NCBI GenBank assembly: GCA_026414765.1
Contig: JAOAIJ010000013.1
Location: 1-52,679, forward strand
Source: Clostridia bacterium
Lineage (GTDB): Bacteria > Bacillota > Clostridia > Acetivibrionales > DSM-27016
Reading direction: 5' to 3'
DNA: 52,679 nucleotides
The notes beneath the pieces are model-generated. The model saw only the letters and a program-made list of their open reading frames with translations. It did not search any database and was not told the origin of the DNA. Positions 1 through 52,679 of the stretch are shown piece after piece. Position numbers and translations under genes: made by a program. The stretch's first letter is position 1; each line of letters opens with the position of its first letter.

Positions 1-427
1 CAACTATAGGACCCATTGTTGCAGGAGGTAATACTACATCAAGCCACTTTGTTCCTACTGCTCCAATTATAAGAGCTGTTATAGAAAATATCAAACCAGC
101 TAAGATAAAGCCACCTAAAGCTTTTGAAAAATTCAGATCCTTATCCGGGGAACTTGCTAGAACCGCACTGACTGGGGCTAAAAAAGCAAAACTTGAACCT
201 AAGAATGCAGGTGCTTTGCCTTTACATAGGAATAAATAGATCAATGTTCCTATACCGTTCATAAGTAAAACTAACGCTGGATCAATTACCTGTTTTCCAG
301 CCCAACTGTTGAATAGAAACGGTACTAATACAGATGCACCAAACATGGCGAACAGATGCTGAAAACTAAGTGGTAGCCCTTGGAGCAGTGGTACTTTTTC
401 TTCTACTTGGATTACTCTTCTTTGCAT
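1..427 (-). CDS. uraA: Uracil permease, NCS2 family (N-terminal part, cut by the window edge)
   Basis: The first 142 codons of a minus-strand gene are present; the rest lies off the left edge. Translation from the ATG at 427 gives MQRRVIQVEEKVPLLQG, then LSFQHLFAMFGASVLVPFLF and a run of hydrophobic segments. This is the N-terminus of the NCS2 nucleobase:cation symporters (UraA/PyrP). The inner-membrane protein imports uracil with protons. A GGGGGA ribosome binding site lies just upstream of the ATG. The family alone would not separate uracil from xanthine permeases; the PyrR-type attenuator directly upstream (522-612) is what points to uracil. Family call is sure, substrate is a well-supported inference. 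Confidence 0.88.
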   Translation of the reverse strand, partial: MQRRVIQVEEKVPLLQGLPLSFQHLFAMFGASVLVPFLFNSWAGKQVIDPALVLLMNGIGTLIYLFLCKGKAPAFLGSSFAFLAPVSAVLASSPDKDLNFSKALGGFILAGLIFSITALIIGAVGTKWLDVVLPPATMGPIV

Positions 428-521
428 GCTTGAATCCCCCTCAAATTTATTTATTTAAAGTAATGACAAACCAAGAAAACTTATAGGTTCATCATCTATT
501 GGAATACAGTAAAATCAAAAT

Positions 522-557
522 AAAAAAAGCTTCATACCTACGAGCGGTAAGAAGCTT
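522..557 (-). terminator. Attenuator terminator upstream of uraA
   Basis: Minus-strand hairpin with arms AAGCTTC and GAAGCTT, extended by a T.T mismatch and four more pairs (TACC/GGTA), followed by a run of T. It is the termination half of the PyrR attenuator. Confidence 0.85.
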
Positions 558-612
558 GTCTCCTATATTAACAAGGTTATAGAATAAACTTTACCAGCCT
601 CACAGGACTAAT
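522..612 (-). promoter_or_regulatory. PyrR-dependent pyrimidine attenuator of uraA
   Basis: Read on the minus strand, the leader carries AGTCCTGTGAGGCTGGTAAAG (complement of about 590-610), which closely matches the conserved PyrR-binding loop (consensus near UCCAGAGAGGCU). An intrinsic terminator follows. PyrR charged with UMP binds such loops, disrupts an antiterminator and favours termination, so the permease would be off when pyrimidines are abundant. The pyrR gene is not in the window. Motif and position are seen; the mechanism is taken from the family. Confidence 0.82.
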
Positions 613-680
613 TTAAAAGTTTGCTGTATTCAATTTCCTATAACAATATATCACATACTTAAAGAATAGTCTATAAGAAT

Positions 681-687
681 TTCGACA
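681..687 (-). promoter_or_regulatory. Possible Spo0A box
   Basis: Minus strand reads ATTTTGTCGAAA, a good match to the 0A box (core TGTCGAA). It lies between uraA and the SASP gene, just upstream of a possible uraA promoter (TAGACT, 17 bp, TATATT on the minus strand). A 7-base core occurs by chance several times in a window of this size, so confidence is low. Confidence 0.3.
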
Positions 688-836
688 AAATTTTATGAGG
701 AAAGATGAAATAATAAAACACGGTTTTCATGCGAGAAATTTTTTAATTTATTGTTTCATTGCTCCTTAATTATCCAAATCTTTCTACTTATATTCACGTC
801 ACTTTTTGAAACAATAATTATTAAGGAGGTGATATT

Positions 837-1046
837 ATGGCAAGGAATAATAACAGCACAACTAATTTCGATCAGATGAAATACGAAATAGCAAGAGAAG
901 TTGGCGTTAACTTAAAGCAGGGTTATAATGGTGACCTCGCAGCAAGAGATGCTGGTAAAATAGGTGGAAATATAGTTAAAAAAGTATTCGAATCATATAC
1001 CGGAAACGCATACCCTACTGAACCTAGGGGAACAACCGGTAGATAA
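837..1046 (+). CDS. Small acid-soluble spore protein, alpha/beta type
   Basis: 69 residues. It shows the hallmarks of alpha/beta-type SASPs: the KYEIAREVGV segment with the germination-protease region, and the C-terminal signature YNGDLAARDAGKIGGNIVKK. These proteins coat spore DNA, protect it from UV and damage, and are degraded at germination to supply amino acids. A very strong ribosome binding site (AAGGAGGTGAT) sits just before the ATG, and a strong terminator follows. The gene is monocistronic. Expression is expected in the forespore under sigma-G, but I could not point to a convincing sigma-G promoter. Length and sequence are typical. Confidence 0.96.
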   Translation: MARNNNSTTNFDQMKYEIAREVGVNLKQGYNGDLAARDAGKIGGNIVKKVFESYTGNAYPTEPRGTTGR

Positions 1047-1068
1047 TTAAGATAAGCAAAAGCAACAT

Positions 1069-1100
1069 AAAAATAGCAGGAGTATACTCCTGCTATTTTT
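1069..1100. terminator. Bidirectional terminator between the SASP gene and the Cys-rich ORF
   Basis: Perfect inverted repeat: AAAAATAGCAGGAGT on one arm and its exact complement on the other, with A/T runs at both ends. It can end transcription from both sides. The stop codon of the minus-strand Cys-rich ORF (1099-1101) falls on its edge. Confidence 0.92.
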
Positions 1101-1254
1101 ATTTCTTTACATAACCTCCGCAGCCACAATTATCTCCTGACATACAACTCTTATTGTTTACATTGCACTTTCCTTTTACAGATTCTGGTGCAATTTCCTT
1201 TGCAGCCTCGATATTTTTTTCCGGTTTGAAGCTCTTACAATCCTTGCAAATCAT
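1099..1254 (-). CDS. Small Cys-rich protein, 51 residues, possibly metal-binding; unrecognised
   Basis: Unlisted short ORF. It starts at ATG 1254 with GGAGGG well placed upstream and ends at TAA 1099. The protein begins MICKDCKSF and ends DNCGCGGYVKK. It has six cysteines: a CxxC pair at residues 3 and 6, then Cys30, Cys37, and a CxC at 43 and 45. This pattern suits a small zinc- or iron-binding fold or a disulfide-rich peptide, but I recognise no family. The start lies 16 bases after the stop of the CotF-like gene (1270-1542), so it is probably the last gene of that operon and may be made during sporulation. Coding potential is supported by RBS, spacing and terminator; function is unknown. 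Confidence 0.72.
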   Translation of the reverse strand: MICKDCKSFKPEKNIEAAKEIAPESVKGKCNVNNKSCMSGDNCGCGGYVKK

Positions 1255-1269
1255 ACTGTTTTCCCTCCG

Positions 1270-1542
1270 TTACATATTCATGGATGATTGAATACCGCTT
1301 ACTTCCTGCTGTGCCCTGCTAATATCCTCCTGATTTGCATTCTGAACCTTATACCAGCCCTTTTGTGTCATCAGATCATAGATTTGTTTCTGATGCTGGA
1401 AAGTTCTTGTCAGTATGTTTGTTGTGTCATTTCTCAAAAACTGGTTTGTACTTTCCAGCACGAGATTTGTCAATGATGAAGCTGCCAATTTATGCTGACT
1501 TAACAAAACACTAGCTAAATCCTTATCTGTAATACTTCTCAT
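1270..1542 (-). CDS. Spore coat protein, CotF-like (Coat F domain)
   Basis: 90 residues, predicted helical. The pattern (ITDKDLASVLLSQHKLAASSLTNLV near the start and a later RTFQHQKQIYDLMTQKGWY) is that of the Coat F family, a ferritin-like helical fold in proteins of the spore coat. The C-terminal FQHQKQIYDLMTQKGWY block is the most diagnostic part. It is flanked by a second coat-like gene (14 bases upstream) and the Cys-rich ORF downstream, on the same strand with short gaps. Family assignment is good; a role in coat assembly is inferred from the family. Confidence 0.85.
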   Translation of the reverse strand: MRSITDKDLASVLLSQHKLAASSLTNLVLESTNQFLRNDTTNILTRTFQHQKQIYDLMTQKGWYKVQNANQEDISRAQQEVSGIQSSMNM

Positions 1543-1556
1543 CTGCTTTTCCTCCC

Positions 1557-1754
1557 TTATTGTATGGTTGCTGTGTTTATATGCTTGATAAGTGTCTGAA
1601 GATCATTCTGGTGATCACTTACCATTTGCTGGCATAAACTTCTGATTTGCGGGTCTGTGCATATTTCTGCACAACCTTGTATGAAATTGATATTGTTTTG
1701 TGTCATTGAGATATTATCCTCAATAAGCATTAATTCCTTACTTGTTAACGCCAT
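1557..1754 (-). CDS. Small coat-like / ferritin-like helical protein
   Basis: 65 residues. It begins MALTSKELMLIEDNISM and continues with a second helix containing CAEICTDPQIRSLCQQM and DHQNDLQTL. The two-helix pattern resembles short CotF-related proteins common in Clostridia, where they sit next to full CotF genes. The ribosome binding site AAGGAGGT is strong. It is the first gene of the putative coat operon 1754-1099. Three cysteines (CAEIC and SLC) could allow cross-linking. Function is inferred from sequence type and neighbours only. Confidence 0.7.
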   Translation of the reverse strand: MALTSKELMLIEDNISMTQNNINFIQGCAEICTDPQIRSLCQQMVSDHQNDLQTLIKHINTATIQ

Positions 1755-1983
1755 AGTATTACCTCCTTGAAATTTGATTTTACTTCATATATAGTCTGCA
1801 TTTTTCCATATAATATTCATTTACCCATGTATATATTTCAATACGATTTTCCCTCATAAATTTACTATTATATAAATATTGAATAAATCGGCATAATAAT
1901 TTCTCTAACTATTTGTTTGACTGTATTTAGGCTCTGATATATAATAGAAAGAATGAAAAAATATTGTAACAGGAGGGCTTATC

Positions 1984-3282
1984 ATGCCGTTATCATCAGA
2001 TATGATTATTGCATCAATTATCTTTGTTCTTACATATATACTCATTGTATCTGAAAAAATAGACAGAGTGATAGCTGCTTTGGGCGGCGGAGTCATAATG
2101 ATAGTTTTCGGGCTGTTTTCAGGAAAAAACCCATATACTCAGGAACTCGCCTTTGAGGCAGTAGATTATAACACTCTTGGCTTGTTAATCAGTATGATGG
2201 TAATTGTAATGATTACCAAAAGGACAGGTGTTTTTGAATTTCTCTCAATAAAAACTGTAAAAATAGCAAAAGGTGAGCCTTGGAAAATTCTTGTGTATTT
2301 ATCGGTAATTACCGCTCTCATGTCCGCTTTTCTCGATAATGTCACTACTATACTCCTGATTCTCCCTATAACATTGGATGTGTGCAGGGAATTAAAACTC
2401 AAACCCGTACCATTTATCATAAGTCAGATATTTGCATCAAATATCGGAGGAACTGCAACACTTATAGGTGATCCTCCAAACATCATGATTGGTGCTGATA
2501 CAAACCTCAGCTTTATGGATTTTATTTACAACGTAGCTCCTGTTATTGTTATTATTTTACCTATTACTGTATTAGCTTTTGTTATCTTGTATAAAAAACA
2601 TTTTAGTACCAGTGATGACCTCAAAAAGAAGGTTATGCTGCTAGATGAAAGTAAAGCAATAAAAAATAAAACGCTTCTCATTAAGTCGCTGTCAGTACTG
2701 ACCTTGACTATCACGGGTTTCATGCTTCACGGAGCATTGCATATAGAATCATCTACCATAGCAATAACAGGTGCCGTTTTACTTATGCTCATTTCAAAGG
2801 TTTCCATTGAGCATATACTTCAGGAAGTTGAGTGGAAGACGATTTTCTTCTTTACAGGGCTTTTCATGCTGGTAGGAGGACTGGAACATGCAGGTGTACT
2901 GAAGCTTATTGCAGAAACAATTGTTGGTGCTACAGGTGACAACGTAGTCCTTCTGGGTATTTCAATACTCTGGGTATCCGCAATATTATCTGCGTTTGTT
3001 GATAATATACCTTTTACGGCAACTATGATTCCACTAATCAAAAGTGTAGGGACATTAACCGGTATGAATATCGTCCCTCTCTGGTGGGCATTATCGCTCG
3101 GTGCATGTCTTGGTGGAAACGGTACTATTATCGGAGCCAGTGCCAATGTGGTTGCTTCAGGTATGGCAGAGGAAAACGGGCACAAAATCACTTTCGGACA
3201 ATATTTTAAAGTATGCTTTCCAATTATGTTGATTACTATTATAATAAGTATGGTGTATTTACTGATTTTTCAACTACATTAA
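1984..3282 (+). CDS. ArsB/NhaD/SLC13-type ion permease
   Basis: 432 residues with about 11-12 membrane segments. The ion-transporter superfamily motifs are clear: AFLDNVTTILLILP near residue 115, GGTATLIGDPPNIMIG near 155-170, then a second half with AFVDNIPFTATMIP and GGNGTIIGASANVVA. The two related halves are typical of the inverted-repeat fold. Family members move Na+/H+, arsenite or dicarboxylates; the sequence resembles the ArsB/NhaD/P-protein branch, but the substrate cannot be fixed by eye. ktrB starts 22 bases downstream, so the two are probably co-transcribed. That suggests a role in Na+/K+ or pH balance rather than arsenic export. No arsenic genes are nearby. Confidence 0.85.
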   Translation: MPLSSDMIIASIIFVLTYILIVSEKIDRVIAALGGGVIMIVFGLFSGKNPYTQELAFEAVDYNTLGLLISMMVIVMITKRTGVFEFLSIKTVKIAKGEPWKILVYLSVITALMSAFLDNVTTILLILPITLDVCRELKLKPVPFIISQIFASNIGGTATLIGDPPNIMIGADTNLSFMDFIYNVAPVIVIILPITVLAFVILYKKHFSTSDDLKKKVMLLDESKAIKNKTLLIKSLSVLTLTITGFMLHGALHIESSTIAITGAVLLMLISKVSIEHILQEVEWKTIFFFTGLFMLVGGLEHAGVLKLIAETIVGATGDNVVLLGISILWVSAILSAFVDNIPFTATMIPLIKSVGTLTGMNIVPLWWALSLGACLGGNGTIIGASANVVASGMAEENGHKITFGQYFKVCFPIMLITIIISMVYLLIFQLH

Positions 3283-3304
3283 TAAAAAGCAGGTAGGTAA
3301 TAAC

Positions 3305-4678
3305 ATGGCTAAGATTACTTTTCGTATAGGCACAAACAGGATAATGAGACTTTCTCCAACCAGGATGGTTGTATTCAGCTTTGCCGTAATTATACTTATA
3401 GGTTCGATACTTCTCAGCCTTCCGGCAGTGTCAAACAGCGGTAAAAGCATAGGTTATCTTAATGCACTTTTCACTGCTACGTCCGCTACATGTGTTACAG
3501 GCCTCATTGTAGCAGATACTTATACACAATGGAATATCTATGGTCAAATCATAATACTCTGTCTTATACAGGCAGGTGGACTGGGCATTATAACTCTGGC
3601 AACCTTTTTCTCCGCCCTCTTGGGACGGAAAGTGAGCCTGAAAGGTATGCTTCTTGCTCAGGAATCAATAAATCACTTTTCTTTTGAGGGAGTGGTAAGG
3701 TTAGTAAAAAGGGTCGTGCTTGTTACTCTTGCCTTCGAAACCTTGGGAGCATTAATACTGTCTATAAGGTTTATACCGATATTTGGACTTAAAGGCATCT
3801 ATATGGGTATATTTCACTCAATCACCGCATTTTGCAATGCAGGCTTCGACCTTATGGGAGGGTATAGCGGAGAATACAGCAGCCTGACGAGCTTTAACAA
3901 TGATCCTGTAGTGATCTATACCATTGCAGCATTGATAATTATAGGCGGTCTTGGATTCCTTGTGTGGAAGGATTTATACGAATATAAAAAGAACAAAAGC
4001 CTCTTTCTCCACACTAAGTTAGTGCTAATTATGACTGTGCTATTGATTCTACTTGGTGCAGTTTTCTTCTTTGTTTTTGAGAGTAATAATCCATTGACAA
4101 TGGGAAAACTAAATTTCTTCGAAAAAATAAATGCTTCCATATTCCATTCAGTTACTACAAGAACGGCTGGATATAATTCAGTTCCATTAAACGAAATGCA
4201 GGACATTTCAAAAGTAGCCACTGTACTGCTCATGTTTATAGGTGCTGCACCGGGTTCAACAGCGGGAGGAGTAAAGATTACTACTTTTGGTGTAATAGTA
4301 GCCGCTATTTTCTCTCAGATAAGCGGATCGAGCGAAACAGTAATATTCAGGCGAAGAGTTCCTCACTATGTAGTAAACAAAGCCCTTTCTATAATAGGCC
4401 TCAGTGCTATGGTCGTCATTGCTGTAGCAACAGTTATCCTCGCAATAGAAGGTGGGTCGTTTATAAATATATTTTATGAAGCCACTTCTGCTTTCGGTAC
4501 TGTAGGATTATCCACCGGTATTACGCCTACACTTCACTCCGTAAGCAAGCTGCTGCTCATACTTACAATGTTTCTCGGAAGGGTTGGTCCTGTCTCTTTT
4601 GCAATTGCCTTAACACTAAGAGCAAATAAGAAGGATATGGATATGGTGTACCCTGAAGGAAAAGTTATAGTGGGATAA
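3305..4678 (+). CDS. ktrB: K+ uptake channel subunit KtrB (TrkH/KtrB family)
   Basis: 457 residues, integral membrane. The four filter-like segments of TrkH/KtrB proteins are visible: SATCVTGL near residue 60, AFCNAGFDL near 180, TTRTAGYNS near 285, and SAFGTVGLSTG near 400. Each follows a pore helix, giving the fourfold pseudo-repeat. The protein forms the ion-conducting dimer of a Ktr system, which imports K+ with Na+ dependence and is gated by a cytosolic ring of KtrA-type RCK proteins. Two such proteins are encoded nearby on the opposite strand (6353-7009 and 7080-7694). It sits behind the ArsB/NhaD-type gene and before a strong terminator. Length is normal. Confidence 0.93.
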   Translation: MAKITFRIGTNRIMRLSPTRMVVFSFAVIILIGSILLSLPAVSNSGKSIGYLNALFTATSATCVTGLIVADTYTQWNIYGQIIILCLIQAGGLGIITLATFFSALLGRKVSLKGMLLAQESINHFSFEGVVRLVKRVVLVTLAFETLGALILSIRFIPIFGLKGIYMGIFHSITAFCNAGFDLMGGYSGEYSSLTSFNNDPVVIYTIAALIIIGGLGFLVWKDLYEYKKNKSLFLHTKLVLIMTVLLILLGAVFFFVFESNNPLTMGKLNFFEKINASIFHSVTTRTAGYNSVPLNEMQDISKVATVLLMFIGAAPGSTAGGVKITTFGVIVAAIFSQISGSSETVIFRRRVPHYVVNKALSIIGLSAMVVIAVATVILAIEGGSFINIFYEATSAFGTVGLSTGITPTLHSVSKLLLILTMFLGRVGPVSFAIALTLRANKKDMDMVYPEGKVIVG

Positions 4679-4716
4679 AAAAAGAGTTTGCATCTTCGGG
4701 TGCAAACTCTTTTTTC
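4676..4716. terminator. Bidirectional terminator between ktrB and tyrS
   Basis: Hairpin with arms AAAGAGTTTGCA and TGCAAACTCTTT around a TCTTCGGG loop, with A and T runs on both sides. It separates the convergent ktrB and tyrS genes. Confidence 0.93.
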
Positions 4717-4720
4717 CTAA

Positions 4721-5950
4721 TTACTTAATTATTATCCTGCAAAAATTCTTTTTACCTCTCTGCAGCAATGCTGATCCCTCAGTAAAGTCCTTCTTACTTG
4801 TGACAGCATCTATATCGGATATTTTCTGTTCATTTACGTATACTCCGCCTTGCTGGACTGCACGTCTTGCTTCGCTTTTTGACGGTGTAAGACCTGATTT
4901 GACAAGCAAATCCAGAAGCTTTATACCTTGCTCAGCCTCAGCCTCCGTAACTTCATATGATGGAATAGCATCCATATCACCATTGCCACCGAAAAGTGCC
5001 TCAGCAGCTTTTTGCGCCTTTAATGCCTCATCTTCTCCATGAACAAGCTTTGTAACTTCAAATGCCAGTACTTTTTTTGCTTCATTAATTTCTGCATCCT
5101 TCAACGCTCCCAGCCTTCTTACCTCATCCATAGGTATAAATGTCAGCAATGAAAGGCATTTTACAACATCATTATCCTGCACATTTCTCCAGTACTGGTA
5201 AAAGTCATAAGGAGAAGTTTTTGAAGCATCCAGCCAAAGTGCGCCTTTTTCTGTCTTACCCATCTTTTTACCTTCACTTGTAGTTAACAGGGAGAAGGTC
5301 ATACCGAAAGCTTCCTTACCCTCAACTTTTCTTATTAACTCAACTCCGCCAATTATGTTGGACCATTGATCGTTGCCGCCAAGCTGGATATTACATTCAT
5401 ATTTATTGAACAATTCAAGAAAATCATAACTCTGCATAAGCATATAGTTAAATTCTATGAAAGAAAGGCCTTTCCCCTCAAATCTGGTTTTAAAGGCATC
5501 TGCTGTCAGCATTCTGTTTACAGAGAAATGTACTCCTATATCTCTGAGAAATTTTACATAATTCAATTCCAAAAGCCAATCTGCATTATCAACCATAATA
5601 GCTTTTCCCTCACTGAAGTCGATAAACTTGGAGATTTGCTTTTTAAAACAATTAGAGTTATGTTCAATTTCTTCCCTGGTCATCATCTTTCTCATATCGG
5701 TTTTTCCCGTAGGGTCTCCGACCATGGCCGTTCCCCCACCTACGAGAGCTATTGGCCTGTGGCCGGCTCTCTGCATGTGAGCCATAGCCATTAAAGGTAC
5801 AAAGTGTCCTACATGAAGACTATCTGCAGTAGGATCAAAACCTGTATAAAAAGTAACATTTTCCTTTTCCAGCAACTCTTTCAGAGGTTCCTCGTGAGTA
5901 ACCTGTTGTATGAATCCTCTCTCCATTAAGACATCAAAAACACTTGACAT
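4721..5950 (-). CDS. tyrS: Tyrosyl-tRNA synthetase
   Basis: 409 residues, a class I synthetase that charges tRNA-Tyr. Visible landmarks: [12 protein letters not shown] near residue 40 (the HIGH signature), the tyrosine-binding region with [10 protein letters not shown] and [10 protein letters not shown], and KMGKTEKG near 230 (KMSKS equivalent). A C-terminal S4 RNA-binding domain carries [22 protein letters not shown]. The length fits the TyrS form with this S4 tail. It is transcribed from its own promoter through a T-box leader (6001-6325), so expression should rise when tRNA-Tyr is uncharged. Assignment is secure. Confidence 0.98.
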
Positions 5951-6000
5951 TTTCTATCACTCCTTTTACATAATACAAAACTTATCACAGTTTCAGAAAT

Positions 6001-6325
6001 AAAAAAGTCTTATCATCCATAAGGACGAAAAGACTCGTGGTACCACCTTAATTCGTATCCAGACTATTAGCTATTGGTAATAGGAGCTTCCTATAAGCAA
6101 TAGCTAAATCCTGAAAATACCTTTACAGATATAACGGTCTGAACCGGTACACTCTTGATGTACAGCTCTGAATCAGTAATTCACCATAGTTTCCTTAGAG
6201 TTCTTTATCCATGTACTACAGCCTTCTCACCAGCCAGGCTGCTCTCTCATGCTTATTCCGTATTAACCGGAATTTATGCTTGTAACCATGAACGGCTACT
6301 ATTGATTCGTCATAGCTATATATGC
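6001..6325 (-). promoter_or_regulatory. T-box leader of tyrS (Tyr specifier UAC)
   Basis: On the minus strand the leader has the T-box core GGTGGTACCACG (complement of about 6036-6048). A terminator follows with AGTCTT / AAGACT arms and a T run (6001-6035). Upstream is Stem I, closed by GAATCA / TGATTC. Just before the 3' strand of that stem lies TAC (complement of 6176-6178), a tyrosine codon in the expected specifier position. Uncharged tRNA-Tyr pairing with specifier and T-box prevents termination. Agreement of the specifier with the downstream gene makes this a firm call. Confidence 0.95.
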
Positions 6326-6332
6326 TTACTTT

Positions 6333-6361
6333 ATTATAGATTATGTTTCATTCTATTTCAA
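6333..6361 (-). promoter_or_regulatory. Sigma-A promoter of tyrS
   Basis: Minus strand TTGAAA (6361-6356), 17 bp, TATAAT (6338-6333): near-consensus. It lies at the very 3' end of the upstream trkA-type gene (stop at 6353), so the -35 is inside coding sequence. The start point would fall a few bases before the T-box leader. Confidence 0.85.
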
Positions 6362-7009
6362 GAAATAATTTCTAAGCTCTTGCTGATCTTCCTGTGAAGA
6401 AACCGCAATTACCAAATCTCCGATGTGAAGCACAGTATAACCGTTAGGAATTATTACCTCCTCATCCCTTATGACCGATACTACGATACAGTCTGCCGGA
6501 ATATTTATATCTTTAAGGCTTCTGTTGCACACGGGCGAACTCTCATTTATAAGAATTTCGCTAAGTACAATCTTACCGTTTTTTAGTTTCATAAGCGTCT
6601 TCATACCACTGTAGTCAACTTCCTGCTCTATCAAATCAGCTATGATGGAAGTGCTGCTGACTGCAATATCCACACCCAATCTTTCAAATACCTTTATATT
6701 TTTAGGATTGTTAACCCTTGCAATGGTTCTCTTTACACCAAAGCTCTTCTTTGCAAGTTGACAGGAAATCAGATTATCTTCGTCCCTTCCTGTTACTGCA
6801 ATAAAAATATCCGCCTTATTAGCCTGTACATTTGACAGATCATCTATACTGGTTCCATCACCATTTACAACCGGAACATTCAGTTCATTGGCAATTTTCT
6901 CACAAAGCTCTTTCTGCCGTTCAATTACAGTTATCTTATGCTTATAAGGCAATAGTGTTTTGGAAAGGTAATAACCAATTTTCCCTCCACCGGCTATAAC
7001 TATATACAT
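6353..7009 (-). CDS. TrkA/KtrA-type K+ channel regulatory protein (RCK), copy 1
   Basis: 218 residues. The N-terminal Rossmann (RCK_N) domain starts MYIVIAGGGKIGYYL, with the GxGxxG-type nucleotide-binding loop, and a later acidic GDGTSIDDL segment. A TrkA-C (RCK_C) domain covers about residues 140-218 (ESSPVCNRSLKDI, ADCIVVSVIRDEEVIIPNGYTVL). Such proteins form octameric rings under TrkH/KtrB channels and gate them with ATP/ADP or NAD(H), often with c-di-AMP bound to the RCK_C part. It starts 70 bases after the stop of copy 2, behind GGAGGGTG. The probable partner is KtrB (3305-4678). Copies 1 and 2 are clearly diverged from each other. Confidence 0.9.
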   Translation of the reverse strand: MYIVIAGGGKIGYYLSKTLLPYKHKITVIERQKELCEKIANELNVPVVNGDGTSIDDLSNVQANKADIFIAVTGRDEDNLISCQLAKKSFGVKRTIARVNNPKNIKVFERLGVDIAVSSTSIIADLIEQEVDYSGMKTLMKLKNGKIVLSEILINESSPVCNRSLKDINIPADCIVVSVIRDEEVIIPNGYTVLHIGDLVIAVSSQEDQQELRNYFLK

Positions 7010-7079
7010 ACAACACCCTCCAGAAATTAATACGTCAAGAATATGTCCGCTTCTGATCGACTATCCGGACTTTTCCAGG

Positions 7080-7694
7080 CTAATCAACCATTTCGGTTAT
7101 AACCAGAATATCATCCTTCTCTAATTTTATACCCGGATTTGCAAAACAAAATTTACCGTTTTGTATGACACCATACACCATTGTTTTGTCTTTCAGTTTC
7201 AAACTACCCAGCTTTTTTCCTTCATTTGCTTTAGTAACCTTTTCATGCTTAAAAGAAAATACATTACTGCCTATTGTATGATTCGATACACCTTTTTCCC
7301 CCAACACAATAGAACGGATAACCTCAGCTGTTATATTTGTAGGGCATATAGTTTCAAGACCGAATTCATGAAAAACATGCTCACGTGCAGGGTTATATAT
7401 TCTTGCAATTACACGAGGAATTTTAAAAATCTCTCTCGCCACCTGACATGCCATGATATTCACATTATCATCAGGAGTAACTGCAGCAAGTGCGTCGGCC
7501 GTCTCTATTCCTGCCTGCTTTAATACATCCTGGTCTATAGGTACACCTGTAACTGTTATGCCGTTAAAGCCAGTACCTAAACTTTTAAAATTCTTTGAAT
7601 CATTATCCAATATTACAACATCATGTCCCTCATCGGACAAAATATGTGCAAGTTTAGAACCAACCTTACCACATCCGATAACTATTATATGCAT
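7080..7694 (-). CDS. TrkA/KtrA-type K+ channel regulatory protein (RCK), copy 2
   Basis: 204 residues with the same two-domain plan as copy 1: MHIIVIGCGKVGSKLAHIL (nucleotide-binding loop) followed by VVILDNDSKNF, and an RCK_C domain after about residue 130 with EGKKLGSLKLKDKTMVYGVIQNGKF. It is the first gene of the pair, with a GGGGAT ribosome binding site. Having two distinct TrkA-family genes in tandem is common in Clostridia and may give a heteromeric ring or two alternative regulators. Assignment to K+ transport is strong from family and from the nearby ktrB; which channel each copy serves is not shown. Confidence 0.9.
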   Translation of the reverse strand: MHIIVIGCGKVGSKLAHILSDEGHDVVILDNDSKNFKSLGTGFNGITVTGVPIDQDVLKQAGIETADALAAVTPDDNVNIMACQVAREIFKIPRVIARIYNPAREHVFHEFGLETICPTNITAEVIRSIVLGEKGVSNHTIGSNVFSFKHEKVTKANEGKKLGSLKLKDKTMVYGVIQNGKFCFANPGIKLEKDDILVITEMVD

Positions 7695-8103
7695 AAAAAT
7701 CCCCCTGCTTAATGCTGCAAATCAGTTAGGTAAATCATGGCAGTCACTGCTTCCATGTATACCTAAATTGGCTCAATTATTATATAGTATATCATTTGCT
7801 TATGAATTGTATAGTTCTGATTTTGAATATTTTAGTTATATTTATATCTCTATAGTTTACTATACAGTTTCTTTTCCCTATAGCTTACCAAATCTGCTTC
7901 TAGCGTTCAATTGCTGCATTTCACAACTAATTATGCTATACATGTTAACATTTGTGTTAAGGTATTATTTTCTTTACATTAAAAACTGATAAATGAAAAA
8001 AATATTATAGTTAGTATTTAATAACCTAGTATGCTAAAGTAAAACGCTCCTTTCATAAATACATATTCCGTAAGGACCACCACTTTTAAGAAAGGATGAT
8101 ACC
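7695..8103. other. 409-bp AT-rich intergenic region between divergent genes
   Basis: Separates the minus-strand trkA-type pair from the plus-strand DUF421 gene. It is very AT-rich and contains a TATATAATA stretch near 7780-7790 that could be the -10 of the trkA-type operon. I saw no RNA motif, repeat or credible ORF. An ORF crossing it on the plus strand begins inside the trkA-type gene and has no family signature. Confidence 0.6.
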
Positions 8104-8793
8104 GTGCTGGTAGTTTTTATAAGGACATTGATTTTGTACTTTATAGTAATAATAATCATGCGGGTTATGGGAAAAAGACAAATCGGACAGCTACAGCCGT
8201 TTGAGCTTGTAGTGGCAATAATGATTTCAGAGCTGGCAGCCGTACCTATGCAAAATACAGGAATTCCCTTAATAAACGGAATAATCCCCATTCTTACCCT
8301 GCTTGTAGCTCAAATAGCCATGTCTTTCATATCACTGAAAAGCACTACGGCAAGAGCCATCATTTGCGGAAAACCCAGCATACTTATTGAAAACGGAAAA
8401 ATAAACGAAAAAATACTAAAGAAAGAAATGTATACACTAAATGACCTGCTGGAACAATTGCGCAGCAAGGATATGTCTAATATAGCAGATGTAGAATTTG
8501 CCATTCTTGAAACCAATGGCCAATTGAGCATCATTCCAAAATCACAGAAAAGACCGGTCAATTCTGAGGATTTAAAAATATCTACAGATTATGAGGGGTT
8601 GCCGCTTGATCTTATAGTTGACGGTGAAATAAATTTTAAAAATCTCAACAGAATTAACTTAACAAAAGAATGGCTATATGGGGAGCTTAGAAACAGAGGC
8701 ATTTCTGATATAAACAGTGTATTATTTGCAAGCCTGGATTCCAAAGGTAATCTTTACTATCAGGAAAAAGCAGGTCGGAAGGAGGATATATAG
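8104..8793 (+). CDS. DUF421 (YetF/YrbG-type) membrane protein
   Basis: 229 residues, GTG start preceded by AAGAAAGGATGAT. Three N-terminal membrane segments (about residues 1-80) contain the family hallmark MRVMGKRQIGQLQPFELVV. The soluble C-terminal part holds KPSILIENGKINEKILKKE, the typical DUF421 beta-barrel region. Homologs are common in spore formers, several under sporulation control, but no biochemical role is established. A DUF4363 gene follows one base after the stop, a conserved pairing in Clostridia that suggests the two act together at the membrane. Confidence 0.9.
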   Translation: MLVVFIRTLILYFIVIIIMRVMGKRQIGQLQPFELVVAIMISELAAVPMQNTGIPLINGIIPILTLLVAQIAMSFISLKSTTARAIICGKPSILIENGKINEKILKKEMYTLNDLLEQLRSKDMSNIADVEFAILETNGQLSIIPKSQKRPVNSEDLKISTDYEGLPLDLIVDGEINFKNLNRINLTKEWLYGELRNRGISDINSVLFASLDSKGNLYYQEKAGRKEDI

Positions 8794-8794
8794 T

Positions 8795-9184
8795 ATGCAC
8801 ACCCTGAAGATAACTATAATATTGGCTATATTAGTAGCGTTAATACTATCAATAGGTTTATTTACGCATAATATACTATCATCCACAGCAGACCGACTGG
8901 GAAAGCATATAGCACAAATAGAAAACAATACGATACAGGGTAACTGGACAAAAGCAGAAGAACAGCTTTCCGCTGCAAAAAACGAATGGTCAGGCACGGG
9001 AGATCAATGGGCAATGCTTATCGATCACATCGAAATTGATAATATAGATACTTCATTATCAAAAATGGAAAAATATATTTTTTCAAAAAATGCTCCTCTG
9101 GCTCTTGCCGAAGCAGCAACCTTAAAACAATATATAGAACATATACCGGAAAAAGAATCTTTCAGGCTTAAAAACATATTCTGA
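8795..9184 (+). CDS. DUF4363-type small membrane-anchored protein
   Basis: 129 residues from the ATG at 8795, with GGAAGGAGG 11 bases upstream inside the end of the DUF421 gene. A longer in-frame reading from 8717 exists but would overlap DUF421 and lacks such a site. One N-terminal membrane anchor (ITIILAILVALILSIGLFT) is followed by a helical extracellular part with NWTKAEEQLSAAKNEW and HIEIDNIDTSLSKMEKY. This matches the DUF4363 family, which regularly accompanies DUF421. No function is known. A terminator follows. Confidence 0.8.
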   Translation: MHTLKITIILAILVALILSIGLFTHNILSSTADRLGKHIAQIENNTIQGNWTKAEEQLSAAKNEWSGTGDQWAMLIDHIEIDNIDTSLSKMEKYIFSKNAPLALAEAATLKQYIEHIPEKESFRLKNIF

Positions 9185-9203
9185 AATATTTCTTTAGAAA
9201 TAG

Positions 9204-9235
9204 AAATACCCCCTCAGTCTTAGAGGAGGTATTTT
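9204..9235. terminator. Bidirectional terminator
   Basis: Arms AAATACC-CCTC and GAGG-GGTATTT around AGTCTTA, followed by T residues on both strands. It lies between the convergent DUF4363 and cation antiporter genes. Confidence 0.88.
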
Positions 9236-9249
9236 TACTTTCTCTATAT

Positions 9250-10254
9250 TTACATAGCTACCAGGAATATATATGAAATGAAAATCCCATAAAACACCCC
9301 GCCAAAAATTAATGGAATGGGGTTAAGCTTTCCTTTGAATTTGATCCATAAAAAAGTCACTAAAGCAGAAAGTATGGCTAAAACCGCACTTACTACAGCT
9401 ACAGTGTCCAATTTCCAATTTGTAGCCAGTATACCAATAGTAACGGGTATGCAGCTTTGAAATACCATAGCTCCAGTTATGTTTCCTAATGCCAGCGTAT
9501 CTTTTTTCTTGCTTATCCATATTATGCTATTGAACTTTTCCGGTAATTCCGTTGCGATAGGAGCTATTATTAGTGAAAGTATTAATGCAGGCAGCCCAAA
9601 CATTTCCGATAAGTTCTCAATTATACCTACAAACAAGTGTGCACCAAATACTATGCCTGTAAGGGCTAATAGTATCTGAAATATTATCACGCCAAGGTTT
9701 GGCTTCATATTGAAAATTTTGATAATATATAGATTCTCTAATTCCGAGTGACTTGCCTGATCGTTTTTTACAGTCAGCATTATGTAGTATATATAGTATG
9801 CCACCAGAAAAACGGCTATAACATATCTTATTAACAAAATATCTATGAAACTCGCTGCAAGACCTAAACTGTAAACTATAATAAAGAAGCCAATATCACG
9901 GCCCAAAACCTTGTTGTTTACAAACATTTCAATACCTGTTTTTCTCCTCTTTCTGAATACAAGTACACTTATACCTGTCAGAAAAAATGCCAGAGTACTG
10001 AGCATAAAAGGAGCTCCCATAATAGCTCCTATTCCAATATCCTCTGAAGCACCCGATTTCCCCGAAAACAATATAGCTATTACTGGAATCATTGTTTCAG
10101 GAAGGCATGTACCTACTGCTGAAAATATGCTTCCTACTACCCCATCTCCCAAATTAAGCTTTTTGCCCAGCCACTCAATACCGTTTGTAAAAAGTTCACA
10201 ACTTAATAGAATTACCGCCAGACTTAAGACCATCCCCAAAATATCCATTAACAC
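9250..10254 (-). CDS. Ca2+/cation antiporter, CaCA (sodium:calcium exchanger) family
   Basis: 334 residues, about 10 membrane segments. The two alpha-repeats of the CaCA superfamily are visible: GVVGSIFSAVGTCLPETMIPV near residue 40 and LSLIIAPIATELPEKFNS near 230, each with the acidic residue that binds the cation. These transporters exchange Ca2+ (or Mn2+, or other cations) for Na+ or H+. The upstream leader carries a probable yybP-ykoY motif (10468-10540) and a terminator. These are used in other bacteria on Mn2+ exporters and on related CaCA proteins, so manganese or calcium export is the best guess. Family certain, ion inferred. Confidence 0.88.
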   Translation of the reverse strand: MLMDILGMVLSLAVILLSCELFTNGIEWLGKKLNLGDGVVGSIFSAVGTCLPETMIPVIAILFSGKSGASEDIGIGAIMGAPFMLSTLAFFLTGISVLVFRKRRKTGIEMFVNNKVLGRDIGFFIIVYSLGLAASFIDILLIRYVIAVFLVAYYIYYIMLTVKNDQASHSELENLYIIKIFNMKPNLGVIIFQILLALTGIVFGAHLFVGIIENLSEMFGLPALILSLIIAPIATELPEKFNSIIWISKKKDTLALGNITGAMVFQSCIPVTIGILATNWKLDTVAVVSAVLAILSALVTFLWIKFKGKLNPIPLIFGGVFYGIFISYIFLVAM

Positions 10255-10321
10255 TCGTTTATCACTCTCACTTTATTTTTATTTACTTTTGACCCCATAA
10301 CCTATTCTATTCCCTACACAT

Positions 10322-10407
10322 AAAAAAACTTCTAACATAATCCCACATTCTAAAAGTTGTTGTTCTCTAAAAATAGAGCCGCACCTTTTATGGAATTATG
10401 TTAAAAG
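10322..10407 (-). terminator. Long leader terminator upstream of the cation antiporter
   Basis: Minus-strand outer stem of about 16 bp, CTTTTAACATAATTCC with GGGATTATGTTAGAAG, followed directly by seven T. Inside are two smaller pairings (AAAAG/CUUUU and CUCU/AGAG). It sits between the aptamer and the start codon, as expected for the expression platform of a transcriptional riboswitch. Confidence 0.8.
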
Positions 10408-10467
10408 TCTCGTTTCCTGGTAATAAGTTACTCTGTACAATTACAGTGAATCAAGAGTATAACTCAT

Positions 10468-10540
10468 AAAGGTTGCAAAGCCAGGCTAAAGTCTATCCTT
10501 AACCAGTGTGTTGACTATGCAATTCAAACTACTCCCCTTT
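10468..10540 (-). promoter_or_regulatory. Probable yybP-ykoY (manganese) riboswitch aptamer
   Basis: Minus strand begins AAAGGGGAGTAG (10540-10529), the hallmark 5' loop of this class. It closes with CTGGCTTTGCAACCTTT, whose CCTTT pairs with the initial AAAGG. An inner stem GGTTAA / TTAGCC holds the second arm. The class senses Mn2+ and generally turns on cation-export genes. The gene downstream is a CaCA antiporter, a known type of target. A good promoter lies directly upstream and a terminator downstream. The match is by eye; internal loop residues differ somewhat from the B. subtilis examples. Confidence 0.7.
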
Positions 10541-10550
10541 AACAAAGATA

Positions 10551-10580
10551 ATATTACACTATGTCTTATATATTTGTCAA
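10551..10580 (-). promoter_or_regulatory. Promoter of the riboswitch-controlled cation antiporter
   Basis: Minus strand TTGACA (10580-10575), 18 bp, TAATAT (10556-10551). The transcript would start just before the aptamer at 10540. Confidence 0.65.
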
Positions 10581-10615
10581 TAAAAGCTAATAATAAATTA
10601 TCATTAGCATGCAGG

Positions 10616-10897
10616 CTATGCGCTAAGAACTACTCTCCCCTTATAAGTCCTGGAAATACCGGCAGACAGCAAATAGCTGATGATTACATTCAATAGCTCC
10701 AGTTCCAGCTTTGACCTGTCTTTATCTTCGATAATTTTCCGTGTTTCATAATCATAGGTTATTTGAGGCACTGGCGCTTTCCTTATAACCTCGGCAATAC
10801 CGGCCTTAATGATAAAATCCTTATCTACATATGAAAACTTGATTTTAAAATATGGATCCATACTTTTCTCTCTTATGATTTCAGCATCAAAATACAT
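10616..10897 (-). CDS. Conserved-looking hypothetical protein, 93 residues
   Basis: I do not recognise this protein. The ATG at 10897 has GGGGTG six bases upstream and is preferred over the GTG at 10906, which would overlap that site. The product is soluble, starts MYFDAEIIREKSMDPYFKIKF, and has a charged middle (YDYETRKIIEDKDRSKLELEL) and a hydrophobic tail helix NVIISYLLSAGISRTY. There is no signal peptide. It lies 71 bases downstream of the TrmH-type gene on the same strand and could share its transcript. Confidence 0.65.
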   Translation of the reverse strand: MYFDAEIIREKSMDPYFKIKFSYVDKDFIIKAGIAEVIRKAPVPQITYDYETRKIIEDKDRSKLELELLNVIISYLLSAGISRTYKGRVVLSA

Positions 10898-10968
10898 ACT
10901 CTTCACCCCGACATAAGAACATTAGTAATACCTTCCATTATGAATATCGGAATCGAAATGCATTGTTA

Positions 10969-11775
10969 TTATGGTAATTTAGGCCTATTTCTTAGAGCTT
11001 CATATATAAGCAATCCAGCTGCTACTGATGCATTCAAAGACTCGGCCCTGCCTGCCATAGGTATTTTTACAAGCAAATCAGCACTAGAGGCAACCTCATC
11101 ACAAATACCGTTTGCTTCATTGCCGATAATAATAGCTGTATTATCCCATTCGCTAACATCATAATAATCCACTTCACCTTTAAGATGAGCAGCACATATC
11201 TTCACTCCCCTTGATTTGAGCAGTAAAATATCCTCTGTGATATCAGATGAAAAGCAGACAGGTAAATGAAATATTGAGCCCATTGTTGACCTTAACACTT
11301 TGGGATTGTACAAATCCACACACCCTTTTGACATAATTATGCCACTTGCACCTGCAGCGTCAGCAGTCCTTATTATTGTTCCCATATTACCGGGGTCCTG
11401 AATTGAATCCAGAACTATAAGAAAATTACATTTCTCTGACAAAATCTCTTCTAGTTCAAACATCTTCATCTTTATTACAGCCATTACCCCTTGGGGATTT
11501 TCCGTATCTGAAATCTCCCGAAAAAGCTTATCGGGAAGCAGATATAACCTATACCCCATTAAGTGGGCTATAGATGAAATTTGTTTTCCATCATCACTAT
11601 CCAGATATTTTTCTGAAAACAGGATATATGCAATATTCATTTTTTCCTTAAGAGCCTCTTCAACAAACCTTGTACCTTCTATAAAATAAAGTTTCTTTTC
11701 TTCACGGTATTTTTTTGTCTTTAAAGATTTCAACTCTTTTATTATTGAATTCTGATTACTCGAAATCGGGTTCAT
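10969..11775 (-). CDS. TrmH/SpoU-family RNA 2'-O-ribose methyltransferase
   Basis: 268 residues. An N-terminal substrate-binding domain (about 1-100; KELKSLKTKKYREEKKLYFIEGTRFV) precedes a SPOUT catalytic domain. The three SpoU motifs are present: DSIQDPGNMGTIIRTADAAG, IIIGNEANGI, and IPMAGRAESLNASVAAGLLIYEA. The family methylates ribose 2'-O in rRNA or tRNA with SAM, using a trefoil-knot fold. The gene follows infC-rpmI-rplT, a frequent arrangement in Firmicutes. Its start ATG overlaps a two-codon reading frame (see findings). The exact RNA target is unknown. Confidence 0.92.
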   Translation of the reverse strand: MNPISSNQNSIIKELKSLKTKKYREEKKLYFIEGTRFVEEALKEKMNIAYILFSEKYLDSDDGKQISSIAHLMGYRLYLLPDKLFREISDTENPQGVMAVIKMKMFELEEILSEKCNFLIVLDSIQDPGNMGTIIRTADAAGASGIIMSKGCVDLYNPKVLRSTMGSIFHLPVCFSSDITEDILLLKSRGVKICAAHLKGEVDYYDVSEWDNTAIIIGNEANGICDEVASSADLLVKIPMAGRAESLNASVAAGLLIYEALRNRPKLP

Positions 11776-11835
11776 TCCATGATAATCTCCTTATACTCAG
11801 AACGGTTTTGTGTTCCATTTCTACCCATATACACA

Positions 11836-11860
11836 ACAAAAGGGCTCTTATGAGCCCCTT
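11836..11860 (-). terminator. Terminator of the infC-rpmI-rplT operon
   Basis: Minus-strand hairpin GGGCTC-ATAA-GAGCCC followed by TTTTGTTGT, seven bases past the rplT stop codon. Confidence 0.88.
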
Positions 11861-11866
11861 ATAATA

Positions 11867-12223
11867 TTATTTCAAACAACTTTTTGCTTTCTCAGCCAAT
11901 TGGGCAAATGCCGCTGAATCATTAACAGCCATATCTGCCAATACTTTTCTGTTTAAAGCGATTCCTGCCTTCTTCAGTCCACTTACGAACTTACTGTATG
12001 TAAGTCCATTAACTCTTGCTTCTGCATTTATTCTGGCAATCCAGAGCTTTCTGAAATCTCTTTTCTTTGCTTTTCTATCCCTGTAAGCGTAAACCAGTGA
12101 TTTCATAACCGCCTGGTTGGCTATTCTAAAGAGTTTGCTTTTACCTCCGAAATAACCTTTAGCAAGTTTAAGTATTTTTTTATGTCTTGCACGGGTTCTA
12201 ACCGCACCTTTTACTCTTGACAT
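11867..12223 (-). CDS. rplT: 50S ribosomal protein L20
   Basis: 118 residues, the normal length. The basic N-terminal extension ([33 protein letters not shown]) and the globular C-terminal part ([19 protein letters not shown]) are typical L20. It binds 23S rRNA early in 50S assembly and, in Firmicutes and enterobacteria, represses its own operon by binding the leader mRNA. It is third in the infC-rpmI-rplT operon; spacing to rpmI is 24 bases. Confidence 0.99.
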
Positions 12224-12247
12224 GTTCTGAATCCTCCTTTAATAAGC

Positions 12248-12445
12248 TTATGCGTATGGAATTAGTTTTTTAACAGTTGCTTCATTTGCCGGTGAAACAT
12301 AGGCTGTTAATCTATGATGTTTTCTTGCCTTTCTATCCTTAGACACAAGCCTGTGGTTTCTCCATGAATGTCCCATCTTAATCTTGCCGCTTGCAGTCTT
12401 TTTGAACCTTTTTTTGGATGCACTATGTGTTTTCAACTTTGGCAT
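12248..12445 (-). CDS. rpmI: 50S ribosomal protein L35
   Basis: 65 residues, very basic. MPKLKTHSASKKRFKKTASGKI and HRLVSKDRKARKHHR are characteristic of L35. It is part of the large subunit and sits between infC and rplT in the conserved order. A TAGGAGGAG-type ribosome binding site precedes the ATG. Confidence 0.99.
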   Translation of the reverse strand: MPKLKTHSASKKRFKKTASGKIKMGHSWRNHRLVSKDRKARKHHRLTAYVSPANEATVKKLIPYA

Positions 12446-12572
12446 TTTTTTCTCCTCCTAAACTATATCTAAAATATAAGCTATCAAATATAAAAAATGA
12501 AAATCCAAATCCTATCTATGAAATCAGTTTAGCATTTGTTTTTCATCAGCTCACGTTGTAATCGAGTCAGTC

Positions 12573-13091
12573 CTATTGCTTAGGATTAATAATCATAACC
12601 ATGCTCTTTCCTTCGAGTTTTGGTTTCTTTTCTACTACACCGACTTCCTTTACACCTTCAGCGAACTTTTCCAAAACTTCTTCGCCTAGCTTTGTGTAGT
12701 TCATTTCCCTGCCTCTGAATTTTACGCTTACCTTTACCTTATCCCCATCTTTAAGGAATTTATATGCATTCTTTAGTTTGAAACCGAAGTCATGTTCTTC
12801 TATACTTGGAGAAATTCTTACTTCCTTGATGCTTATGATCTTCTGGTTTTTCCTTGCTTCTTTTTCTTTCTTTGCAAGCTCAAACATATACTTACCGTAA
12901 TCCATGATTCTGCACACAGGCGGGTTGGCCTGAGGAGCTATCTTTACCAAATCAAGATTTTTTGAATTAGCAAGCTTCTGCGCTTCCTTTGATGGCATAA
13001 CTCCCAGCATAGAGCCATCTGCATCAATTAATCGAATTTCCTTATCCCTAATTTCCTCATTGATCATTAATTCATTTTTACTGCTAATAAT
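12573..13091 (-). CDS. infC: Translation initiation factor IF-3
   Basis: 172 residues when read from ATT at 13091. The N-terminal domain begins INEEIRDKEIRLIDADGSMLGV; the C-terminal domain holds IKEVRISPSIEEHDFGFKLKNAYKFL and VKVSVKFRGREM. IF-3 binds the 30S subunit and checks start codons. No ATG lies at the expected place. The only canonical upstream start is a TTG at 13109, which would put the GGAGGTG ribosome binding site inside the gene. ATT at 13091 (6 bases after GGAGG) or 13088 fits the family's well-known atypical start, used for autoregulation. The start is therefore inferred; the identity is certain. Confidence 0.95.
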   Translation of the reverse strand: MISSKNELMINEEIRDKEIRLIDADGSMLGVMPSKEAQKLANSKNLDLVKIAPQANPPVCRIMDYGKYMFELAKKEKEARKNQKIISIKEVRISPSIEEHDFGFKLKNAYKFLKDGDKVKVSVKFRGREMNYTKLGEEVLEKFAEGVKEVGVVEKKPKLEGKSMVMIINPKQ

Positions 13092-13123
13092 AGAACACCT
13101 CCGGCTCAATAAAAATTATAAAC

Positions 13124-13255
13124 AAAAAAGTGGATTATAGAAATAATCCACTAATAACCGTAACAAGCTTATACTTATAAAGCATTTGCCTATATGTAAC
13201 AATTATTGACCTCGACAAACACATTCGCCGGGTGAGAAGCGGATCACTTCTGCTT
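13124..13255 (-). promoter_or_regulatory. Leader attenuator of infC-rpmI-rplT (L20-type leader)
   Basis: The minus-strand leader contains GCAGAAGTGATCCGCTTCTC followed by ACCCGGCGAATG, then a perfect 10-bp hairpin (AGTGGATTAT, loop TTCT, ATAATCCACT; 13129-13152) with a T run. It sits about 40 bases before the infC start. In Bacillus, L20 controls this operon by attenuation in such a leader. The terminator is plain to see; assignment to the L20-leader class is from position and partial sequence resemblance. Confidence 0.72.
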
Positions 13256-13270
13256 TATTTTCGCTACTAA

Positions 13271-13299
13271 ATGATAGCACATTAACAACTCATTGTCAA
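13271..13299 (-). promoter_or_regulatory. Sigma-A promoter of the infC operon
   Basis: Minus strand TTGACA (13299-13294), 17 bp, TATCAT (13276-13271). It is immediately upstream of the structured leader. Confidence 0.8.
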
Positions 13300-13350
13300 A
13301 TGTTTTTTGTTACCTTCTGTCGACATATTATAGCTCTCTTACTGCGGAAA

Positions 13351-13695
13351 TTATAATATCTTTGTTCCCATTTTCCTTCCGCCGACCAGGTGAAAATGAA
13401 TATGGAATACAGTCTGACCAGCATCAGACCCGCAGTTGTTTATCAACCTGTACCCACTTTGAGCAATTCCCAGCTTTTCGGCTATTTTAGGAGCCGCCAG
13501 ATGTATATCGGCAATGTAACTCACGTTATCCTTATTTAGTTCATTAGCACTGCTTATATGTATCTTGGGGATTATCAATACATGCACCGGTGTTTCCGGT
13601 TGAATATCATTGAAAGCAATTATCCTGTCATCTTCGTACACAATAGTTGAAGGAATTTCCTTTTTTATAATTTTGCAGAATATACAATTATCCAT
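13351..13695 (-). CDS. HIT-family protein (HinT-like nucleoside phosphoramidase)
   Basis: 114 residues, typical for HinT. It starts MDNCIFCKIIKKEIPSTIVYEDD, with a paired CxxC as in many bacterial HIT proteins, and ends with the histidine-triad signature HIHFHLVGG near residue 100. HinT proteins hydrolyse AMP-lysine and other purine phosphoramidates. The gene begins 24 bases after alaS on the same strand and may be co-transcribed with it. Family secure; cellular substrate not known. Confidence 0.95.
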   Translation of the reverse strand: MDNCIFCKIIKKEIPSTIVYEDDRIIAFNDIQPETPVHVLIIPKIHISSANELNKDNVSYIADIHLAAPKIAEKLGIAQSGYRLINNCGSDAGQTVFHIHFHLVGGRKMGTKIL

Positions 13696-13719
13696 GACTT
13701 ATACCTCCTAAGCACAGAA

Positions 13720-16359
13720 TTATCTTAATTGACTCTCTATCACTCTGATTGCAGTATTAAGTGCCTCGTCTATCTTTGACAAGTCTTTTCCTCCGGCCTG
13801 TGCCATTTCAGGGCGTCCGCCACCTCCGCCACCTGCAACCTTTGCAATTTCCCTAATAATATTTCCTGAATGGGCTCCTTTTTCAACCGCATCTTTAGTA
13901 GCAGTGACAACAAAGTTCACCTTGTCACCATAGCCAGTTGCAAGTACTATCACACCTGTGCCAAGTTTGTTTTTCAACATGTCGCCAGTGTTCCTTAAAG
14001 CTTCCATATCAAGCTGGTCAAACCGTGCTGTTACTACCTTTATGCCTTTTACTTCGGAAGCTTTTGCCAATACGTCTTCTAGAGAACCGCTGACAAGTTT
14101 ATTTCTTAACTTTTCAATTTCCTTTTCTGCGCTCTTGATTTCTGCGTTCAGTACATCAATTTTCTTTATACTCTCCTGTGGATTGGATTTCAATGCTGCA
14201 GCTATATCGTTGAGCATTTTTTCCTTCTCATTCAGGTATTCGATAGCAGAAGACCCTGTCAGAGCTTCAATCCTTCTTACTCCAGCAGCTACTCCGCTTT
14301 CACCTAAAATCTTTATCAAGCCGGCTTGTGCAGTTGAACTCAAATGAGTACCTCCACATAATTCAAGGCTGTAATCACCCATTTTCACAAGTCTTACAAC
14401 ATCACCGTATTTTTCACCAAACAGAGCAGTTGCCCCCAGTTTTCTTGCTTCATCGATAGCCATTTCCTTAACTTCTACCGTGATATTATCCATAATTTTG
14501 TCATTTATTTCATGCTCAATTTTCTTTAAATCATCGGCAGATATAGAAGAAAAATGCGTAAAGTCAAATCTCAACCTATCCGGTTCTACTAAGGAACCTG
14601 CCTGAGTTACATGGTCGCCCAGCACGTTTCTGAGTGCCTTTTGCAACAAATGTGTTGCAGTATGATTACGTGCTATGGCCATTCTTCTCTTCACATCTAT
14701 TTTTGCTTTAACCGTACTGCCTTTTTCTATAAGTCCTTTTTCAACTACGCCCGTGTGAAGGAATTTGCCATCAGGAGTCTTTTTGCAATCAATTACTCTT
14801 ATTACACCTTCTTTACTCTCAATATATCCGGTATCGCCTACCTGTCCGCCACTTTCACCATAGAAAGCGGTCCTGTCCAGAATAACAATAACTTCATCTC
14901 CTTCTTGCACGTTTTCAACCAGTTCATCCGATTTTATGATAGCAGATATACCTGCCTCACATTCGTAACTTCCATAACCTACAAATTCTGTCTTAATATC
15001 TTTATCGATTTTCGATAATACGCTTTCTCCCCAAGCAGCATTCCCTTTGTTTTTAAGTGCTTCTCTTGCAGCTTCTCTCTGCTTCTGCATTTCATTTCTG
15101 AATCCTGTCTCATCTATATTAAGTCCGTTTTCTTCAGCAATTTCCCTTGTCAGGTCCAAAGGAAACCCATAAGTATCATGAAGTTTGAATACCATATTTC
15201 CAGGCATAGTGTTTTCATCTTTTGCCTTAGTGTCTCTGATAAAGTCATTAAGAATATTAAGTCCCTGGTCGACAGTAACTTCAAATCTTTCCTCTTCGAT
15301 TTTTATTACCTTCTGGATATATTCTGCTTTTTCAGCCAGCTCTGGATAAGCTTCCTTGGATTCATTTATAACTACCATAGCTACATCAAAGAGGAAAGGT
15401 TTTTTTATGCCTAAAAGCTTACCATGTCTTGCCGCTCTTCTCAAAAGCCTCCTAAGAACATATCCTCTACCCTCGTTAGAAGGGATTACACCGTCAGAAA
15501 CCATCATAGTAGTACTTCTAATGTGATCTGTAATAACACGGATTGAAACATCAGTCTTCTCGGACTTCTTATACTCCACTCCTGCCACTTTACATATATA
15601 GCTGAGAATATTTGTAACAGTATCAACTTCAAAAAGATTATCTACACCCTGACAAATGCATGCAAGTCTTTCAAGTCCCATACCTGTATCTATATTAGGA
15701 TTTGCAAGTCGTGTGTAGTTTCCTTCCTCATCCTTGTTAAACTGAGTGAAAACATTATTCCAGAACTCAACATATCTGTCACAATCACAGCCTATTTTAC
15801 AATCAGGAGCCCCACAGCCCTTTTCAGGACCTCTGTCATAATATATTTCTGAACACGGCCCACAAGGTCCTGTACCATGTTCCCAGAAATTATCTTTTTT
15901 ACCCATCCTTACTATTTTATCGGCCGGAATACCTACATTCTTATTCCATATTTCAAAAGCTTCATCATCATCTTCATATATAGTGACCCAAAGGTTTTCC
16001 ACCGGCATTTTCAAGTCCTCTGTTACAAATTCCCATGCCCAGGGAATGGCTTGCTCCTTGAAGTAATCCCCAAAGGAAAAATTACCGAGCATTTCAAAAA
16101 ATGTCCCATGCCTTGCCGTTTTGCCGACATTTTCTATATCGGGTGTTCTTATGCACTTTTGGCATGTAGTAACCCTGCGTCTTGGAGGCTCTTGTTCTCC
16201 TGTAAAATACGGTTTGAGCGGGGCCATGCCTGAATTTATCAATAAAAGGCTTGGGTCATTTTGCGGAACAAGTGGAAAACTTGGAAGCCTTAAATGTCCT
16301 TTACTTTCAAAAAATCTCAGATAACGTTCCCTTAGCTCATTTAAACCTAGCTTCTCCAT
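13720..16359 (-). CDS. alaS: Alanyl-tRNA synthetase
   Basis: 879 residues, full length. Class II catalytic core at the N-terminus ([52 protein letters not shown]), editing domain with the zinc-site motifs HTATHLL near 565 and CGGTHL near 665, coiled coil and C-terminal DHHA1 domain with [15 protein letters not shown]. It charges tRNA-Ala and clears Ser/Gly mischarging. Expression is governed by an upstream T-box with a GCA specifier. A HIT gene follows. No anomalies seen. Confidence 0.99.
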
Positions 16360-16404
16360 TTTATTTATCTCTCCTTAGTTTGTTTGCTTTGAATTTATAC
16401 ATAT

Positions 16405-16618
16405 AAAAACTCCCGTCTCCAAAAACAGGGACGAGAGTATATCACGCGGTACCACCCTTATTCCCTGGTAAACAGGGCTCTTAATGCTTTAACGCTGCAA
16501 ACGTCGATACAACTCGAAACTCAAGGATTGCTTCATCCCATACAGCCCCTGAAGACTTTCACCTGCCGTCTCCTCTCTGAAGGTCGCCATATCGACTACT
16601 TTTTCCTCTCATTGTCTT
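16405..16618 (-). promoter_or_regulatory. T-box leader of alaS (Ala specifier GCA)
   Basis: The minus strand has AGGGTGGTACCGCGTG (complement of about 16444-16459), the T-box core. A terminator follows with CGTC / GACG and ACTC / GAGT pairings, then a T run (16406-16439). Stem I begins near 16610. In its specifier loop GATGAAGCAATCC contains GCA, an alanine codon followed by a purine, directly before the stem strand that pairs with AGGA. Specifier and gene agree. Uncharged tRNA-Ala is expected to switch the gene on. Confidence 0.93.
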
Positions 16619-16624
16619 TAGTCT

Positions 16625-16653
16625 ATTTTAGAAATGAAAATTGCTCTATGTAA
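16625..16653 (-). promoter_or_regulatory. Likely promoter of the alaS T-box transcript
   Basis: Minus strand TTACAT (16653-16648), 17 bp, TAAAAT (16630-16625), placed a few bases before the T-box leader. The -35 is only partly consensus. Confidence 0.55.
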
Positions 16654-16847
16654 GTTTCTGCCTGTTTAGTCACAGACAAATAACCAAAAAACCTTATGTT
16701 GCTAGAAAATAACCCTGTATAGGATTTCCTAGATATAAATTATATAAAAGTAAACTGGCAGTGTCAAGGATTATTAATATACATATACACATCTACACAT
16801 CATCAAAATCATATTTTTTTCGGATACTTCTGATGATCTATATTTTA

Positions 16848-17897
16848 TCAGACTATTGCATCGACTGATCTTTTTAGTATAACCCTGAGTATTGCCAGCA
16901 CAGGTACCGATACAAGCATGCCTAATATTCCAAAAAACTCACCGCCTATCAGTACCGCCAGAATTGTCCCTACAGGATGGAGTCCCAGCCTTCCTTCGAT
17001 GATTTTGGGAGATATGAAAGCATTATCGACCTGTTGAATGATTACAAAAACGATAACAGTCCATACCGCTTTCATAGGAAAATCTATAAGCGCAACAGCT
17101 ACTGCAGGAATTGCACCGATTACCGGTCCAAAATAGGGTATTATATTTGCTATTCCCCCTATCAAGCCTAAAACCAGGGGGTATTTAACTCTTACGATAG
17201 AGAGTCCTATCATCTCCAATGTTCCTATAATTACAGCTGTCATTAACTGGCCCTGTATGAAATTTGACAATATCAGGTTAATATCCCTTCCGGCATTTGT
17301 AAGGCCATTCCTCCATCTCCTGGGTGTAAGCGATAATACTGAAGACCTGAAAAATTCTGCATCTTTAATAAAGTAATATGCAATTATCATAGCCAGTACC
17401 AGATCAAGAAAAAATGAAAGTGCTTCTATAAAAGAATATAACGACTGTTTTAGAGTCACAGCTATATAGTTCTGAGCTATAGCTGTACTGTTTCGTACCT
17501 GATCGAATATTGCACTTTTTACATCTTCCGGCCAATCACTTGATTGGATTACCAGAACAAATCTGTTGAACATACTCTGATACCTGGCGGTTATTTCCGG
17601 CAAAGTGGTCATCAATTCCTTAGTGTTGTTTATAAACTCAGGAACAATAAAAATTATGACCGTAATAAGTGTAAGGCTGAAAAGGAGATAAATTATCAAT
17701 ATGGCTAAGGATCTTCGTATTTTCTTTCTCTCAAGCCTCTTAACAACAGGATTTAGCAGATACGCAATTATTACAGCTAAAAAAAATGGGGCAAAAATCT
17801 TCCCCAATTTAAGCCTGTAGTGATAAAAAAACAAACTGATTATCAATATTACTATAAAAGCAATTATGTAAAAAACAATCTTTCTTTTATTTGTCAT
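16848..17897 (-). CDS. AI-2E / PerM-family membrane transporter
   Basis: 349 residues with about eight membrane segments. The pattern GKIFAPFFLAVIIAYLLNPVVKRLERKKIRRSLA near the N-terminus and GLIGGIANIIPYFGPVIGAIPAVAVAL near residue 240 are diagnostic of the AI-2E transporter family (UPF0118). Characterised relatives include AI-2 exporters, Na+/H+ antiporters and a sporulation channel protein (YtvI), so the substrate is open. It lies on the same strand as alaS but is separated by its own downstream gap and the alaS promoter, so it is probably a separate transcript. Confidence 0.88.
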   Translation of the reverse strand: MTNKRKIVFYIIAFIVILIISLFFYHYRLKLGKIFAPFFLAVIIAYLLNPVVKRLERKKIRRSLAILIIYLLFSLTLITVIIFIVPEFINNTKELMTTLPEITARYQSMFNRFVLVIQSSDWPEDVKSAIFDQVRNSTAIAQNYIAVTLKQSLYSFIEALSFFLDLVLAMIIAYYFIKDAEFFRSSVLSLTPRRWRNGLTNAGRDINLILSNFIQGQLMTAVIIGTLEMIGLSIVRVKYPLVLGLIGGIANIIPYFGPVIGAIPAVAVALIDFPMKAVWTVIVFVIIQQVDNAFISPKIIEGRLGLHPVGTILAVLIGGEFFGILGMLVSVPVLAILRVILKRSVDAIV

Positions 17898-17935
17898 AAG
17901 CTTTCCTATTAGTGGCTTAATCTATATCTTATGAT

Positions 17936-18011
17936 AAAAAGACTGGATTTTTTTCCAGTCTTTTGAGGATTTGAGATAATGAAAAACCAGCCTTAACGGC
18001 TTGTTTTTCAT
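17936..18011 (-). terminator. Two hairpins between the YtxH-like gene and the AI-2E gene
   Basis: First (18011-17981): AAAAAC-AGCC paired with GGCT-GTTTTT around a GTTAA-type loop, then T-rich; it suits the end of the YtxH-like gene. Second (17964-17936): AAAAGACTGG paired with CCAGTCTTTT around a run of A, also T-tailed. Both can terminate, giving strong insulation of the AI-2E gene. Confidence 0.8.
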
Positions 18012-18034
18012 AGATTATACATAAATACTAAAAT

Positions 18035-18217
18035 TTATCTGAATAAATCAACAACATCACCAATGATATTACCGGATTTCCTTAAAATATTTTTCCCATT
18101 ACGCATCATTTTTCTTCTACCCCTGCTCTTCATCATATCCGGGTTCACCATCATGCTTACAGACGCCCCTATAATACTTCCGATAATCATACCTCTTGTA
18201 AAGCCGCTTCTCATCAT
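18035..18217 (-). CDS. YtxH-like small membrane protein
   Basis: 60 residues from the ATG at 18217; GGAAGTGAT sits just before it, whereas the longer reading from 18271 has no such site. A Gly-rich membrane segment (RGMIIGSIIGASVSMMVNP) is followed by a strongly basic stretch (RGRRKMMRNGKNILRKSGN) and an amphipathic tail. This is the pattern of YtxH-domain proteins, small stress-associated membrane proteins of unknown function in Firmicutes. It could initiate at the next ATG (18214) instead. Confidence 0.72.
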   Translation of the reverse strand: MMRSGFTRGMIIGSIIGASVSMMVNPDMMKSRGRRKMMRNGKNILRKSGNIIGDVVDLFR

Positions 18218-18319
18218 ATCACTTCCTTTCATACATAAAAACAATCTATAAATATAATTTAAACAAAACATCTGGCTTTTATCCGTAATTTAATAAATAT
18301 CAATGAATTACCATCTTTT

Positions 18320-18850
18320 TCACTTTTCCAAATAATTCTTTAGCCCTCCACCGGTTCCGGTCATTTCCTCCGCCGCTTCCCTATCGACAATTATATTCTC
18401 TTCTCCAAATTCCACCTTGCCAAATAAAGGAAGAATATTACGACCAAGAACGATATCCTGTAGAAGGCCATCAGAAACTTCTATACCCTCTACTAAACCG
18501 GTTTTATGATCAAACAGAACATCTTTGACTATACCAAGATCTCTTCCCGTCCTTGTATAAACTTTCAATCCCCTGATTTCACCCTTATCCTTTAGCACTC
18601 CCGTACCTTCAAGCTTTTTCATGTTTTTGATGCAATCCGCTTCACCTACTACAACAGCATCCCTGCCCATATTTAAAACATCACTCATTAATACAATTTT
18701 TTTTCTTATTTCATACCCCTTGCTTTCCAGCAAAAAACCTTTGACTTCACGGGTTTTGGGACAGAATACGACATCTTTTACAATTCCCAACCTCTTGCCG
18801 TTTTCTATACAGATTACCGGTAAACCAATAGCCTCACTATATCTTTCCAA
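18320..18850 (-). CDS. PRC-barrel domain protein (two tandem barrels)
   Basis: 176 residues from a TTG at 18850, with GGAG eight bases upstream. It contains two PRC-barrel modules: residues about 5-75 (GLPVICIENGKRLGIVKDVVF) and about 88-165 (GLKVYTRTGRDLGIVKDVLFD). The repeated LGIVKDV core is obvious. PRC barrels act in RNA processing (RimM-like) and in unknown roles in sporulating Firmicutes (YlmC/YrrD-like). In Clostridia this gene often precedes YtxH and AI-2E genes, as it does here. Function unknown. The TTG start is inferred. Confidence 0.83.
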   Translation of the reverse strand: MERYSEAIGLPVICIENGKRLGIVKDVVFCPKTREVKGFLLESKGYEIRKKIVLMSDVLNMGRDAVVVGEADCIKNMKKLEGTGVLKDKGEIRGLKVYTRTGRDLGIVKDVLFDHKTGLVEGIEVSDGLLQDIVLGRNILPLFGKVEFGEENIIVDREAAEEMTGTGGGLKNYLEK

Positions 18851-18925
18851 AGCAATCGCTCCATTACTCTGATTTACTATTTTTATTATTACATTTACTT
18901 ATGAAAAAAATTCATGCTAAAGAAT

Positions 18926-18954
18926 TTGACTAAAATTGCATATTTAGATAAAAT
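18926..18954 (+). promoter_or_regulatory. Likely promoter of the DUF1015 gene
   Basis: Plus strand TTGACT, 17 bp, TAAAAT. The start point would be near 18961, giving a leader of about 130 bases before the ATG at 19093. Confidence 0.65.
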
Positions 18955-18960
18955 TAAAAA

Positions 18961-19092
18961 GCGCAGTTTACTGCGTGATGTAAATATACGGATAAAAGCA
19001 GCAAATGCCATAAAGCTGCTAAAAGCTTTTTTCTTATATCTGTATCAATACTTCAATTTTACGCATATTTGCGTTTCTTTGTGAGGTGTCAA
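18961..19092 (+). promoter_or_regulatory. Structured leader with a possible attenuator upstream of DUF1015
   Basis: The leader opens with a tight hairpin (CGCAGT TT ACTGCG, 18962-18975). Later, AGCAGC (18997-19002) can pair with GCTGCT (19015-19020). Alternatively AAAGCT (19012-19017) can pair with AGCTTT (19024-19029), followed by a T run, which looks like an intrinsic terminator. The two pairings share bases and exclude each other, as in an antiterminator/terminator switch. I recognise no known RNA class. The 6-bp terminator stem is short, so this is tentative. Confidence 0.45.
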
Positions 19093-20460
19093 ATGAATAG
19101 TGAAATAAAATACAATAAACATAACAAAATAGGTGTACTAGCCCCGGATATACTTATGCCGAATAAAGAAGTTGACCTGGAAAAATGGTCGGTAGTGGCA
19201 TGTGACCAGTATACCTCACAACCAGAATATTGGGGAAAAGTAAGTAGTTTTGTTGGTGATAGCCCATCTACTCTTAATCTGATATTTCCGGAAGTGTATC
19301 TTGAAGAAGATAATACAGGCGAAAGAATCAAAAATATCAATAATTCTATGAAAAAGTATATTGATGATGGTATTGTGATAGCTCATCCTTCATGCTTCAT
19401 ACTGATCGATAGAAAAACCAGTCACACAGAGTCAAGAAAAGGTCTTATAATGGCGGTAGACCTTGAGGAATACGATTATAACAAAGGCTCCCAGACCCTT
19501 ATAAGGGCTACAGAGGGAACGGTAATAGAAAGGCTTCCTCCAAGGATAAGAGTAAGGCAAAACGCTTCCATGGAACTTCCTCATGTCATGCTACTGATTG
19601 ATGATCCGGAGCGCACGGTTATTGAGCCTTTGATGCAAAAAATTTCAGGATATGAAAAGCTTTATGACTTTGTACTTATGATGGACAGCGGGTATTTAAA
19701 AGGATATAAGATAGATGATCCACAGACAGTTTCGTCTATAATTAAGGCACTAGAAAATCTGGCTGACCGCGAAGTATTCAATCGGAAGTACGGTGTTGAT
19801 AACGAAAAGGGTGTACTGCTGTTTGCAGTAGGAGACGGGAACCACTCACTTGCAACCGCTAAGGCATGTTGGGAAAACATCAAAAAAACTTTGAAAAGTG
19901 AAGACATTGAAAATCACCCTGCCAGGTATGCTTTAGTTGAATTGGTAAACGTGCATGATGATGGACTTGTATTTGAACCCATACACAGAGTGGTATTCAA
20001 TGTGAATTTCGAAAACGTACTCAACGGCCTGGTTGATTTTCTTTGCGATTGCAACGCATCATACAGGATGTATGAGACAAAAGAACAGATGCAGAAGGAT
20101 GCTGGAGATTTGTCCAAAAATAAAAAAGCTCATATACTTCCCTTTATTACAAACAAAGGTTATGGTCTTGTTGTAGTGGACAATCCTAAATGCAACCTGG
20201 AAGTAGGTACATTACAGGCTTTTCTGGACGAACTTGTCAAAAATGATAGTACCGTAAAAATAGACTATATCCACGGTGATGATGTAGTTTATTCCTTAGG
20301 CTCAAAGAAAGGTAATATAGGGTTTTACCTGCCTTCAATGAACAAAAATGATTTGTTCAAAACCGTTATACTGGATGGGGTACTTCCAAGGAAAACCTTT
20401 TCCATGGGCGAAGCAGATGAAAAAAGGTTCTACCTTGAATGCAGGAAAATCAGCTTATAA
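19093..20460 (+). CDS. DUF1015 family protein
   Basis: 455 residues from ATG 19093, preceded by GAGGTG; the reading from 19069 is longer but lacks a ribosome binding site. Family hallmarks are GVLAPDILMPNKE near the N-terminus, WSVVACDQYTSQPEYW near residue 40, and GDGNHSLATAKACWE near 260. DUF1015 has no proven activity. In many Clostridia it is encoded with serC-serA, which suggests a link to serine metabolism; here those genes lie about 10 kb away beyond the pilus cluster. The protein is soluble and shows no anomalies. It may be controlled by the leader at 18961-19092. Confidence 0.9.
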   Translation: MNSEIKYNKHNKIGVLAPDILMPNKEVDLEKWSVVACDQYTSQPEYWGKVSSFVGDSPSTLNLIFPEVYLEEDNTGERIKNINNSMKKYIDDGIVIAHPSCFILIDRKTSHTESRKGLIMAVDLEEYDYNKGSQTLIRATEGTVIERLPPRIRVRQNASMELPHVMLLIDDPERTVIEPLMQKISGYEKLYDFVLMMDSGYLKGYKIDDPQTVSSIIKALENLADREVFNRKYGVDNEKGVLLFAVGDGNHSLATAKACWENIKKTLKSEDIENHPARYALVELVNVHDDGLVFEPIHRVVFNVNFENVLNGLVDFLCDCNASYRMYETKEQMQKDAGDLSKNKKAHILPFITNKGYGLVVVDNPKCNLEVGTLQAFLDELVKNDSTVKIDYIHGDDVVYSLGSKKGNIGFYLPSMNKNDLFKTVILDGVLPRKTFSMGEADEKRFYLECRKISL

Positions 20461-20481
20461 TAAAATTAATAGAAATGCAAT

Positions 20482-20535
20482 GCACCCCAAATGTCATAAA
20501 CTCTAATAAATAGAATGACAAATGGGGTGCTTTTT
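20482..20535. terminator. Terminator between DUF1015 and the pilus operon
   Basis: Long hairpin: GCACCCC and TGTCAT on the left, ATGACA and GGGGTGC on the right, then TTTTTG on the plus strand. Ends the DUF1015 transcript and may also serve the minus-strand pilus operon. Confidence 0.88.
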
Positions 20536-20544
20536 GTACTGTAT

Positions 20545-21822
20545 TTACTGAGAAGAGGTTTTTCCAGTAACTTTGAGTGAATTCATTATCTTTTTGGCTA
20601 TAGGCCTCCACTCTTCCATTCTTCTTTCTGTGCACTCAAAACTGCATATCAGAAGCCTTCCATCCACTTCGGTAAAAAACATTAAAGCATAAATATTTGT
20701 ATATTCGGAAGGAGTCATACATTCAAGTACCCCCACATCCTTGCCGTTAATGCTGACAATCTTATCATCATACCAGACGGTAGAAGGGTGTAAAGCGTCA
20801 AAAACTGCTTTAGAGCTGTTTTTATATGCCTCCAGTTTTTCGCTGGGAACTGTCTCCTGTGTATAGTTCACTAAAATATTCACCGAAAAGTCATTATTCG
20901 TGAGTATAAAATCCGGTTTATCTTCAAACTTGTACTTTAGTTCAACTAATTTTTCCGGCATTTCCGTAAATAATTCCGGGATAAGAATTTCCGCCATATC
21001 GTCTGCAATAGGTATTTTTATTAAGTCAACTACTTTTTCTGTCTCTGGCGATACTTGTTCCTCCTTATACTTGTTGATCTTTGTATCAGTCTTGGTTTTT
21101 CCCCCTTGTATATTTCCAACATTATATTTAAAGTCAGCAGAGTCCGGCATTACAGTATAAACCTTAAAACTGACCTTCCCGCTGCACTCTTCACCCATCC
21201 TCGTCATTTCCAGTGTATCTGTAATTACCATTCCCTTGTGCTGTTCGTAATACTTCATAAAACTCATGTAGTCGCTGTATTTACCGGAAAAATCGAAAGT
21301 GATAGTCAACGAAGCTAGTTTGTCCTCTTTTTGTGAACTGCCGTCAGATAATTGCTGCTCACTGGCCTGTGATACGTTATTGGGGTCAATTCCAGATATC
21401 TGTGCTGTGCTATTCGAACCTTCCAGAATATTTGATGCAGCTTGTGTGCCAGCATCTGATTTTACTGCCCCTTTTACTGATGAGGCATCTCCCGAAAAGG
21501 AAATATTCTCTATGCCAAGATTATTCTTTTCGGCTATTGAATCCAGCTCCGAAATAATATCGGGCACTCTTACAGGTTGGGAAAGCTTTCCCCTTTTTTG
21601 AGCCATCTCACTTGCAATAGTATTTATTTCAGCTTTTATCTTTTCTATACGCTGCTTGCTGCCATTTGCCTGCTGAAGAAGGATCGTCTTTTGGCTGTAT
21701 TCATCCTTCAACCGGTTAATTTTTGCACTTTCAGGTTTGTAGACAAACCAAAAGTATAAAAACCCAAATGCTACTACACTCAGCAGTACAAGAAGAATTT
21801 TCTCCCTGTTTGTCAGTTTCAT
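20545..21822 (-). CDS. pilO: PilO-type pilus assembly protein with an extra C-terminal domain
   Basis: 425 residues, about twice the usual PilO. The N-terminus has a short cytosolic tail, one membrane segment (ILLVLLSVVAFGFLYFWFVY), a coiled coil (about 35-80) and a PilO-like ferredoxin fold to about 225. After a charged linker comes an extra domain (about 265-420). Its pattern (FSVNILVNYTQETV, SINGKDVGVLECMTPSEYTN, LLICSFECTERRMEEWRPI) resembles PsbP/DcrB/LpqN-type Mog1p folds. PilO pairs with PilN to link PilM on the cytosolic face to the envelope part. The start overlaps the pilN stop (ATGA), showing translational coupling. The C-terminal fold is my inference. Confidence 0.82.
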   Translation of the reverse strand: MKLTNREKILLVLLSVVAFGFLYFWFVYKPESAKINRLKDEYSQKTILLQQANGSKQRIEKIKAEINTIASEMAQKRGKLSQPVRVPDIISELDSIAEKNNLGIENISFSGDASSVKGAVKSDAGTQAASNILEGSNSTAQISGIDPNNVSQASEQQLSDGSSQKEDKLASLTITFDFSGKYSDYMSFMKYYEQHKGMVITDTLEMTRMGEECSGKVSFKVYTVMPDSADFKYNVGNIQGGKTKTDTKINKYKEEQVSPETEKVVDLIKIPIADDMAEILIPELFTEMPEKLVELKYKFEDKPDFILTNNDFSVNILVNYTQETVPSEKLEAYKNSSKAVFDALHPSTVWYDDKIVSINGKDVGVLECMTPSEYTNIYALMFFTEVDGRLLICSFECTERRMEEWRPIAKKIMNSLKVTGKTSSQ

Positions 21823-22394
21823 TTTTTTGCCTCACTGTTTTTATTATTTACTTCCTTCTTTAGCTGAATAGTGACAGTTACACTAAATGGACTGATCTTA
21901 CCTGTTATCCGGGATATGTTTATGTTTTCATACAGATTATCATCATGCAGCTTTTTAAGCAGTAACGACAAATCAGCCCTGTTTTCCCCTGAAAACCCGA
22001 ACTCTATCTCACCACCTGACCCGGCAGCATATTTGATACTTGTAGCAGTTATTGTAGCGGGCATGATACCGGACACTCTTTCTATAAGTTCTGTAACTTT
22101 TGTCTTATCAGAGGGAACTCCTGAAAGCATTTTCTCAAGCTCTTTACTTTCTTTGATCTTTTGTGCCAAACTGTTTTCAGCATCACTTAGGGCTTTTAAA
22201 GCACTATTGTCAATGGTTGCGGAAATATCTGCAACCCGTTTTTCCATATCCATTCTTTGAAGTCTTATATTCAGCAGCCCATAACCTATAGCAGTAATCA
22301 GAAGCACAACTGCAAATACCTTGAATGCAGTATGGATTATTCTCTGTTTTCTATATAATATTTTATCTGGTAGAAGGTTAATATCATTTATCAT
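21819..22394 (-). CDS. pilN: PilN-type pilus assembly protein
   Basis: 191 residues. MINDINLLPDKILYRKQRI is the conserved PilN N-terminal peptide that binds PilM. It is followed by one membrane segment (VFAVVLLITAIGYGLL), a coiled coil (ISATIDNSALKALSDAENSLAQKI region) and a periplasm-type ferredoxin fold. The gene starts right at the pilM stop and overlaps pilO by four bases. In the pilus machine, PilM-PilN-PilO form the alignment subcomplex that joins the cytosolic motor to the cell envelope. Confidence 0.88.
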   Translation of the reverse strand: MINDINLLPDKILYRKQRIIHTAFKVFAVVLLITAIGYGLLNIRLQRMDMEKRVADISATIDNSALKALSDAENSLAQKIKESKELEKMLSGVPSDKTKVTELIERVSGIMPATITATSIKYAAGSGGEIEFGFSGENRADLSLLLKKLHDDNLYENINISRITGKISPFSVTVTIQLKKEVNNKNSEAKK

Positions 22395-23478
22395 TTATTC
22401 ACCTCTGCACGCAGCACCTGCTATATTGGTAAACAGCGGGTATCGGTCAGATACAATACTCCCCTGGGATCCGTAACCTATAGTTTTATTATTTGAAAAT
22501 TTCACAGTATCCTCTGCTGATACAGCCCTGCATGGAATATTGAAAGCCTCTTGAATATATATATCCAGCCCTTTCATTCCCGCCGTCCCACCTGTAAGTA
22601 AAATTGTGTCAACTGCTTTACCCCCGCTTTTAGACATAAAATTTTGAAAGTGTTTATACAAATCGGCAAGAATAAGGTCAATCTGGCTGTTTATTATAGA
22701 CCCCACAGCTCTTGACATATCATCAGCAGTCTTGTTTTTCAGAAACTCCAATCCATATCTGATTTTATATTCTTCAGCTTCATCCCTCTCCAAATTCAAG
22801 CCTGTGGATATCATTATGTCAATTTTCTGTGAACTATGGTTCATTACCTGTTGATATACAGGTATCCCAGTATAAAAAATAACCATTTTAGCTGATATTG
22901 CTCCAAAATCAATCAATGCTATAGCCTTCTCGCTTTCTGTTCTATTGCCCGCAATACAGCGTTTCATATATTTGATCATTCCATTTATGGTAGTATCAAT
23001 CGCTATAGGTTTTACCCCGGCAGCTTTCAGTGATTCGCAAAAATCCATAAGCAATTCATTTTTGATAGAGGACATCAGAATATAGTTTGTATTCCTTGGA
23101 TTTTGCTTACTCGCAAGCAAAACCTTGTATCTGATAGTATACTCATTTATATCATACGGAAGGAACTCAGATGCATCCAGTTTTACCATCTGTTCAAGCT
23201 CCTTGGGTTTAGCAGCGGGAAGCTCTCTGTCACGGGTTACTACTAAAGAATCATTTATGATTACTACGGCTTTCTTCAATTTATACTTTCCTTTTGGTAA
23301 AACGTCTTTTAATAGAGATAAATTCATCCTTTTCTGCAATCCTTCCGTTCTGCACAAGAAATCTCGGTGTCTTAGCAACAACTGGCTCACTGATAGTTAT
23401 AGATTTCTTATCAATGACTATGTCGGCAATTTTTATGTTATAAGATCCAATATCTATCCCAAGATACCTCTGTACCAA
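22395..23478 (-). pseudogene. pilM: pilM split by a frameshift (two overlapping reading frames)
   Basis: PilM is an actin-like ATPase that binds the PilN tail. Its N-terminal piece is read from ATG 23478 (MVQRYLGIDIGSYNIKIADIV, with the phosphate loop DIGS) and stops at 23281. The rest is read in another frame down to 22395 (EFLPYDINEYTIRYKVLL, IALIDFGAISAKMVIFY, ILLTGGTAGMKGLD). The fit to PilM switches frames at about 23310-23325, where NGRIAEKDE is followed in the other frame by LSLLKDVLPKGKYKLKKA. One extra base (or two missing) would explain it. The second part could start at an internal ATG (23327) but would lack the first actin subdomain. Either a sequencing error, a real mutation or programmed frameshifting. 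Confidence 0.8.
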
Positions 23479-23508
23479 TTACATATCCCCCTATAAACCT
23501 TCATAATT

Positions 23509-24081
23509 TCATTTGTTTCCGTAGTATAAACAATAGTCCTTAAGACTATAGGTATTGCTTTGTCCCAAAGCGATACCTGTAGGATCGCCTGATGTAATCT
23601 TATTATCAAAATAAGCAGTTCTTAAGTTGTTTAGCAGTACCTCCCGATTCATTTCGTATGTCTGGTTTCCCGAAGACCCTTTTACTGTTAAATGGGTAAT
23701 AGCACTTCCTGACAAATTATAGACATAAAAGGTTATATCACTTATCATATCGACATCAAACTGGATTGAAGCCGAAGAAGTGTTGAAAGCAGTGAATTTG
23801 TTTCCGTTTACTTCAAAACCCCTTTGATATGTAACTGCGTCAGGTGGAGGTAATGTATTCAAAGTCACACCGAACTGGGTACAGTTTCTGATATTCTCAG
23901 TAAGATAATCAGCTGTATTCCTCACATTTCTCTGAATTTTTGCTTTGTTTTCTCCTTCATCAAAGGTTTTTGTCCCAAAAATATATAAAGAAACCGAAGC
24001 AGTTATAATCATAGCAATTAAAGTAACTGTGATAATAAGTTCAACCATTGTCAAACCTTTTTGGGAAAATATGCGAACGAT
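23509..24081 (-). CDS. Minor type IV pilin-like protein (PilW/PilJ type), start codon unresolved
   Basis: About 190 residues. The reading frame contains FSQKG followed by LTMVELIITVTLIAMIITAS: a class III (prepilin) cleavage site with Glu at mature position 5 and the N-terminal pilin helix. In frame upstream of the cleavage site there is no ATG, GTG or TTG; the first canonical codon (TTG 24054) is the mature Leu itself and would delete the leader. GGGGGAG lies six bases before an in-frame ATC (24081), which I use provisionally; ATA at 24072 is another option. The rest is beta-rich (ISDITFYVYNLSGSAITHL), as in minor pilins that prime assembly. It directly follows the upstream minor pilin. Confidence 0.7.
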   Translation of the reverse strand: MVRIFSQKGLTMVELIITVTLIAMIITASVSLYIFGTKTFDEGENKAKIQRNVRNTADYLTENIRNCTQFGVTLNTLPPPDAVTYQRGFEVNGNKFTAFNTSSASIQFDVDMISDITFYVYNLSGSAITHLTVKGSSGNQTYEMNREVLLNNLRTAYFDNKITSGDPTGIALGQSNTYSLKDYCLYYGNK

Positions 24082-24082
24082 G

Positions 24083-24586
24083 TTAAGCTCCCCCTTTCTT
24101 GAAAGCAGATAGGGAGATATACTCCGAGTTTGCTTTATAGAAATAAACGACAGTAACTTTTACACCGTTCAGGTTATTACTCAAGCCTTGTATTGGAGGG
24201 CTCACTGTTGTACTAACATTTTCTACGCTGAATTTAAAATCAGTTCCTGCGGTATATATGAAAGCCCCGGTATTATCAAATTCTGCACCAAGCATTAATC
24301 TTATTTCATTGACTTTCGCAGTTCTTCGCATTGCATCAGCGCTATTTACGGCATCTTCAATATTGCTGATTGTATATATCAAATCAATTTTTCCTTGCAG
24401 AACGGACATGGCCTTATTCTTATCACCCATAGAAAATATATGTGTATGGCTGACACTGAAAGCAGGAAAAATTCCCACAACAATGATACCGAGTATAGTC
24501 ACAGCAGCAACTACCTCTACCAGTGAAACACCCTTATTATTTTGACGGAGCTTATTCTTTAGATGCTCTTTGATTTTCATAAGCAT
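24083..24586 (-). CDS. Minor type IV pilin-like protein (PilV/PilI type)
   Basis: 167 residues. A basic leader ending QNNKG precedes the cleavage site and mature helix VSLVEVVAAVTILGIIVVGIFP, with Glu5 present. The C-terminal part is a small beta domain (GVKVTVVYFYKANSEYISL). It probably acts with its two neighbours in a tip or initiation complex. ATG 24586; the product is translationally close to both neighbours. Assignment to V/I type rests on size and position only. Confidence 0.85.
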   Translation of the reverse strand: MLMKIKEHLKNKLRQNNKGVSLVEVVAAVTILGIIVVGIFPAFSVSHTHIFSMGDKNKAMSVLQGKIDLIYTISNIEDAVNSADAMRRTAKVNEIRLMLGAEFDNTGAFIYTAGTDFKFSVENVSTTVSPPIQGLSNNLNGVKVTVVYFYKANSEYISLSAFKKGGA

Positions 24587-24601
24587 TAAGCCTCTGTTTT
24601 C

Positions 24602-25603
24602 CTATTTGAATACGCCTCCAGAACCTTCCGATGTTGTTATTGTGTAATGAAGGCTGTTAAAATCCACTTTACTTATATCACTTATCGGAATAAGCTGCTT
24701 TGGTTTCGGATCAAGTAAATCCGTCCCATCTTGAAAATAGTAATAGCCCGGACTGGTACCGGTTCCTTGAACTGTAGAACCGATGTATACTACTCCATAT
24801 TGGGGACCATTCACTATCCCGCCTATATCCCGCCCTTTGATCTCGCTTTTATTTATATGGAGAATCAGCTCGGTGTTGTTTACATTTCCCGGACCCAGTG
24901 TTATCGGACCTGAAAAGTATATAAAATCGGCTATGAGAATTAGGGTTTTCTTTATTTCAATCCCTGTACCCTCAGTAAAATAGGCCGCAGGAGCTTTAAA
25001 GGTTATAGTATAGCCCTCCTGCTTGAACAATCCTGATGGGTGGTTCAATATTATCGGTAATGTTAATGCTGTATTATCTGCAATGAGCCGACCGGTGTCA
25101 GAATCAAACCAGGTAACGCCATCGGAAGAGGCCGATCCTCCATCATATGCGCTTCCCGGTCCAACGGGCGGAACACCTGGGCTTATAGCTCCCCCTGAAG
25201 TGGTCGGGGGAATGTATTTTATAAATTTCCTTGTTCCATTTACATTTCCGGTGGAGTCAATATTTGTAACGCCGCCCACCTTATGATAATACACAACATA
25301 TGCACTGTTATCCGCAGCAGTATTGGCTCCGGAAATATAATCGCCGCTTACTATATTGGTGACGTTATTCAAATCACCGTATAAGTAAAAGGATACAGCA
25401 GGAGGTGTGGTTTGCAGCAACTTCAGAGTGATATCCAACCCCGACCTCGCATTGAAATACGCCTGAGTTTCCCGGTTATAGCCTTCGCCCAGAAAAACTT
25501 CTGCCGTACTTACTGAAATAAAAGCGGTTATTAATATTGAGAATACTACCAGTACCAGTAACACTTGAACCAATGCCGCCCCTTTTTTATTAAGCAGATT
25601 CAT
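24602..25603 (-). CDS. GspK/PilX-like minor pilin
   Basis: 333 residues from ATG 25603, with AGGTGGGAG upstream; the GTG at 25615 overlaps that site. MNLLNKKG precedes AALVQVLLVLVVFSILITAF, a prepilin-type site, but mature residue 5 is Gln, not Glu. Lack of Glu5 and large size are features of tip minor pilins such as GspK. A helix with TQAYFNARSGLDITLKLLQ follows, typical of GspK/PilX. The remainder is a beta-rich domain, Gly/Thr/Pro-rich around residues 140-175. Likely caps the pilus. Confidence 0.8.
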   Translation of the reverse strand: MNLLNKKGAALVQVLLVLVVFSILITAFISVSTAEVFLGEGYNRETQAYFNARSGLDITLKLLQTTPPAVSFYLYGDLNNVTNIVSGDYISGANTAADNSAYVVYYHKVGGVTNIDSTGNVNGTRKFIKYIPPTTSGGAISPGVPPVGPGSAYDGGSASSDGVTWFDSDTGRLIADNTALTLPIILNHPSGLFKQEGYTITFKAPAAYFTEGTGIEIKKTLILIADFIYFSGPITLGPGNVNNTELILHINKSEIKGRDIGGIVNGPQYGVVYIGSTVQGTGTSPGYYYFQDGTDLLDPKPKQLIPISDISKVDFNSLHYTITTSEGSGGVFK

Positions 25604-25680
25604 ACATACTCCCACCTGTCAAAATACAAAAATAAATGCAATCAGCAATTATACTTATTTCTGCACTCTGAAAAATCAAC

Positions 25681-25710
25681 CAAACAACACCCGAAAACGG
25701 GTGTTGTTTG
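25681..25710 (-). terminator. Strong hairpin between pilA and the minor pilin genes
   Basis: Perfect 13-bp stem (CAAACAACACCCG and its complement) with a 4-base loop, 14 bases after the pilA stop. On the minus strand it is followed by GTTGATTTTT, so termination is probably partial. It could lower minor pilin expression relative to PilA or protect the 3' end of pilA mRNA. Confidence 0.8.
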
Positions 25711-25723
25711 GGAATCAAAGACT

Positions 25724-26122
25724 TTAATTGATTAAAGACCATGGTGCATTTATCGCCGCTGAAGTTGTGTTAACCTTATGTGTTGTTGTATTATAGATAA
25801 AGCTACCGCCGCCTGTTGGTGTTGGTATAGTTCCAGCTGTACCAATATTGGTAAATCTCTTGATTGCAGTACCGGCTTCTGTTCCATTTGTCGGGTAAGT
25901 CCCTCCGCCGCCGGCTGGTGTAGCAGTAGCAGGTGTAGCAACATACTTTTCTATAGCAGACTCAAACAATGCTATATTTGCACTATTTGAACTTGTATTG
26001 GCTCTTCCTACAAGATCTGCTGCCACAGGTATAGCTATAGCTGCCAGTATTGCAAGCACTGTGACAATAACTATAAGCTCAACTACAGTAAATCCTTTCT
26101 GGTTTTTTTTCATTCTTTTCAT
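25724..26122 (-). CDS. pilA: Major type IV pilin
   Basis: 132 residues. The leader MKRMKKNQKG is followed by mature FTVVELIVIVTVLAILAAIA, a textbook type IVa pilin start with Phe1 and Glu5. The rest is short (about 75 residues) and rich in Gly, Thr, Ala and Pro, with GGGGTYPTNGTEAG and TPTGGGSFIYN resembling the loops of type II-secretion pseudopilins and short Gram-positive pilins. It has no cysteines, so no disulfide D-loop. It lies between pilC and the minor pilins; strong RBS TTAAGGAGG. Main subunit of the fibre by position and motif. Confidence 0.93.
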   Translation of the reverse strand: MKRMKKNQKGFTVVELIVIVTVLAILAAIAIPVAADLVGRANTSSNSANIALFESAIEKYVATPATATPAGGGGTYPTNGTEAGTAIKRFTNIGTAGTIPTPTGGGSFIYNTTTHKVNTTSAAINAPWSLIN

Positions 26123-26203
26123 AGCATTTCCTCCTTAATTTATCTGGTTTGATTTTGTATATCCAAAAGCCTAACAGCTTGGATTTCATTCTTATATATA
26201 ACT

Positions 26204-27424
26204 TTACTTTCCGATCATCCCATACATCTGAAACATGGGCTGTATAATCGAAATTACTACAAGGCCGACACCTATTGCCATAATGAGCGTCACCGCAGGC
26301 TCCGCCAATGCCGATGCCCTTTGTAGTTGCGCCTCTGATTCCTCTTCATATATATCGGCAACATTTGAAAGTACATCTCCCAAAGTTCCCGATTCCTCTC
26401 CTATTCTTATAGTCGAAACCACCAGCGGAGTGAACATAGTGAATTTTCCAACGGCTTGCGATATAGACAATCCTGACTGTACATCCTGTATTATTTCATC
26501 AAAGCTTGCTTTGATATATGAGTTGGATATTACGTTTCTGACTGTCTCCAGCGAGGGTATCACCCCTACTCCCCCCTCAATCAAGGATGAAAATGTCCTG
26601 CAGAATCTTGCCATTAGAATGATATTCTGCAATCTGCCTATAACCGGTACACCAAGCTTTATCCTATCAAGTTTTTTTTTCATCACAGGTTCTTTCAAAA
26701 GCAGTACTACCGCTATAACGGCTATAACTACTGAGCCTATGGCAAAATACCAATAAACAGTCATAAAATCTGATATACTAATCAGTGCTCTTGTCAGCGG
26801 CGGTAGCTTGACACCCATCTGCTCAAACATAGCTGTAAACTTTGGCAATACAAGCAGAGTAAGAAGCATCGTAGCCATGATTGTCACTGTCAGAAGTACT
26901 ATTGGATAAATCATTGCACTCTTGACTTTTGAAACAAGCTTTATTTCTCTCTCCAGATTTACTGCCACCCTTTTAAAGGCTATGTCTAATCTTCCGTTTG
27001 CCTCACCTACCTCAACCATACTGATGAGAATCTGTGGAAACACTTTATGTCTTGACATTGCTGTTGAAAGAGTGTGCCCCTTCATTATGTCTGCGTTTAT
27101 TTCGTCAAGGATCCCCTTAAAGGTCGGATTTCTCTCCTGCTTTATCAGCACCTCCATAATCACCACCAAAGGCATACCCGAGTGGAGCATGGAAGAGAAT
27201 TGCCTTGTAAATATTGCAATATGCTTTTTCTTTACCTTTTGCCTGAATATATCCCTGCTGGCTGCAACTGCTTTTTCTGCTTTTTCTTTTTTCTCATCAA
27301 TTTTTATAGGAAAGAGAGACTTCATTTTCAGTTCTGTTATCGCATGCTGCATTGAGTCACTCGATAATTGTCCTTTTAACTGTTTTCCCTGGCTGTCCCT
27401 TGCTATATACGAGTAAACGGGCAT
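26204..27424 (-). CDS. pilC: Type IV pilus platform protein PilC (GspF family)
   Basis: 406 residues. It has two related cytosolic helical domains, each with the T2SSF pattern: FTRQFSSMLHSGMPLVVIMEVL near residue 70 and MARFCRTFSSLIEGGVGVIPSLETV near 270. Three membrane segments lie at about 170-195, 220-245 and at the C-terminus (ALAEPAVTLIMAIGVGLVVISII). PilC is the membrane platform on which PilB and PilT act. The gene follows pilT by 9 bases. Standard length. Confidence 0.95.
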   Translation of the reverse strand: MPVYSYIARDSQGKQLKGQLSSDSMQHAITELKMKSLFPIKIDEKKEKAEKAVAASRDIFRQKVKKKHIAIFTRQFSSMLHSGMPLVVIMEVLIKQERNPTFKGILDEINADIMKGHTLSTAMSRHKVFPQILISMVEVGEANGRLDIAFKRVAVNLEREIKLVSKVKSAMIYPIVLLTVTIMATMLLTLLVLPKFTAMFEQMGVKLPPLTRALISISDFMTVYWYFAIGSVVIAVIAVVLLLKEPVMKKKLDRIKLGVPVIGRLQNIILMARFCRTFSSLIEGGVGVIPSLETVRNVISNSYIKASFDEIIQDVQSGLSISQAVGKFTMFTPLVVSTIRIGEESGTLGDVLSNVADIYEEESEAQLQRASALAEPAVTLIMAIGVGLVVISIIQPMFQMYGMIGK

Positions 27425-27433
27425 ACCGACCTC

Positions 27434-28498
27434 CTAAAGCATTCCGGTAAATCTCTGCAGGTTGTCCCTGTCAACACAATAGTTTAAAGCATCCTGTTTG
27501 GATATTTTCTGCTGTCTGTACAAATCTGCAATAGACTTATCCAATAATTGCATCCCTAAGGCTCCGCCTGTCTGTATTGTCATATTGATACTGGCAGTTT
27601 TTCCTTCCCTTATGAGGTTTGCGACAGCAGGAGTCACTGACATGAATTCGTATGCTGCCACTCTGCCGTTACCATTGATTTCCGGTATAAGCCTCTGGGA
27701 AAGTACTGCCTTCAGCGCCATTGATACCTGAACCCGCACCTGCTGCTGCTGATGTGGAGGAAAGACATCTATAAGCCTGTCCACTGTTTTGGCAGCTCCC
27801 AGTGTATGTAAGGTGGATAATACAAGATGCCCCGTTTCTGCAGCTGTTATTGCTATGCTTATTGTTTCAAGGTCTCTCATTTCTCCAATAAATATGATGT
27901 CCGGATCTTCCCTTAAGGCTGCTCTCAGAGCACTCTGGTAAGACATACTGTCATGCCCAATCTCTCTTTGATTCACAGTACACTTATTGTGCCTGTGCAA
28001 GTATTCTATCGGATCCTCCAGAGTTAGTATATGGGCTTCCCGCGTATTATTTATCTCATTTATCATAGAAGCTATGGTAGTAGATTTTCCACTCCCTGTA
28101 GGGCCTGTGACCAGTATAAGACCTTCACGCAGAGTACAAAGATTCCTTACAGAGGCTGGAAGGCTCAAATCATCCATTGAAGGAATATTTGATGCCAGCA
28201 CTCTTAGTGCTACAGCAGCAGAACCTCTCTGACGGTAAACATTAACCCTGAACCGCCCTATACTAGGTACCGATATGGAACAATCAACTTCACCAAGTTT
28301 TTTGAAGGTGTCAAACTGATCATCTTCCAGACACGCCCTTGCGTACTGCAGAGTCTCGTCTCCGGTCAGTCTTTCTTCATTTAGAGGTTTCAGATCACCG
28401 TTTATTCTTAAAACCGGGGCTCTTCCTACAGTTATATGAATATCGGAAGCCTTTTTTTCTATTGCTGCTTTCAGTAATTCATTTAATTCTATATACAT
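27434..28498 (-). CDS. pilT: Pilus retraction ATPase PilT
   Basis: 354 residues. DIHITVGRAPVLRINGDL at the start, Walker A GPTGSGKST near residue 135, Asp box with LTLEDPIEYLH, Walker B DPDIIFIGEMRD near 205 and the His box (HLVLSTLHTLGAAKTVDR). The C-terminal LIREGKTASINMTIQTGGALGM block is PilT-specific and separates it from PilB. It powers pilus disassembly and thus twitching. It starts three bases after the pilB stop. Its presence suggests retractable, dynamic pili. Confidence 0.95.
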   Translation of the reverse strand: MYIELNELLKAAIEKKASDIHITVGRAPVLRINGDLKPLNEERLTGDETLQYARACLEDDQFDTFKKLGEVDCSISVPSIGRFRVNVYRQRGSAAVALRVLASNIPSMDDLSLPASVRNLCTLREGLILVTGPTGSGKSTTIASMINEINNTREAHILTLEDPIEYLHRHNKCTVNQREIGHDSMSYQSALRAALREDPDIIFIGEMRDLETISIAITAAETGHLVLSTLHTLGAAKTVDRLIDVFPPHQQQQVRVQVSMALKAVLSQRLIPEINGNGRVAAYEFMSVTPAVANLIREGKTASINMTIQTGGALGMQLLDKSIADLYRQQKISKQDALNYCVDRDNLQRFTGML

Positions 28499-28501
28499 AC
28501 G

Positions 28502-30211
28502 TCACTCCTGAACATAAGCAACTTTTATCATTTCTTCATATGTGGTCATTCCTTCAAGTACCAGCTTCTTGCAGTTTTCACGTAGGGTAATCATGCCACT
28601 TCTGGCAGCAATATCTTTAAGTATATCTGCACTTTCTTCCTTGTATATTGCCTGTCTGTGCTCCGCCCCTATTTTCATAACCTCATGTACCGCAACTCTG
28701 CCCTTATAGCCTGTTCCCTTGCACACTTCACAACCTCTCCCTTTATAAAACACCGGTTTTTCTTTATAAAGAGGACCGAATTGCTCCATCTCGTTATCGG
28801 TTGGGATATAGCTTTCTTTACAATTAGTACAGATTCTTCTCACCAGTCTTTGCGCTACCACTCCAACTACAGAAGTGGAAACCAGGAAAGGTTGTATACC
28901 CATATCAATCAAACGTGCAACAGAGCTGGCTGCATCGTTAGTATGCAGCGTACTTAACACAAGATGCCCTGTAATAGCCGCTCTCACAGCAATCTCAGCT
29001 GTTTCGGCATCCCTTATTTCACCTATGAGTACAATATCAGGGTCTTGTCTTAATATGGAACGCAGCGCACTGGCAAAGCTCAAGCCCGCTTTAGGATTTA
29101 CCGGAACCTGTGTTATTCCTTCTATAGTACTTTCTACAGGATCTTCCACCGTTACGATGTTGACATTTGCCTTGTTAAGTTCCTTTATAGCCGTATAAAG
29201 TGTTGTGGTCTTGCCGCTTCCGGTAGGTCCTGTAACAAGAATGATACCATGAGGATTTTTAAGTATGGAATCAAATGCTGCAAGGTTTTCAGGTAAAAAT
29301 CCCAGCCTTTCTTTGGGGTAGTCGAAGGTTTCCTTGCTTATTACCCTTATAACAACCTTTTCACCAAAGATAGCAGGCAATACGGAAATTCTCAGATCAA
29401 CTTCCCTGTTTGCCATCTTATATGTTATTCTTCCATCTTGCGGAAGCCTTTTTTCCGCAATATTCAGCCCCGCCATTACCTTTATTCTCGATACAATAGA
29501 TGGCAATATTTCTATATCTGACTGCATCATATCCTGAAGTTGTCCGTCTATGCGGAACCGGATCCTGACATTCCTGTTTTGCGGTTCTATATGTATGTCA
29601 CTTGCATCACTCTGGCATGCTTGTTCTATTAGAATGTTTATAAGCTTAACTGCCGGTGACTCACTGACATCATTTGCGGTATCACTCTCCATAGTTACTG
29701 CGGTTTGATTTTTGGCCAGCAGGTTATTCGCCCTGCTGAACTCTTCAACTACCTCCATAGCCTTCTGTGAATTAAAATGTCTGGCAATGAGGCTGTTTAT
29801 CTGTTCCCCGTCAGCCATTACAGGCTGTACCTCAAACCCTGTATAAATCCTTACATCATCAAAAGATATGGCATTAAGAGGATCACTGGCTGCTACTGTA
29901 AGAATGTTGTTTTCAAATTTAATAGGTACTATTTCGTACTTCCTTGCCATATTTTCCGGAATCATACGTACTATTTTAGGTTCAACGTGATAAATCGCAA
30001 GATTGACATAAGGTATCCCTAACTGAAATTCCAATACCTCAATCATACTCTTTTTGGTAACATAGCCTTTATCTGTAAGAATCTCACCAAGCTTTTTACC
30101 AGTACCTTTTTGTATAGAAAGTACTTCCTTGAGTTGTTCATCAGATATCAGGCCTACTTCTACAAGTATATCGCCTAACCGCTTTTTAGAAAAATTTTTC
30201 AATACGCTCAC
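28502..30211 (-). CDS. pilB: Pilus extension ATPase PilB (GspE family) with MshEN domain
   Basis: 569 residues. The N-terminal MshEN domain (about 8-100) shows RLGDILVEVGLISDEQL and then KLGEILTDKGYVT, the two halves of the motif that binds c-di-GMP in other MshEN proteins. A catalytic part follows with Walker A GPTGSGKTT near 330, Walker B DPDIVLIGEIRD and HLVLSTLHTNDA. A four-cysteine zinc site is visible (CTNCKE and CEVCKGTGYKGR). It drives pilin addition. GTG start at 30211; the following TTG is an alternative. First gene of the operon pilB-T-C-A onward. Confidence 0.95.
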   Translation of the reverse strand: MSVLKNFSKKRLGDILVEVGLISDEQLKEVLSIQKGTGKKLGEILTDKGYVTKKSMIEVLEFQLGIPYVNLAIYHVEPKIVRMIPENMARKYEIVPIKFENNILTVAASDPLNAISFDDVRIYTGFEVQPVMADGEQINSLIARHFNSQKAMEVVEEFSRANNLLAKNQTAVTMESDTANDVSESPAVKLINILIEQACQSDASDIHIEPQNRNVRIRFRIDGQLQDMMQSDIEILPSIVSRIKVMAGLNIAEKRLPQDGRITYKMANREVDLRISVLPAIFGEKVVIRVISKETFDYPKERLGFLPENLAAFDSILKNPHGIILVTGPTGSGKTTTLYTAIKELNKANVNIVTVEDPVESTIEGITQVPVNPKAGLSFASALRSILRQDPDIVLIGEIRDAETAEIAVRAAITGHLVLSTLHTNDAASSVARLIDMGIQPFLVSTSVVGVVAQRLVRRICTNCKESYIPTDNEMEQFGPLYKEKPVFYKGRGCEVCKGTGYKGRVAVHEVMKIGAEHRQAIYKEESADILKDIAARSGMITLRENCKKLVLEGMTTYEEMIKVAYVQE

Positions 30212-30359
30212 CCTATATTAATTAGTCCTATAGTCTCACAGGATAGGTCTAAAGTACTATTTGAATAGTTATTCGACATGAATTTAGAAATTCCTGCCAT
30301 CAAAAGATATTTTTTTACACATATATATTTAACCATATATCAAGTTAACAAAACAAGAC

Positions 30360-30390
30360 AAAAATAGTCCCATAAAGAGACTATTTTTGT
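30360..30390 (-). terminator. Terminator after serA
   Basis: Arms AAAAATAGTC and GACTATTTTT with a loop of about 10 bases, T-tailed on the minus strand. It separates serA from the pilus operon. The rest of 30212-30457 is AT-rich and holds one TGTCGAA core (complement of 30272-30278), probably chance. Confidence 0.85.
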
Positions 30391-30457
30391 TCACATATTA
30401 TCAAATTATTTCTCCAGTTCAACTATCCGACACTGCAGGCTAACTTACATCACAAGT

Positions 30458-32062
30458 TTAGAATTTCAGCAAAGATGCCTTTAAAACTCCGTCTATATTC
30501 TTTATTACCTGTAATACATCATTGCTGACTTCAGCGTCAACACTTACAAAAGAAACAGCTTTTTCGCCCTTTCTGTTTCTACTCCACTGCATGGCTGCTA
30601 TATTGATATCGCTTGCACCCAAAATAGTACCAATCTGACCGATTATTCCAGGCTTATCTATGTTCTGTATTGCAACTATATAAGGTGTAGGTTCAAAATC
30701 AAGTTTATAGCCGAAGAAATCTACTATTCTGATTTCTTCCTTAGCGAATATCGTTCCTGAAACACTCAACTGCTTTTCTTTTGTAAAGAACTTGACAGTT
30801 ATAAGGTTCGTATATTTATCAAGGTGAGTACTCTTACTCTCTACCATCTCTATACCCATATTTTTAAGCATCAATTCCGCATTGACATAGTTTACTTTTT
30901 CCTTGATAACCGGATCAAGGAAGCCTTTCAATACCGATAAGGACATAACGCGTGTTTCCTGTTCTGCAAGATCTCCGCTGTATACTACCTCTATCTTCTG
31001 AACCGTTTCCTTTTCTACCTGGTAGTATATTTTGCCAAGCATTTCTGCCAAATCAAGATACGGCTTAAGTTCTTTCAAATCCTTCACTTTCATAGGGGGC
31101 ATATTTACAGCTGCTACCATCTCACCCTTCAAAGCTGCACCTACGAGCTTTGCAATTTCTGTTCCTACATTGTAATTTGCTTCATCAGTAGATGCACCAA
31201 GATGCGGTGTAGCAAGTACATTATCCAGTTCAAGAAGCGGGTTTGCATAGTCCTGATCTTCCGGTTTTTTATCATAGCTTGGTTCAGGATCCAGTACATC
31301 TATTCCGGCTGCTGCAACCCATCCTTCCTTTATAGCATCATATAACGCTTTTTCATTTACCAGTCCACCCCTGGCGGCATTAACTATCCTTACGCCCTTT
31401 TTGCAAAGTTTGAGTTCCTTTTCACCTATCATACCATAGGTTTCTTTGGTTTTTGGAGTGTGCAGAGTAATTAAGTCCGACTCTCTCAAAAGCTCTTCAA
31501 GAGTGTTACACTTCTCCACACCAAACATTTTAAATTTTTCATCGGTTATATACGGATCATAAGCTATAACTCTCATGTTACTTCCTTTGAGCTTTGTAGC
31601 TACTATAGAACCTATCCTTCCAAGACCAATTACACCCGCAGTTTTACCATCCAGTTCGTTACCTATGAACAGGTTCCTTCTGAAATCTTTATTCTTAACT
31701 GCCACATGCACCTTGTGAAGATTTCTGAATATCGCATATGCAAGTGCCACTGCCAATTCCCCTGCAGCCATAATGTTGCTTTCAGGTGTATTAACAACAA
31801 TAATACCCCTATTGGTACAAGCCGGCACATCAATATTGTCTATTCCGTTTCCAGCTCTACCGGCAACTTTAAGATTTTTTGCCCTGCTCAGGAGCTCCTC
31901 ATTGACTCTTGTAACACTTCTGACAATTATAGCATCATAATCGCCGATTATATCAAGAAGTTCACCCTGTGAAAGTCCGTATCTGGTATCTACTTCAAAA
32001 CCGCTATCTTTTAAGAAAGATATTCCCTCATCTGCAATACGTTCCGTAACAATAATTTTCAT
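30458..32062 (-). CDS. serA: D-3-phosphoglycerate dehydrogenase (long form with ACT domain)
   Basis: 534 residues from ATG 32062, seven bases after GGAG; two earlier ATGs in the same frame lie on or before that site. Substrate domain (MKIIVTERIADEGISFL), NAD domain with GLGRIGSIVATKLKGSNMRV near residue 150 and catalytic residues in VNAARGGLVNE and TPHLGAST, then an allosteric substrate-binding domain and a C-terminal ACT domain (YIVAIQNIDKPGIIGQIGTILG). It oxidises 3-phosphoglycerate, the first step of serine synthesis; the ACT domain normally binds serine for feedback. It follows serC by 73 bases in one operon under a glycine riboswitch. Confidence 0.97.
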   Translation of the reverse strand: MKIIVTERIADEGISFLKDSGFEVDTRYGLSQGELLDIIGDYDAIIVRSVTRVNEELLSRAKNLKVAGRAGNGIDNIDVPACTNRGIIVVNTPESNIMAAGELAVALAYAIFRNLHKVHVAVKNKDFRRNLFIGNELDGKTAGVIGLGRIGSIVATKLKGSNMRVIAYDPYITDEKFKMFGVEKCNTLEELLRESDLITLHTPKTKETYGMIGEKELKLCKKGVRIVNAARGGLVNEKALYDAIKEGWVAAAGIDVLDPEPSYDKKPEDQDYANPLLELDNVLATPHLGASTDEANYNVGTEIAKLVGAALKGEMVAAVNMPPMKVKDLKELKPYLDLAEMLGKIYYQVEKETVQKIEVVYSGDLAEQETRVMSLSVLKGFLDPVIKEKVNYVNAELMLKNMGIEMVESKSTHLDKYTNLITVKFFTKEKQLSVSGTIFAKEEIRIVDFFGYKLDFEPTPYIVAIQNIDKPGIIGQIGTILGASDINIAAMQWSRNRKGEKAVSFVSVDAEVSNDVLQVIKNIDGVLKASLLKF

Positions 32063-32135
32063 ACTCATTCTCCTTAACATAAATATTTACTTTATATATT
32101 ATCTATATTTTTATAATATTAAGACCTGCTATTGG

Positions 32136-33212
32136 TTATTTGTTTTCAAGCTCAAACTTCTTCATGAATTCTACAAGTTTCTTAACCCCTTCGACAGGCA
32201 TTGCATTATATATACTGGCTCTCATACCACCAATCAGACGGTGTCCGCGCAAGGTACACAATCCGGCTTTTTCAGATTCAGTTATAAACTTCTCGTTCAA
32301 TTCGTTTGTAGGCGCTGTAAATGGTATATTCATAATTGAACGGTCCTTTTTATTAACATGATTTTTAAACATTTCTGATTCATCCAGGAAATCATAAAGA
32401 ACCGATGCCTTTTCATTATTAATTGCTTCAATGGCCTTTATTCCACCCATTTCCTCTATCCATTCAAAAACAAGTCCGGCAATATAGATGCTATAGCATG
32501 GTGGTGTATTATATAGGGAGCTTTCCTTTGCGTGTGTTTCATACCTCATCATAGTTGGGACATTATCAATATGTTTGCCTATCAGATCATTTTTTATAAT
32601 CACTATTGTCAGCCCTGCAGGTCCAAGGTTTTTTTGTGCGCCAGCATATATTAGACTAAATTTGTTGACATCAATTTCAGTAGACATTATGTCACTGGAC
32701 ATATCTGCTACCAGCGGTATGTTTCCTGTCTCAGGATAATTTAAATAACGTGTACCTTCCAGTGTATTATTACTGGTTATGTGTACATAATCAATATCTT
32801 CGGATATTTTGAAATTCTCAGGTATATATGTAAAGTTTTTATCCTCAGATGATGCAATAACATTTGCAGCCCCATACATCTTCACTTCTGAGATTGCCTT
32901 TTTTGACCAGTTTCCGGTATTGATAAAATCTGCTTTTTTATGATTGCTAAGGAGATTCATTGGAACCATTGCAAACTGAGTTGACGCTCCACCTTGTAAA
33001 AAAAGTACAGAATAAGTTTCATTTACATTCATTAGTTTACGGAGAAGATTTTCTGTTTTTTCAATTATAGAAATGTATGCTTTTGATCTGTGGCTCATCT
33101 CCATAACTGACATTCCAGTACCCTTATAATCAAGCATCTCTCCGGCTGCTTTTCTTAAAACTGTTTCCGGCAGCATTGACGGACCGGCTGAAAAATTATA
33201 AACTCTGTTCAT
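32136..33212 (-). CDS. serC: Phosphoserine aminotransferase
   Basis: 358 residues, PLP-dependent, class V fold. MNRVYNFSAGPSMLPETVL at the start, LFLQGGASTQFAMVPMNLL near 70, the PLP lysine in AGAQKNLGPAGLT near 195, and the C-terminal TLRGHRLIGGMRASIYNA. It converts 3-phosphohydroxypyruvate to phosphoserine using glutamate. AAGGAG precedes the ATG. It is the first gene after the tandem glycine riboswitch. serB (phosphoserine phosphatase) is not in the window. Confidence 0.98.
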   Translation of the reverse strand: MNRVYNFSAGPSMLPETVLRKAAGEMLDYKGTGMSVMEMSHRSKAYISIIEKTENLLRKLMNVNETYSVLFLQGGASTQFAMVPMNLLSNHKKADFINTGNWSKKAISEVKMYGAANVIASSEDKNFTYIPENFKISEDIDYVHITSNNTLEGTRYLNYPETGNIPLVADMSSDIMSTEIDVNKFSLIYAGAQKNLGPAGLTIVIIKNDLIGKHIDNVPTMMRYETHAKESSLYNTPPCYSIYIAGLVFEWIEEMGGIKAIEAINNEKASVLYDFLDESEMFKNHVNKKDRSIMNIPFTAPTNELNEKFITESEKAGLCTLRGHRLIGGMRASIYNAMPVEGVKKLVEFMKKFELENK

Positions 33213-33233
33213 AAAAACACTCCTTTATTATTA

Positions 33234-33266
33234 AAACTAAAAGGTCAAATCTATATGATTTGACCT
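33234..33266 (-). terminator. Riboswitch terminator upstream of serC
   Basis: Minus-strand 10-bp hairpin AGGTCAAATC / GATTTGACCT with an ATATA loop, followed by TTTTAGTTTT. It lies between the glycine aptamers and serC, so it is the likely expression platform. Confidence 0.9.
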
Positions 33267-33311
33267 CTGAATATACAAATAAATTATACATAAAAATGCA
33301 TTTTGCATTTG

Positions 33312-33478
33312 CATATACTCTGTCCTTTTGCCTGAGAGATTGACGGTTTTATCCGTATTGCCCCTTCGGCGCCAACAATGGTCTCTCCAGAGGTTCGTCC
33401 TGATGAAGTCTTTTATACCTGAGAGTGCAACTCCTTCGGTGTTCCCTTGTATTCAAGAGAAACTCTCCTCCATCAATC
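33312..33478 (-). promoter_or_regulatory. Tandem glycine riboswitch upstream of serC-serA
   Basis: Two consecutive glycine aptamers read on the minus strand. The first has GGAGGAGAGTTTC, ACACCGAAGGAGTTGCA and CTCTCAGGTATAAAAGAC. The second has CTCTGGAGAGACC, GCGCCGAAGGGGCAA and CTCTCAGGCAAAAGGACAGAG. These are the conserved blocks of the gcvT-type element, which senses glycine. A terminator follows. Usual targets are glycine cleavage or transport genes; here the downstream operon makes serine, the precursor of glycine. Whether glycine turns it on or off is not evident. Confidence 0.93.
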
Positions 33479-33587
33479 ATCCGACAGTATTAAGTTAAAT
33501 AATTAACTATATTATAATTTTATAGGTAAATAGTGTCAAGATATATTTTAGTCATTATTCGACTACACATAAAAAACAAACATGAGT

Positions 33588-35399
33588 TTACGACCAGTAG
33601 AACTTATATTCCCCATACTCCTTGTAGTATAAAACTTTAAATCTGTAAATCCTCCATTCACCACGTTCTTGATCGAAAAAGTACTCATATGTTTCAAGAG
33701 CTGTTGGCTGTGCTTTTGAATACTCTACATAGTATAGATATACTTCTACATACTTATCGGGATATTGCTTCTGAATTTCTTCAGTGATAGTCTTTATCCA
33801 ATTTTCCACTTCGTGCTTACTGCCTTTGGCTTCTGCTTCCTTTACTACTTCAAACGATTCCGGCGATTGAATCAGCATCACGTTAAGCTGATTTTTATTT
33901 TCATCATCCTCAAATATGACTACTCCGTTTAAATCTAAATCGTAGTCACCCTGAGTATAATCATAATAATCATAATATACTCTCTTTGCAATGTCATCAT
34001 AGTTCTTTTTGGAATATACTTCGTCAATCACTTCAGACAGTTTTTGCTCATTCATTGATGACAGCATAGGTTTCAAATCAGTAACAGGTATGGTCCTGTT
34101 TAAGCTTTGAGCATTACGCACTGCATCGCTGCCATCTATAACTGCATAATTTATGCCTATAACCTCTCCATACATATTAAGAAGCGGTCCTCCACTGTTA
34201 CCGGAAGAAATAGGCGTTGAAATCTGTATATCTTTATATTTCTTTTCTCTGCTTAACAATCCATCAATACTTAAGCTACCTATATTTCCAAAGGTTACGT
34301 TAACAGGCATCCCCAACGGGTATCCGATTGCAACTACATCCTCGCCATATACCAGACTATCAGAATTACCTAATTCTAAACTAGGCACAGAAACAACATT
34401 TTCCAGTTTAAGAATTGCCAGGTCTTTATCTACGCTATACCCTAAAACACCACTTACATTATATTTCTTCCCATTTACATCCTCAACTTCTATATAAGAA
34501 GCAAGGTCAATCACATGGTAATTAGTGACAACATTTCCATCATCAGATATGTAGAATCCACTTCCTGTACCCAATTCCTTTTTGTTTTTGTTATAAGTCA
34601 TTACTTTAACAACAGATTTTTTCAATTCTGCAACCTGGACTTTAGTCAGCAGTCTGAGCATATTATCAATCTCTATACTTGCAACATCTGAAGCAATACC
34701 TGCTGCATTTGTACCACGCGCATACAGAGTACCGTTTTCTTTCATAACAACAGGAGTCGTATATTTCTGCCATACTCCATTACCTATCTTGTACTCCTTT
34801 ATCTGAGCATTACCCCAATCCATTATTGACACAGTAACATTTCCCTTGGTTTTTTCCAGTGTATCAGGGGCAAATGTAGGAGTAGACGGTTTCTTCTCAT
34901 TTATTGCAAGGAGCTTTTTCTTGGTATCCAGAGAGAAATCTTTATTCAGAAGGACAGCCGCATCTTTTGCCGAAACGAAAACGGCATTTTCATAAATATA
35001 ATTTTCAAGCTTGGCAGCTTTCCCGTCTATCTTGATTACAGCAGGATTGGCTGTTACCTTTAAGGTTTTTGTAGAAGATGTTTTTATCGAAGCGAACTTT
35101 GCTTTTGACAGAGAAACAGCTTTTGCAGGCTTCTTTGAATTAATATTTACGGTTTTTGACTTTAAATCATATGTATACCCTATACCTAACAAACTGCTGA
35201 TATCCTGTGCTTGTAAATATATCTTGCCAGAATAACTGAAGTTGTCAATTTTTGCAGCTTTTCCGTTTATTTTGACACTTACTGAATTAACCGATACGCT
35301 TATCGATTTGTCTGATCCTGCTGCAAATGAACTAAAACCAGATGTCATGATGCTTAATGCAACTAATAATACTACAAATTTTTTTAAAATCTTATGCAT
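33588..35399 (-). CDS. Secreted HtrA-like (S1C) serine protease with copper-amine-oxidase N-terminal domains
   Basis: 603 residues from ATG 35399 (AAGGGGA upstream); the longer frame from 35432 lacks a site. A signal peptide (KKFVVLLVALSIMTSGFSSFAAG) is followed by two copper-amine-oxidase-N-like modules (about 30-170; VSVKINGKAAKIDNFSYSGKIYL). Next is a chymotrypsin-fold protease at about 265-460 with His in NVVTNYHVID, Asp in DKDLAILKL and Ser in SSGNSGGPLLN. The C-terminal region (about 480-603) is Tyr-rich (VYYDYYDYTQGDYDLDLNG) and unassigned. There is no PDZ domain, unlike classic HtrA. Likely acts at or outside the cell surface in protein quality control. Confidence 0.88.
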   Translation of the reverse strand: MHKILKKFVVLLVALSIMTSGFSSFAAGSDKSISVSVNSVSVKINGKAAKIDNFSYSGKIYLQAQDISSLLGIGYTYDLKSKTVNINSKKPAKAVSLSKAKFASIKTSSTKTLKVTANPAVIKIDGKAAKLENYIYENAVFVSAKDAAVLLNKDFSLDTKKKLLAINEKKPSTPTFAPDTLEKTKGNVTVSIMDWGNAQIKEYKIGNGVWQKYTTPVVMKENGTLYARGTNAAGIASDVASIEIDNMLRLLTKVQVAELKKSVVKVMTYNKNKKELGTGSGFYISDDGNVVTNYHVIDLASYIEVEDVNGKKYNVSGVLGYSVDKDLAILKLENVVSVPSLELGNSDSLVYGEDVVAIGYPLGMPVNVTFGNIGSLSIDGLLSREKKYKDIQISTPISSGNSGGPLLNMYGEVIGINYAVIDGSDAVRNAQSLNRTIPVTDLKPMLSSMNEQKLSEVIDEVYSKKNYDDIAKRVYYDYYDYTQGDYDLDLNGVVIFEDDENKNQLNVMLIQSPESFEVVKEAEAKGSKHEVENWIKTITEEIQKQYPDKYVEVYLYYVEYSKAQPTALETYEYFFDQERGEWRIYRFKVLYYKEYGEYKFYWS

Positions 35400-35411
35400 A
35401 ATTTTATCCCC

Positions 35412-35501
35412 TTCGACAAAAATAATAACCATTTGATTATACCGTAGAGGCGTATAGGTTACAAGATACTATTTTTCTGTATTTTACGAGATATTTCGAC
35501 A
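35412..35501 (-). promoter_or_regulatory. Two possible Spo0A boxes upstream of the protease gene
   Basis: Minus-strand TTTTTGTCGAAGG (core 35418-35412) lies just before the ribosome binding site. ATTTTGTCGAAA (core 35501-35495) lies about 100 bases upstream of the start. Both contain the 0A core TGTCGAA with T-rich flanks. Two in one short promoter region is more than expected by chance, but no promoter was identified with confidence. Confidence 0.35.
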
Positions 35502-35598
35502 AAATTCTTCATTTTCCAGCTATAATTTGATAAAATTCTATGACATCCTTTGTTAATTTATCCCAATATATTACAAAAGATCATAATGCATTGAGGAT

Positions 35599-36831
35599 TC
35601 AGAATAGAAATTCCAGCCTCTTCAGTCTGGTTTTCATCTCTTCGATAACAGTTTTTTCTTCATTTTCACTGCTAGCTTCAAATGTAACTGAAAATCTCAG
35701 ATAAGCCCCTGCATCATCCCACGGAACAGTAGAAACTAAAGCCTGGCGTATTAAGTAGTCAGAAACTTCTTCTGCATTGCTAAACACAATTCCTGACTTT
35801 GTTCTTTTAGGGCATGGCACATAACAGTAAAAGCTCCCTTTTGGCTTCACCGCGTCAAACCCGACTTCCTTCAAAGCATCTATCAATAAATCAAACCGTC
35901 TTGAATACCTCCGGCAATTATGTTCAGTTATCTCAGTATGATCAAGAGCGTATATCCCAGCTTTTTGGATAGCTCTAAACTGACCCGAATCAGTATTATT
36001 CTTAACAATACCATAAGCTTCCATAAGTTTAGAATTTCCAACTGCAAATGCAAGCCTCCACCCTGTCATATTAAAAGCTTTCGATAAAGAGTGTATCTCT
36101 AAACCAACCTCCCAAGCTCCATCAACAGAAAGAAAACTGAGAGGCTTGTTATCGCCATACACCAAGGCACCGTAAGCTGCATCAGATATAACTACTATAT
36201 TATTTTTGTATGCAAACTCAACAACCCTCTTATAAAATTCTTCAGTTGCAACTTGTCCGGTTGGGTTATTGGGATAATTGATATAAAGGAGTTTTGCTCT
36301 CTTCAAAATATCATGCGGGATGTCTGAAAATCCGGGATAGAAATCATTTTCCCGATGTAACGGCAGATTATATGCTTCTCCCCCCAGATATTGAGTATAG
36401 GTTGATATTACCGGGTATCCGGGAATAGTAGCAAGAGTAATATCTCCTGGGTTAATGAACATAAGGGGAATCATAGCCAGTATAGGCTTGGAACCTATAC
36501 CGTGAATAATATTTTTATATGGATCTACATTATTAAGCCCATATACTTTCTTGAGATATCTTGCTGCAGCCTCCTGAAATTCGGGTATTCCGTTATCTGA
36601 ATACCATCTGTTTTCAGCTTTCTTTGCTTCCTGCGATAGAATAGCGGCCACCAGCCCGTCTGCAGGAATATCCGGCTCCCCGACTCCCATATCGATCAAG
36701 GCGATACCGGGATTTTTCATCCTGGCCTCTGCCTTTGCAATTTTAATTTTAGCAAATTTATATAGTTTGGTTGAGTTTTCAAAGTCCCTTCCGCCAAGTC
36801 TATCAGCAATTTTGTCGAATATGAAATCCAT
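35599..36831 (-). CDS. dapL: LL-diaminopimelate aminotransferase
   Basis: 410 residues from ATG 36831 (GAGGGTG upstream); the GTG at 36840 is too close to that site. Class I/II PLP fold. Typical DapL blocks are LIDMGVGEPDIPADGLV, ENRWYSDNGIPEFQEAAARYL, YINYPNNPTGQVA, the PLP lysine in HSLSKAFNMTGWRLAFA and a GGSFYC-like KPKGSFYCYVPCP. It makes LL-diaminopimelate directly from tetrahydrodipicolinate, the short lysine route found in many Clostridia. It follows lysA by 17 bases, in one operon with the TrmB-type regulator. Confidence 0.95.
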   Translation of the reverse strand: MDFIFDKIADRLGGRDFENSTKLYKFAKIKIAKAEARMKNPGIALIDMGVGEPDIPADGLVAAILSQEAKKAENRWYSDNGIPEFQEAAARYLKKVYGLNNVDPYKNIIHGIGSKPILAMIPLMFINPGDITLATIPGYPVISTYTQYLGGEAYNLPLHRENDFYPGFSDIPHDILKRAKLLYINYPNNPTGQVATEEFYKRVVEFAYKNNIVVISDAAYGALVYGDNKPLSFLSVDGAWEVGLEIHSLSKAFNMTGWRLAFAVGNSKLMEAYGIVKNNTDSGQFRAIQKAGIYALDHTEITEHNCRRYSRRFDLLIDALKEVGFDAVKPKGSFYCYVPCPKRTKSGIVFSNAEEVSDYLIRQALVSTVPWDDAGAYLRFSVTFEASSENEEKTVIEEMKTRLKRLEFLF

Positions 36832-36848
36832 AGTACACACCCTCTTTT

Positions 36849-38093
36849 TCAGTAATTACTCACTAAATCTTCCAACATATCCCGCCTGCGGATCAATTCA
36901 TGGGTTCCATCCATCCTTATCAGCACCTCTGCCGGTCTTAACCGGTTGTTATAGTTCGAACTCATAGAATAACCATATGCTCCTGCATCCATTATTCCAA
37001 GTATGTCTCCCTCACTGATCAGGGGTAAATCTCTATCCTTGGCTATTATATCCCCGCTTTCACAGATATTGCCAACTACCGTAACAGTTTCCTGTCTATC
37101 CGAAAGAGTTTCTCCGACCTGTTTATAAACCTCTATGTCATGGTGGGAATCATACATAACAGGCCTTGATAATACATTGAACCCCAAGTCAGTCCCGATA
37201 TAAGTCACTCCATAGTTTTTCTTGACTGCATAAACATTTCCCAAAAGTATGCCGCATTCTGCCGATATATAGCGCCCGGGTTCAATCTTAAAAGTCACTC
37301 CCTTGCCATAACTTTTCACCCAATCCTCTAAAATCCTGTTCAAACTGTATCCCAGTCCTTCCAAATCCAGCCTCTCCTGGCCTTCTTGTTTATGATACGG
37401 GATTCCGAAGCCACCACCCATATCAATAAATTCAAGATCATCAAATTCTTTGGCTACATTCAATATCGACCTGACCGCTTCAATATAAGCGTCCCCCTCC
37501 ATAAAAAGCGAACCGATATGCTGGTTTACTCCTATAAGCTTCAAATCATATTCCTTTAATATTTTCTTAACTTCATTTATGTATTCCATGTTTACGCCAA
37601 ACTTAGTTTTATTCCCGGCAGTCGTGACCTTTTCATGGTGCCCTGCTCCGATTCCGGGGTTAAACCTCACAGCAACCTTACCTCCGGGGTTAGTTCTGCC
37701 GTAGAGTTCCAACTGTGAAACAGAGTCTACACTCACAGCAACACCACAATCAACCGCATATTTCATTTCTTCCTGCGACACATTGTTTCCAACGTAAAAA
37801 ATACTGTCGGGCGTAAAACCTGCTTTTAATAGAACATATATTTCTCCCGGAGACATCGCGTCTGCGTTCAGCCCCTCTTCTCTGACGATTTTAAGAAGTT
37901 CGATATTTGAATTGGCCTTTACCGAATAATTTACAGTGAACTTGGGATATGAAACCAAATTTACCATTTCCCTGCATCGTTCTCTAAGAATGGTTTCATT
38001 ATATACGTATAAGGGACTCCCATATCTTTTCACCAGTTCACTTGCATTAGTGCTTCCGAAAAATCCGATCTTTTCTGTATAATACGTATTCAT
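36849..38093 (-). CDS. lysA: Diaminopimelate decarboxylase
   Basis: 414 residues from ATG 38093, eight bases after GGAGG; the reading from 38141 is longer and unsupported. Alanine-racemase-like barrel with the PLP lysine in VNYSVKANSN near residue 50, VRFNPGIGAGHH and NQHIGSLFME, glycine loop FIDMGGGFGIPY, EPGRYIS and the dimer-site VVGNICESGDIIAKDR and DAGAYGYSMSSNYN. It converts meso-DAP to lysine. It is between the TrmB-type gene and dapL, same strand, so it is a lysine-synthesis operon. Confidence 0.96.
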   Translation of the reverse strand: MNTYYTEKIGFFGSTNASELVKRYGSPLYVYNETILRERCREMVNLVSYPKFTVNYSVKANSNIELLKIVREEGLNADAMSPGEIYVLLKAGFTPDSIFYVGNNVSQEEMKYAVDCGVAVSVDSVSQLELYGRTNPGGKVAVRFNPGIGAGHHEKVTTAGNKTKFGVNMEYINEVKKILKEYDLKLIGVNQHIGSLFMEGDAYIEAVRSILNVAKEFDDLEFIDMGGGFGIPYHKQEGQERLDLEGLGYSLNRILEDWVKSYGKGVTFKIEPGRYISAECGILLGNVYAVKKNYGVTYIGTDLGFNVLSRPVMYDSHHDIEVYKQVGETLSDRQETVTVVGNICESGDIIAKDRDLPLISEGDILGIMDAGAYGYSMSSNYNNRLRPAEVLIRMDGTHELIRRRDMLEDLVSNY

Positions 38094-38142
38094 ACCATAG
38101 TCCTCCATGTCAATTAATATTTTTGCAATAAACCTCTGCATC

Positions 38143-38844
38143 TCAACCTTTATCTTTCATATTAAGCTGAATAAGCTTAATTTCATTTGTCAATGAATCT
38201 TTTATCAGCTGTATCAAATTTTTATTTTTTGAATACAGGCATGCCGAGCTATTATCATCTCCGATTTCTCCAGTTATTACATGTGCCGAATCCGCAATCA
38301 GCCTTATTTGGCCAGGCTGCTTCTCGTTACGATATAGAACAACATCGTCCATACTAAAACCACTTGAAGTAATTACTACTATTTTTAGTCCACGCCCGCA
38401 AGCTTCTACGATTTCATCCCTTACACATTCAAGTTCGGTGGGCGACATTGAAAGGTATATTCTCTCAGTAGCTTCCTTAATTACATATCTCATCTTATTT
38501 ATTATATGAGATTTACCTTCAACTGTTATATATGGTTCTTTTGGCAAATCCCTTACGGGAGTATTCCTTTCTATATAGTCAAAAACCTGATTTAACTGTG
38601 CCCTCATGTTAAACACCAATTCTTTTGCAGGTACTGCAATATATTTTACAGATTCACTTTCAATCCTGCAGGCTCCGCCCTTTTCCACCAGTCCAGACAA
38701 CGCAAGATAAGCATTTGATCTTGGGATGCCTGAAATCTTAGCAGCTTCATAACCTGTTAACTCCCCCTCTTTGCATAATGCAAGGTATAAAATAGACTCA
38801 TGCCTGGTAAAGCCTGTTTTTATCAAACATTCTATAATGTCCAT
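38143..38844 (-). CDS. TrmB-family transcriptional regulator of the lysA-dapL operon
   Basis: 233 residues. The N-terminal winged helix-turn-helix (about 1-75) has the TrmB-family pattern GFTRHESILYLALCKEGELTGYEAAKISGIPRSNAYLALSGLVEKG. A C-terminal phospholipase-D-like effector domain follows (ERIYLSMSPTELECVRDEI, GLKIVVITSSGFS), without the catalytic HKD motifs. It is first in the operon and its promoter carries a 7-bp inverted repeat over the -10 and start region, suggesting autorepression. Regulation of lysine genes by lysine or DAP is an inference from context. Confidence 0.88.
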   Translation of the reverse strand: MDIIECLIKTGFTRHESILYLALCKEGELTGYEAAKISGIPRSNAYLALSGLVEKGGACRIESESVKYIAVPAKELVFNMRAQLNQVFDYIERNTPVRDLPKEPYITVEGKSHIINKMRYVIKEATERIYLSMSPTELECVRDEIVEACGRGLKIVVITSSGFSMDDVVLYRNEKQPGQIRLIADSAHVITGEIGDDNSSACLYSKNKNLIQLIKDSLTNEIKLIQLNMKDKG

Positions 38845-38862
38845 ATGTTCCCCCTATAATTG

Positions 38863-38911
38863 TAGTGGTTTTATTTAGTACCACTATATAATATTATTAT
38901 AAATCTGTCAA
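38863..38911 (-). promoter_or_regulatory. Promoter with overlapping operator for the TrmB-lysA-dapL operon
   Basis: Minus strand TTGACA (38911-38906), 17 bp, TATAGT (38888-38883), near consensus. An inverted repeat TAGTGGT ... ACCACTA (38863-38886, 10-base spacer) begins inside the -10 and covers the start point. A repressor there would block RNA polymerase. The obvious candidate is the TrmB-type protein encoded directly downstream. Confidence 0.8.
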
Positions 38912-38924
38912 GAAAAACCAACAC

Positions 38925-38953
38925 AAAAAAGATGCCCATCTTGTGTGGGCACC
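38925..38953 (-). terminator. Terminator after the beta-lactamase-like gene
   Basis: Minus strand GTGCCCA / TGGGCATC hairpin with a CACAAGA loop followed by six T. It lies just past the stop of the serine hydrolase gene. Confidence 0.88.
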
Positions 38954-38990
38954 CTCCAAACCAGCCTTTTTACCGCTAATACATTTATAG

Positions 38991-41060
38991 CTATTTTATT
39001 TTTTTCGCGTTTATAGTCATTCCTGATTGGGAAATAACCAGCCCCGTCACCTCGCCCATGTCATTCTTTTCAAAAGTAATTCTGACATCAACAGCTTTAC
39101 CAAAAAACTTCATTTCCGACTCTGCAAATATCTCCAGTTTACCCTGCCCGGTAACTTGCGCATAATAATGGTCTTCTTCTGCGAATATCCTGACGTTTAT
39201 TCCCGGAGCCAACTCATATTCTCCTGCATATGCTTCAAACACTTTCCGGTCAATGACAGCTTCTTTCTTTATTTCCTTTGCATATACTTTGCTTTTAGCA
39301 TGAATATCCTGTCCGTTTTGATGAAGAACCAGCTCTACGACCTCACCCTTGTCATTTGTAACAAAAGTTATTTCAGCATCTACAATCCTGTAAAAGAATT
39401 GAGTTTCCGATTCGGGAAATATTTCATAACTTCCTTGGCCGGTAATTCCTGCATATAAATGTCCGTCCCTGTTTGTTATCTTAACTGTAATTCCAGGCGA
39501 AATTTCATAATCCCCGGCATATTTTTTATAAATGCTGCTATCTATCTTAATTGTTTTCTTTTCAATAGGCAATTCATACTTGCTTCCTGCCAGGATAGCT
39601 TTTATTCCGGCAAACATTTTACTGGTGTTCATATGGTCTTTGTTTGCAAGAACAATGATTGTAATATCCCTGTCGACATATCTCCTGAAATCTGCTGAAA
39701 AACCCAGTGTAAATCCGCTGTGCATAACCCCTTTCCCCAGTTCGCTTTCAGAAATAACCCAGCCATAGCCGTAATATCCCATACCTTTCGTATCTATATG
39801 TGGAGTAAATATTTTCTCCATTGCAGTTTTTGAAACCAGCTTTTCTGTGTATAAAGCCCTGTCCCATCTGTACAGGTCTTCTACCGTAGAGTAGATATTG
39901 CCTGCGCTGTGCGCTACTTTTGTAGCCATTTCATCATCAACATTATATATATCCAGATATCCTATATGACCTGACACCTGACTTCCTTTTTTACCAGAGT
40001 CATAACAAACACCTGAATCTTTCATTCCCAATGGATCGAAAATATTATTTTTAAGATATTCATCAAAGCTTAACTTGCTTGCACTTTCTATTATACCTCC
40101 CAACAGTAAGTACCCCGAATTACTGTATTTGTATTCCTTTCCCGGATCAAAATCCAAAGGTTTATCTTTCAGAAATGAAATAATATCTTCAGCTTTGTAA
40201 ATTTTAGTGATTTGCCTGATATACTCCGGCATATCCGTATAGTTAGGTATTCCGGAACTATGTGTCAGAAGGTTGTGAATAGTAATTTCATCTCCTCTTT
40301 TAAAGTCAGGATAATATTCGGACAGCTTATCCTCAACACTCAACAACCCTTTTTCCTGCAGTTGCATGATAGCCATGGCAGTAAACTGCTTAGTTACGGA
40401 ACCGATGGCAAATCTAGTTTGACTGGTATTTTTTGTACTTTGAAGGAAATCTGCCGCTCCATATCCTCTGTTTATTAGAATATTACCTTCCTTTGCTATC
40501 AGGACAGACCCCTGAAAGTTTGCAGCCTTCTGATATGCATTCAGATATTGATTGAGATTGGCTGCAATCTTTTTATTTTCATCAGACATCGCTACTTTCT
40601 CAAAGAATTTCTCTTCATTGGTTTTAAGGCTTTCAATACTCAAAACCCCGGTCTTGTAATTCCAGTCGACAATTACATCAAATACTTCACTGAAAAATTG
40701 TAACGGCACATATGTACGTTTGCTTATGATTGCAGTTTTATCACTAAGCTTTAGCTCGTTTCCATTTATTCTGATTATATTGGTTCCAGCTTCAAACTTA
40801 GCTTCCCTGTTACCCTTAACAACTGATACCGTGTGGTTTTTTCCCAGCCACAAAACACTTGCCCCCATAGCTTCAGCAATAAACCTTACCGGGCACAGCA
40901 CTCTCTGATTCTCATTTATCAGTGGTTTTGCATCAGGAAATAAAACTGTTTTTCCATTTATGTTAACAAGTATGTCGTTCGCTTCTGCATGTGTATTCAA
41001 AGAAATACCCCCAAATAATAGGGCTAAAGTCAGTATAACCGCCAAAATTTTTTTAGTCAT
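38991..41060 (-). CDS. Secreted beta-lactamase-like serine hydrolase with copper-amine-oxidase N-terminal domain
   Basis: 689 residues from ATG 41060 (GAGAGGAAAGTGAG upstream). A signal peptide (KKILAVILTLALLFGGISLNTHA) precedes a copper-amine-oxidase-N domain (about 30-145; VLCPVRFIAEAMGASVLW, RTYVPLQFFSEVFDV). The class C beta-lactamase/DD-peptidase fold spans about 170-505 with SxxK in AIGSVTKQFTAM and the YSN-type KYSNSGYLLLGG. Two copies of an 80-residue C-terminal beta domain follow (KKYAGDYEISPGITVKI and EAYAGEYELAPGINVRI). Members include D-aminopeptidases and esterases; drug resistance is not implied. Probably acts in the cell wall. Confidence 0.88.
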   Translation of the reverse strand: MTKKILAVILTLALLFGGISLNTHAEANDILVNINGKTVLFPDAKPLINENQRVLCPVRFIAEAMGASVLWLGKNHTVSVVKGNREAKFEAGTNIIRINGNELKLSDKTAIISKRTYVPLQFFSEVFDVIVDWNYKTGVLSIESLKTNEEKFFEKVAMSDENKKIAANLNQYLNAYQKAANFQGSVLIAKEGNILINRGYGAADFLQSTKNTSQTRFAIGSVTKQFTAMAIMQLQEKGLLSVEDKLSEYYPDFKRGDEITIHNLLTHSSGIPNYTDMPEYIRQITKIYKAEDIISFLKDKPLDFDPGKEYKYSNSGYLLLGGIIESASKLSFDEYLKNNIFDPLGMKDSGVCYDSGKKGSQVSGHIGYLDIYNVDDEMATKVAHSAGNIYSTVEDLYRWDRALYTEKLVSKTAMEKIFTPHIDTKGMGYYGYGWVISESELGKGVMHSGFTLGFSADFRRYVDRDITIIVLANKDHMNTSKMFAGIKAILAGSKYELPIEKKTIKIDSSIYKKYAGDYEISPGITVKITNRDGHLYAGITGQGSYEIFPESETQFFYRIVDAEITFVTNDKGEVVELVLHQNGQDIHAKSKVYAKEIKKEAVIDRKVFEAYAGEYELAPGINVRIFAEEDHYYAQVTGQGKLEIFAESEMKFFGKAVDVRITFEKNDMGEVTGLVISQSGMTINAKKIK

Positions 41061-41320
41061 GCGCTCACTTTCCTCTCTAAACATAATTTTCTAAGGTATA
41101 CGTCAAAAAATATACTTTATAGAATATTTTACAAATATACTCCTGTTAGACTATGCTGTCAATTCAATAAAAAGTGATAAATCTACTTATTTGCCTTACT
41201 TTATGCCTTTGGCTTTAAACCAGCTGTAAATTACACAATAACTATTCATCACACTTCTTTTTTTACCGATATAAAAATTAGATATACTACAATCCCAAAT
41301 AACTGTTATGGAGAATTTTC

Positions 41321-43237
41321 ATGAAAAAATCTTTACTTCTGGTTCTTATATTTACAATATTATTACCGCTGGCTCCCAGGAGCTTCAGTAAGGAAACAGT
41401 ATGGCAGCAGAATACAAATATTGTCTTCTCAGGAGGAAAGCGTACCGTTAATGCAATATATATAAATATGAACGACAAAACTCTCAGGATGGAATCAGTA
41501 ATCGCCAAAAACCAGGTTGGACAGGTTGATGATCTTAAGAATATAGCCGGACAGGCAAAGTCAGCAAACCGGCAAGTCATAGGCGCAATAAACGGCACCT
41601 TTTTTAATGCTTATTCCGACTTCCAGCCTGAAGGTACGATACAGACAAAAGGCCAGGTTGCGCACATAGGACAAACTGGTTCTGTTATAGCTTTTTCTGC
41701 AGATAACTCGGTAATAGTAGAAAATCTCTATACATACATCAGCGGTTCCATTAACGGAAGTTATGAATATCCCAACAACTGGTATGCATGGGGGTTTAAC
41801 CACAAATATGACTCTAAAGATTCTACAATCGTATTTACACCTGCTTTTGGTAAAAGTACAGGAACACACAACAAAACCTCTATTACAGTAAGCCGCGGAA
41901 CTGTTACCAAAATCTCTTCAGCCGAAGCTTCCATACCAGCTGACGGCTTTACCATTGTAACAGGTGATTCATCACTCACAAAAAGATTTGCAGTAGGAGA
42001 TAAAGTAAACTACAAGCTGGAATATTTCAAATCCGTTAACGGGAAAAAAGGAACAGCTTTAAACTGGGATAACATCCGTACAACTGTTGGCGCCGGCCCT
42101 ACCCTTGTTAAGAATGGAATTATCCTGGCAGATGGAAAAGCAGAGGGCTTTTCTGAAAATAAAATCAATAAGAATAGAGCTCAAAGAAGCTTTGCAGGAA
42201 TAACCAAGAATAATATTTTAGTTTTAGGAACTGTCTCAAGTGTAACAGTAAAAGAACTTGCTGAAATTGTAAGAAAATTAGGTATTGTAAATGCTATAAA
42301 CCTTGATGGGGGTGCTTCCTCTGGTCTGTTCTTCAAGGACAGGTATGTCACCACACCCGGCAGAAAACTCAGTAATGCTCTTGTCATTACCAAACTTAAG
42401 GAAATGCCAGTGAGAGTCAAGCTAAACAACAAGGATATATTTTACAGCCATGATCCATACCTTACAGGCTCCAACACGGTCATGGTTCCTTTAGTACAAG
42501 CTTTTAAAGACTTTGATTCATTTCCGGCATCAGATAGTTCAAAAAATAATATAATTTTTAGGAGATATGGAAAGATATACGAGTTTAAACCTGGAAGCAC
42601 TCTTGTAAAAATAGATGGTATTCCGCAACAATTGACAAATTCCATAGAAACCCATGACGGACAAAACTTCATCCCTCTCCAGTTTATAGCTGATTTTCTC
42701 GGTGGCAAATTAACATGGGATAACTCGGGAAGAACTGCTGATATAAGTGCTGACATGGTAAAAACAGATGATATTTATATTAAAGCTAATAAGGCAATGG
42801 ATAATAAAGATTTCTCTACTTCTAAAGAGCTGTACTTGAAGATACTGAAGCTCGAACCAAGACATGCAGGGGCCCTTTTGAAGCTCGCAGCCCTTAGTAC
42901 GGCAGAAAAGGAATATGAACTTGCTATAGAGTGCTACACAGCTTACCTGGCAATCAGGCCTAACGACCTTGATATCCTTAATAAACTCGGATGGGCATAT
43001 TATAACAATGGGAATCTTGCAAGTTCCATAGATACCTTTAAAAAGCTTATAGGAAAGAAACCTGACTCTGCTGCATACTGGATGTCTTTGGGAAGTATAT
43101 ATACACATTATTCGCTTAAGCAGTATGAAGAAGCGAAACAATGTTATGAAAAAGCACTAACTTTAAGTCCGACAAAGGAGCAGAAACAACTTATTGACAA
43201 GCAGCTGGACTTTATAAATGAAAAACTAAATCAGTAA
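41321..43237 (+). CDS. Secreted NAGPA (phosphodiester glycosidase) protein with copper-amine-oxidase domain and TPRs
   Basis: 638 residues. A signal peptide (KKSLLLVLIFTILLPLAPRSFS) is followed by a NAGPA-type domain at about 40-365 (VIGAINGTFFNAYSDFQPEG, VGAGPTLVKNG, NAINLDGGASSGLFF). Next comes a copper-amine-oxidase-N-like domain at about 375-475 (HDGQNFIPLQFIADFLGGKLTWD) and three TPRs at about 480-635 (ALLKLAALSTAEKEYELAIECYTAYLAI). NAGPA proteins cleave sugar-phosphodiester bonds and in Firmicutes are thought to act on wall or exopolysaccharide. The order is unusual, since TPRs on a secreted enzyme suggest a surface protein partner. The gene is divergent from the hydrolase at 38991. Confidence 0.87.
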   Translation: MKKSLLLVLIFTILLPLAPRSFSKETVWQQNTNIVFSGGKRTVNAIYINMNDKTLRMESVIAKNQVGQVDDLKNIAGQAKSANRQVIGAINGTFFNAYSDFQPEGTIQTKGQVAHIGQTGSVIAFSADNSVIVENLYTYISGSINGSYEYPNNWYAWGFNHKYDSKDSTIVFTPAFGKSTGTHNKTSITVSRGTVTKISSAEASIPADGFTIVTGDSSLTKRFAVGDKVNYKLEYFKSVNGKKGTALNWDNIRTTVGAGPTLVKNGIILADGKAEGFSENKINKNRAQRSFAGITKNNILVLGTVSSVTVKELAEIVRKLGIVNAINLDGGASSGLFFKDRYVTTPGRKLSNALVITKLKEMPVRVKLNNKDIFYSHDPYLTGSNTVMVPLVQAFKDFDSFPASDSSKNNIIFRRYGKIYEFKPGSTLVKIDGIPQQLTNSIETHDGQNFIPLQFIADFLGGKLTWDNSGRTADISADMVKTDDIYIKANKAMDNKDFSTSKELYLKILKLEPRHAGALLKLAALSTAEKEYELAIECYTAYLAIRPNDLDILNKLGWAYYNNGNLASSIDTFKKLIGKKPDSAAYWMSLGSIYTHYSLKQYEEAKQCYEKALTLSPTKEQKQLIDKQLDFINEKLNQ

Positions 43238-43280
43238 TAACATAGGCTGCAGTGTACACTTTTCTGCTATATCACTTTTA

Positions 43281-43661
43281 CTAAACCCTCTTGCCTTCTC
43301 CTTTTGCGACATGTTTATCTCTCCTGACCATCTCATAACAGCCCATTATAAGCAGAAATACACCAAATAACTTTTTGAGAGTCACTCCGGGAAGTGCCAA
43401 AGCCATACGGGATCCCATATATGATCCGATTAACCCGAAAACAGCAATAGGCAGCATTAGCCTAAAGTCAATTCTTTTGTTTCTGATATGAACAATCAGT
43501 GCGACAACAGCTGTCGGTATAAAAAACAGAAGGTTGACACTCTGGGCAATATGCTGTTCAGGTCTGACAAATATTACAAGCGCAGGAATCAAAATAGCTC
43601 CTCCACCTATTCCCATCCCGCTTATTATTCCTGCCATTAATCCAATAAAAAAAAGAATCAT
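43281..43661 (-). CDS. Half-size TauE/SafE membrane protein, second of a pair
   Basis: 126 residues from ATG 43661. The frame stays open to 43868, but that upstream part overlaps the first TauE/SafE gene in a shifted frame and has no membrane character. Four membrane segments; the start MILFFIGLMAGIISGMGIGGGAILIPALVIF matches the TauE/SafE N-terminal repeat, with SVNLLFFIPTAVVALIVHI and GLIGSYMGSRMALALPG. Full-length members have two such repeats (about 250 residues) and export sulfite, sulfoacetate or similar anions. Here each repeat is its own gene; presumably they form a heterodimer. Start is moderately sure because the RBS is weak. Confidence 0.8.
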   Translation of the reverse strand: MILFFIGLMAGIISGMGIGGGAILIPALVIFVRPEQHIAQSVNLLFFIPTAVVALIVHIRNKRIDFRLMLPIAVFGLIGSYMGSRMALALPGVTLKKLFGVFLLIMGCYEMVRRDKHVAKGEGKRV

Positions 43662-43723
43662 CTTTACACCGTTTTCTACTGTTTTTTTAAATAGAGTTTG
43701 CGGCACTATTATTAGAATATTTT

Positions 43724-44098
43724 TCAGAAAAACATCCTGATAGCCGCTAATATCATAAATACTGCAAAAATTTTCCTCAGGGTACCGGAGGGACAAATAT
43801 GAAGCAGTTTTGCTCCCACATAGCCCCCTGCTACCCCCCCCAGCACTACATTCAATGTCAACCCCCAATTAACATAATTATGAGAAATGTAAAAATACGA
43901 ACTGATTAACGTCAAGGGGAAAATTATTGAAATAGCGGTCGCATGCGCTCTATGCTCCTCCACTCCCAGCAGTAAAACCATGGCAGGAACTACAATAGTT
44001 CCGCCGCCTGAACCGAACAACCCGTTTGCAGTGCCTGTTGCGATCCCAATAAGAATGTACTTAAAGTATTTTTTATAACTGAATTTCTCTATTTTCAA
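43724..44098 (-). CDS. Half-size TauE/SafE membrane protein, first of a pair
   Basis: 124 residues. After a basic N-terminal stretch (MKIEKFSYKKYFKYIL) come four membrane segments with GTANGLFGSGGGTIVVPAMVLLLGVEEHRAHATA, the classic TauE/SafE repeat. GGVAGGYVGAKLLHICPSGTLRKIFAVFMI is the end of the unit. It is encoded 62 bases before the second half on the same strand. Each half keeps the glycine-rich loop, so neither looks like decay. Substrate unknown; no sulfur genes nearby. Confidence 0.87.
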   Translation of the reverse strand: MKIEKFSYKKYFKYILIGIATGTANGLFGSGGGTIVVPAMVLLLGVEEHRAHATAISIIFPLTLISSYFYISHNYVNWGLTLNVVLGGVAGGYVGAKLLHICPSGTLRKIFAVFMILAAIRMFF

Positions 44099-44186
44099 AT
44101 TTACTCTCCTGCTTGAATTTTAGTACGTATCACACTTATCTTGTTAAAATCATATGCTTAATATTCAAGTTCCTGTAAAAAAACTA

Positions 44187-44231
44187 TTGCAAATATTTCT
44201 AATGATAGTATAATAAAAGTGAGTACTCACT
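44187..44231 (+). promoter_or_regulatory. Promoter and palindromic operator upstream of the TetR-type gene
   Basis: TTGCAA (44187), 16 bp, TATAAT (44209-44214), then a perfect 14-bp palindrome AGTGAGTACTCACT (44218-44231) at the start point. TetR proteins bind such palindromes. The leader to the ATG at 44419 would be about 190 bases, which is long; the site could also govern the divergent TauE/SafE genes. The rest of 44099-44418 shows no other motif. Confidence 0.65.
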
Positions 44232-44418
44232 CATTTTTATTATTGTTACATTACATAATGATTGATGTAAATAAATATATCTCTTTATTTTCAAACTTTG
44301 ATTTTGAGATATTAGCAATATCAATCCATACAAGAGTGAATCGCTCTTCTATAATATTTTAGATCGTTTACTGGTACAATTAAGCTAGCCTAATGCAGCC
44401 TGACAAGGAGGAAAATAA

Positions 44419-45072
44419 ATGGAGATTCCCGGTTTATCGGAATTGGGGCTTCCCGAAAAGGAAAAAAAGATACTCGAGTCTGCAATAAAAGTTTTTTCAG
44501 AAAAAGGTTTCAGTGCAGCGACAACAAGTGAGATAGCAAAAAATGCAGGAATAGCAGAAGGGACTATCTTCAGGTATTTTAAAACAAAAAAGGATATTCT
44601 GCGAGGGATACTAATTCAGACTATAAACCTGCTCAGTGCCAAGGTAATCATGCAGCCAGTGGAAAAAATCCTGAATTCAGATGAAAACAAGGATTTAAGG
44701 GTGATAATTAAGAAATTGCTGTATGACAGAATGAAGCTTGTAGAATCAATTTTCCCTATGGCAAGAATAATACTTACTGAAGCCCTTCTCCATGAAGACG
44801 TACGTGAAGCAATATATCAGAATATCATTTCCAAAGCATACGCACTCTTTTTGGAGTATTACAAAAGTATGGTTTCACGAGGTGTAATACGTAGTAATAT
44901 TAAGCCTGAAGTATTATTCAGATGTGTGCTTGGAAATATTGCATTATTTATTGCACAAAGAAAACTATTCGGTAATAAATTTGAATTTGAAGACCTTGAA
45001 AAAGAGTTCGATCAGATAATTGATGTTATTCTGTATGGTATATCAGCAGAAACTGGAGAAAAACACACTTAA
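44419..45072 (+). CDS. TetR-family transcriptional regulator
   Basis: 217 residues. The N-terminal helix-turn-helix is standard: ILESAIKVFSEKGFSAATTSEIAKNAGIAEGTIFRYFKTKKDIL (about 18-62). The helical ligand-binding domain follows without a recognised subfamily. It heads an apparent operon with an adaptor lipoprotein and an ABC-2 transporter, the arrangement of the enterobacterial CecR(YbiH)-YbhGFSR efflux system. It probably represses the cluster until a toxic compound binds. AAGGAGG lies well upstream of the ATG. The palindrome at 44218-44231 is its likely site. Confidence 0.93.
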   Translation: MEIPGLSELGLPEKEKKILESAIKVFSEKGFSAATTSEIAKNAGIAEGTIFRYFKTKKDILRGILIQTINLLSAKVIMQPVEKILNSDENKDLRVIIKKLLYDRMKLVESIFPMARIILTEALLHEDVREAIYQNIISKAYALFLEYYKSMVSRGVIRSNIKPEVLFRCVLGNIALFIAQRKLFGNKFEFEDLEKEFDQIIDVILYGISAETGEKHT

Positions 45073-45164
45073 CTGGAAATACCCGATTATTGATTAAGTG
45101 CATAAATACAGAGTATTAACTCTGTAGTAATTATTTAGACTATTCTTAATTTGGAGGGGATATT

Positions 45165-46355
45165 ATGTCTACTTTTAACGGTACAAAAATTCTAAAGAAT
45201 TTTTCATTGTTATTACAAACAAGTATAATTATTATTTTTTTGCTAACCGGCTGTGGAAAGTCAGAGCTGCTGGTATTAAGCGGAACAGTTGAGTCGACAC
45301 AAATAGAGGTTAATTCAGAAGCATCCGGGAAAATTATATGTATAGAAAAAAAAGAAAGTACGCTGATAAATAAAAATGATGAAATTGCAGTAATAGATGC
45401 TTCTGTTCAAGAATTGGTTGTAAAGCAGCAGGAATCTATAGTTAAGCTGAAGGAGGCACGCCTTGACGAACTTAAGTCCGGCTCAAGAGCAGAGCAGCTA
45501 CAGCAGGCCGAGGCGGCAGTTAAGTCAGCCAAAGCAAAATTGGACGAACTCAAAGCAGGATCAAGACCCGAGCAGATCAGGCAAGCTGAAGCGTCTGTCA
45601 ACACAGCAAAGGCTTCTGTAGAAACAGCTCAAATAAGTTATGACTATTGGCTTGATAAATACAAAAAAATCAAAGAGCTTTACAATTCTGATAAAGTTTC
45701 TGAAAGTGAGTTATCAGATGCAAAATATAAACTGGATACTGCCGGCCAACAACTGAAAACTTCAAATGAGCAGCTGAATTCTGCACAATCACAGCTGGAT
45801 CTTCTTAAAAACGGTGCTTCAGAGCAAGCAATCCAGGCAGCGCAGGCAAACTACGAACAGACAGTGGCTCAACTGGATCTTTTAAAAAACGGCTCCACCA
45901 GTCAGGCCATAAAAGCTGCTGAAGCAGACCTGGAGCAATCCAAAGCCTCTCTTGAACAAGCAAAGCTCCTTCTTTCCAAATATCATGTAAAATCTCCTGT
46001 CGACGGTACCCTCATACTAAATAATGTCAATATCGGCGATATGGTAAATGTAGGAACCAGTGTGGGTACAGTATCTGATCTGAATGATTTATGGGTGAAG
46101 GTTTATATACCGCAAAAAAATCTGAACGCTGTAAAACTGGGACAGGAACTGGAACTAAAATCTCCGCTAGTAGAAGGAAATATTATAAAAGGTAAAGTAA
46201 TATATATTGCAAGCGAATCAGAATTTACACCAAAGAACACAGAAACAAAAGATGCAAAAGAAAATACCGTATTTAAAGTTAAAGTAAAAATAATGGATAA
46301 CGTGGATAAGTTAAGGCCTGGAAGCACTATTGATGCTTATATACCTCTCTCTTAG
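45165..46355 (+). CDS. Efflux adaptor lipoprotein, HlyD/YbhG-like
   Basis: 396 residues. The N-terminus has a membrane segment ending in a lipobox (FLLTGC, Cys30), so it is probably a membrane-anchored lipoprotein. Biotinyl-lipoyl halves flank a long alpha-hairpin (about 75-285), and a beta-barrel domain follows (VKSPVDGTLILNNVNIGDMVNVG). The hairpin contains four copies of a 26-residue unit starting LDELKSG, LDELKAG, LDLLKNG and LDLLKNG, two in each arm. It is membrane-fusion protein of an ABC exporter whose ATPase and permease follow. In a single-membrane cell it may act as an extracytoplasmic extension or gate. Confidence 0.88.
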   Translation: MSTFNGTKILKNFSLLLQTSIIIIFLLTGCGKSELLVLSGTVESTQIEVNSEASGKIICIEKKESTLINKNDEIAVIDASVQELVVKQQESIVKLKEARLDELKSGSRAEQLQQAEAAVKSAKAKLDELKAGSRPEQIRQAEASVNTAKASVETAQISYDYWLDKYKKIKELYNSDKVSESELSDAKYKLDTAGQQLKTSNEQLNSAQSQLDLLKNGASEQAIQAAQANYEQTVAQLDLLKNGSTSQAIKAAEADLEQSKASLEQAKLLLSKYHVKSPVDGTLILNNVNIGDMVNVGTSVGTVSDLNDLWVKVYIPQKNLNAVKLGQELELKSPLVEGNIIKGKVIYIASESEFTPKNTETKDAKENTVFKVKVKIMDNVDKLRPGSTIDAYIPLS

Positions 46356-46488
46356 CTAATATCTTGTGCTAGTTTAGCAAATTTATAGATAGGACTTATA
46401 CAAGATAATATAGTTTTATGAACAGACTCGACTGGCACAGCCGGCTAAGTTTGGCCTAAAACGCATTTCAATGGAATGGAGGTAATTT

Positions 46489-47271
46489 ATGAGTTACGCT
46501 ATAGAAGTCGAAAATCTGACAAAAAAATTTGGCAGCTTCACAGCCGTAGATAATATAAGCTTTAAAATACCAAAAGGTTGCATATTCGGTTTTTTAGGTC
46601 CCAACGGATCGGGTAAATCTACAACTATACGAATGCTCTGCGGTGTTCTGAGTCCCTCCTCGGGTAAAGCATTCGTATTGGGAAAAGATGTGGTAAAAGA
46701 TACGGAAGCTGTTAGACAAAACCTCGGGTATATGTCACAGAAATTCAGCCTTTATGAAGACCTTACAGTAGAAGAAAACCTTGATTTTTATGCAGGAATA
46801 TATGGGCTTGATAATAGTGTAAGGGACTCAAGAAAAGAGGAACTTATATTGATGGCAAACCTCAAAGGAAAAGAAAAAGCTTTGGCTGGAACTCTCTCCG
46901 GCGGCTGGAAACAAAGACTGGCCCTGGGTTGTGCATTGATTCACAAACCCAAATTGCTTGTCCTTGATGAACCTACTGCAGGAGTTGATCCAGTTTCAAG
47001 AAGGGTTTTCTGGGAAATAATCCACGAACTTTCACGTCAGGGTATTTCCATACTGGTAACGACACATTATATGGACGAAGCCGAAAGCTGTGATATAACA
47101 GGATTCATATTCAACGGAAAAATAATAAATATAGCACCTCCACAGGAGCTCTTAAAGCAGGAAAACGCAAAAAACCTTGAGGACATATTCATTACTTATG
47201 TTGAAAGAATTACAAACAGAAAGGTCAGTTCTACCTTTAAAGAGATGAAATTCCTGCATGGGGGGGAGTAA
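46489..47271 (+). CDS. ABC transporter ATP-binding protein (ABC-2 exporter)
   Basis: 260 residues. Walker A GPNGSGKST near 38, Q-loop at YMSQKFSLYEDLT, signature LSGGWKQR near 137, Walker B LLVLDEPTAGVDP near 157 and switch His in THYMDEAE. It resembles YbhF/CcmA-type ATPases but has one nucleotide-binding domain. It powers the permease encoded next (stop and next ATG are one base apart). GGAGG precedes the ATG. Confidence 0.94.
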   Translation: MSYAIEVENLTKKFGSFTAVDNISFKIPKGCIFGFLGPNGSGKSTTIRMLCGVLSPSSGKAFVLGKDVVKDTEAVRQNLGYMSQKFSLYEDLTVEENLDFYAGIYGLDNSVRDSRKEELILMANLKGKEKALAGTLSGGWKQRLALGCALIHKPKLLVLDEPTAGVDPVSRRVFWEIIHELSRQGISILVTTHYMDEAESCDITGFIFNGKIINIAPPQELLKQENAKNLEDIFITYVERITNRKVSSTFKEMKFLHGGE

Positions 47272-47272
47272 T

Positions 47273-48421
47273 ATGAGGAGGAAATTATTCAGCTATAAAA
47301 GGTTTTTATCTATAGTAAAAAAAGAATTCATCCAGGTAAAAAGAGACCCTATAAGTTTAAGGCTTCCTGTTGTAATGCCGGTTGTCATGATGCTGCTGTT
47401 TGGTTATGCAGTAAATACTGAGGTTGATAAGATTCAGACAGTAGTTTTTGATCAGAGTAAAACACAGGAAAGCCGTGAGTATATAGAAAAATTCACGGCA
47501 TCTGACTACTTTTTGGTGAAATACAATGTTACGAGTGAAAAGGAAATGTCAGAGTTGATTGATGGAGGCAATGTGAAGGCTGGACTTATCATCCCTTCCG
47601 ACTATGCAAATGATATAAAAAGAAACAGGATGGCAAAAACCCAGTTAATCATTGACGGAACAGATCCTACAACAGCGAGGACAGCACTAAACAGTGGCCT
47701 GCTTATTTCTGAGGTTTATTCAAGAAGTTTTAAGGAAAAAGCTATGAAAAAAATCGGAGCTTCAGCTGCTCAAACATCTGGTGTGTCTGTCAATACTAAG
47801 GTTTGGTACAATCCAAATCTGGAAAGCACCAGATTCACTATCCCGGGGTTAGTTGGTATTATACTTCAGAATATAACTTTAATGCTTACAGCTTTTGCAT
47901 TAGTCCGCGAGAAAGAACGGAGCACCATAGAGCAGCTTATAGTCACTCCTATAAGGCCATTGGAACTTATTCTAGGAAAATTGGTTCCTTATGTCATAAT
48001 CGGGTATGCAGGCTTTCTTTTCGCCCTTTCACTTTGTGTTTTCTGGTTTGGGGTTTACCCTGCAGGCAGCCTTGTATTGTTACTTATTCTAGGCTTTCTT
48101 TTTGTATACTGTTCACTTGCCATGGGCATGCTCATATCTACATTTGCAAAAAACCAGATGCAGGCAATGATGGTGATGGTATTGATTTTACTGCCAAGTA
48201 TCCTACTTTCTGGGTTTATTTTTCCAAGAGAGTCCATGCCTGCGGTAATTAGTTGGATCGGCTATGCAATACCCATCACCTACTTCCTTGACATTGTAAG
48301 GGGCATAATGCTTAAGGGTGTAGGTATAGATTTCCTTTGGAATGATGTAATAGCACTTTTCATTTTCACGGTTACAATTCTTGCACTTGCAACGCTAAGA
48401 TTCAGAAAAAGCCTGGATTAA
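47273..48421 (+). CDS. ABC-2 type exporter permease (YbhS/YbhR-like)
   Basis: 382 residues from ATG 47273, with GGGGGGAG four bases upstream; a start at 47258 would lie inside the ATPase gene. One N-terminal membrane segment (PVVMPVVMMLLFGYAV), a large extracytoplasmic loop (about 50-180), then five to six segments (NITLMLTAFALVREKERSTIEQLIVTPIRPLELILGKL is the coupling region typical of ABC-2 permeases). Only one permease gene is present, so it probably works as a homodimer. Substrate unknown; drug or toxic-compound export is inferred from the operon type. Confidence 0.92.
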   Translation: MRRKLFSYKRFLSIVKKEFIQVKRDPISLRLPVVMPVVMMLLFGYAVNTEVDKIQTVVFDQSKTQESREYIEKFTASDYFLVKYNVTSEKEMSELIDGGNVKAGLIIPSDYANDIKRNRMAKTQLIIDGTDPTTARTALNSGLLISEVYSRSFKEKAMKKIGASAAQTSGVSVNTKVWYNPNLESTRFTIPGLVGIILQNITLMLTAFALVREKERSTIEQLIVTPIRPLELILGKLVPYVIIGYAGFLFALSLCVFWFGVYPAGSLVLLLILGFLFVYCSLAMGMLISTFAKNQMQAMMVMVLILLPSILLSGFIFPRESMPAVISWIGYAIPITYFLDIVRGIMLKGVGIDFLWNDVIALFIFTVTILALATLRFRKSLD

Positions 48422-48465
48422 GTTAATTAGGGCAAGCTATTATGGTAAGATCAAGTGATGCATGG

Positions 48466-48491
48466 GACCCGAAAATTTCGGGTCTTTTTTT
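48466..48491 (+). terminator. Terminator after the ABC efflux operon
   Basis: GACCCGAAA / TTTCGGGTC hairpin followed by seven T, 45 bases past the permease stop. Confidence 0.9.
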
Positions 48492-48589
48492 ATGGATTTG
48501 TATACAAGAAAAATCCGGCCTTTTAAGTAGTTTTTCTTCATCTTGTGTAGTTAATTGTATTATTATGATAAGGGAAAAACAAAATTGTA

Positions 48590-48650
48590 TTGAAATCTGT
48601 GAAGAAAGAATATATAATAATATTACATCGTATGAACATATAATCATATA
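48590..48650 (+). promoter_or_regulatory. Promoter and probable ArsR/CadC-type operator
   Basis: TTGAAA (48590-48595), 17 bp, TATAAT (48613-48618). Directly downstream lies TATGAACATATAATCATATA (48631-48650), an imperfect dyad with TGAACA on the left half. ArsR/SmtB-type repressors bind sites of the form TGAACA-N2-TGTTCA. The right half here is TAATCA, so it departs from the consensus by two bases. The site is between the start point and the regulator's ATG. Confidence 0.7.
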
Positions 48651-48671
48651 TTTGTACAAAGGAGATATTAT

Positions 48672-49040
48672 ATGAACACTAAAAAACACGATTTTGCTAG
48701 CTGTGAATGCACAATAATTCACGAGAGTACAATAAAAAAGGCGAAAGAAAACATGTACAATGAAAATACTTACTATGATCTTGCAGAGTTTTTTAAAGTA
48801 TATGGAGATATAACAAGGCTAAAAATACTAAATGCCCTTTTTACATCAGAAATGTGTGTTTGTGATATATCTGCTCTGCTTGGTATGAACCAATCAGCAA
48901 TTTCTCACCAGCTTAGGGTTCTTAAGCAGGCAAGGCTTGTCAAGTATCGTAAGGAAGGAAAGGTAGTATACTATTCTTTAGATGACAGTCATATAAAAAA
49001 GATATTTGATCAGGCATTGGAACATATTGAGGAGAATTAA
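48672..49040 (+). CDS. ArsR-family metal-sensing repressor (CadC-like)
   Basis: 122 residues. A winged helix with CDISALLGMNQSAISHQLRVLKQARLVKYRKEGKVVYYSL (about 60-100) is standard for ArsR/SmtB. The N-terminal extension carries FASCECTIIH, and the recognition-helix region has EMCVCDI. These Cys-rich elements at both places match the thiolate metal site of CadC (Cd/Pb/Zn). Metal binding should release the DNA and derepress cadA, whose ATG lies 130 bases downstream. AAAGGAGAT precedes the ATG. Confidence 0.92.
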   Translation: MNTKKHDFASCECTIIHESTIKKAKENMYNENTYYDLAEFFKVYGDITRLKILNALFTSEMCVCDISALLGMNQSAISHQLRVLKQARLVKYRKEGKVVYYSLDDSHIKKIFDQALEHIEEN

Positions 49041-49169
49041 GTTATTATGCTTTTGTTCGGATTAATAGGTTAAATTTAAGCGTTAAGTTGAAGCATAAAT
49101 GTTCACATCTGAAGATAAAAAATAATGTTTTTAATTTCGGTAATTATACTATTAAGTGAGGTTGCAAAT

Positions 49170-51284
49170 ATGAGTGTTAAAAGTTATAGATTAAAGGGTC
49201 TTGATTGCGCTAACTGCGCTATAAAGATTCAGGAAAAAATAAATGAACTGGATGATGTGGAATCAGCAGAATTGGCTTTTACTACCCAAAAACTAAGAAT
49301 TAAAACTAAGGTTGATTATAATGATGAAAAAATCTCAGAAAAAATAAAAAAAATCATCTCCGGTATAGAATCCCATGTAGAAGTTGTTGAAATTGATTCT
49401 CAGCATAAAACCCATAATGACCATGACGAAAAAAGCAGTGCAACAATTGAGATTTTAAGGCTGGTAATAAGTGCTTTACTATTCACAGCTGGAATTATTT
49501 TTAAATTACCGTTTTGGGGTGAATTGACCCTATTTGTCTCAAGTTATCTGACAGCAGGTATTGGTGTACTTTCCAATGCTTTTAAAAATATAATACGGGG
49601 TCAGGTATTCGATGAAAACTTCCTTATGAGTATATCCACACTTGGAGCCTTTGCAATTAATGAATTCCCTGAAGCTTCCGCCGTTATGCTATTTTTTAAA
49701 ACAGGAGAGCTGCTTGAAAATCTTGCTGTTAACAGATCCAGAAAATCAATAAAATCTCTTATGGATATCAGACCGGATTATGCTGTCATAAAAACTGGCA
49801 GCGAACTGGTAAAAGTCAATCCTGAGGAAGTTCATGTGGGTGATACTATAGTAGTAAGACCAGGGGAAAGAATCCCTTTGGATGGAATAGTCTCTGAAGG
49901 CAGTTTCTACGCCGATACTTCCGCATTAACCGGAGAATCATTACCACGTTTAGTGGAAAAAGGTGATACTGTTCTAAGTGGATTTATTAACAAGGACAGC
50001 CTTGTTTCTATCGAAGTAACAAAGACTTTTGAACAATCCACAATATCCAAAATACTGGATCTGGTGGAAAACGCCTCTTCCAAAAAAGCCCGGACTGAAA
50101 ATTTTATTACCAAATTTGCAAAATACTACACCCCTGCCGTAGTTGCTGCAGCGCTGCTGGTGGCTGTCCTCCCTCCTATTCTTACAGGCAGTATGGATTT
50201 TAAACTATGGATAAACAGGGCTCTGATATTTTTGGTAGTATCTTGTCCATGTGCGCTGGTAATTTCCATTCCTTTAAGCTTTTTTGGAGGAATAGGAGGA
50301 GCTTCTGGGCGTGGTATACTAATAAAAGGCAGTAATTACCTGGAGGCATTGAATAGTATAAATACCGTTGTATTCGATAAAACCGGAACACTGACAAAAG
50401 GGTATTTTAAGGTTACCGAAATAACTGCTGAAAACGGCTTCCATAAAGATATGGTTCTGGAATTTGCTGCCTTGGCTGAAATGTACTCAAGCCACCCTAT
50501 AGCAAAATCAATTGTAGAAGCATACGGCAAAAAATTAGACAGTTCACGTATCATTACTTATAAAGAAATACCCGGATTAGGGATAGAGGCTGTAATAGAT
50601 AACACCACAGTATTGGCTGGAAATCTTAAACTTGTCGGCGAGTGTACGGAAAAATCCATATCGGAACCAGATGGCACCTCAGTTTACATCTCAATAAATG
50701 GAAAGTATGCGGGTTGTATTCAGATTAATGATCAAATAAAGGAAGACTCTTATGAAACAATTTCCAAGCTTAAAGGGCCAGGGAATATGAGGATAGCTAT
50801 GCTGACAGGTGATAATAAAAGCTCAGCAAGTAAAGTAGCAAAAGCACTTGGAATAGACGAATTTTACTATAGCCTGCTTCCCCATCAAAAAGTGGAAGCA
50901 CTCCAGAAAATCAAGAATTCATCAGGAAATTCAAGACTAATGTTTGTAGGCGACGGTATTAATGATGCACCTGTTCTTGCGATGTCTGATATAGGAGTTG
51001 CAATGGGTGGACTTGGGTCTGATGCAGCAATAGAAGCTGCCGATATTGTTTTGATGACAGATGAACCCTCGAAAATAATTGAGGCAATGCAAGTTGCTAA
51101 AAAAACAAAAAAAATTGTGTGGCAGAATATTGGTTTCGCATTTGGTATTAAAATCATCGTTATGATTCTGGGTGCAGGCGGAATTGCTACTATGTGGGAA
51201 GCTGTCTTTGCAGATGTCGGTGTTACACTTATAGCAGTCTTCAATTCAATTAGAGTAATGAAAAACAAAACAGTGGCAGTCTAG
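49170..51284 (+). CDS. cadA: Heavy-metal-exporting P1B-type ATPase (CadA/ZntA-like)
   Basis: 704 residues from ATG 49170 (GAGG eight bases upstream); the reading from 49125 adds a non-homologous stretch. N-terminal HMA domain with GLDCANC (Cys-x-x-Cys) near residue 10, an acidic/His linker (HKTHNDHDEKS near 80), membrane segments, TGES in ALTGESLPR, ion-channel motif SCPCALV near 360, phosphorylation DKTGTLT near 400, SSHPIAKS (HP locus) and GDGINDAP near 600. CPC plus this HMA and the CadC-like neighbour indicate Zn/Cd/Pb export. It pumps ions out using ATP. Confidence 0.95.
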   Translation: MSVKSYRLKGLDCANCAIKIQEKINELDDVESAELAFTTQKLRIKTKVDYNDEKISEKIKKIISGIESHVEVVEIDSQHKTHNDHDEKSSATIEILRLVISALLFTAGIIFKLPFWGELTLFVSSYLTAGIGVLSNAFKNIIRGQVFDENFLMSISTLGAFAINEFPEASAVMLFFKTGELLENLAVNRSRKSIKSLMDIRPDYAVIKTGSELVKVNPEEVHVGDTIVVRPGERIPLDGIVSEGSFYADTSALTGESLPRLVEKGDTVLSGFINKDSLVSIEVTKTFEQSTISKILDLVENASSKKARTENFITKFAKYYTPAVVAAALLVAVLPPILTGSMDFKLWINRALIFLVVSCPCALVISIPLSFFGGIGGASGRGILIKGSNYLEALNSINTVVFDKTGTLTKGYFKVTEITAENGFHKDMVLEFAALAEMYSSHPIAKSIVEAYGKKLDSSRIITYKEIPGLGIEAVIDNTTVLAGNLKLVGECTEKSISEPDGTSVYISINGKYAGCIQINDQIKEDSYETISKLKGPGNMRIAMLTGDNKSSASKVAKALGIDEFYYSLLPHQKVEALQKIKNSSGNSRLMFVGDGINDAPVLAMSDIGVAMGGLGSDAAIEAADIVLMTDEPSKIIEAMQVAKKTKKIVWQNIGFAFGIKIIVMILGAGGIATMWEAVFADVGVTLIAVFNSIRVMKNKTVAV

Positions 51285-51298
51285 TACTACCACTGTTT
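51268..51298. terminator. Bidirectional terminator after cadA
   Basis: AAACAGTGG / CCACTGTTT inverted repeat with a 13-base loop. The minus-strand side is followed by TGTTTTTC. It overlaps the last codons of cadA and separates the convergent genes. Confidence 0.78.
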
Positions 51299-51306
51299 AT
51301 CTATAC

Positions 51307-51978
51307 TCAATTCCACTCTAAGGACATAAAAGCAACTAATTTACCGGATATATACGCAACTAGGTTTATTACATGTAGAAATATAAATGTTAGAAAAAAC
51401 CCGACAACCATATATATTAGGGATTTTTCAAAGGAAGAGAAGTAATCCGGTGCCAAATAGTAAAAGATATCATACTGAAAAATATCTATATTAATGCTTT
51501 GGATTATTGCACTGTATGTGATAGGTGCTGAAATAAGGGCAAGACTTATTGAGAGCAAAGTTACCACCACTACAAAAGAAAAAATACCGGCTGGAAATTT
51601 GATAATAAGAAAAATAAGACTTTTCCATGCTTTCAGGTCAAACACCTGAGCTTTAAATCTTTTCCAAAACCCGTTTGCAGGTGCCTCTGTCATATCTGAC
51701 GGAGGAATTTCAGTTCCTAAGAATTGTCTCGCAAGTGTTCTTTCAAATGCCATAAAATATTTAGAAATATAAAACATAAACATTATCAGTGGCAAACCAA
51801 TAAAAATGGGAACAAGACCAACCCCCAGTGAAAAACCGGTTACAAAAAATATGAAATAAAATATCCCTAGCGGAAATGCAAGAAGGAGGTAAAAAATATT
51901 TGCATAAGTTCTGGATTGTGCAGCTACCTTAAAAAAGTTATTAAAGAAATTTTGAAGAGGTTTTTTTGATTCTTCCAT
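51307..51978 (-). CDS. Sensor-domain (PF13796-like) membrane protein without an output domain
   Basis: 223 residues from ATG 51978 (AAAGGAGAT upstream; the ATG at 52002 lies before that site). About four membrane segments in two related halves: YANIFYLLLAFPLGIFYFIFFVTGFSLGVGLVPIFIGLPLI and then KSLIFLIIKFPAGIFSFVVVVTLLSISLALISAP. The PLGIFYF / PAGIFSF pair is the repeat of the 'Putative sensor' domain, usually fused to kinases or other output domains. Here it stands alone, so the role is unclear. The gene is divergent from the DKQP-repeat gene. Confidence 0.72.
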   Translation of the reverse strand: MEESKKPLQNFFNNFFKVAAQSRTYANIFYLLLAFPLGIFYFIFFVTGFSLGVGLVPIFIGLPLIMFMFYISKYFMAFERTLARQFLGTEIPPSDMTEAPANGFWKRFKAQVFDLKAWKSLIFLIIKFPAGIFSFVVVVTLLSISLALISAPITYSAIIQSINIDIFQYDIFYYLAPDYFSSFEKSLIYMVVGFFLTFIFLHVINLVAYISGKLVAFMSLEWN

Positions 51979-52214
51979 GTATCTATCTCCTTTTATTATC
52001 ATTTAGCTCTAAATATTTATACGGGAGATCATAAAAAAAGTCTTATAAGCCAGTGAAATATTTTTTTGATGTAGTAATAGTGCTCAATCAACAGGTAGAT
52101 CTTAAAAAATAAAAAACATAGACATTATTCTATATATTCTATTAATATATTACAAAACCAAGAAAATTATGGTATAATAATGAAATGAAACTATTAATTT
52201 AGGGAGATGATACT

Positions 52215-52679
52215 TTGAAAAACTTTAGAGTAAAATTATTAGCTGCGATTATTTCTTTATTATTCAGTCTGGTATCTTTGAATATATCTGCATTTGCTGA
52301 AGAAACCACTATTCCAGAAGATAATTCAACTACAAAAACTGAATCAACAGACAAGCCTTCCGAACAAACCAAATCAGATAAACAATCCAAGGATAAGCAA
52401 CCTAAGGATAAGCAGCCTACTGACAAACAGCCCAAGGATAAGCAGCCTACTGATAAACAGCCCAAGGATAAGCAGCCTACTGATAAACAGCCCAAGGATA
52501 AGCAGCCTAAGGACAAGCAGCCTGCTGACAAACAGCCCAAGGATAAGCAGCCTAAGGATAAGCAGCCTACTGATAAACAGCCCAAGGATAAGCAACCTAA
52601 GGACAAGCAGCCTGCTGACAAACAGCCCAAGGATAAGCAGCCTACTGATAAACAGCCCAAGGATAAGCAACCTAAGGAC
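52215..52679 (+). CDS. Secreted DKQP-pentapeptide repeat protein (5' part; runs off the window)
   Basis: At least 155 codons, no stop before the edge. TTG start at 52215, with AGGGAG eight bases upstream. The N-terminus is a signal peptide (VKLLAAIISLLFSLVSLNIS, cleavage after AFA). A short Thr/Ser/Glu-rich linker precedes [K/T/A]DKQP pentapeptides from about residue 54 (one SDKQS unit, then 19 full copies and part of another). Such highly charged proline-containing repeats form extended linkers, often spanning the cell wall to an anchoring or catalytic domain. No function can be assigned without the missing 3' part. Confidence 0.8.
   Translation, partial: MKNFRVKLLAAIISLLFSLVSLNISAFAEETTIPEDNSTTKTESTDKPSEQTKSDKQSKDKQPKDKQPTDKQPKDKQPTDKQPKDKQPTDKQPKDKQPKDKQPADKQPKDKQPKDKQPTDKQPKDKQPKDKQPADKQPKDKQPTDKQPKDKQPKD
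52389..52679 (+). repeat. Tandem 15-bp repeat encoding [K/T/A]DKQP
   Basis: 19 complete 15-base units plus a partial one, reaching the edge. Two main versions alternate: AAGGATAAGCAGCCT and ACTGATAAACAGCCC (or a GCT variant), giving a 30-base higher-order period. Versions differ at synonymous positions (CAG/CAA, GAT/GAC), showing that blocks of units have been duplicated. Exact length should be treated with caution, because such arrays often collapse in assemblies. Confidence 0.93.

Follow-up and report, generated by a model that had tools for sequence, protein, structure and literature searches.

Which signal governs the exchanger gene at 9250-10254 on the minus strand of contig JAOAIJ010000013.1, and what does its product transport? 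The window, that is the whole 52,679-nt stretch of this contig to which all positions refer, carries both the leader and the gene on the minus strand, on which all features below are read; the gene has a GTG start and encodes a 334-aa exchanger of the CaCA superfamily (PF01699), a predicted Mn2+ exporter. The original prediction had placed a promoter, a manganese aptamer and a long terminator in front of a cation antiporter gene. All of them were located, at 10580-10322, between a 96-aa ORF (10906-10616) and the exchanger gene (10254-9250). We consider, with a probability of roughly nine in ten, that this leader belongs to the yybP-ykoY class of Mn2+ riboswitches, acts as a transcriptional ON switch, is devoid of P2, has a long P4 and controls a CaCA-type Mn2+ exporter.

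Architecture of the leader

The promoter-like site is of the sigma-70 type (10580-10551), with TTGACA at 10580-10575, an 18-nt spacer and TAATAT at 10556-10551, and it matched 10 of 12 consensus positions in the promoter scan; such sites numbered four in 501 bases, both strands included, for a mean of 1.9 in shuffles. Seven bases past the promoter, at 10544, TGTTAAAGGGGAGTAG begins, and with it the aptamer, which extends from P1.1 to P1.1 (10544-10399). The intrinsic terminator follows at 10411-10322; its stem (10411-10389 with 10347-10325) overlaps the T7 run, or U-tract, at 10328-10322. A simple terminator scan, which accepts only loops of 3-8 nt, gave no site here, the loop being long and branched. 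None of 200 shuffled sequences folds as well as the leader does (z -3.75), a difference mainly due to the terminator; the MFE fold alone is the terminator state, not the aptamer, and constitutes no evidence for P1.1.

A covariance search with RF00080 had been suggested as a check. It did return a match in place, at 10549-10383, with E = 0.0019 in 451 nt, but with 19.6 bits the score lies under the curated gathering cut-off of 45, and the scan of the whole window over Rfam gathering thresholds did not report RF00080. This cut-off is a poor refuter, since the E. coli mntP leader, which is reported to sense Mn (PMC9603457), scores only 41.6 bits in the same setting and is likewise under it; it is set by curation and does not describe the RNA itself. 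The printed RF00080 consensus (Rfam 15) leaves the 5′ GGGGAGUAG stretch unpaired, and the P1 switch helix is therefore not modelled. Elsewhere RF00080 performs: in 14 control genomes it matched in three at E ≤ 0.001, in five at E ≤ 1 and in nine at E ≤ 10, a limit at which chance matches are expected; its cut-off was passed by two of the 14 at every E limit.

A search of the 58 genomes of the window's order found the exchanger in 36. Leaders were read among 30 fetched CaCA loci, some of them short at contig ends, and the same RNA is present in two of these (L008 and L009); a third (L007) retains its 3′ part only. From L008, L009, the window and two more copies of its own genome we built R1, a model of 103 positions, whose match in the window (10396-10544) is thus that of a training sequence.

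In the window, the 5′ strand of the P1.1 switch helix, TGTTAAAGG (10544-10536), pairs with 10407-10399, and seven of the nine pairs show changes on both sides among the aligned relatives. The L1 loop is formed by GGAGTAG (10535-10529), in which the A at 10533 corresponds to A10 and to its A-minor contact, and by GAGA (10411-10408), of which the A, G and A are invariant in 51 of 51 sequences and the first position is G in 27 and A in 24. P3.1 (10522-10513 with 10482-10473) and P3.2 (10504-10499 with 10489-10484) are among the helices of the covariation analysis, and the L3 loop AACACACT (10512-10505) carries at 10509 the Mn2+-contacting A (A48 in X. oryzae, A41 in L. lactis). The residues to which structures from these two organisms assign roles in the metal site and in docking (PMC6754395) are all in place: A10 (10533), A48 (10509) and G66 (10482) are each invariant in the 51 aligned sequences, and C44 (C10513) is kept in 50 of them.

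The named structure (P1, P3, P4) is paired in 92.7% of the cells of 51 aligned sequences, in an alignment that was fitted to R1 and is hence biased toward the R1 structure. Changes on both sides were found in 24 of the 30 pairs, and none of 500 shuffles reached any of the five measures; sliding the partners by one to three columns brought the pairing down to 31-53%. The alignment comprises 51 of the 54 R1 matches from the order, the five training sequences included; L117, L120 and L121, in which the GGGGAGTAG core is damaged or absent, had been omitted beforehand.

The leader thus shares with known yybP-ykoY members (RF00080; L. lactis yoaB, X. oryzae, E. coli mntP) the GGGGAGUAG and GAGAC of L1, the discriminator A of L3, the C44-G66 A-minor receptor and a P1.1 held in common with a terminator; the TerC, GDT1 and ATPase targets of the class are also found among its relatives. 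It differs from them by the absence of P2, by its lengthened P4 and by its low RF00080 score. Only 3-6 nt stand in the place of P2 in 47 of the 51 sequences, the window included, and a P2 hairpin is present in the other four. The window aptamer therefore lacks the four-way junction that the solved structures show and would form a three-way junction. This four-way junction is not taken as class-defining, because the metal site sits in L1 and L3. The P4 arm (10472-10416; fold of -8.8 kcal/mol) has a loop of 53 nt, whereas the loop measures 1-19 nt in all but one of the 50 other aligned relatives; the exception, L072, comes from the same genome, precedes a GDT1 gene and has a 49-nt loop. With this expanded arm the second half is not short, contrary to the original prediction, and the term compact applies only in that the P2 hairpin is missing.

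Relatives of the leader and the genes behind them

Searches over more than 40 genomes, with R1 as with RF00080, in the order as in the class, used stricter filters, so that all the resulting counts are lower bounds. In the order, R1 gave at least 54 matches at E ≤ 0.05 in at least 31 of the 58 genomes, the five training sequences included; RF00080 gave none above its cut-off in the 58. TerC, GDT1/MneA and P-type cation ATPases are usual targets of yybP-ykoY riboswitches. Flanks were fetched for 53 of the 54 matches, the window serving for its own copy, and the downstream ORFs were grouped by BLAST, 20 representatives being scanned with Pfam and the rest assigned by group. TerC lies downstream in 19 loci (in L106 as a 75-aa piece only), GDT1 in 12 and a P-type cation ATPase in 10 (L116 and L118 with pieces only), which makes 41 of 54, or 46 when the five with CaCA alone are counted. 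TerC and MneA are described as usual targets of the class (PMC13274385). CaCA genes follow six of the matches, one of them behind GDT1; this last pair, behind copy L087, is likely one operon. These six lie in six of the 36 CaCA-bearing genomes of the order, and in the other 30 no R1 match was found at a CaCA gene.

The other eight loci precede genes for MacB-type ABC transporters (three) and, once each, VTT/DedA, Zn_peptidase_2, an amino-acid permease, a carboxyltransferase and a 135-aa protein. The MacB-linked copies are L075 (G000:C42:89214-89312), L077 and L122, the assignment coming from Pfam for L075 and for the L122 ATPase and from grouping for L077. The 135-aa protein, behind L074 (G000:C26:17818-17915), has no Pfam match and is followed by a DUF4015 protein.

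In the class, R1 matched at least 90 of 391 genomes at E ≤ 0.001, whereas RF00080 matched at least 31 of the 391 at this limit and none above its cut-off. Annotation by the RF00080 cut-off thus misses such leaders in the class. Among 25 class-level R1 loci outside the order, taken with 1.5-kb flanks, an ATPase relative was found in 13, GDT1 in six, TerC in two and a Zn peptidase in one, three having none of the nine query proteins nearby; a CaCA relative within 1.5 kb was found in none of the 25. R1 gave only 13.9 bits on E. coli mntP and, at E ≤ 0.1, missed seven of the 12 CaCA leaders that a core pattern finds (see below). It therefore represents the compact form rather than the class in its entirety.

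We also surveyed CaCA genes directly, in the genome records of the loci of the best 80 of 409 relatives, 78 of which have at least 150 nt upstream. R1 gave five confident leaders in these 80, L150, L152, L154, L166 (Clostridium aminobutyricum) and L168, and reached L178 with E = 0.88 only. The core pattern matched 12 of the best 80, namely the five of R1 together with L174, L178, L191, L193, L209, L224 and L229, and was absent from the other 68. This pattern was tightened after the first matches had been seen, a looser 3′ end, GAGA[CT], having taken in L150, so that the figure of 12 in 80 was not obtained blind. Moreover, L123, L124 and L087 reappear here as L150, L152 and L154, the first two being R1 training sequences; three of the 12 thus duplicate loci of the order and nine are new lines of evidence. 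In 50 dinucleotide-shuffled sets the core pattern was found in 0.08 loci on average and in one at most, and in 589 kb of control sequence (downstream regions and reverse strand) it matched in two loci. With RF00080 (E ≤ 0.5 or 1), three of the 12 leaders were reported, all under its cut-off (L154, 32.5 bits; L174, 27.8; L191, 23.7), and none of the other nine. Two candidates were rejected: L203, whose match begins 843 nt upstream, has GAGACG at its end and does not fit the tightened pattern, and L004, which gives 9.3 bits with RF00080 and in which no aptamer could be read.

A tree of 81 CaCA proteins, built by a quick method, requires nine changes of the riboswitch label, and its well-supported branches force at least five of these; with shuffled labels the mean is 12.3, and only two of 500 cases manage with as few as nine. 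The link between riboswitch and CaCA gene is recurrent and not general. It is a minority arrangement, since the pairing is missing from 68 of the 80 surveyed loci, from 30 of the 36 CaCA-bearing genomes of the order and from all 25 class-level loci.

Tentatively, and with rather less than even confidence, we would extend the interpretation: P2-less Mn2+ riboswitches with a three-way junction may form a large subclass in this class of bacteria, unseen by the Rfam cut-off, one target of which may be a CaCA subfamily of dedicated Mn2+ exporters rather than Na+/Ca2+ exchangers. We make no claim that the P2-less form is undescribed.

Switching, ligand and transported ion

The terminator uses the 3′ strand of P1.1 (10407-10399) as part of its own 5′ arm (10411-10389), and the P1.1 and terminator folds exclude each other. 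Energies were calculated for folds without metal. With the RNA ending at 10396, the aptamer lies no more than 0.5 kcal/mol from the optimum; the gap is 4.6 kcal/mol for an end at 10370 and 0.5 kcal/mol for one at 10345; once the RNA extends to 10322, the terminator is better by 12.5 kcal/mol. A kinetic, co-transcriptional choice has been described for L. lactis (PMC11087558), and the energies calculated for the window would fit a choice of this kind.

We infer Mn2+ binding, the ON direction and Mn2+ export from the class to which the leader belongs. At low Mn2+, pairing of 10411-10389 with 10347-10325 would terminate transcription. When Mn2+ is high, docking of L1 and L3 around Mn2+ and Mg2+ would hold P1.1 (10544-10536 with 10407-10399) closed and block the lower stem of the terminator. 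RNA polymerase would then read on into the exchanger gene, whose product would lower cytoplasmic Mn2+. The cell thus probably makes the exchanger at manganese excess and pumps manganese out.

The manganese reading made at the outset finds support in the intact metal-site residues, the covariation, the overlap of P1.1 with the terminator and the TerC, GDT1 and P-type ATPase genes behind the relatives. Could the same fold serve another ligand? A yybP-type variant for another divalent ion, such as Ca2+, would be in keeping with the CaCA annotation, and one review deems yybP variants sensing other divalent ions likely (PMC7266159). Furthermore, the discriminator A is followed in the window by C, a base that two of the 51 aligned sequences have at this position (T in 25, A in 22, G in 2). 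However, both the discriminator A and the A-minor contacts are preserved. The L3 loops of the six CaCA-linked leaders, four of which read CAACAT[AC]CTGG, the window having CAACACACTGG and the damaged L117 CAACATTCCGG, closely resemble those of the GDT1-linked leaders, 10 of 12 of which read CAACATACTGG. In Bordetella pertussis, the CaCA gene is stated, as 'data not shown', to be expressed alike whether or not calcium is added (PMC8546581). We regard a change of ligand as improbable.

There is a similarly small chance that the riboswitch has decayed, its aptamer being dead and the terminator alone damping expression. Orthologous leaders of decayed appearance occur among the relatives: L117 (G032:C49) is without its GGGGAGTAG half, and L006 (G001, Anaerobacterium chartisolvens; identity with L151) retains, on reading, a terminator-like remnant only. 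The window copy itself has an unusual P4 and one U-U mismatch in P3.1. However, its core residues are intact, the extra length sits at the tip of P4, remote from L1 and L3, and a second copy of the same genome, L072, has a long P4 as well. That the leader is an ordinary attenuator or a protein-binding leader, for instance for a LicT/BglG antiterminator, with a chance likeness to the aptamer, is hardly credible: bglG-cis-reg gives 21.9 bits over the terminator, above the bits of RF00080, but is far under its own cut-off of 80 (E = 0.13) and was rejected as sub-threshold, and the Mn2+ class agrees with what is seen of conservation, covariation and gene context, the covariation making an attenuator very unlikely.

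If the leader is a Mn2+ riboswitch, as we favor, what of its target? The exchanger matches PF01699 in two stretches with 93.6 bits (cut-off 24.9; E = 1.5e-26), and its match to TIGR00367, the calcium/sodium antiporter model, is of 83.9 bits, under the curated 179.65. The Na+/Ca2+ exchanger NCX_Mj (MJ0091) belongs to the same family, and its central glutamates align with those of the window protein (E54/E53 and E213/E239), but the similarity is weak (best E = 3.9e-07) and S77, S210 and D240, which we take to be ion-site residues, are replaced by A81, E236 and Q266. These replacements would be in keeping with another substrate, and are no proof of it.

A precedent has been reported in Bordetella pertussis: BP3410, a calcium:cation antiporter, is Mn-induced under a yybP-ykoY riboswitch and its functional form exports Mn (PMC8546581). 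As predicted for the window, a CaCA-superfamily exchanger stands there under a Mn2+ riboswitch; BP3410 comes from a betaproteobacterium, unlike the window. Mn2+ export by the window exchanger appears more likely because of this case, of the recurrent link in other lineages and of the likely operon with GDT1. Mn2+ export is thereby a suggested function for a CaCA subfamily whose relatives are labelled calcium/sodium antiporters in databases.

Other RNA elements in the window

Three further leaders were noticed, the genes behind them being named by reading. Tandem glycine riboswitch aptamers (33480-33318 (-), 53.0 and 49.6 bits) stand directly before the ORF 33212-32136, read as serC (358 aa) and followed at 32080-30458 by serA (540 aa); since glycine aptamers precede serC and serA, glycine may control serine synthesis at this locus. 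A T-box leader (16621-16424 (-), 118.6 bits) precedes the 879-aa ORF 16359-13720, read as an alanyl-tRNA synthetase, and a PyrR binding site (623-520 (-), 59.7 bits) precedes the ORF 427-2, which is uracil permease-like.
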